Positions 1 to 29,033 of a stretch of 29,033 nucleotides of DNA are shown piece after piece (positions within the stretch are counted from its first letter, which is position 1; each line of letters begins with the position of its first letter). The stretch is from a virus. The stretch lies in IMG/VR virus record IMGVR_UViG_3300042288_001762, positions 1-29,033 of that record; one strand, written 5' to 3'. Both the position numbers and the translations under genes were made by a program. The notes below the pieces were generated by a model. That model did not search any database. It had not been told where the DNA came from and was given only the letters and a program-made list of their open reading frames with translations.

Positions 1-491
1 AGCCGCTCGTTGGTAAGCGTAAACGTGTCGACCGGGGAACCGCTTGCGCTACTGCCTTCGAACAATTCGTGCGTAACAGTTTCCGCGACTGGGTTATACG
101 TCACGCGCGCTGTGTACGTGTCTCCAACTGTGAGTTCGTATTCCGAACCAGCCGTGTTTTCTTGCCCGTTAATTTCTGGGCCGCCGCAGTCGTACTGGAC
201 GGCAATACGCGATGTGTTAGAGCCCCACACCCAGTAAGGGTCAGTGTCGGCTTTGAAAAAACAAATGCCCTGATCTGGGCAGCCTTCGTCTACGTCGGCG
301 TGCACAAACGTGTAAGTAACTACGACAGTTGTCTCGCCGTCGATGTCGTAGTTGGTGCGGATAGGGTACGGCGCGTCACTGGCATCGCCTGAAAACCACA
401 TGCCAGTACTGTCGAAGCCAAACGCTACGTCCGCATCGGGAAACGTGTCGAGCCACGAGGGCTTTGATTGCAGATTGCTACTAACGCTCAT
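1..491 (-). CDS. Lectin/jelly-roll-like structural protein, C-terminus cut by window edge
   Basis: The reading frame is open from an ATG at 491 to the left edge of the window (about 163 codons) with no stop, so the C-terminus is missing. The product is rich in beta-forming and aromatic residues: a segment with VAFGFDSTGMWFSG, then NYDIDGETTVVVTYTF, then ITVQYD-like and GDTYTARVTYN strands. This pattern resembles concanavalin A/LamG-type beta-sandwich domains found in phage fibres and glycan-binding proteins; that is a fold impression, not a family match. No signal peptide is seen. It follows the 139-residue gene by 37 bases, with only a weak purine-rich site upstream. A role in the virion surface or in host binding is inferred. 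Confidence 0.6.
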   Translation of the reverse strand, partial: MSVSSNLQSKPSWLDTFPDADVAFGFDSTGMWFSGDASDAPYPIRTNYDIDGETTVVVTYTFVHADVDEGCPDQGICFFKADTDPYWVWGSNTSRIAVQYDCGGPEINGQENTAGSEYELTVGDTYTARVTYNPVAETVTHELFEGSSASGSPVDTFTLTNER

Positions 492-528
492 GCTGATAAC
501 TCACTTGGTGCGAGAAACAAAACTGGAA

Positions 529-948
529 TCAGCGCAGCATCGGCGTTTCAACTGTCACGGTCAGCACGAAGTTCTTGCTGCCGCTGCCGTTGGGCTTGAT
601 CCAGAGGTACAAAAACCGCTGTGGATTCGAGGGCGAACCGTCGCGGTTTAAATAAGCCACATTGACGTTGCTATTTTCGGCAATCGCCACAACGTCTTCA
701 TCGACTACTACATCGGCAAAGTCGGCCAGACTCAGCAAATGAAACGCTTCTGCGGGCAATGAGGCGTTTGGCTCTGTTTCCTGATTGCTGGAATACAGGT
801 CGGCTTCAAACTTGTTATCGGCGCCGGTTGTCTGAACTAGCGTGTAGCCACGCAGAATACCGCGGTGCGGCATCGAGACCGGAATTACTGTTTCTTGGCC
901 GCTTACGGCGCTAAATGTTTTACTACCAGACCAGACTGTGCTTCCCAT
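529..948 (-). CDS. Small beta-rich hypothetical protein
   Basis: A 139-residue protein whose ATG at 948 has a good Shine-Dalgarno site (AGGTGA, about 5 bases upstream). It is acidic and rich in Ser/Thr/Val, with no membrane segment, no cysteine and predicted alternating strands (SGSKTFSAVSGQETVIPVS near the start, NFVLTVTVET at the end). I do not recognise a family. The composition is like small phage decoration or head-tail accessory proteins. It sits 10 bases after the stop of the 800-residue gene and before the lectin-like gene, so it is probably co-transcribed with them. A virion role is inferred from context and composition only. Confidence 0.6.
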   Translation of the reverse strand: MGSTVWSGSKTFSAVSGQETVIPVSMPHRGILRGYTLVQTTGADNKFEADLYSSNQETEPNASLPAEAFHLLSLADFADVVVDEDVVAIAENSNVNVAYLNRDGSPSNPQRFLYLWIKPNGSGSKNFVLTVTVETPMLR

Positions 949-958
949 TTTTCACCTA

Positions 959-3361
959 TTACGAGGCAGAAGCCGCGGCGCCAAGATCAACGTCCTGCGA
1001 CTCTTCTTCCGGATACGGTTCAATAGTCTTCTGTTTGAGGAACAGAATAACGTCGCCGAGCATTTCAAACGCGTTGCGCAGCGAATCTTCCAGTTCCGGC
1101 ATGTCAGCCTTGCCGTAACGATCGGCGAAACGGTCGCCGTGCCAATAGAACATAAACAGGATACGGCCAAGCTTATCGAGGCCCTTGGTTAATTCGCCCA
1201 TGTACCGGTCGACAAGGCCGTCGTCTCGCACAGCGCGCAGCATAGTTCCGATCATAGCTGTGTCAAATACTTCGCGCTGGCCGCTTTGCGCCGCGTCCAT
1301 AACATGTTGAATAGACTTTTGATCTAATTGTGTGTTGGGATTGTAAATGCTGCGATCTGTCTGGCTTGCGGCCATACCCGAAACAGGTACGCCCACGTCG
1401 ATGCCTAATTGCGTCGGAATGCTGGTGCCCATGATAGTTTCGCCGCCCATAACCGGGCCGGGATCAGCCGGCGCATTGGGCGCATTATTAATCATCATCG
1501 GGCCGCCATACGGGTCGGCGTATTTGATATGGCACGCAAACTTTCGGCGGGCTTTGGCAGTTGAAAGCAACGTACGAGCCGCGTCTTCACGCAAACCGTG
1601 CCGCTCAACAAGCGAGGCAAGCGCTTTCTTTTCCGACAACTCTTTTTCAATAAGTTGCTTCTTCGGGCTATGAATTTCGACCGCCGTGCCATTGTGATAG
1701 ATAGTCATGCTGCTGAGTTTCTGCATCAACGAAAGCTGCGCGTCGGCCAGATTTCCGGGCATCAAAGGCGGATTCTTGCTTTCGCCGCAGCCGCAGGCAT
1801 TTTGGTCTTCGGCTGTTTCCGCGTCGTCTTCTCCGGGAGCGCACTTTAACAGCTTATAGCCTTCCGGCACGAATACGTCGCCCATGCTGACACGCAACTT
1901 GGAACCGCCCTTGCCGTTTAAATGAATGCGTACGCCGTCGCGATACTTGTCATAGTTCAACGGGTCGGTGTAGCAGCACGGCGAAATATGACCTTTGGGC
2001 GGAAACTTGGAATGGTCTTCCATGTGAACTTCGTAAGCATTACCGCCAAATTCCGTCTCACCGTATTCGCGAATAACGCGGAACGGAACAGTTGTGTCGC
2101 CGTTCTTGTTGATCGCCATGTACCGGCCGCTCTTCGATACACTATTAGCGTCCGACAAGCTGTTGTACCACGAATCAAATTCATCGCCCTCGACCCGACT
2201 TATGCAAAACACGTGATCGGCGCGTGTGTTAATCCATTCAGGTTTGCCTTCTGTGCGGACGACAGTAACAAAGTCGCTGCGCTTGCTGGGGCCCATCGGG
2301 TGCACGGCGATGTAACATTTTTCGACGTCACCGGGCTTGACCAAAACCATGTACAGGCCGCTGTCGGTCGGGTTGAATAACTTTCGTTCAACTTGGATGT
2401 TGTACGGAACCGACACGTTATCGCGGTCGCGAAGGTCTTTAATCAAAATGCCGTCGCGCAACAGCTTCTCTTGGTCTTCTTCAGTGTGCCCCGGCGGCAG
2501 CGCTGTCTGCATCGTCGCGTCATAAGTAATAACTTTTAACGTATCTTTGGCCTTGGGCGTTTCGGGCGCCTCGGACAGCACGCTGGCAATCTTTTGGTTG
2601 GCTGCGGCGTTTCGCGCCGCAGCAGAGGCAATCGCTTCTTTAATGATATCTAAGCCGTGAAAAGTATCGATCGCTTCGGCAAGGTGCGGCGCATACTGGC
2701 AGCTTTTAACAAGCGCCGAAATCGTCTCCATCCCGGCTTGTTTTAAAAACGACTTCAGATTCAGTTTGTGACCGAGTTCTTCAAACGCCAGCTTCGTATT
2801 CATCGTGGCGGTCTTGGCCAATGTCGGCATTACCGCGGTCATCATTTCCTTGAGCGTCGGCTGGGCGGAACCAAATTTTGCCGGGCTGCGCGAAAGCTGC
2901 GTAAAGTCGGGCTGACGTTGACCGAACTGTGTCAGGTTCTTATCGATACCGCTGCCGAGAATACTGGGCTTGCGGTTAATGAGGTAATTGACCCAGTTTT
3001 CTTTGAGCGGAACGAACATGTCCTGATTCTTGATATACAAGAGTTCGTGACCCTTGAGGTCGCCGTTCAAAAAGAAAACAGGGGCGTACAGCCACATGGA
3101 GCCGACCTTGAACGCAAATACCGCGACAGCCTTGGTGTTTTCGCGGTTGCGGTCGAGGAGTTGGAAGCCGATCTCGTGGTCCATTAACTTGGGCGCGCCA
3201 TCTCGCAGATATGCGTGCGCAAGGTTTGAAAACGCCTGCTCAAACGCCATGTCGTCGCCACGGCCGCCAATTTCGGCGACTTTGGTCTGGGTACGGTCAT
3301 AGGACCGGACAACGTTTAACCAATGCTTCCACGAGGTTTCTTTTGACTTTTTATTAAACAC
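959..3361 (-). CDS. Large uncharacterised protein downstream of the RNAP genes
   Basis: An 800-residue protein starting at GTG (3361), preceded by a strong GGAGGT site six bases upstream. I do not recognise the family. The N-terminal 130 residues contain a compact hydrophobic region (KVGSMWLYAPVFFLNGDLKG). The middle (about 200-290) is helical and alanine-rich. A central region with CISRVEGDEFDSWYN, a SPCCYTDP pair and a cysteine cluster (ACGCGES, near 535-545) suggests a mixed alpha/beta domain that may bind metal. The C-terminus is helical and ends in an acidic then Ala/Ser tail. It directly follows the beta-prime C-terminal gene, with 46 bases between. Possible roles are an RNAP-associated subunit or a virion protein; neither can be shown from the sequence. 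Confidence 0.8.
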   Translation of the reverse strand: MFNKKSKETSWKHWLNVVRSYDRTQTKVAEIGGRGDDMAFEQAFSNLAHAYLRDGAPKLMDHEIGFQLLDRNRENTKAVAVFAFKVGSMWLYAPVFFLNGDLKGHELLYIKNQDMFVPLKENWVNYLINRKPSILGSGIDKNLTQFGQRQPDFTQLSRSPAKFGSAQPTLKEMMTAVMPTLAKTATMNTKLAFEELGHKLNLKSFLKQAGMETISALVKSCQYAPHLAEAIDTFHGLDIIKEAIASAAARNAAANQKIASVLSEAPETPKAKDTLKVITYDATMQTALPPGHTEEDQEKLLRDGILIKDLRDRDNVSVPYNIQVERKLFNPTDSGLYMVLVKPGDVEKCYIAVHPMGPSKRSDFVTVVRTEGKPEWINTRADHVFCISRVEGDEFDSWYNSLSDANSVSKSGRYMAINKNGDTTVPFRVIREYGETEFGGNAYEVHMEDHSKFPPKGHISPCCYTDPLNYDKYRDGVRIHLNGKGGSKLRVSMGDVFVPEGYKLLKCAPGEDDAETAEDQNACGCGESKNPPLMPGNLADAQLSLMQKLSSMTIYHNGTAVEIHSPKKQLIEKELSEKKALASLVERHGLREDAARTLLSTAKARRKFACHIKYADPYGGPMMINNAPNAPADPGPVMGGETIMGTSIPTQLGIDVGVPVSGMAASQTDRSIYNPNTQLDQKSIQHVMDAAQSGQREVFDTAMIGTMLRAVRDDGLVDRYMGELTKGLDKLGRILFMFYWHGDRFADRYGKADMPELEDSLRNAFEMLGDVILFLKQKTIEPYPEEESQDVDLGAAASAS

Positions 3362-3407
3362 AGAGCCACCTCCATGCGGCGGATATTAAACTCACAACTC
3401 TACTAAT

Positions 3408-5348
3408 TTACAGTGTTCTTGGCTCTGAGCCTAGTGGACTTGTCGGGGGCTTAAGCGTTATTTGCGGGCTGGATTCGGGCTTCCAGCCGCTTGTATGGCC
3501 AGAAACGCCAAATTGTTCGCCACGGGCGAGGGCAGGAACATAACTGCTGCCGCTAGTGTCGCTGCCACGACCCCTGTGAACGCTGTTTAAAAATCCGCGC
3601 TCTTGATACGAACCCAGCATGCGCGTCATCCAGTCGGGGTCGTTGGAAATGTTAGCCATGCCGCGGACCATCTCTGCCTCAAACGGCGGCGGTTCTTTGT
3701 GCGCCTGAATGTTATTTATTCCGTATTTTTTGAGATTGTCAGCTACGCTTTTTGTTATTTTCGTGCCGATCGAATAATGCAACACAGGTTCTTCAAGATA
3801 ATGATTTGTCAGCGTTGTGGGCGCGGCGGCGATGGCACCAGACCGCGGTTTCCAAGACCGTTCAAGCATAGAGTACGGCACGATATCGTCCGGCGAGTAA
3901 TCGCCGTATTCGTCGTTAAGCCTGACGTGATTAATGAGCCCGCGGGCGACAAGCTCAATATTGCGCCGATGCGATGTAATGCCAGAATTCCCAAGCACCT
4001 GCCGCATGGCTTGTACAAAATACTTCCGACCCTCACCAACGCCTTTATGTCTCACAATTTCGGCGGGGTTGGGCATGCCGTCAGATAACACGTCGCCGGC
4101 TTCGAGCGCGTCGTTTTTTTTAACTGTTACTTGCCTGTCAGCCGGGACATAATGATCTTCGCCGTCGACCGTGACGTAAAACCCGCCCTGCGCTGCTGGT
4201 TTGATTTCTTGCACGCGCCCCTCGCGTTGCGAATGCGTTGCGCCGTCGGGATACCTTTTCGGAACCTGTACGAGCGCGTTGATAGCTTTAAACCCGCCAA
4301 TGGCGGCGGCGCCGCCGACTCCGCCCGAGTGTTTGCTAGATATCATGGATTGCGTCAACGGCTCAGACAACGCCTGCGCGGCGGCAATACCTACATAGTC
4401 GCCGACGGGCGGGACGCCGTTCTTTTCGCGATACCCTACGTCTTTAGCGTATACGCCGCCGTCGTCCGGCCCGCCGACAAGCGGGCTGCGGACTAAAATA
4501 TCTTTAACACCCATTTCTTTGATATCTTTAAGAATCTTGGGCGTTAGCACTGTGTTGCGCTTGTACGGCCCAACAGGTCGCGACAAGAAAGCGCCTTCAT
4601 TATCCGGGTCGTCTACATCTGACGGCAGCCCGCGATTGTGCGACGTTGCAAGCCGCTCCTCGTCGTCATCGTCGTCTGCGGTAACGAGCAACCGGTGCGC
4701 CGTTTGCGTAAGTTGTTTGCTGTAAAAACCAGCGTCAGCAGTAGCCGTTTTTAAATCTATCACGCCCTTGCGCGTTCCGAACGACGCGGCAAAATACTCG
4801 GCCGGCGTCAGACCTCTGCTGTAACTATGCGTGACTGGCAGCGCGATAGGGTTGTCATTGTGGTCGACGTATTGCAAGTCTGCGCCAATAAGTGAATTAA
4901 GCTGAAACTTGTTGCCAGTCGCGCCAGAAAGCACTTGATGCGCTAACGGGTTATTGGCGTCGCGAGCCTCATTAAAAACATCTTCTACAAGTTTCTGCTG
5001 CGTCTCGGCCGCCAGTTTGAGAATTTTTAACTCGCGTTCTTTGTCTGACAAATTTGTATCCGCCATAATTTGCCGCAGTTCTTTGCGCACTTTAACCTGC
5101 GCATGCTGGCTCGCAAACGTGGGCCGAATGTCTTTCAAACCCATTGATAAGCCGCCGGTCGTGTACCCGACGTCACGCGATACGTCATGAATTTTTTTCA
5201 TGACTTCTCGATACTTGTCAGGATAACGCTTGGCGAGATCAGTGGCCAACGCGCCCATATTTTTCTTGTCCAACACGCGCTCGTAATCGCGCATGTCGTC
5301 GGGCAATGTCTCGTTTATCATTAACTGGCCGAGAGTTGTTTTTAACAC
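3408..5348 (-). CDS. RNA polymerase beta-prime subunit, C-terminal part (split)
   Basis: A 646-residue protein that continues beta-prime where the fused upstream chain ends. Residues 3-17 match the TTxGR..NExLP region. Residues 140-215 hold the F-loop and bridge helix (SRGLTPAEYFAASFGTRKG, then TATADAGFYSKQL). Residues 318-345 are the trigger-loop start (VGIAAAQALSEPLTQ ... KHSGG), with the catalytic histidine at about 340 kept, while the usual Met-Arg-x-Phe around it reads Ile-Ser-Ser-Lys. Residues 410-490 match the NPxEIxRxKG region and the helices after it. The second zinc site of cellular beta-prime should lie before VGIAAAQ, but this stretch (RSPLVGGPDDGGVYAKDVGY) has no cysteine. The start at 5348 lies 7 bases after the 71-residue gene's stop. 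The last 60 residues are Ser/Gly/Pro-rich and probably disordered. It must assemble with the 1476-residue chain to make an active enzyme. Confidence 0.95.
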   Translation of the reverse strand: MLKTTLGQLMINETLPDDMRDYERVLDKKNMGALATDLAKRYPDKYREVMKKIHDVSRDVGYTTGGLSMGLKDIRPTFASQHAQVKVRKELRQIMADTNLSDKERELKILKLAAETQQKLVEDVFNEARDANNPLAHQVLSGATGNKFQLNSLIGADLQYVDHNDNPIALPVTHSYSRGLTPAEYFAASFGTRKGVIDLKTATADAGFYSKQLTQTAHRLLVTADDDDDEERLATSHNRGLPSDVDDPDNEGAFLSRPVGPYKRNTVLTPKILKDIKEMGVKDILVRSPLVGGPDDGGVYAKDVGYREKNGVPPVGDYVGIAAAQALSEPLTQSMISSKHSGGVGGAAAIGGFKAINALVQVPKRYPDGATHSQREGRVQEIKPAAQGGFYVTVDGEDHYVPADRQVTVKKNDALEAGDVLSDGMPNPAEIVRHKGVGEGRKYFVQAMRQVLGNSGITSHRRNIELVARGLINHVRLNDEYGDYSPDDIVPYSMLERSWKPRSGAIAAAPTTLTNHYLEEPVLHYSIGTKITKSVADNLKKYGINNIQAHKEPPPFEAEMVRGMANISNDPDWMTRMLGSYQERGFLNSVHRGRGSDTSGSSYVPALARGEQFGVSGHTSGWKPESSPQITLKPPTSPLGSEPRTL

Positions 5349-5354
5349 GTTGCA

Positions 5355-5570
5355 TCACTTTGGCGGGACAAGAATTTTTACCGTCGGCGCGTTATCTAAG
5401 CCGACCATGTTTAATACTGCTTTAAAATCGTTGTCTCCAACGGCAGAATACAGAATGCCGTCTGCAATATGCGTCGCGACAAAAATAGGATTGCCCATGT
5501 CGTCTTCAATTACGACACTGTGCGCTTTTTCATCGTGAGGCATTAAGTTGTGCTGCGTTTTAACGAGCAT
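5355..5570 (-). CDS. Small hypothetical protein inserted in the beta-prime split
   Basis: A 71-residue protein whose ATG at 5570 overlaps the end of the preceding gene by 11 bases, which suggests translational coupling. It reads as a small alpha/beta domain (HSVVIEDDMGNPIFVATHI, then FKAVLNMVGL and a short Lys/Pro-rich end). There is no cysteine, membrane segment or known motif. It lies immediately upstream of the beta-prime C-terminal gene. Its position inside the RNAP operon makes an accessory or assembly role possible, but nothing in the sequence proves one. Confidence 0.65.
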   Translation of the reverse strand: MLVKTQHNLMPHDEKAHSVVIEDDMGNPIFVATHIADGILYSAVGDNDFKAVLNMVGLDNAPTVKILVPPK

Positions 5571-6267
5571 TGTTCAACAAATTCCGGTGCAACGCGTTGG
5601 CCGCGCTGACTTTCGATTGAAGATCAATGTTTACAACTTCGGCGGCGTGGGCGTTTACGCGATCCCACCAGTTAGCCTGTTTGCCTGCGTTGGGGTCTTG
5701 CGGCGGCATACCGCCGCCAGCCATAGCGTTCGGATCAGCAGGCGGTTGGCCGCCACCTGCCGCCGGCGGAGGCGCCATCGGGCCGCCCGGCAGGGCAGTC
5801 TCGGCTGGCGGCGCGCCGGTTGTGCCCGGCGGCAATACAAGCGATTCCGGCGCAACCTGTACGCCCATGGCGTTCATAATCGCCGTCAACTGCTGTTGCA
5901 TGTTGTACAAGCGATAGTCAAGCATCTGCATCATTTGCTCTGGCTTGATTTTTTGCGCGCCGGCTGCGCCACCTGCGGGAGGGGCGGCCGGCTGTGCCGG
6001 AGGAAGAGCGCCGAGCATAGACGGGTCTGTCATTCCGGGAGGCGCCCCGCCTGCGGGAGGAGCCGCACCAGCCGCGGCTTGCGCCGGGTCAACGGGCTGT
6101 TGTACGCCAAGTGCGCCGGGCGACATCGGCGGCATGCCGACCTGCATAGACGGGTCGCCACCGCCCTGCGAGGGATCGCCCGCAGGTTGTGGTGGCACTA
6201 CGGCCGACTTTTCAAATAAACGGCGGCTAGCAAGCGAAAGCAATTCAGGGTTTACCGTGTGCGACAT
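5560..6267 (-). CDS. Pro/Gly/Ala-rich low-complexity protein between the RNAP genes
   Basis: The best start is the ATG at 6267 (MSHTVNPELLSLASRR), because GGAGGT lies five bases upstream; the in-frame ATG at 6279 overlaps that site and is less likely. The 235-residue product has a short helical N-terminus and then a long disordered stretch of PPAGG, GGxPP, DPS and DPN units. A central helical patch (about 105-140, KPEQMMQMLDYRLYNMQQQ) may oligomerise. The C-terminal helix (WWDRVNAHAAEVVNIDLQSK) is amphipathic. It begins 20 bases after the stop of the fused RNAP gene. The composition resembles phage scaffolding or linker proteins. A structural or RNAP-tethering role is only a guess. Confidence 0.75.
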   Translation of the reverse strand: MSHTVNPELLSLASRRLFEKSAVVPPQPAGDPSQGGGDPSMQVGMPPMSPGALGVQQPVDPAQAAAGAAPPAGGAPPGMTDPSMLGALPPAQPAAPPAGGAAGAQKIKPEQMMQMLDYRLYNMQQQLTAIMNAMGVQVAPESLVLPPGTTGAPPAETALPGGPMAPPPAAGGGQPPADPNAMAGGGMPPQDPNAGKQANWWDRVNAHAAEVVNIDLQSKVSAANALHRNLLNNAR

Positions 6268-6287
6268 CTTTACCTCCATGTAAACAA

Positions 6288-9200
6288 TCAGGCTTTATCT
6301 TCCACAATGTGTACCGGCGTGTCTACGTCAATATCGCCTCGCCGATACGCGGCCAAAGCGTCTTTTTTCGTGCGGTAAACCCGCGGCTTGGATTTGTTAT
6401 TCATCTTACTGGACGCTAAGTATACACCAGTTTGATAATCTTTGTTGGGTACGTAATGGGCTTTAAAGTTAGCCGCCGCAAATAAATTCTTGCTGGGCAT
6501 CATTTTTTCGATGGCTTCTTTAGCCGCCTCTTCAGTACTGGGCACGTGATATTGCATGGCGTCGCCGTCGAAATCTGCGGCAAATCCCTTGGTAATTACG
6601 GGATTTACTTCCATGACTTTGTTCTTTGTCAGCCGCGGATAGAACGCCATAACGCCGTATCGGTGTAAAACCGGCGCGCGATTAATAATAATAGGCTTGG
6701 AATTCATTTGCACGTTTAACTCGGCAAATGCCTCTTTATTGCGTTCTTCTACAGCCCGCAAAGCGTTCATTCGGGGCGAACCACGGCGAATCAGGCCGCG
6801 AACGACGAATGGCTTGTAAATCTCCCACGCCTTGTCTTCTGGCAGCGCGACTTCGTCCATGTCCAAATCTGGGTTAGGAGTAATAACAGCGCGGCCAACA
6901 AGGTCTACGGTGCTGGAAAGTAACTTGCGTTGCATCGTCCCGAACTTGGGGCTATCGCCGAATATCTTCGACAAGAACCCGCGGACGTTGCGTTCGACGT
7001 TTTTGGGGTGCTGCGGGTCGCCGAGACCTGTCACGGCTTTCATGGAATCATAAAGCGCCAGCCGTTCGTTACCCACGTCTGATAACATGCCGGACGCATC
7101 TTTCAAAACGTTATTGGACTCCAACAGTTCTTTGTACAAATAGTTCGCGTCGTCAATAAGCTGCATCTTCTTGGCGCCCATCGTTGATACGGGCCTAAAC
7201 GCCGGCGGCAATACGCCGACCTTGGTTTGCATCCAGTCTTTCGGGTGCACACCGGTTGCTTCTGCGCCTTTTAGAAACGCCAGCCGACGCACGGCTGCGT
7301 CGCGGAGCGTGGTGCGGCCAGATTTGATATCAGCGCGTGCCTGCTCGACTGCGCGCGGTAGATTGATATCTTTAAGCGCGTCTCGAATAGCTGTCGGCCC
7401 GGTTTTGTTGTTCAACTGTTCTTGTCCCGCCAACACCGCACGGAATTTCTTTTCTGTAAGCCCAAGCGTACGGCGAATTGGCTCTTCCATGATCGGATTG
7501 GGCATCGGCTCGTGTAATGTTATTTTCGACCACCGATTTCCGTTATGCCCGCCGGTCAGCGTCTCATCAAATAGCCCGCCTTTGACTGGTTTAAGATTGC
7601 CTTTCCAGTCCACGGTTTCAGCGTTCTGTAACTCGCGGGCGCCGGCAAGCTCATCGATGTTTTTGTCGGTTAACGCCATAATGTTTGTTTTTGTTCCGGT
7701 ACGCACAACGTTTACGCCAGAACCGCGCAACTGATTAACAAACTTCTCGTAAACGTGCGGCACCTTTGGCAGCGGCGGATCATAACCAGCCATGAACTGC
7801 GTCCAATATTCTGGGTTGGCTTGCCCACGTACCATCTTGGCGTCGCGGACTACTTTGCCAGCCCCGTGCGATAACAGCGCGCCAAGCTCTAACATACCTA
7901 CTCGCTTTGCGCCTTCAGTGCCGCCCTTAGCAGGCGTACCCTCGGCTGTATATCCGCCGATCGACCGACCTTGGCCTTTTGACTCGGCAGTGTGATGCAG
8001 CTTCATAAAGAAACGATTGCCGGTCAGTACGCCGCGAATCTTTCGGCCCGTTTCCGGATCAATCAAATCTTCGGTGTCTGTTAATCCGTGTTTAGCCAAC
8101 TCATTGGTAGCCATTTCAACCAAATCATTTTCGTTATCGAAGTCTTTGATTTTGAATTGCTGCCCGGTCTTTTCGGCCACCTTGCCTAACGCAGTTTCTA
8201 CAATCTGCGCAGGATTTACGCGGCTAACAAGCCCGAGCGGACTGACAAGAATTTCAAGCGGGCGGTTTTGCGCGTCATGCGGCATTTGATGGTCGGGTAC
8301 GATCTCTGACACGACGCCCTTGTCGCCGAAACGTCCGGTAATCTTGTCGCCCACTTCCATCTGCGCCTGCGATTTAACAACGACTGACACGCCTTTTTTG
8401 GTGTGCTCGACGTCTGTTACAACGCCCGGCGAATGGTGGTCCCACGTCATCGTCTCATTGGCAAAGGCGCCGGCTCTACCCCGGTGAACTTTGCCATAGA
8501 CCGTGTCGCGCTTTTTAGCGACAAGCACAAGTGGGTCGCCGAAATTAACGACAGTGCCTTTTTGAACCGCGCCGTTGGCGTCAAACTTGTCCAACATTTT
8601 TTTGTCATACTCGGCGGGGAAAAGGCTCAAGAAAGCTTTTTTACCGACATGCGTGTTGTCGTCCCACTCAGCCTCGTGCTGGTACATGTGCTGGCTGGTA
8701 AGACGCTTGGCGGCTGATTCGGAAATAACTACAGCGTCTTCGTAATTGCGCCCGCGGAACGGCGTGTAACCGACCCGAAGATTTAAACCCAGTGCCGCTG
8801 TCCCGTTCTTGTCAGTAAAATTGCTCGTAGCAATAAGCTGCCCGGGCTTCACAGTATCGCCGGGTTTTACAGTCGGCTGTTGCGTCCAGAACGTCTTGCG
8901 ATTGAACGGCATGTCGTTGTAAAGATCAACAACGTGCTTGTTGCCGTCTTTATCGCGAATGATCATTTCATCGGGCGAGACAGACAATACCTGCCCGCCA
9001 ACTTCGGCTTTAATAGCGCCCAGTTTTTCGCCCATTTCGTCTTCGTGAGAAACGCTGCCGTCGCCGTCGAACTTGGCCGACTGCACAAACGGGGCTTCCG
9101 CGTTTTCAAGCGGCAGAGCTTGCGTAAACATGCGGCTACCCATGATAACGCGCTGGCCTTTTACCATGCTTTTCATCGGCACCATGTTTGTCAGCGCCGA

Positions 9201-10718
9201 GAACGTGTTGTCCATGTTCGGCACTGTGTACTTGGCGTCCTTGCGCGGCACGTATTTAATTTTGCCGTTTACAAGAGCCGCCACCATCGGCATGTCTGAT
9301 TTTTCTTCGCCGGGAAACATCAGCGGCATATCGGCGAGTTCTTGCGGCGTCTTGTACTCTGTCTTGCCGGTATTGGCGTCTTTTACAGGCACCACGAACG
9401 TGTGCAAATTATTACCCAGCTTGCGGGCGCCGGCAGCAAAACGCATGTCTACGCCCACCTTGCCAGACTCCGGCGTGCGGAGATAGTCGATAAAGCCGAA
9501 GTGGCTGGGCTGCACGCTGCGCGATTCTGCCGGCACGGCGTCCAGTGAGCCAATGCCGCCCTCGCCAAGTCTGGTCACGCGCGTCTGGTGGTCGAAGATT
9601 TCGGCGGGGTTGATTTCTTCAAGGCTGGACCCCAAACCAGACCCGATCAGCGCAGCCGTAATAGACTTGTTGAATACGCCGCTAGGAATATGGTCCAGAG
9701 ATTTCTTGGCCGTGGCTTTCCAAAGCAATTGCCGCAAAGCAGACTTATCCTTGACGAATCTTTCAGATATCAAATCCTCCGGGCCAAATACTTGCTGGAA
9801 CGTCATGCTGTCGCGGTCGTCGCTTTCGGCTTCTTTGCGGTTGACGGCGATCAGCTTCTTGGTGATGTCCAGAATGGCGTCCGGCGTAAGATTTTTATAC
9901 GGCTTGCCCAGCGTGCGCTTGGTAACTTCTTCGTCTAACTCTGTCTTGGCGAACTCCGCAGCAATAGCTTTGATCTTGGCAAGCTGATCTGCGCCCGGTT
10001 CTGGCTTAAATACGAGCCGCTGATAAAGCTTATCCAGCGTGCCGGCGTCGCCCTTCTGCATATTAACGGCCGTGATCTCGTTGCCCCACGCTTCCCGTAT
10101 TTGCTTGTCCTGCGCGCCGAGTGTTTTCAGCAGTGGCATAAGCGGAATCTTGGCCTGCCCGATCTGAATCTGGAACTCGCCGGTTTTGGGGTCCATGTAA
10201 TACCGGTGCGACCGGCCCTTACCGGGCAGCGTATTAACATGCGATTCAAGCTCGCCGTTATCTTTCTCGCGCGTGAACACGCCCGGCCTGAGTCGCAGTT
10301 GATGCGCCAATGTGTATTCGACACCTTTGTTTACAAACGTACCCGAGTCGGTGAGATATGGCACATTAGCTATAGTCGCCTGTCGCGTAGCGACAGGCTT
10401 TTCCGAGCCATTTTCTGTTAAAGTCCACGTACCTGTTAACTTTCGCGCTAACGAGCCGCGAGTTAATACAGCTTTCTTTTGATCTTTACGCGAGTAACGT
10501 TCGGGGCCGGCATAGCCCACGTTTGTTAACTTTAGCGTGTACAGGTCGTTTTGAATTGGCTCAATACCGGAAGCCGACTTCAGCGCCTCGTTAAAGATAT
10601 TATCTCGCAGCGCATTCACGTCGCCGAAAGCGCGCGTTTGCTGCTGCGGAAATGCCGGCGCTGGCAAAGAAGGCACGGCAGGGTCGCGAAGCGGTGGAAG
10701 CGGGTCTGACATCGTCAC
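6288..10718 (-). CDS. Fused RNA polymerase beta and N-terminal beta-prime subunit
   Basis: A 1476-residue chain. Beta features come first: the fork/lobe motif GTFVNKGVEYT (126), the rifampicin-pocket region INPAEIFDHQTRVTRLGEGG (369-388), SVQPSHFGFIDYLRTPE (401), QALPLENAEAP (about 533), GRNYEDAVVISE (656) and GDKITGRFGDKGV with both active-site lysines (792, 800). GGTEGAKRVGMLELGALLSHGA (932-953) marks the beta C-terminus. Beta-prime starts near 1013 (IMALTDKNIDELAGARE), has no cysteines where the first zinc finger should be, and continues through LLSSTVDLVGRAVI, INRAPVLHR and the catalytic AADFDGDAMQ (Asp 1383, 1385, 1387). It ends near E. coli beta-prime residue 600. The start may be GTG 10718, which overlaps the previous stop (GTGA), or ATG 10712; AAGGGG lies upstream. 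It needs the 646-residue gene to complete beta-prime. No alpha, omega or sigma subunit is visible in the window. Confidence 0.96.
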   Translation of the reverse strand: MTMSDPLPPLRDPAVPSLPAPAFPQQQTRAFGDVNALRDNIFNEALKSASGIEPIQNDLYTLKLTNVGYAGPERYSRKDQKKAVLTRGSLARKLTGTWTLTENGSEKPVATRQATIANVPYLTDSGTFVNKGVEYTLAHQLRLRPGVFTREKDNGELESHVNTLPGKGRSHRYYMDPKTGEFQIQIGQAKIPLMPLLKTLGAQDKQIREAWGNEITAVNMQKGDAGTLDKLYQRLVFKPEPGADQLAKIKAIAAEFAKTELDEEVTKRTLGKPYKNLTPDAILDITKKLIAVNRKEAESDDRDSMTFQQVFGPEDLISERFVKDKSALRQLLWKATAKKSLDHIPSGVFNKSITAALIGSGLGSSLEEINPAEIFDHQTRVTRLGEGGIGSLDAVPAESRSVQPSHFGFIDYLRTPESGKVGVDMRFAAGARKLGNNLHTFVVPVKDANTGKTEYKTPQELADMPLMFPGEEKSDMPMVAALVNGKIKYVPRKDAKYTVPNMDNTFSALTNMVPMKSMVKGQRVIMGSRMFTQALPLENAEAPFVQSAKFDGDGSVSHEDEMGEKLGAIKAEVGGQVLSVSPDEMIIRDKDGNKHVVDLYNDMPFNRKTFWTQQPTVKPGDTVKPGQLIATSNFTDKNGTAALGLNLRVGYTPFRGRNYEDAVVISESAAKRLTSQHMYQHEAEWDDNTHVGKKAFLSLFPAEYDKKMLDKFDANGAVQKGTVVNFGDPLVLVAKKRDTVYGKVHRGRAGAFANETMTWDHHSPGVVTDVEHTKKGVSVVVKSQAQMEVGDKITGRFGDKGVVSEIVPDHQMPHDAQNRPLEILVSPLGLVSRVNPAQIVETALGKVAEKTGQQFKIKDFDNENDLVEMATNELAKHGLTDTEDLIDPETGRKIRGVLTGNRFFMKLHHTAESKGQGRSIGGYTAEGTPAKGGTEGAKRVGMLELGALLSHGAGKVVRDAKMVRGQANPEYWTQFMAGYDPPLPKVPHVYEKFVNQLRGSGVNVVRTGTKTNIMALTDKNIDELAGARELQNAETVDWKGNLKPVKGGLFDETLTGGHNGNRWSKITLHEPMPNPIMEEPIRRTLGLTEKKFRAVLAGQEQLNNKTGPTAIRDALKDINLPRAVEQARADIKSGRTTLRDAAVRRLAFLKGAEATGVHPKDWMQTKVGVLPPAFRPVSTMGAKKMQLIDDANYLYKELLESNNVLKDASGMLSDVGNERLALYDSMKAVTGLGDPQHPKNVERNVRGFLSKIFGDSPKFGTMQRKLLSSTVDLVGRAVITPNPDLDMDEVALPEDKAWEIYKPFVVRGLIRRGSPRMNALRAVEERNKEAFAELNVQMNSKPIIINRAPVLHRYGVMAFYPRLTKNKVMEVNPVITKGFAADFDGDAMQYHVPSTEEAAKEAIEKMMPSKNLFAAANFKAHYVPNKDYQTGVYLASSKMNNKSKPRVYRTKKDALAAYRRGDIDVDTPVHIVEDKA

Positions 10719-11734
10719 ACCCCTTCAGCAGTCGGTTCTTTCGCCTTGGCTACGTCTTTTACCTGCGCCAGTTCCTGCGGGTCGATCCAGACCGGCAACG
10801 TGTTCTTCATGCGTTCTTTGGCCGCGAGAGCTTTGGCCATGTTTTTGGCGGCAGATTCAGAACGAGTCTTGTCGTACATGTATTTGCCGCCGATGGCGCC
10901 GCCGCCTAAAGTGGCGGCAACTCCCAGCGTCGCATATAAAGTCGGAAGATCATGAAAAAATGTTTTCAATACCGGCCATTTTGTTGGGTTAGCGCTGGGT
11001 ATGTAATCAGTCCACGCGGCTTTCTTTTCGGCATAAGCGTTATAGGCTTCGTCAAGAAACTCGTTTACAGACGCTTTCTTTTCTTTTTTCTTGTCGCTTT
11101 TATCGTCTTGCAGCAGTTCATTAAAGTACTGTTTACGAGCGTCTTCGACGTTATTGTATTGTTCTTTCTTTTTCTCGGCTTCAAGCTGCGGCGCCACTGA
11201 CATGTCGTATAACGCCTTTCCGCCCGCGACGCCAAGGCCGGCCCCACCAACGTTCAAAGCAGCGTTCCACGCGTTGTAACCGGAACCGCGGTCAAACCAT
11301 GATTTGCCCAAAACCGGTTCGAGGAAAGGGAAAATTGAACTGGGTATGTGCTTGCCCATAAACTCGTGCACGGGTTTTGTGTTTAACCCCGCGCCAGCGC
11401 CTGCGCCAACTGCGCCAGCAATAGCCGCGTTCCGCAGTTTCGTTTTTTTATCAGAAAGGGCCGCGGCAAGAATGGCGCTAGCACCACCAGTGGCAAGCGG
11501 CGTCGCAACGCTGTATGCGTCAAAAGCTATTTTTTGCGGGGCGGCGTCTAAATCCGGAACGTCAAGCGCCACTGATTGGTAGTCAGGCGCAGGTGGCGCG
11601 TTTTTAGCAAGTTGCTCTTCAAAGCGCTTACGCAGTTTTTTGGCTAAGTAATACAAACCAGTGGCTGAGGCCCCGACACCGGTGCCTAGCACAATATTGT
11701 TCATGATTTCTTTGCCGTCTTCTGCGTAACCCAT
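10715..11734 (-). CDS. Glycine-zipper membrane-associated protein
   Basis: A 339-residue protein with several Gly/Ala-rich hydrophobic stretches: NNIVLGTGVGASATGLYYLA near residue 15, a run AIAGAVGAGAGAGL near 105, a second Gly/Ala stretch near 165 and a last one (LGVAATLGGGAIGG) near 270. Charged Lys/Glu-rich linkers lie between them (about 190-240, KKEKKASVNEFLDEAYNAYAEKKAA). This pattern fits proteins that insert in or perforate membranes, such as ejected phage virion proteins. No family is recognised. It starts at ATG 11734 with GGTGGA upstream, and its stop overlaps the start of the fused RNAP gene, so the two are translationally coupled. A virion or RNAP-delivery role is inferred. Confidence 0.7.
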   Translation of the reverse strand: MGYAEDGKEIMNNIVLGTGVGASATGLYYLAKKLRKRFEEQLAKNAPPAPDYQSVALDVPDLDAAPQKIAFDAYSVATPLATGGASAILAAALSDKKTKLRNAAIAGAVGAGAGAGLNTKPVHEFMGKHIPSSIFPFLEPVLGKSWFDRGSGYNAWNAALNVGGAGLGVAGGKALYDMSVAPQLEAEKKKEQYNNVEDARKQYFNELLQDDKSDKKKEKKASVNEFLDEAYNAYAEKKAAWTDYIPSANPTKWPVLKTFFHDLPTLYATLGVAATLGGGAIGGKYMYDKTRSESAAKNMAKALAAKERMKNTLPVWIDPQELAQVKDVAKAKEPTAEGV

Positions 11735-11746
11735 AGTTGTCCACCA

Positions 11747-12094
11747 TTATTTGGGCGGAATCATGCCATATACCTGACACCACTCCAACCAGACTCGAAA
11801 GTGTTTGCGCTCGTCATCCCAATGGTCGGCGCGCTTTTGCAGCATGTACCAACCGTTGACTATTTTATCACTGATGTCGTCAAATTCGGCTTTTTGTGCG
11901 GTATCCCAAAGTTCGAACATTTTCGACTTAAAATCCATTCGAAAGTCGATGTTGTCTAGCTCTTCTTGTTTTAAATTAGGCTGAACCCCCGGTTGCGCAA
12001 TAACAGGAAAACCTTCTGGAGTGCCCGGCCAATGCAGCCTGTGATTGCCGTGCTGTCCTCCAGTGACTTCATCAAAATACTTCCGTGTACTCAC
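11747..12094 (-). CDS. Small hypothetical soluble protein
   Basis: A 115-residue protein, most likely starting at GTG 12094 with AAAGG upstream. It is charged and aromatic, with a helical second half (FKSKMFELWDTAQKAEFDDISDKIV then WYMLQKRADHWDDERKHFRVWLEWC). It has no membrane segment and no recognised motif. The Trp-rich helical C-terminus suggests a protein-protein contact surface. It lies between two glycine-zipper protein genes, with short gaps of 12 and 15 bases, so it belongs to the same transcription unit. Confidence 0.65.
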   Translation of the reverse strand: MSTRKYFDEVTGGQHGNHRLHWPGTPEGFPVIAQPGVQPNLKQEELDNIDFRMDFKSKMFELWDTAQKAEFDDISDKIVNGWYMLQKRADHWDDERKHFRVWLEWCQVYGMIPPK

Positions 12095-12109
12095 AGGAGC
12101 CTTTCGTTA

Positions 12110-12613
12110 CTAGATTGCCTCGCGGGCCTGTCTGTACTGCTTATACGCTTTTTGCGCTTTTAACCTGTCAGAATACACTTTGTAAGTATCGGCGAGTTCT
12201 TTGGCCTTAATAGCGTCGTCATCGACGTCTTCTTCGTGCAGCTTGGCAAGGCCGTAACCAAGGCCGGCACCACCAGCCAAACCGGCTGCGCCGCCGAGTC
12301 CTATCTGCGCAGCGCCAATGTCTTTTATGGCGTTGTAAGCGGTGCCAGACCCCAGAAAACCAAGGGTGCCGGCTGTGGCCGCCGTACCGGCAGTCCCAAG
12401 CATGCGACCGAGCCCCGCGCGGGTCGGGAGTTTGCTTGCAAGCCACGGCAAAGCTCTTGATCCAGCGGCTCTAAGTCCCGCCAAAATTGCGCCCAAATTC
12501 GCGCTCTTTTCCATGGCTTCCTTAACTTGACCGGGTTCAAGACCCATTTCGAAGCAGCGCGCGGCAAAGCCCAGTTTAAAAGCTGTCTTTTCGTCAATGC
12601 TATCTAAATCCAT
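12110..12613 (-). CDS. Glycine-zipper protein with N-terminal helical motif
   Basis: A 167-residue protein. The N-terminus (TAFKLGFAARCFEMGLEPGQ, residues 10-29) is a short amphipathic helical motif that I associate with uncharacterised phage proteins. The middle (about 75-130) is a long Gly/Ala run (GTAGTAATAGTLGFLGSG, then GLGGAAGLAGGAGLGYGLA) with GxxxG spacing typical of membrane-inserting or tightly packed helices. The C-terminus is Lys/Tyr/Asp-rich and helical. The ATG at 12613 has GGGAGAG four bases upstream, and the gene begins immediately after the preceding stop. It is probably a virion or membrane protein, with no biochemical function assigned. Confidence 0.7.
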   Translation of the reverse strand: MDLDSIDEKTAFKLGFAARCFEMGLEPGQVKEAMEKSANLGAILAGLRAAGSRALPWLASKLPTRAGLGRMLGTAGTAATAGTLGFLGSGTAYNAIKDIGAAQIGLGGAAGLAGGAGLGYGLAKLHEEDVDDDAIKAKELADTYKVYSDRLKAQKAYKQYRQAREAI

Positions 12614-12614
12614 G

Positions 12615-13115
12615 TCACTCTCCCGGCAGGATTAACTTTTTGGGGGTATTTTGCGTAGCCCCCATTGTAAAGTCTGGAGTGACGTGTTTTCCAGTGTTTC
12701 GGCCCAAAGGAAGAGAACCGGGCAAAGAAGTTTTAAAGTCTGCCGCGCTAACAAGTGAAATGCGGCTCTTGCGGGTCGGGCGGTGTTTCATAAACCACGC
12801 GTCGACGGCGGGGTCAGTCCTATCGCCTTGCTCTTTTGCCTCGTTCGTGCAGGCGAGCATTTCTTCGATCGCGCGAACAAGGTCGGACCGGTCAGCAGAA
12901 AGCCAAGAAGCTTTACTGGGGTTTTCGGCCGCAACGTGACGCAGTCTGGCGGCTTCTTCAGAAAGAGCCTGCGCCCGAAGCAAGAACTCTTTACGGGTTA
13001 GAACGTAAAACTCACCCGTGTCGTCGTCGTGCAGGCAGATAAAGCCATTTTCCGCGTAAAACTTGAGACCGCGGAACCTGTAACACTTCCCTGTAACTTT
13101 CTTGAGATCGGGCAT
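12615..13115 (-). CDS. Hypothetical protein, possible small beta domain plus helix
   Basis: A 166-residue protein. The N-terminal 45 residues look like a compact beta domain (CYRFRGLKFYAENGFICLHDDDTGEFYVL). A helical, alanine-rich middle follows (about 45-105), then a basic and Pro/Gly-rich tail ending in a TPKKLILPGE-type terminus. No known motif is seen. The start at ATG 13115 has an in-frame TAA four codons upstream, so a longer form is not possible. The ribosome site is weak (AAGG adjoining the ATG). It is the first gene after a 113-base gap that holds two inverted repeats. Confidence 0.65.
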   Translation of the reverse strand: MPDLKKVTGKCYRFRGLKFYAENGFICLHDDDTGEFYVLTRKEFLLRAQALSEEAARLRHVAAENPSKASWLSADRSDLVRAIEEMLACTNEAKEQGDRTDPAVDAWFMKHRPTRKSRISLVSAADFKTSLPGSLPLGRNTGKHVTPDFTMGATQNTPKKLILPGE

Positions 13116-13151
13116 CCTTGCACCTTACGTAGCTTATATCGGGCGTCAGCC

Positions 13152-13183
13152 TCCGTAATGCTTTGTATAGCTGACATTACGGA
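13152..13183 (-). promoter_or_regulatory. 9-bp inverted repeat in a short intergenic gap
   Basis: TCCGTAATG at 13152-13160 is matched by CATTACGGA at 13175-13183, with a 14-base loop. A second, overlapping pair (GTCAGC at 13145 and GCTGAC at 13170) could form an alternative or pseudoknot pairing. There is no U-tract after it. It lies 37 bases before the start of the gene at 13115, so it could be an operator or a leader structure. No promoter was identified with confidence. Confidence 0.35.
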
Positions 13184-13208
13184 TTTCAGCAACGGCATTC
13201 TATTTCCT

Positions 13209-13233
13209 GATAATTGCGCGGGAGGCAATTATC
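13209..13233 (-). other. Perfect 9-bp hairpin overlapping a stop codon
   Basis: GATAATTGC (13209-13217) and GCAATTATC (13225-13233) form a perfect 9-bp stem with a 7-base loop. The stem contains the TAA stop of the zinc-ribbon gene. The sequence after it on the minus strand has no run of T, so it is not a standard intrinsic terminator. It may stabilise the transcript end or slow ribosomes. Confidence 0.45.
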
Positions 13234-13492
13234 TCGAAGTGGGCTGCCCCGGCGGAAGACCCTCGCAATCGGGGCATTTCGTCCAGCTAATATTGTCGCC
13301 GGATCGAACGCGCCCGGTGCCGTTACAAGTTTTGCAATCTTTTGTGGGTACTTTGGGCTTTACCGGCGCCGACTCAGGAAGAAGAGCAGAATAAGCAGCC
13401 TCTGCAGCGACCAGCCCGATATAGTCTTTTTGCGGGACGGTTTCGGCATAGGGCACCACCGGCGAAAGCAAAACAAACAGCCAATCGAACAT
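13229..13492 (-). CDS. Membrane-anchored zinc-ribbon protein
   Basis: An 87-residue protein. The first 17 residues (MFDWLFVLLSPVVPYAE) are hydrophobic and could be a signal or anchor segment. The C-terminal part holds a DnaJ-type CxxCxGxG zinc-ribbon: DCKTCNGTGRVRSGDN at about 52-67 and KCPDCEG at about 72-78. Four cysteines are spaced to bind one zinc ion. The ATG at 13492 has AGGTG upstream. It follows the papain-like protease gene. The ribbon may contact protein or nucleic acid; no specific role is known. Confidence 0.7.
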   Translation of the reverse strand: MFDWLFVLLSPVVPYAETVPQKDYIGLVAAEAAYSALLPESAPVKPKVPTKDCKTCNGTGRVRSGDNISWTKCPDCEGLPPGQPTSR

Positions 13493-13580
13493 GCATGCAC
13501 CTATTAATATTTTGAAACTTAGCGCGGATCAGCACAAATTTATTATGTCGTTCCGCGCGACACGTCAAACTGATATGGCG

Positions 13581-14606
13581 CTAAATGTTGCCTAATGCAC
13601 CATATGACTTGAGTTTCTTGGGCGGCCAACCGTTGACGCCCGAAAACGCGATCATCGACCTGTTTTTGATATCTGACCAACGTGCCCAGAATGAGCCCAC
13701 GGGGATATCGATGCTTGTACCCAGAATGCGCCGCGGGCCATCATTCCATTGGCCCCACGAATTCTGAACCAAAATCAGCGGCTCTTTGTAAATAGCTTTA
13801 ATAATGTCACGGTCGTCCGCCGCGAGGTAGGCAAGGGCGTGGGCCCAAGACCCTTTTCTTGAACTTACGCCATGTTCATTTCGCGCACTCGAAAAACCTT
13901 CTGAGCCGCACGAACTAATACAGTAACCATTGGCTAATAGATCGCGAAGCTGTTCATAGTCTTCGACATCGGTGGCTGTGCGAACAAGATGGTCTTTGCC
14001 GATCGCTAACCACGATTCGGGCGGTGTCTTTGAGCCGTAGATGCCGGCATTGCGCGAACTGTACTGCGTGAAATCGACATTGATCTCGTCGTACTTTTTG
14101 CGCAGCCATAAGCCAGATTCTTTTACGGCGACAAGCGCGGCTTCACCGCAACTCCAGCCATCGCCGCCGTGCCGGCGCCAATTGTAAAACGCTTCCGTAG
14201 CCAGAACGCCGTTAAGTCGCGCGGTATCGCTAACCTCGGGCGCGCCCTCCAGCTTGCCGCTAACTTCGTCGGGCTTGCCGCTTGTAATGTCGCAGCACAT
14301 CGTGCCCAAGCACGCGTTACGGGTCGACCAGCTTACACAGTCGCCACGGCCTTGCGCTCCGCCGGGCAATGACTCTGGATATACTTCCAGAATTTCCATG
14401 AACGGCGTGCTGAGCTTGCCCTTGCCGCTTTCTTCAAGCCCGTACGCCTGACACGCCATGGCGCCGTTCGGAATACCGCCCGCGGCAGCAATTTCAGCCC
14501 ACAGCCGCTCGTCAGCTTCTGGGTTTGAATAAACGCCTACAAAGCCTTTTTCGTACGCGCTAACAACGTCGTAGACATTGTCAAAAAATACTTCTGTGTC
14601 GGCCAT
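13581..14606 (-). CDS. Papain-like (C1-type) cysteine protease
   Basis: A 341-residue protein with the catalytic signature of the papain fold. QGRGDCVSWS (residues 85-94) gives the oxyanion glutamine 85 and nucleophile Cys 90. GSWAHALAYL (252-261) gives His 256. QNSWGQWNDG (281-290) gives Asn 282 in the classic NSWG motif. All four key residues are in order and spaced as in C1A peptidases. The N-terminal 80 residues are extra and lack a signal peptide, so they may be a propeptide or an anchoring domain. It lies between a zinc-ribbon gene and a small Ig-like gene, about 1.4 kb from the metalloprotease. Possible roles are processing of virion proteins, host-protein cleavage or exit; the substrate is unknown. 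No good Shine-Dalgarno site precedes ATG 14606. Confidence 0.88.
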   Translation of the reverse strand: MADTEVFFDNVYDVVSAYEKGFVGVYSNPEADERLWAEIAAAGGIPNGAMACQAYGLEESGKGKLSTPFMEILEVYPESLPGGAQGRGDCVSWSTRNACLGTMCCDITSGKPDEVSGKLEGAPEVSDTARLNGVLATEAFYNWRRHGGDGWSCGEAALVAVKESGLWLRKKYDEINVDFTQYSSRNAGIYGSKTPPESWLAIGKDHLVRTATDVEDYEQLRDLLANGYCISSCGSEGFSSARNEHGVSSRKGSWAHALAYLAADDRDIIKAIYKEPLILVQNSWGQWNDGPRRILGTSIDIPVGSFWARWSDIKNRSMIAFSGVNGWPPKKLKSYGALGNI

Positions 14607-14629
14607 AGTTTGTTATTTGGTTAGGGATA

Positions 14630-14655
14630 CGCCCCGCCGCCGAAACGGCGGGGCG
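14630..14655 (-). terminator. GC-rich 10-bp hairpin after the Ig-like gene (no U-tract)
   Basis: CGCCCCGCCG (14630-14639) and CGGCGGGGCG (14646-14655) form a perfect 10-bp stem with a 6-base loop. It lies about 20 bases after the stop at 14675 and before the protease start at 14606. No run of T follows on the minus strand, so if it ends transcription it is not a standard intrinsic terminator. It could also be a mRNA-stabilising or leader hairpin for the protease gene. Confidence 0.5.
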
Positions 14656-14674
14656 CAACCAATGCGTTCAAATC

Positions 14675-15076
14675 TCACTCGTCCGTTAAATTTTCGTCCG
14701 TATCTACGACTTCGTTAGAAACAACCGGCGCTTCTTCAGCAGGGGTTATTTCGGGTTCCGTCACTGATTCTTTTACGCGTCGCTCACCGACTAACGACAC
14801 TCCCAGCGCGCCGGGGGCCGCCGGTGCAATTGTGTCGACAGCAACAAACTTGAGTTCTGCGGCTTCGGAACGATTTCCAGCGTCATCTACATCAACCAGC
14901 AGTAACACAACTTCTGCGTCTTGCGGAACATCTACCGAACCCAAATCAACCGACGAACCGGCGTGCGTTGTAACGGCGCGCTTAACGCCATTTACAGCTA
15001 CGCTCAATTCACGCGTGACGACGTCAGAATCGACAGGAGGTGCCGCAGAAACAGCATACGTCAAGACATCGGCCAT
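14675..15076 (-). CDS. Ig/fibronectin-like small protein
   Basis: A 133-residue protein starting at ATG 15076, chosen because AAAGGAG lies about eight bases upstream and an intrinsic terminator sits just before it. Residues 1-90 have the strand pattern of a bacterial Ig or fibronectin-III-like domain (SRELSVAVNGVKR-like, QDAEVVLLLVDVDDAGNRSEA, VDTIAPAAPG linker). The acidic tail is Glu/Val/Thr-rich and probably disordered. The same frame stays open upstream to ATG 15241 and would add a hydrophobic segment (FVLLLVAVWVALLFCVII), but that extension contains the terminator. A structural or adhesive role is inferred. Confidence 0.7.
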   Translation of the reverse strand: MADVLTYAVSAAPPVDSDVVTRELSVAVNGVKRAVTTHAGSSVDLGSVDVPQDAEVVLLLVDVDDAGNRSEAAELKFVAVDTIAPAAPGALGVSLVGERRVKESVTEPEITPAEEAPVVSNEVVDTDENLTDE

Positions 15077-15100
15077 AGGTTTTCTCCTTTGCTCGAAAAC

Positions 15101-15127
15101 AAAAAAACGAGGCGTTTGCGGACGCCT
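15101..15127 (-). terminator. Intrinsic terminator
   Basis: AGGCGT (15110-15115) and ACGCCT (15122-15127) form a 6-bp GC-rich stem with a 6-base loop. On the minus strand it is followed by CG and then seven T residues (15101-15107). This is a canonical rho-independent terminator for the unit read from higher coordinates through the signal-anchored gene at 15683-15243. The next gene starts 25 bases later with its own strong ribosome site. Confidence 0.75.
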
Positions 15128-15242
15128 AGTCAGCATGTTGTCTATGATAACACAAAACAAAAGTGCCACCCACACCGCGACCAACAACAATACAAAATTG
15201 TTGGTCGACGGGTTGGGCAACATTCCCGCAAAAACAATCATG

Positions 15243-15683
15243 TTATTTAAGCGCCGACGCAATGATAATCTGGCACGCCTTCGCAAGCTTCTGCTGCGTC
15301 TCTTCATTTGTTGGCAGCACGTCGTCTGTACCTAACTGGGCCTTGAACACATTTTCAATAGCCACGTCGAGACCTTCGTACTTGCCGGGAGTTTCAACAG
15401 CAAGCTGCAACGTGTTCGCCTGAAAGTCCGCCCACTTTTCCGTTGTCTTAATTCGCGCGCCTTTGTCGCGGTTCAGGACGCGCAGCATGCCGTTGTACGT
15501 GCCGGCAACGTGCTGCTTGTCTTCAGCCGTAGCCGATTCAAGTGCCGTTACAACAGCTACATCAGTCTCGACATCTACGGGCGCGGGAACAGGGACCGGT
15601 TTCGGCGCGGGAAGCTTTATACCGTTCGGATACACCAGCGCCAGCAACAATATCAGTCCGGCAACCCATACGAGCTTTTTCAT
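15243..15683 (-). CDS. Signal-anchored hypothetical protein
   Basis: A 146-residue protein with a clear N-terminal signal or anchor segment (KKLVWVAGLILLLALVYPNG), a Pro/Val-rich linker (KLPAPKPVPVPAPVD) and a helical, charged extracytoplasmic domain of about 100 residues. No cysteine follows the hydrophobic segment in lipobox position, so it is not an obvious lipoprotein. The C-terminus ends in a helix (LAKACQIIIASALK). The ATG at 15683 has GGAG upstream. It lies in a run of small membrane genes. Linker-anchored proteins of this kind occur in phage lysis or exclusion modules, but no function is assigned. Confidence 0.7.
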   Translation of the reverse strand: MKKLVWVAGLILLLALVYPNGIKLPAPKPVPVPAPVDVETDVAVVTALESATAEDKQHVAGTYNGMLRVLNRDKGARIKTTEKWADFQANTLQLAVETPGKYEGLDVAIENVFKAQLGTDDVLPTNEETQQKLAKACQIIIASALK

Positions 15684-15705
15684 GGTTTTTCTCCAAACTT
15701 GTAAA

Positions 15706-15987
15706 TCAGACGTTCTTGGCCGGCGGAATGTGCTCGACGATGACGCGCAGCAGATTCGTGCACGCCTCGACGCCCTGCGGGCAATCTTCAGAAGCCAGCT
15801 TGTCGCGAAGCTCTGTAACGGCTACGAGGTCGTCAACAATTGTAACGGCGATCGACTTGTTGGTAACGGGCGTTTGCACGCCGCCGCGCCGCAGCAGGCC
15901 GCGCACTAACGACAACAGTTCTTTGCGGTACGCCACGGCGACGACACCGACAAATACACCAAGGGCAAGAATTTGAAATTGAGTCAT
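15706..15987 (-). CDS. Small membrane-anchored protein
   Basis: A 93-residue protein. It has one N-terminal membrane segment (FQILALGVFVGVVAVAY, about 4-20) followed by a basic patch (RKELLSLVRGLLRRGG) and a cytoplasmic helical domain with two cysteines (EDCPQGVEACTNLL, about 67-80). The ATG at 15987 has AGGAG upstream. It belongs to the same unit as the gene at 15683. No family is recognised. The cysteine pair could form a disulphide or a metal site. Confidence 0.65.
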   Translation of the reverse strand: MTQFQILALGVFVGVVAVAYRKELLSLVRGLLRRGGVQTPVTNKSIAVTIVDDLVAVTELRDKLASEDCPQGVEACTNLLRVIVEHIPPAKNV

Positions 15988-16021
15988 AGTTTAGCTCCTT
16001 ACAAGATATCGTTTGATTTTA

Positions 16022-16849
16022 TCAGGTTTTCGGTACAAGCACATAGGGCCGGCCGTTAATTACAATTGTGCCGCCTACTTTTAACGCGGCGTCTTTTGTA
16101 ATCGGATACTTATCCGCGCGTTTGCCGTACAATTTGACAATTTCAGCAATATCGCCTTTTTGCGGCGATGTAACATTTGGATCATAATACGGCGCCATGA
16201 GATTGCCGTTGTTTAAATGCGGCAAACCCAGCGCATGGCCAAGTTCGTGGCAAATGACGGCCACAGCCATATTAAACGACCACGGCTCAGCTTCGTCGAA
16301 CATCTGGTCTAACTGCACGTTTTCTGCTGCGCCACACGGCAACTCGCTCCACGCTAAAGTACCGCCACGGTTATCGAGGTTGTACTTTCTGCCGCTTCCG
16401 GACTTCGCGTAAATATTTGCGCGAGACGAACCCTCAACGCGGGTCGGCTCAATGTTGCAAACTTCGGCCCACTGGCTGAACGCCGTGTCATATGCTTCTT
16501 TGACCTGTTCGTCGGTCATTCCCGGCATTTTAATTTCGTGATAGTACGTGATCTTCGCCATCGGCCATTTGCAGGGACCGCCGCTTGGATCAGTCAAACC
16601 AAAGTCAGGCAACCCGCATCGGCGCCTGTTGAGCCTGTGCGCCGTGACATCGTCTACGCATCCGCACTCGTCTATCCCATTGAACTTTTGATAAGCGCAA
16701 ATAGCTTTTTCAAGCTCTTTACCCTTAATAGCTTTGACCTTAGACCAAGGCTTTTTATCAAAGTAGCCAAGGTTGAAAAGATATTTAAGCACTTCCTGCG
16801 GCGGCAACACGTGCGCCGTCTCTGTAGCTTTTTTTGGCTTCCTTGCCAT
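16022..16849 (-). CDS. Matrix-metalloprotease-like zymogen with cysteine switch
   Basis: A 275-residue protein with the layout of a short pro-MMP. Residues 17-70 form a peptidoglycan-binding-like helical prodomain (EVLKYLFNLGYF ... ICAYQKFNGI). Residues 75-84 hold a cysteine switch (RRRCGLPDFG; Cys 78), matching the PRCGxPD motif that keeps MMPs inactive. The catalytic domain has a Gly-rich Ca/Zn loop (LDNRGGTLAWSELPCG, VQLDQMFDEAEPW) and the zinc site HELGHALGLPH (201-211; His 201, Glu 202, His 205, His 211), with a Met-turn at NLMAP (Met 218). A C-terminal module of about 45 residues follows (KVGGTIVINGRPYVLVPK). No signal peptide and no hemopexin domain are seen. AGGTG precedes ATG 16849. 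A latent secreted- or virion-type peptidase is implied; its target is unknown. Confidence 0.93.
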   Translation of the reverse strand: MARKPKKATETAHVLPPQEVLKYLFNLGYFDKKPWSKVKAIKGKELEKAICAYQKFNGIDECGCVDDVTAHRLNRRRCGLPDFGLTDPSGGPCKWPMAKITYYHEIKMPGMTDEQVKEAYDTAFSQWAEVCNIEPTRVEGSSRANIYAKSGSGRKYNLDNRGGTLAWSELPCGAAENVQLDQMFDEAEPWSFNMAVAVICHELGHALGLPHLNNGNLMAPYYDPNVTSPQKGDIAEIVKLYGKRADKYPITKDAALKVGGTIVINGRPYVLVPKT

Positions 16850-16856
16850 ATTTCAC

Positions 16857-17270
16857 CTATTTGTTTTCTTCTTCGTCGGCAAGCTTGAACAACGCTTTGA
16901 GCATGTCGTCGTCCGCCCGCTCGCCAATCTCATAAAGCGATGTAATTATCGGGTTTGCGGCTGTCGAGCTTTCGCTGTACCCGCCGCACTTGTCCCGCCA
17001 CAGCCTGTTTAAACGCCGGCGAAGACGAATAATCTGGCGCGGCGGAAGCGTACGAATATCACGAATATCCTGCGCAATTTGATCGTCATCGCGGCTATTG
17101 CGGCAATGAATGATAACTTGCACTATGATCGAAATGATCATAATGATCGTAATCGGATCAAAATGAAAAGTATCGTCCGCGTGAAACTGCAGTTCGCTAG
17201 CAATGTCGTCGTGCAGTTCCGATAACGGACGAGAACTTTTAATTCTGTCGGCTAAGGCGCCGTAATCCAT
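16857..17270 (-). CDS. Small membrane protein with basic helix
   Basis: A 137-residue protein. The N-terminal 35 residues are polar, then one strong membrane segment (DPITIIMIISIIVQVIIHC, about 39-57). A basic helical stretch (LPPRQIIRLRRRLNRLWRDKCGG, about 79-101) follows, with a helical acidic end. The ATG at 17270 has AAGGTG upstream. It is followed at once by the metalloprotease gene (8 bases). I recognise no family. The single membrane pass with a basic helix could anchor a complex at the membrane. Confidence 0.65.
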   Translation of the reverse strand: MDYGALADRIKSSRPLSELHDDIASELQFHADDTFHFDPITIIMIISIIVQVIIHCRNSRDDDQIAQDIRDIRTLPPRQIIRLRRRLNRLWRDKCGGYSESSTAANPIITSLYEIGERADDDMLKALFKLADEEENK

Positions 17271-17273
17271 TTT

Positions 17274-17648
17274 TCACCTTACACGTAATGCGTGAATACG
17301 GGCGACGACAATATCTTCGGCCACGCGAAGCTTAGCCGCCACAATTTGCTTTTGAATCTCCTGTCGACCAGCGAGATACTTCCAGATTAACAAACCGTTG
17401 ATAAGAATAACCTGCGACGCACCAATAAGCGCCGTTATAGCTTTCGTCACGCTTTCAACATGTGAATAGTCGAGCCAGCCGATCAACGCCAAGACGGCAA
17501 CAATGTTGCCAGCGGCGGTAACAGCCGTCGTCCAGAACTCCGGCGTCAGCCACTTGTCCAAACCATCCAGCGGCGTCCCGTCTACGGCGTCGCTAAACGT
17601 GCGCAACTCTTCACGAACTGTATTAACACTTTTCTTGGGCGTAGACAT
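17274..17648 (-). CDS. Two-span membrane protein, possible second holin
   Basis: A 124-residue protein with two membrane segments: EFWTTAVTAAGNIVAVLALIGW (about 37-58) and AITALIGASQVILINGLLIW (about 70-89), joined by a short polar loop, with a charged helical C-terminus. This size and topology occur in phage holins, but no holin family is recognised and a LydA-like holin exists elsewhere in the window. The ATG at 17648 has AAGGAG upstream. Holin function is inferred from topology only. Confidence 0.6.
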   Translation of the reverse strand: MSTPKKSVNTVREELRTFSDAVDGTPLDGLDKWLTPEFWTTAVTAAGNIVAVLALIGWLDYSHVESVTKAITALIGASQVILINGLLIWKYLAGRQEIQKQIVAAKLRVAEDIVVARIHALRVR

Positions 17649-17657
17649 AAATACTCC

Positions 17658-18938
17658 TTAATGATTGCCGAACATCGACGGCACAATAGCATGCATCATG
17701 CCGCCCCATAATCCCATGTCTTGTAATTTTTCTTGACCCGCAGGCGTTAAACCAGCCAAAGCTGACAATGCACGGCCTGCCACGTTTGCGGTCGCTAAAC
17801 CAACGCCAGCGGACGCAATTCCACGAATAACGTCAACCGGGCGAATAATAGGCGACCGCTGTGCCGTACTAATACCAGTCATTAAACCAGTCGTTGCCGC
17901 GGCATACTGCGGCGGCGTGTAGTTGTTGAAATTATTAGTATACATTCCGCGCTGTACATCTCCCCACGCCGCTTGATTGAACTGCGGCACATTTACAACA
18001 GGCGAGAAAAGATTGGGCGTACGTAACTGCGACGGAAACTGTTCAAAACTTTGTTTGATACGTTCTGCGGCGTTTGTTTTTTCCCATCCGGCGGGCACGG
18101 GCGGCGGATTTTCATAACCCGCAACGCCCGCAAGCGGATCGGGGTTGCCCATGCTCATTGCCACGTGCCGGGCGAAATCTACTTGTTCACGCGCGTCTGG
18201 ACTCAGCGCCACTGGTTTGCCGTTTACAACAACTGGAATGTTTGCAACGTGCAAAGCCGTTTGCCGCGTCGAGGTAGCCGGCCCTCCGCCAGCCGCGGGT
18301 GGTGTCCCGCCCGGAGTCTTTGCTGGCGCATTAAAGTGCGGTACATAGTTTAAAGGCTTTCCGCTGTCATTACGCGTTACAAGTCCGGACCAGAATCCTT
18401 TACCGGTGTGTTTGCCACTTGCATACGCGTTCATCGCGCCTATACCAGCGCCGGCGCCGAGACCCAGTAACCCAAGATTTCTACGCAAAGCGCCACGCCT
18501 GACATAGCGCTCAGGAAACAAATTTTCAGCCAGTGTGCCGGCGCCGTAGCCAAGCCCGCCAAGCATAAGCCCAGAAACGATACCGTTCGATAACGGCGTC
18601 GGTCCGCCCAAGGCTTTATTCCCAAAATCCCAAAGATGACTAAGACCCGGGATAGCGGCTTTTTTAATTATGATCTCTTTTTCAATGTCGGGTTTCTCGT
18701 TAATGTCGCGCAGCCGGAAGCATTGGCCGCTGTCTAAATGCCCAAGTTTGACTTGCCGAGAAACATTTGGTCGATAACAAATAAGAACGTCTTCGTCGAC
18801 CAGCCACGTTGCCGTGCTGCCCGCCAAATCGCCTGTCATCGTCGCAATTTTTGTGTAGGCGTGTCCAATTTCAATTGCGCGCGGTAATAGTTCAGCTACG
18901 CGTTGTGGAACGGCCTGCCATACAGCAATATCAATCAT
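17658..18938 (-). CDS. Glycine-rich virion-like protein
   Basis: A 426-residue protein. The N-terminal 70 residues form an alpha/beta region (AVWQAVPQRVAELLPRAIEI ... ATWLVDEDVLICYR). Residues 115-175 are Gly/Leu-rich and membrane-like (GIVSGLMLGGLGYGAGTL, LGLLGLGAGAGIGAM). A Pro/Gly linker follows, and then Asn/Pro-rich segments around 280-350. A second Gly/Ala stretch lies near 370 (GIASAGVGLATANVAGRAL). The composition fits ejected or internal virion proteins. The ATG at 18938 has GGAG ten bases upstream. No motif allows an enzymatic call. It is separated from the membrane gene at 18962 by 23 bases. Confidence 0.7.
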   Translation of the reverse strand: MIDIAVWQAVPQRVAELLPRAIEIGHAYTKIATMTGDLAGSTATWLVDEDVLICYRPNVSRQVKLGHLDSGQCFRLRDINEKPDIEKEIIIKKAAIPGLSHLWDFGNKALGGPTPLSNGIVSGLMLGGLGYGAGTLAENLFPERYVRRGALRRNLGLLGLGAGAGIGAMNAYASGKHTGKGFWSGLVTRNDSGKPLNYVPHFNAPAKTPGGTPPAAGGGPATSTRQTALHVANIPVVVNGKPVALSPDAREQVDFARHVAMSMGNPDPLAGVAGYENPPPVPAGWEKTNAAERIKQSFEQFPSQLRTPNLFSPVVNVPQFNQAAWGDVQRGMYTNNFNNYTPPQYAAATTGLMTGISTAQRSPIIRPVDVIRGIASAGVGLATANVAGRALSALAGLTPAGQEKLQDMGLWGGMMHAIVPSMFGNH

Positions 18939-18961
18939 TAGCCCATAGCTCCGCTGTTTCG

Positions 18962-19204
18962 TTATTTAAATAGCCTGCGCACAAAAAGAACGACCGCCCG
19001 CAAGCAGATATAAACCCAAGCAATAAAACCGCTGATAGCAAAAAAAACAATTGCCGGAACGCTGAGCAGAACAGGCCAAAGTTCTTTTAGATTTACCGTG
19101 CTTAGTAACGCCCAAACGCGAAGCCACGGTGTCTGGGTACGTTCAACCGGCGGCGTATTGTCTGGTTTTTTCTTCTTCCCCCAAAAATAATCGATATAGC
19201 TCAT
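18962..19204 (-). CDS. Short membrane protein
   Basis: An 80-residue protein with a basic N-terminus (FWGKKKKPDNTPP) and a long hydrophobic stretch that could span the membrane once or twice (ELWPVLLSVPAIVFFAISGF then IAWVYICLRAVVLFV), ending with a basic FVRRLFK. Its ATG overlaps the stop of the 2H-phosphoesterase-like gene (ATGA), so translation is coupled. Small hydrophobic proteins of this type are common beside holins. No family is recognised. Confidence 0.65.
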   Translation of the reverse strand: MSYIDYFWGKKKKPDNTPPVERTQTPWLRVWALLSTVNLKELWPVLLSVPAIVFFAISGFIAWVYICLRAVVLFVRRLFK

Positions 19205-20814
19205 TTGGGTTTTCCAAAAACGGTGTTCATAAAACTGTCGCCATAACGGCCGATAACTTGATCGACCATAGGCTCTTCTTCCATTTCATTATTCATGGCT
19301 TTCATAGCCAATTGATATCTGTAATGTGGATCAACAGCCGCCATGTACCTTTGATGGTTCAGCTTTGCGTTGCGCATGAAATCGCCGCGCTGCTTTACTT
19401 GCGTGAATTGGTCTTGGATATTTTCAGCGACTGTTTTGTCGTAGTTGTATTGCATCGGGCGATTGAGCCCAAAAGAATTGTAAAGCGCGGTGCCGTATGC
19501 GCTTCTCTGTTGCCTGTACGCGGCCTTAACAGATTCCGGTATGGCCGTAGGTTCGACGTGAAATTTAAAACTCGTCGGCGTGTGCGTAATACCCTTGTGA
19601 TATGGCTTCGGGTCGTCTACGTGCCAGTCTTTCGGGGCTTTTGCCATTAGCCGCCGCAGAATTTCTGTCTTCTGGGGATATCGTTTGTTATCAGAATGTT
19701 CTTTGGCTTCACGCAGTTCGTCGATGATTCTGCGAACGTCGGCGCTTTGTTTCTGCTCTTCTTCGTCTTTCGGTTCTGTCGGGTCTGGCAATTGCTGCCC
19801 TGACGGCGGAAGTTCAGGCGCGGGCACAGAGCCGAATGCGACGTCGTTTACAACCGGCGGCGGCATCGGAGGCGGCGCTGTTTCTTCCGCTGGCTGTTCG
19901 GCCGGTTTTGTCGGCATGGGAATGCGCGAACTAGCGGCTGTCTTACCGGTAATCAGCGTTTCTTTTTTGTAGTACTGGGGGTTTGCTTGCAGATGATCTT
20001 TGGCAATTTCTTTGGCGATTTGATCATTGTTTGTGTGTTCGTGCTCATCTTCTGCTCCTTCGGCTAAAGCCTTTGGCGGAAACTTACTGTCAGGAATTCC
20101 GTCGGCTGCGCCTCCGGGAAGTTTGTCTGCTGCGGCTGCTTTTGTCGTACCGCTGCAACGACCATGTTGTTTGCACGTACACGTCTCGGGGCACATGCAC
20201 GGGCCGGAACAAGCACAGTCGTACGTTGTCTTGTTGTCTGCGGCTGCTTTGCTGACACGGTTCGCGTTCAACACGCTTTTCCGCCGCACGGCCACAGTAA
20301 TGTGAAACGGATGGCCGTTCAGCGTCGGCTGCAAGCCGTAACTTTTGCGAATGGCGGCCAGCATGGGCGAAGAAACCTGCAGCGCCCAAACTTTGCTAAC
20401 GCCGTCGATATTGCGCGGCGAAATTTCTTTTAGCTGGCCAAGAGAGTAACCGACCATGTGGCCGCGCTCATTAATATTCTCTGGGCCGATCTTTTTCACT
20501 TCTTCGGCGTTCATGACCGAAATATGCGCATTTAAAACGTCGCTGGCGACGTTGGGCACGTTTAATGTGCCCGCCCGGGGAAGTTCCGCACCGGGGGCTG
20601 TCAGGGCGTCGTATACGCCTCTTACAAGGGCGTTGGGCACCGACAGGAGCAGCCAGCCGCTTTTGGCGACGTAAAGCCGGCCAGCGAGCGCGTGATGCGT
20701 GGCAGCTTGTTTCTCACTACGAGAAAGCCAACCAATGGCATTGCCAATGTTATATTCGCGCTGGGAGGTCGCTGGCGCTAGCCATGACCCGTCAAGAATA
20801 GAAAAGCCATCCAT
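19201..20814 (-). CDS. 2H-phosphoesterase-like protein with cysteine-rich and disordered regions
   Basis: A 537-residue protein. The N-terminal domain (about 35-180) carries two His-x-Ser/Thr motifs about 74 residues apart, NAHISVM (His 97, Ser 99) and PFHITVAV (His 171, Thr 173), preceded by IRKSYGLQPTLNGH. This is the 2H phosphoesterase (LigT/CPDase) pattern: both histidines would act on cyclic phosphate or 2'-5' bonds. Next is a cysteine-rich patch (about 200-220: CACSGPCMCPETCTC and a later Cys) that could bind zinc. A long Pro/Glu-rich region follows, and the C-terminal half is helical and charged. The family link is by motif spacing, and the substrate is not predicted. It could modify nucleotides or RNA ends during infection. 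The ATG at 20814 lies 17 bases after the previous stop. Confidence 0.75.
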   Translation of the reverse strand: MDGFSILDGSWLAPATSQREYNIGNAIGWLSRSEKQAATHHALAGRLYVAKSGWLLLSVPNALVRGVYDALTAPGAELPRAGTLNVPNVASDVLNAHISVMNAEEVKKIGPENINERGHMVGYSLGQLKEISPRNIDGVSKVWALQVSSPMLAAIRKSYGLQPTLNGHPFHITVAVRRKSVLNANRVSKAAADNKTTYDCACSGPCMCPETCTCKQHGRCSGTTKAAAADKLPGGAADGIPDSKFPPKALAEGAEDEHEHTNNDQIAKEIAKDHLQANPQYYKKETLITGKTAASSRIPMPTKPAEQPAEETAPPPMPPPVVNDVAFGSVPAPELPPSGQQLPDPTEPKDEEEQKQSADVRRIIDELREAKEHSDNKRYPQKTEILRRLMAKAPKDWHVDDPKPYHKGITHTPTSFKFHVEPTAIPESVKAAYRQQRSAYGTALYNSFGLNRPMQYNYDKTVAENIQDQFTQVKQRGDFMRNAKLNHQRYMAAVDPHYRYQLAMKAMNNEMEEEPMVDQVIGRYGDSFMNTVFGKPK

Positions 20815-20830
20815 GGCAAACCCGCAAAAA

Positions 20831-21022
20831 TTACTGCCGGGCTGTTACGGCATCTGCGGCCGCCGTGGTTTCGCCGGAGGATTTATTTTCAGCGCCGATT
20901 ACGTGCACCGAAAGAAACATGACCCAGCCGCATAAAAAGGCCATCACCCACGCCATCAGACTCATTTGGTTTCGTGCGTGTTGATCAATCATTGTTGGTA
21001 TCGTCGTGGCGGTGTAGGTCAT
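20831..21022 (-). CDS. Small membrane protein overlapping the holin gene
   Basis: A 63-residue reading frame with one membrane segment (LMAWVMAFLCGWVMFLSVHVIG) and a polar, alanine-rich C-terminus. It overlaps the end of the holin gene by 38 bases from ATG 21022, or by 8 bases if ATG 20992 (MIDQHARNQ) is the start. Neither start has a strong ribosome site, so coupling to the holin is likely. Overlapping small genes of this kind can be spanins or antiholins, but no lipobox is present. The start choice is uncertain. Confidence 0.55.
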   Translation of the reverse strand: MTYTATTIPTMIDQHARNQMSLMAWVMAFLCGWVMFLSVHVIGAENKSSGETTAAADAVTARQ

Positions 21023-21344
21023 CTCGGTCCCTTTCGTGATTAATGATGACTTTTATGCCTGCGCCGGACAAGAGCGAAATTAGAACATCGGTAATCGTGG
21101 ACCCGCCCATGCCAGCCAACACGCAAATCCCTATCAACCCATGAACATTCGCGGCTTCCCGGTAGTTTTGATACCAAATCAACGAAATAGCGAGGCCGAG
21201 AAACCCCGCATTCATCATCGAGCTAACAACAGCTAGTTTAGAAAGTTTACGACTGAAACGCAAAAGAGTGGCCAGCCCCGCAAACGCCGAAACGCCGAAG
21301 GCTGCAGCGAACACGGATAACGACGCGATAAACTCATCAAACAT
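20985..21344 (-). CDS. LydA-like holin
   Basis: A 119-residue protein with three hydrophobic segments: SVFAAAFGVSAFAGLATLL (about 10-28), LAVVSSMMNAGFLGLAISLIWY (about 37-58) and HGLIGICVLAGMGGSTITDVLISLL (about 68-92), ending in a charged tail with His/Arg/Asp. The order and motifs (AGLATLLR, NAGFLGLAISLIWY, GICVLAGMGGSTITD) resemble the LydA-type holin family of phages. The holin would form lesions in the inner membrane to time lysis. It is the first gene after the structured RNA and leader at 21396-21630. A spanin or endolysin is not recognised next to it. Confidence 0.75.
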   Translation of the reverse strand: MFDEFIASLSVFAAAFGVSAFAGLATLLRFSRKLSKLAVVSSMMNAGFLGLAISLIWYQNYREAANVHGLIGICVLAGMGGSTITDVLISLLSGAGIKVIINHERDRDDLHRHDDTNND

Positions 21345-21374
21345 AGATTTAAACTAGTGCTGTGACTCGTTTTA

Positions 21375-21393
21375 CGGCAAATTTTATTTACCG
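21375..21393 (-). promoter_or_regulatory. Leader hairpin upstream of the holin
   Basis: On the minus strand CGGTAAAT and ATTTGCCG form an 8-bp stem (one G-T pair) with a 3-base loop. It lies between the U-tract of the candidate RNA and the holin start at 21344. There is no U-tract after it. It may be an alternative pairing partner or a leader structure that affects holin expression. Confidence 0.4.
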
Positions 21394-21395
21394 CA

Positions 21396-21630
21396 TAAAA
21401 AGGTGTGTACCGCAAGCCCCCGCGATCCCCTATCCGCGGGTCCGACCCTAATTAAAAATTAGGGCTTCACGGCAACTTTCGAGGGCATATTTACCCTGTG
21501 TGGTATTTGCCGCGCCTCCGATCGTGTTCACGACTAAACCTGACCACGAAACCATGTCGCGCTCGCTGCATCCCTGCATTGGCCGCAACCCTAACCAGCC
21601 GACCACCACGGCTAACTTACGGTACACACC
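21396..21630 (-). ncRNA. Candidate structured RNA closed by a 17-bp stem and ending in a U-tract
   Basis: Read on the minus strand, bases 21630-21614 pair with 21418-21402 over 17 contiguous positions (14 Watson-Crick, 3 G-T). The 3' arm is followed directly by five T residues (21401-21397). Inside are further helices: 21597-21613 (5 bp, directly against the closing stem), 21507-21512 with 21470-21475 (6 bp) enclosing 21483-21496 (5 bp), 21446-21464 (8 bp, loop of 3) and 21419-21440 (6 bp, directly against the closing stem). Several are contiguous with no gaps, as in a multi-helix junction. A TATAAT sits at 21632-21637. The alternatives are a holin leader/attenuator or a 43-codon reading frame (21448-21579). 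I match it to no known family. It is in the only gap over 300 bases, between the GDPD-like gene and the holin. Confidence 0.6.
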
Positions 21631-21631
21631 A

Positions 21632-21637
21632 ATTATA
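21632..21637 (-). promoter_or_regulatory. Possible -10 box for the structured RNA
   Basis: On the minus strand the hexamer is TATAAT, a perfect sigma-70-type -10 box, two bases before the closing stem of the candidate RNA. The -35 position 17 bases upstream reads ACCGAG, a poor match. A normal start would fall near 21625, inside the stem's first arm. It may be chance, or the phage may use other promoter sequences. Confidence 0.3.
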
Positions 21638-21640
21638 CAA

Positions 21641-21663
21641 ACTACCGAGCTTTACTCGGTAGT
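21641..21663 (-). terminator. 9-bp hairpin after the GDPD-like gene
   Basis: ACTACCGAG (21641-21649) and CTCGGTAGT (21655-21663) form a perfect 9-bp stem with a 5-base loop. On the minus strand it is followed by TTGTATAATT, a weak T-rich stretch. It lies about 30 bases after the stop at 21693, so it may terminate that gene. It also overlaps the region upstream of the TATAAT. Confidence 0.5.
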
Positions 21664-21692
21664 TGGCGCCGCGGATTGTCAAAGAACTGCTG

Positions 21693-22148
21693 TTAGATAT
21701 AACTCAGCGGCTCATTACTGCATAGGCCCGCTGGCTCGGAATTTTCAAGCCACGACCGTTCGGCCGTTTCGGGCAGCATCGCAATTGACCGAGAAACCAG
21801 TTCGTGCGGCGGTAAAGTCCAAATAAACTGCGAACTAGTTAACGACATGAAGTTTTCACTGTTTAAAAAACAATGTGCGTTAATGTTACAGAGCGCGTCA
21901 ACCGTGTCGGGGCTGTGTGCGCGGCACCAAACGCGCTGCTTTGATAACAAGGCCGGAGGGGCGACGTTAAATCCGCCGTCAAACGGCAGAATAAAACTGC
22001 CCTGATAGAAAACAATGTCAACGCAGACGTGCCAGCCTTCTTTCAACGCTTTCTGCACATATGCCAATGTGTTTTCAAGCTCTGGCTTTCGGCCGTTTGT
22101 GTTTCCAAGATGTGAAATAATAATGCCATCAAAAGCCTGCCTGCGCAT
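21693..22148 (-). CDS. Glycerophosphodiesterase-like (GDPD-fold) protein, possibly inactive
   Basis: A 151-residue protein resembling a short GDPD-type family found in phages and bacteria. It has ISHLGNTNGRKPELENT (residues 11-27), matching the catalytic H-R/L-G...ENT start. A conserved region follows (WHVCVDIVFYQGSFILPFDGG) in which the usual catalytic HD is replaced by FD (56-57). WCRAHSPDTVDALC, LTSSQFIWTLPPHE and SIAMLPE come later, as in the family. The His-to-Phe change suggests altered or lost phosphodiesterase activity. The ATG at 22148 has AGGGA upstream. It lies between terminators, so it could be its own unit. The function is unproven. Confidence 0.65.
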   Translation of the reverse strand: MRRQAFDGIIISHLGNTNGRKPELENTLAYVQKALKEGWHVCVDIVFYQGSFILPFDGGFNVAPPALLSKQRVWCRAHSPDTVDALCNINAHCFLNSENFMSLTSSQFIWTLPPHELVSRSIAMLPETAERSWLENSEPAGLCSNEPLSYI

Positions 22149-22183
22149 TGCGACGTCCCTGTCTTAACAACTGAAGCACGGTG

Positions 22184-22223
22184 TATAAATAGAAACGCCC
22201 ATCGTACCAAGTGTCGATGGGCG
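22184..22223 (-). terminator. Intrinsic terminator after the actin-like gene
   Basis: CGCCCATCG (22196-22204) and CGATGGGCG (22215-22223) form a perfect 9-bp stem with a 10-base loop. On the minus strand TTTCTATTTAT follows. It lies 25 bases after the stop at 22248. This is a good rho-independent terminator for the actin-like gene and separates it from the GDPD-like gene. Confidence 0.75.
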
Positions 22224-22247
22224 AGTCTATGTGCCGCAGAGAAAAAA

Positions 22248-23282
22248 TCAGAGAACTTTTGCCGCGATCAAACAGCCGCGCGCAACAGCGTGCAGCGGGT
22301 CAGCAGCGTGCCGAACTTCTTTGATCGGCAACGGAAAACCGTTCTCGGCAATTTTCTTTTCAAACATCTGCACGAAACCTGCCGCCTGCGTTGTGCCGCC
22401 CGCCAAAGATATCAAAAGCGGATTCTTGAACTTAGGCAGCAGTTTGTGCCCGCGGAGCGCATTGGCCAACTGCTTCGTGGTGTAGTCGATCAGCCGTTCG
22501 TAGTACGCGCTGACGGCGGCGAGCACTGGGTTCTCGTTCTGCTCGCCAATTGCGAACTCGCTCTGTTCTTTTTCGGCCTGCACAACGCTGTCCGGCTCGC
22601 CAGTCGCGATGCCGGCCATTCGGTCGATCCAGTCGCCTGACTTGGTTGTGGAAAACGTGACGGTCGGCTCACCGTTGAGCATGACGCAGCAATTCACCAT
22701 GCCGGCGCCCCACGACAGCGCGATGCCAGTGTAATCGTCGTTTTCTAGCTCCGAGTAGCACAGCGCTTCTGCCTCATTGATGGCGCGGGCGTTGTACCCT
22801 TGGGCCTGCAAGACTGTTTTTACGACGTCTTCGTGGTAGCCCACGTCGAACTCGTCGTCTTCTTGGTCAACGGGTTGCGCCGGAATACAAAACACCAGCT
22901 TTTCGTTTTCTTCAGCAGCTTTACCGCAGACTTCCTGCAAGATATACGCCAGCACGCGCTTGGCTTCTTTTTCTTTTGGGCTGACAACGCCGCGGTACAT
23001 AGGCCGTTTCGCAGAGTCGTTGCGCTCGACGGCTTTCTCGATGGCGTCTTGGCCGAGAATAATAAAAGACCCATCGGTGTCCTTGACGAACACTTTACCC
23101 TGCAAACCCTTCTCGATCATCTTTGTCGCGACCGGCGTGGTGGGCTTGATGATAAAAAAAGCATCACGGAAGTCGGTGTACTTTACGTAACCAAATTTAT
23201 CGTCACTCGTGTAGCTGACCGGGGCGTCTGAGTCCGAGGCTAAAACAATAAACGAAGTCCCGACGTCTAAACCTTTGGCCAT
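22248..23282 (-). CDS. Actin-like ATPase with an altered phosphate-2 loop
   Basis: A 344-residue protein with the actin/Hsp70 fold. Phosphate-1 is GLDVGTSFIVLA (4-15, Asp 6). VFCIPAQP lies at about 130. Connect-1 is INEAEALCY (168-176). Phosphate-2 is GIALSWGAGMVNCCVM (186-201). The adenosine loop is ISLAGGTTQAAGF (291-303), and the end HAADPLHAVARGCLIAA is typical of the superfamily. The usual Asp of phosphate-2 (DxGxG) is Ser 190 here, so nucleotide hydrolysis may be changed. Related phage and plasmid actin-like proteins form filaments that position DNA; filament formation here is inferred. The ATG at 23282 has AGGAG upstream, and a terminator follows the gene. Confidence 0.85.
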   Translation of the reverse strand: MAKGLDVGTSFIVLASDSDAPVSYTSDDKFGYVKYTDFRDAFFIIKPTTPVATKMIEKGLQGKVFVKDTDGSFIILGQDAIEKAVERNDSAKRPMYRGVVSPKEKEAKRVLAYILQEVCGKAAEENEKLVFCIPAQPVDQEDDEFDVGYHEDVVKTVLQAQGYNARAINEAEALCYSELENDDYTGIALSWGAGMVNCCVMLNGEPTVTFSTTKSGDWIDRMAGIATGEPDSVVQAEKEQSEFAIGEQNENPVLAAVSAYYERLIDYTTKQLANALRGHKLLPKFKNPLLISLAGGTTQAAGFVQMFEKKIAENGFPLPIKEVRHAADPLHAVARGCLIAAKVL

Positions 23283-23291
23283 GATAATCTC

Positions 23292-23435
23292 CTATTTTGT
23301 GTGCCAGATAAGGGCGATGTTGGCGCAGCCGTAACTGGCCCAAAGTACAAAACCTGACAAGTTACATTTCCACGCCTGCTCAGCCGCCACGTACGCGTAA
23401 ATAACGGCAACAAGCACCAATAACGGAGCACTCAC
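23292..23435 (-). CDS. 47-residue small membrane protein
   Basis: A short gene starting at GTG 23435, directly after the TAA of the preceding gene (TAAGTG), with AAAGGT upstream. The product has a hydrophobic first half (PLLVLVAVIYAYVAAEQAW) and a second hydrophobic stretch (GFVLWASYGCANIALIW), as in small two-span phage membrane proteins. It ends nine bases before the actin-like start. The ATG-less start and the lack of a homology check are the limits of the call. Confidence 0.6.
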   Translation of the reverse strand: MSAPLLVLVAVIYAYVAAEQAWKCNLSGFVLWASYGCANIALIWHTK

Positions 23436-23819
23436 TTATTTACCTTTGAGTTGCGCCAAACGCGATACAGATTCGTTAATCGTGTCTTGTTTTGCGCTTG
23501 TTGTGCCGAGTTCTACTTGGGAGCCTTTTTGGATGCCCGCGGTGCTGATTTCTGTGACGACCGTGCGCGTGTCGATGTCGATTTTTTCCGCGACGACTTG
23601 GGCTTTGGTTTGGGTTTTGGCTTTGGCTTCTCCGGAGGACTGCCTTGCGGCTTTGCCCATACGCTCCGAGAAGAATCCCGTGGCTTGAGGGATTTGGCTG
23701 GCTCCTTCGTGCCATTCTCGGATTCGAACGTAAATATAGTCAAGGCGCGCACATACATAACCAACAAAAACACCAGCGCCAATCCCGCCAAAAAAGAGTG
23801 CAAATGCATAGGTATCCAT
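23436..23819 (-). CDS. Membrane-anchored hypothetical protein
   Basis: A 127-residue protein with an N-terminal membrane segment (YAFALFFGGIGAGVFVGYVCA, about 4-24), then a Lys/Arg/Gln-rich linker and a Thr/Ser-rich C-terminal domain (VVTEISTAGIQKGSQVELG). The ATG at 23819 has GGAGGAG upstream. Its stop abuts the 47-residue gene. It has no recognised family. Confidence 0.65.
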   Translation of the reverse strand: MDTYAFALFFGGIGAGVFVGYVCARLDYIYVRIREWHEGASQIPQATGFFSERMGKAARQSSGEAKAKTQTKAQVVAEKIDIDTRTVVTEISTAGIQKGSQVELGTTSAKQDTINESVSRLAQLKGK

Positions 23820-23848
23820 AACTCCTCCGCGTGAAACTCAAGTATACC

Positions 23849-24133
23849 TTAAGTTTCCTGCGTATTAATCTTTGTTTTTAAATCGTGCACCCATTGATCT
23901 TTGCGTTCTTCGTCGTACCGCAGCAGTTCCTGTTCGTCAAATACATCTGGCGCGCATTTAGCTACTTCATATAACTCGTAAGGCCGCGGAAAATGTTTTA
24001 CTATCCAGCGCGCTTCTTGTCGCACAGCCTTGGGAATTCGTTTAATTCCGTTTTTGTTGTACGGGCTGATTAACCGCACTAAAAACTCGTGCGCATTGAT
24101 CAAAGCTCTGGTTCGTTCGTGCGGCAGTGTCAT
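23849..24133 (-). CDS. BPSL0761-like small protein
   Basis: A 94-residue protein starting at ATG 24133 (MTLPHERTRALINAHEFL), which overlaps the preceding stop (ATGA); the longer TTG start at 24142 is less likely. It is helical: HERTRALINAHEFLVRL, then RIPKAVRQEARWIVKHFPRPYEL and an acidic end. The pattern matches a small conserved family (BPSL0761-like) of unknown function seen in bacteria and phages. The assignment is by memory of the pattern. Confidence 0.65.
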   Translation of the reverse strand: MTLPHERTRALINAHEFLVRLISPYNKNGIKRIPKAVRQEARWIVKHFPRPYELYEVAKCAPDVFDEQELLRYDEERKDQWVHDLKTKINTQET

Positions 24134-24540
24134 GGCGTCCAAATCCTCGTGGGGTGTACGGCTTTCTTTTTAAACACAGGCAAATCTTCGCACACATGGC
24201 ACATATCTTCAAGTTGTCTGAATACCTTGCGGTCAGTGGCGCCTACGCCTTCTGGTAAATCATCGATCCAGATGTCTACGTAATAACCCCGCCGTTTCGT
24301 CGCGTCACGCTTTGGCGAATGATTGCAGAATATTATGTCTTTGAACAGTTTGAAAGTAGCCTCGCCAAAAATCGTCGCCATTTCGAGCCGGCTGTACGGC
24401 GATTCGGTTCGACCAGTGACGCATAATACCGTGTGACCGCGTTTGGCGAAAAGACGAATAACGCAGCGCCACATTTCAATGTCGCTGGTGAACGTCCTGT
24501 CGAAATCCACGGCAATCGTCGTGTGCCGGTACGGCGTCAT
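24130..24540 (-). CDS. HAD-superfamily phosphatase-like protein
   Basis: A 136-residue protein. Motif I is VDFDRTFTSD (11-20, nucleophile Asp 12 and Asp 14), motif II is VTGR (near 42), and the acidic motif WIDDLPEG (near 91) fits motif IV. This is the minimal HAD phosphatase set without a clear cap. It may act on phosphorylated nucleotides or nucleic-acid ends, as phage HAD proteins do. The ATG overlaps the preceding stop (ATGA). Confidence 0.8.
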   Translation of the reverse strand: MTPYRHTTIAVDFDRTFTSDIEMWRCVIRLFAKRGHTVLCVTGRTESPYSRLEMATIFGEATFKLFKDIIFCNHSPKRDATKRRGYYVDIWIDDLPEGVGATDRKVFRQLEDMCHVCEDLPVFKKKAVHPTRIWTP

Positions 24541-24797
24541 ACGTGCCAGTTACCCATGTATTTGACGGCAATGTAAGTGCCCACAAAAGCACCCATGCTC
24601 AACGGAACAAGATACAGCGCGTTATGCGTGTACGTCATAACGCCGACAGCGCCCAAACTGTACAGCATAGAACCAGTGAAGCTTGCTGCCAGAGCCCGTT
24701 TTTGACTGACAAACAGCACATACAGCGCGTACAAAATATCAAAAACTACGTATACGAAAAAAACGGTTGCAGCCGTCAGCCAGCTAAACGAGTCCAT
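24537..24797 (-). CDS. Three-span small membrane protein
   Basis: An 86-residue protein with three hydrophobic segments: TAATVFFVYVVFDILYALYVLFV, SFTGSMLYSLGAVGVMTY and YLVPLSMGAFVGTYIAVKYM. A short basic loop (SQKRAL) lies after the first. It resembles small membrane proteins common in phages. ATGA-type overlap links it to the HAD gene. No strong ribosome site is seen at ATG 24797. Its function is unknown. Confidence 0.6.
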   Translation of the reverse strand: MDSFSWLTAATVFFVYVVFDILYALYVLFVSQKRALAASFTGSMLYSLGAVGVMTYTHNALYLVPLSMGAFVGTYIAVKYMGNWHV

Positions 24798-25112
24798 TTA
24801 AAAACCCTCGTCTGAGTCGAACAATCTGCCGCGGCTGAATAGCCACGCGACAGTAAATAAACCGCCGAGGACAGCACCAACGTGGCCAATTATGTGCGCG
24901 GCCAACCAGCCGGTATACAACGTTTTCGGCCACATAACTGGGTTTAAGAAATACGGCCAAACTTTCCAGCACATGACGCAAAGAAACCACAGCATCAAAG
25001 CGTATACCGCTAACTTGCTACGCTCTTCGCTGCACGCTGCTTTTTCTTTTTCTTCAAGCACAGAAAGTCGAATCTGCCGTGTTTGCTCGGCAGCTTGGGC
25101 TGGCGATGGCAT
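24798..25112 (-). CDS. Membrane protein with helical N-terminus
   Basis: A 104-residue protein. The N-terminal 35 residues are charged and helical (EQTRQIRLSVLEEKEKAAC). Two hydrophobic segments follow: KLAVYALMLWFLCVMCWKVW and LAAHIIGHVGAVLGGLFTVAWLF, with a Trp/Pro-rich loop (YFLNPVMWPK). The end is acidic. It is next to another small membrane gene with no spacing. No family is recognised. Confidence 0.6.
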   Translation of the reverse strand: MPSPAQAAEQTRQIRLSVLEEKEKAACSEERSKLAVYALMLWFLCVMCWKVWPYFLNPVMWPKTLYTGWLAAHIIGHVGAVLGGLFTVAWLFSRGRLFDSDEGF

Positions 25113-25118
25113 ACAACG

Positions 25119-25349
25119 CTAGGTTATTAAACCTTCTCCGATCATAAGCGAAAAAATATCAAAAGCTTTTTTGCAGCGCAGTTCGTGCAACTCTTTCATG
25201 CCCAGCAATGCGTTGCCAAACTGTTCGCTCGTCAATGCGTTGTCAAAAGCGGCGTCGAGCAGAATATCAACGTCATCTGAAATGTTACTGCAAGCTATGA
25301 TAGCCTGCTCTAGTTCAAACCGGGCGTTCTCATTGTCTAGGTTTGTCAT
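25119..25349 (-). CDS. Small acidic helical hypothetical protein
   Basis: A 76-residue protein with predicted helices (ENARFELEQAIIACSNIS, VDILLDAAFDNAL, QFGNALLGMKELHEL). It is acidic and soluble. Its ATG overlaps the stop of the 52-residue gene (ATGA). It has no recognised motif. Confidence 0.6.
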   Translation of the reverse strand: MTNLDNENARFELEQAIIACSNISDDVDILLDAAFDNALTSEQFGNALLGMKELHELRCKKAFDIFSLMIGEGLIT

Positions 25350-25504
25350 TTTTTCTTCCTCTTGCGTTTTTTGTCTTTTTCTTCTGCGCGCTTGATTTCT
25401 TTGTCCAGCATTTTTTCGAGCTTTTCGATGTACTTGGCCTGCTCTTCTAGCTCTTCAACTGTTTCTTTAATTCGCTTTTTGGACCATTTGTTCCAGAAAC
25501 CCAT
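25346..25504 (-). CDS. 52-residue basic coiled-coil protein
   Basis: A short gene starting at ATG 25504 with a strong GGAGG site four bases upstream. The product (MGFWNKWSKKRIKETVEELE at the start) is a Glu/Lys-rich helix likely to form a coiled coil, ending in a run of Lys/Arg. The stop overlaps the next gene (ATGA). Such basic coiled-coil proteins can bind nucleic acid or a partner. The function is unknown. Confidence 0.65.
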   Translation of the reverse strand: MGFWNKWSKKRIKETVEELEEQAKYIEKLEKMLDKEIKRAEEKDKKRKRKKK

Positions 25505-25516
25505 TGCGCCTCCAAA

Positions 25517-25588
25517 CTGCCCGAGTAGGATTTGAACCTACAACCCCAGCATTAACAGTGCCGTGCACTACCGTTGTGCTATCGGGCA
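25517..25588 (-). tRNA. tRNA-Asn (anticodon GTT)
   Basis: The sequence folds into a full cloverleaf: a 7-bp acceptor stem (TGCCCGA with TCGGGCA), a D stem GCAC/GTGC, an anticodon stem CGGCA/TGCTG with loop CTGTTAA (anticodon GTT), and a T stem GTAGG/CCTAC with loop TTCAAAT. The discriminator is G and CCA is not encoded, so it would be added after transcription. It lies 5 bases from the end of the ferritin-like gene. Lone tRNAs are common in large phages. Confidence 0.93.
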
Positions 25589-25593
25589 AAATG

Positions 25594-26124
25594 TCACTTC
25601 TCTATAAATTTGCTGGGATCGTGGCGCGCATGGCGTCGCGTTTGTAGCAAATCATTAGCCATGATTCGCCGCATGCGTTCGGCGTCTTCGTAGCTATCCT
25701 GAAGCTGGTCTTCGTAAAACACTGTCAGATAACGCGCCGTGACGGGATGCCGCTCTTCCAGCAACGTTAATTGCTGCAGCCGCTTCGCGTAGTTTTCCAC
25801 GACTTGCATCTCCATTTCAATGGCGCGCGCAAGCGCGTCTTCCACGCCTGTAAATGTCGCGAACGTCGGAGAAGTCTGCGCGGGGTTAGCATAGTTCAAC
25901 CCGAACAAACGGTCCATGAACGCTTGAACGTGCTTCATCTCGCCGTCGGCCGCTTCTGTGAAAAACTCGCGGTACTCTGCCGCCAGCGGGCCGGTGACCG
26001 CCGACGAGTGATACAGATAGAACTTCAGGTGCGACCATTCGTTCTGCAGGTCGTTGTTCATTAGCTCCAAAAAAGCTGCTAACGTCAGGGTGGGTCCGTC
26101 CTCATTGTCAACAACAGGCGTCAT
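25594..26124 (-). CDS. Ferritin-like diiron protein
   Basis: A 176-residue helical protein. Helix one has NEWSHLKFYLYHSS (Glu 29). Helix two has the ExxH pair GEMKHV (Glu 62, His 65). Helix three has EMEMQVVENYAK (Glu 105 and Glu 110). Helix four has YEDQLQD (Glu 138), where the usual ExxH histidine is Asp 143. This is the four-helix pattern of bacterioferritin/rubrerythrin-type proteins, with one ligand changed. It may store iron or detoxify oxidants. The last residues are basic. Its start overlaps the stop of the nuclease-like gene (ATGA). Confidence 0.75.
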   Translation of the reverse strand: MTPVVDNEDGPTLTLAAFLELMNNDLQNEWSHLKFYLYHSSAVTGPLAAEYREFFTEAADGEMKHVQAFMDRLFGLNYANPAQTSPTFATFTGVEDALARAIEMEMQVVENYAKRLQQLTLLEERHPVTARYLTVFYEDQLQDSYEDAERMRRIMANDLLQTRRHARHDPSKFIEK

Positions 26125-26756
26125 GCGCGTCGTTCCTTCTTTTTCTTGAGAATAACGTCGGGAGTAAAACCAGAATGCGTTGCCGGGCGATAATCATACT
26201 GGTCAAAGCCGGAGGTGACTAGAGGGGCCTGCAAGAGTTCTCGGACGGGCAAGTTAAAACAATCCCACTTAAACCGCCAGCCGCCAAAACCAGTTGGGTC
26301 TTTCTGCCCGCGCTTGTAAAACAGCGCCTTTTCGTAAAACAAGTCTTTTGGCAATAGACCCAGTAACCAGCCCTTTGAAAAATCGCTCAAGACGCGCACA
26401 AAGGCGTAATAGTCGCATTGCTGTTCGGAGTTGCTAGCAGCGACTGAGCAGTTATAGTGCGGCTTTGGCGCCGACGTGCACCGTTTGGTTTTAACCTCGA
26501 TGCGCCCGAGTACTTCAGGGTCCAGAACGTCGTAGTGAAAAATAGCCGCGCCTTGGGACCGCAAAAACCCGTAGTAGTCGCGGAATAGTTCCTCGCCAAC
26601 AAGGCCGGCCAACATGCCGTCGCCTTCGGTAATAGAGTTATGCAGATGTTCGCGGCCGTAGTGCTCTAAAAACAACGCTGTCATTTCCGCTTCGCGAGAC
26701 TTGGCTTTTTTAATCTGCTGTTTTGTAGGAATGATTTCTAACGGTTTGTTTAACAT
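26121..26756 (-). CDS. PD-(D/E)XK nuclease-like protein
   Basis: A 211-residue protein. GLVGEELFRDYY (51-62) supplies an N-terminal glutamate. The core is YDVLDPEVLGRIEVKTK (75-91), with Asp 76 or Asp 79 and Glu 87-Val-Lys 89 in the D...ExK pattern. CDYYAFVRVLS and GWLLGLLPKDLFY form the expected later strand and helix. The C-terminus is basic. A nuclease acting on DNA or RNA ends is likely. The ATG at 26756 has AAAGGA upstream. Confidence 0.75.
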   Translation of the reverse strand: MLNKPLEIIPTKQQIKKAKSREAEMTALFLEHYGREHLHNSITEGDGMLAGLVGEELFRDYYGFLRSQGAAIFHYDVLDPEVLGRIEVKTKRCTSAPKPHYNCSVAASNSEQQCDYYAFVRVLSDFSKGWLLGLLPKDLFYEKALFYKRGQKDPTGFGGWRFKWDCFNLPVRELLQAPLVTSGFDQYDYRPATHSGFTPDVILKKKKERRA

Positions 26757-26787
26757 GCGAATCCTTTCGCGTAAGTGCTTCCTTGCT

Positions 26788-26813
26788 GCTGCGGCGTATC
26801 ACAGCGCCGTAGC
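26788..26813 (-). other. Hairpin overlapping the glycosyltransferase stop codon
   Basis: GCTGCGGCG (26788-26796) and CGCCGTAGC (26805-26813) form a 9-bp stem (one G-T pair) with an 8-base loop that holds part of the TGA stop at 26799-26801. No U-tract follows on the minus strand. It resembles the stop-overlapping hairpin at 13209-13233. Confidence 0.35.
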
Positions 26814-27704
26814 TTTTTGAAACTCTTCTAGCCAAATGCGTTTGATAACCGACCAGTCGAATGTTTTGCTAACTTCTACGGCAGCCTGACACATACGAGC
26901 ATATAGCGCGGGCTCATTTTGTAAAGCCTGAATTGAATTAACAGCGCTTTTAATAAACGCTTCTTCTTCCATGGGCAGCACAACGCCAGCACCCGTAGCA
27001 GCGACAGAAGGAAAAATACCGGCCGGCGTGCCCAGAATTGGTACTCCGGCCGCACAAGACTCTAGCACCACGTAAGGATTGCCTTCTACCAATGAGCAGA
27101 ACATAACTAAATCAACTTCGTGATACAGACGATCGGCAATGAAAAAAGGAACGTGCTCGCGATTCACAAATTGCAGGCCGGCTTGTTCTGCAACTGCCTG
27201 TGCCAGATATCCTCTTTTGATATCAAAGTCGCCGTCTTTGCGCGCCATGCGGCCAAAATACCCCAGCTTCTCTATCTTTGTCGGGGCTGGCCGCTGGTAA
27301 TTCGCGCACGTGACGCCGACGGGCAATACTGCCGGAACGCGCTGGACGCCGTGCGAAAAAGAAACGTACCTTAACGGTTCGGAGACTACAGCGTAGCCGC
27401 ACAATCGATCAAAGTATTCTCGGGGAAATCTTTTGCGGGCGTCCACGATGTCAAAGTCACTGTGGGCGTGACCATAGCAGCGCTCAAGCGGGATGCCGTA
27501 GGTGTCGTGAAGGAAGAAACATCCCACGGGTGTAGAGAAGAATAGATCGTACTTCTGCTGCATCCAGTCTGTGTGTTCCCGGGGCTGTACTTTGCCCCAA
27601 TCGAATATGTCGCAATCGTAGGTGGGGTAAACATGTTTGGTAAGCTCGTTAAATATTTTGCCGAAGACCCAGTTGTTCTCAATAAAAAACAAAACCCGCT
27701 TCAA
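26799..27704 (-). CDS. GT-B glycosyltransferase (GT4-like)
   Basis: A 301-residue protein with TTG as start at 27704 and GAGGAG about seven bases upstream. The N-terminal domain begins KRVLFFIENNWVFGK. The C-terminal Rossmann domain carries a GT4-type donor-site motif, EGNPYVVLESCAAGVPILGTPAG (about 214-236), with the two glutamates seven residues apart. It is short for the family (usually 350-400), so the N-terminal domain is reduced. It may modify phage DNA, virion or host glycans. A weak promoter may lie upstream. Confidence 0.85.
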   Translation of the reverse strand: MKRVLFFIENNWVFGKIFNELTKHVYPTYDCDIFDWGKVQPREHTDWMQQKYDLFFSTPVGCFFLHDTYGIPLERCYGHAHSDFDIVDARKRFPREYFDRLCGYAVVSEPLRYVSFSHGVQRVPAVLPVGVTCANYQRPAPTKIEKLGYFGRMARKDGDFDIKRGYLAQAVAEQAGLQFVNREHVPFFIADRLYHEVDLVMFCSLVEGNPYVVLESCAAGVPILGTPAGIFPSVAATGAGVVLPMEEEAFIKSAVNSIQALQNEPALYARMCQAAVEVSKTFDWSVIKRIWLEEFQKATAL

Positions 27705-27730
27705 TGGACAACTCCTCTGAGGGAGCCATC

Positions 27731-27759
27731 ACTGTAGCGGGCTGTCTTGCACCTGTAAA
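27731..27759 (-). promoter_or_regulatory. Possible sigma-70-type promoter for the glycosyltransferase
   Basis: On the minus strand TTTACA (27754-27759) and TACAGT (27731-27736) are spaced by 17 bases, matching the -35 at five of six and the -10 at four of six bases. The predicted start falls about 20 bases before the TTG start, leaving room for the GAGGAG site. The match is modest, and the phage has its own RNAP. Confidence 0.3.
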
Positions 27760-27800
27760 CGGCTTTTTATTTGCGTTTATTCGGGGCCGTACGGGTGTTA

Positions 27801-29033
27801 TTAATTGCAGGCAACGTGTTTTTCCATCTTTGTTCCGCGGCGTGTATTAACCCAGCGACCTTTCTGACCGCGGGCGCGAAACTTGCGCAGCCATTCGTCG
27901 GCTGCTTCTTCGGCTGTCTTCTCGGTCTTCTTTTTCTTCTTCTTGCTGCCAATCGGGCGGCAAGAGTTGTCGCTGTACGGTTTCTTGCCGGGCACGGGTT
28001 CGTAGCCTTTCCAGCAGCGGGCTTCTTTCGCCCACTGTAACGCTAATTGCCGGCCGTGTTCTACAGATGTTTTTTGGCGCCACGGAATAGACGCCAACTC
28101 TTTCCCCCAACTACTCCATGTTGGCTTTGAATACTCTTCACCCGTTCGCAGGTGCTGGTTGAGCGCGCTGTCTTGGTCGCCATATTGGGAACTTAACGTG
28201 CCAACGTTTTTAGCCGCTAACTGTGCTTCTTCTGGCGTCAAACCCATACCTTCTAACATGCGTGGCGTCATACCGCCCATGCTATTAAGCATTTGAATTT
28301 GACCTAATTGCTGCCTGCCGGCAGCTACTTGCTTGCCAGCATTTTCCCGCGTCGGTATGCCGCCCGCGCCGCTTGTAATGTGCGCCACAGGGTCTTTTGC
28401 TAACAAAATTTGTTTCTGCTGGTCGGTAAGTTTTTCCGGCATCATTCCAGTAAACTTCCCAATACCGCTCATCGCGTCAGCGGCCATGTTCTGCGCACCC
28501 TGACCAAACATGCCACCAGCCGCACCAGCCGCACCGGCAGCGCCAAGCCCAAGCAAGCCAAGCATACCCATGCCGCCACCGCCGCCGAACATGCTGCCAA
28601 GTATGCCAAGCAACCCACCGCCAAGACCGATGCCCATCATCCACTTCATGGGTTCTGGCATGCCGTTCCAGCTTTCCATGATGCCGTTCATAACGCCGCC
28701 AGTTTGCTGCGGCGTCAAGTTAGGGTTCGCTGCAGTTTGTTTGGCTAACTCTTCTTTTACAAACTTCTCTTTTGTCGGGCCTTCAATCTGTGCCTGAAGT
28801 TGCTGCGCTTCCGGCGTGTCTTTTTTCCCGGCGCCTAAATCCTGCAAACCTTTTTGCTGCTCCGGCGGCATCGCGGCTACGTGTGCTTGCACTGTTTCTT
28901 GCGCTTTTGCCTTCGCTTGTTCCGGCGGAAGTTTTTGTAAATCAGCCGCAAAAGATTCTTGCGCTTTTGAATCGCTTAACGGCCCTTGCGCCGGAGCACC
29001 GCCCCATGCTTTTACAGAGTCCGGAATTTGTTG
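27801..29033 (-). CDS. Glycine-rich virion-like protein with basic tail, N-terminus cut by window edge
   Basis: The frame is open from the right edge to a stop at 27801, giving at least 410 residues with no start inside. The N-terminal part is Gln/Ala/Pro-rich and helical (PEQAKAKAQE, PEQQKGLQDLG). The middle has a Gly/Met/Ala-rich stretch (GIGLGGGLLGILGSMFGGGGG, then GLLGLGAAGAAGAAGG) that could insert in membranes. Later parts are helical, with a motif RCWKGYEPVPGKKPYSDNSC and a final Lys-rich tail (KKKKKKTEKTAEEAADEW). I have seen similar W-x-GY...PG-x-x-P...C ends in phage proteins but cannot name the family. An ejected or internal virion protein is likely. Confidence 0.7.
   Translation of the reverse strand, partial: QQIPDSVKAWGGAPAQGPLSDSKAQESFAADLQKLPPEQAKAKAQETVQAHVAAMPPEQQKGLQDLGAGKKDTPEAQQLQAQIEGPTKEKFVKEELAKQTAANPNLTPQQTGGVMNGIMESWNGMPEPMKWMMGIGLGGGLLGILGSMFGGGGGMGMLGLLGLGAAGAAGAAGGMFGQGAQNMAADAMSGIGKFTGMMPEKLTDQQKQILLAKDPVAHITSGAGGIPTRENAGKQVAAGRQQLGQIQMLNSMGGMTPRMLEGMGLTPEEAQLAAKNVGTLSSQYGDQDSALNQHLRTGEEYSKPTWSSWGKELASIPWRQKTSVEHGRQLALQWAKEARCWKGYEPVPGKKPYSDNSCRPIGSKKKKKKTEKTAEEAADEWLRKFRARGQKGRWVNTRRGTKMEKHVACN

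Follow-up and report, generated by a model that had tools for sequence, protein, structure and literature searches.

Phage RNA structures comparable to the present element

Translation of phage lysis genes can be controlled by RNA structure, as by the structure at the start site of the lambda S gene and the leader hairpin of the T4 lysozyme gene e. How lysis is timed in large phages is poorly understood. Here, we describe an RNA from a lineage of uncultured large phages that resembles these two elements in being an RNA structure that would head the mRNA of a lysis gene, and hence a possible timing device. The lambda S and T4 e elements, however, are small hairpins that lie over the start site, whereas the present RNA folds into a pseudoknotted domain of 229 nt, stops 17-69 nt short of the start and is preceded by a -10-like box of its own.

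Several other phage RNAs offer partial parallels. In phage Melnitz, a glutamine riboswitch controls tmRNA, and riboswitches in phages have been described as rare (PMC9004378). The present RNA would likewise be a phage-borne leader of conserved structure, but nothing in Rfam matches it, an expression platform is not visible, and the gene is a different one. The HK022 putRNA (PMC9378689), a phage RNA that arises close to a promoter and can act in cis while nascent, is comparable in this respect; it differs in gene context, size and sequence. GOLLD and ROOL are ornate pseudoknotted phage RNAs of unknown function that are often found near tRNA genes (PMC12286853), and in the present lineage a tRNA-Asn gene often follows the holin-like gene. 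GOLLD and ROOL are several hundred nucleotides long, however, and the Rfam models of known families fail to match the present RNA. Type III toxin-antitoxin systems (ToxIN) were also considered and rejected, because the RNA is a single 229-nt domain rather than tandem repeats and the gene downstream is holin-like rather than an endoribonuclease.

The comparison with known families was made against Rfam 15 (4227 families), where the RNA had no match at the gathering score. A relaxed search returned only engA (15.6 of 46 bits, E 0.97) and a miRNA model (E 6.3), both below threshold, and searches with the relatives gave nothing relevant. The sole Rfam match in the window is a tRNA-Asn that lies elsewhere, so that the initial annotation was right to set the RNA apart from tRNA, tmRNA and RNase P. 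No description of such an element was found in the open-access literature. We file the RNA as a new family of a known broad kind, the structured phage leader; a new mechanism is unproven.

The locus and its strand

The window, meaning the whole stretch of DNA analysed, is an IMG/VR virus record of 29,033 bases in which the minus strand carries nearly all genes. The structured RNA lies in a gap of 348 bases that separates the gene at 21693-22148 from that at 20985-21344. Read along the minus strand, the gap contains a hairpin, the sequence TATAAT (21637-21632), the RNA itself (229 nt, 5' to 3' from 21630 to 21402) and then five T residues (Table 1). The RNA is assigned to the minus strand because the main genes of the window all lie there, because the five T residues come after the stem on that strand alone, and because pairing scored with G-U pairs allowed holds in 96.8% of cells on the minus strand versus 85.1% on the plus-strand complement. 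Compared with 200 shuffled sequences, the fold is far more stable (z -4.8 for the minus strand, z -5.0 for the plus strand), in agreement with the original view that it is unlikely to arise by chance. The claim of a structured RNA upstream of a holin was borne out with corrections, the RNA being 229 nt long and on the minus strand.

Table 1. Coordinates of the RNA, its structural elements and the flanking features in the window
Feature	Position	Strand	Evidence or remark
Structured RNA	21402-21630	-	match to model R1 (1-231), 229.5 bits
P1 closing stem, 5' strand (GGTGTGTACCGTAAGTT)	21614-21630	-	helix 1; 13/15 pairs changed on both sides
P1 closing stem, 3' strand (GGCTTGCGGTACACACC)	21402-21418	-	covariation
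P2 hairpin, stacked on P1	21597-21613	-	helix 2; 100% paired
Pseudoknot 5' strand GUGGU, inside P2 loop	21602-21606	-	helix 3; 100% paired
Pseudoknot 3' strand ACCAC, in P5 internal loop	21500-21504	-	covariation
P3 arm, variable in length, around conserved CA(G/T)GGATG cap	21556-21589	-	helix 4 and arm-swap test
P4 hairpin, conserved internal loop (CGUGGUCAG...CACG)	21522-21549	-	helix 5
P5 (21507-21513 with 21469-21475), capped by P5b (21482-21497)	21469-21513	-	helices 6 and 7
P6 hairpin, sequence free, often with UUCG-type loop	21445-21465	-	helix 8; 7/8 pairs changed on both sides
P7 hairpin, stacked on P1, invariant GGGGA in loop	21419-21440	-	helix 9
Five T's 3' of P1, unconserved	21397-21401	-	sequence; comparison of relatives
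-10-like box TATAAT, next to P1	21632-21637	-	beside P1 in 44/53 relatives
Clade-variable hairpin just upstream of -10 box	21640-21664	-	comparison of relatives
CTTTGACA box	21677-21684	-	26-66 nt upstream of -10 box in most relatives
Holin-like gene, 119 aa, three predicted helices	20985-21344	-	always next downstream of RNA

A conserved fold with a pseudoknot

The closing stem P1 had been described as 17 bp spanning 200 bases. The stem is real, but it consists of 15-17 bp, two U-G pairs among them, and encloses 229 nt. At least four helices had been proposed within it, two of them directly against the closing stem. Comparison of relatives bears this out with six covarying helices or arms (P2, P3, P4, P5/P5b, P6 and P7), of which P2 and P7 abut P1. 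A pseudoknot that joins the P2 loop to the P5 internal loop had been missed.

The main evidence is a MAFFT alignment (A1) of 50 sequences with 244 columns, a mean identity of 72% and an Neff of 35. The nested structure comprises 60 pairs, 44 of them changed on both sides; with the pseudoknot included, 47 of 65 pairs have changed on both sides yet still pair, and the compensatory changes that had been named as the check on the fold are thus present in related phage contigs. Cells are paired in 96.8% of cases for the structure with pseudoknot, versus 34-44% when the partners are slid along the alignment. Cells with double changes number 551 against 175 in shuffles, and the covariation score is 0.517 against 0.271 shuffled and 0.09-0.15 slid (at most 0.147), with the qualification that the slid control accounts for the kinship of the sequences and the shuffles do not. 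Of the 60 column pairs that ranked highest in a covariation scan, 28 belong to the nested structure.

The pseudoknot pairs GUGGY in the P2 loop (columns 25-29) with RCCAC (columns 134-138), and was spotted by eye and then tested. All five pairs form in 50 of 50 sequences, three of the five show compensatory changes, and the column pair 29/134 stands at rank 30 in the covariation scan. The P3 arm, which MAFFT misaligned owing to its variable length, was tested without an alignment: arms paired with themselves average 10.8 bp, versus 6.8 when they are swapped between relatives. These RNAs form a family with a conserved secondary structure that includes a pseudoknot.

Much of the sequence constraint lies outside the helices, with 35 of the 62 invariant columns unpaired (50 sequences). 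The invariant unpaired bases include GGUUAG beside P2, GGxGG before P5, AxAAG opposite the pseudoknot and GGGGA in the P7 loop, and they suggest a specific binding partner for the RNA. The initial annotation had allowed that a short frame might instead be the translated product; among the relatives there are stops in all frames, and no open frame is shared or conserved.

Distribution of the RNA

Loci were gathered through volactin-like and holin-like neighbours and through sequence patterns. A profile search found 153 loci with the RNA (54 distinct sequences), and a search with the holin-like family gave 80 more (3 further distinct sequences); the sets overlap heavily, and many loci come from the same contigs. 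Full-length distinct sequences number 53, from dozens of IMG/VR contigs. All carriers are viral contigs, with a maximum length of about 200 kb, that belong to a single lineage of uncultured phages of about 200 kb, and genomes of 197-205 kb have one copy each, the only additional matches being two weaker and unconvincing ones (15 and 9 bits).

Beyond this lineage, the RNA did not turn up when cultured phages and plasmids were searched at the nucleotide level, and two pattern scans of viral contigs returned no copy. In bacterial genomes, a single exact-pattern scan yielded 36 chance matches, and none of these fits the model. Arash and D69, the cultured phages whose RNA polymerase is most similar, have no significant match to the RNA and no holin-like gene, and neither element was seen in divergent volactin contigs, which are fragments (L070, L077, L079 and others).

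The upstream region

The -10-like box is kept in several relatives in which the end of the volactin gene itself precedes it, and even where a different gene lies upstream. Since the box persists despite differing upstream sequence, it supports a transcription start at P1, as read from sequence comparison. A promoter scanner found no standard sigma-70 -35/-10 promoter at the upstream region of the RNA, and the CTTTGACA box is too distant for a normal -35; it is conservation that marks the TATAAT sequence as -10-like. The clade-variable hairpin sits between the two boxes. In a second clade (L170, L060, L064, L165, L140, L186 and L308), an extra hairpin lies between the -10-like box and P1, and P1 is shortened.

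Linkage to the holin-like gene

The gene downstream of the RNA probably encodes a holin-like protein, judging from weak profile matches and a three-helix shape; holins determine when the host cell bursts. In its family, 33 of 34 members match the PHROG holin family phrog_6384 (best E 9e-5) and 11 match phrog_785, while the window protein alone matches the holin profile weakly (E 2.6); 'holin-like' is therefore a family-level assignment. The predicted model has three helices with a mean pLDDT of 64, and hydropathy is a further line of evidence. Relatives of the protein were not found in annotated phages. The gene has no recognisable Shine-Dalgarno sequence in the window (21345-21368, minus strand), and the same is true of 24 of 50 relatives; most other genes of the window do have one.

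The RNA precedes each of the 80 holin-like homologues that were returned, on the same strand and 17-69 nt away. Across distinct loci, 17-58 nt separate the RNA from the gene; at the same loci, the distance from volactin to the RNA ranges over 17-4303 nt and that from the holin-like gene to the next gene over 150-701 nt. The outer distances vary while the inner one is tight, which argues that genes are gained and lost on the flanks of the RNA-holin unit but never inside it. Inherited gene order also contributes to this linkage, because the carriers all belong to one phage lineage. The earlier suggestion of a holin-linked regulatory RNA is supported by the invariant pairing of RNA and gene but is unproved.

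Tests of the output mechanism

The five T residues reported after the stem are present on the minus strand of the window, but they are not conserved: four or more T's follow P1 in only 17 of 50 relatives, and most relatives have no terminator between the RNA and the holin-like gene. A small RNA that ends at an intrinsic terminator was rejected on the same count, because a conserved U-run was not found. Competing pairing of the downstream 60-100 nt with the P1 strands, the whole RNA or the P3 arm was sought by comparing each locus's own downstream sequence with that of other loci; none was conserved, and P1 as a positive control gave -20.4 versus -9.9 kcal/mol. The leader had no effect on the predicted accessibility of the start (0.36 versus 0.37, from a programme that omits the pseudoknot). 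With no conserved alternative pairing and an unchanged start accessibility, no output mechanism is visible, and the three negative results together leave a textbook attenuator or start-sequestering switch unsupported. The results speak against both a simple terminator and a switch that sequesters the start site, and the proposal of an attenuator for lysis timing is not supported.

What the RNA may do

The reading that we favour, by a little better than even chances, is that the RNA heads the mRNA of the holin-like gene as a 5' leader that folds on its own, and acts in cis as a binding platform. Transcription would start at P1 and continue into the holin-like gene, so that RNA and gene are cotranscribed. 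The compact fold would then bind a partner in cis (a ligand, a protein, the ribosome or RNA polymerase) or, alternatively, protect the 5' end of the message and stabilise it. The leader might thereby set the amount of holin and the time of lysis, with translation, stability or elongation as candidate output steps. The RNA probably helps to control when the holin-like gene is expressed. That it serves as a sensor or scaffold, which reads a signal of the cell or the infection or engages the phage's own multisubunit RNA polymerase and thereby governs holin expression and lysis timing, is a tentative extension that we consider doubtful. With the RNA domain fixed before the holin-like gene, RNA-based lysis timing would become directly testable, and this orphan family, with its defined fold, pseudoknot and covariance model, is open to probing, searching and structure solution.

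Could the RNA instead be free-standing and act in trans, for example as a binding partner of phage or host machinery or a component of the particle, and merely adjoin the holin-like gene? Paired ends are typical of free-standing RNAs too, the 5' end lies at the -10-like box, and T residues follow the stem in the window and in the minority of relatives counted above. There is also no conserved pairing with the downstream gene, and each genome has one copy. Most relatives lack a terminator, however, and the RNA is never found apart from the holin-like gene despite gene gain and loss on both sides, which makes a trans-acting RNA unlikely, though it deserves serious attention.

A put-like antitermination RNA would also act in cis, by modifying RNA polymerase for reading the long downstream block. 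A block of about 20 kb on the same strand has the RNA at its promoter-proximal end, and a possible target exists in the multisubunit RNA polymerase that the phage itself encodes. We consider such a role quite improbable, as the RNA is much larger than known putRNA and unlike it, and the holin-like gene need not come first under this mechanism, yet always does.

A classical ligand-sensing riboswitch, with a platform that hides or frees the holin-like start site, would fit the compact, aptamer-like pseudoknotted fold, the many invariant unpaired bases and the constant position before one gene. In several relatives, linkers of 16-22 nt bring P1 to the edge of the ribosome site. An expression platform was not found, however, there being no competing pairing, accessibility effect or conserved terminator, and we hold this possibility to be very slight. 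That the stretch is protein-coding or a chance structure is practically negligible: the window copy does contain a short frame, but all frames are stopped, none is common to the relatives, and the helices covary.

Other genes of the window

Returning to the surroundings of the putative leader, the window also encodes a multisubunit RNA polymerase (3408-5348 and 6288-10718, minus strand), in which beta and the N-terminal portion of beta' form a fusion, with the C-terminal portion of beta' separate. Its nearest cultured relatives are in Salmonella phage Arash (33% identity over 98%) and Vibrio phages D69, D148 and D181. A Volactin/MreB-like actin gene lies at 22248-23282 on the minus strand (Pfam Volactin, 4e-59; 75 IMG/VR loci), and in the annotated collection it has distant matches only, to two uncultured huge phages. 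Downstream of the holin-like gene, the minus strand encodes a metallopeptidase of the matrixin type (M10) and a protein of 537 aa that contains a 2H phosphoesterase domain (16022-16849 and 19201-20814). The tRNA-Asn(GUU) gene of the window is at 25516-25589, upstream of the volactin gene; its alternative site is the gap directly after the holin-like gene, at loci that include L026:7453-7528 and L152:6266-6338.
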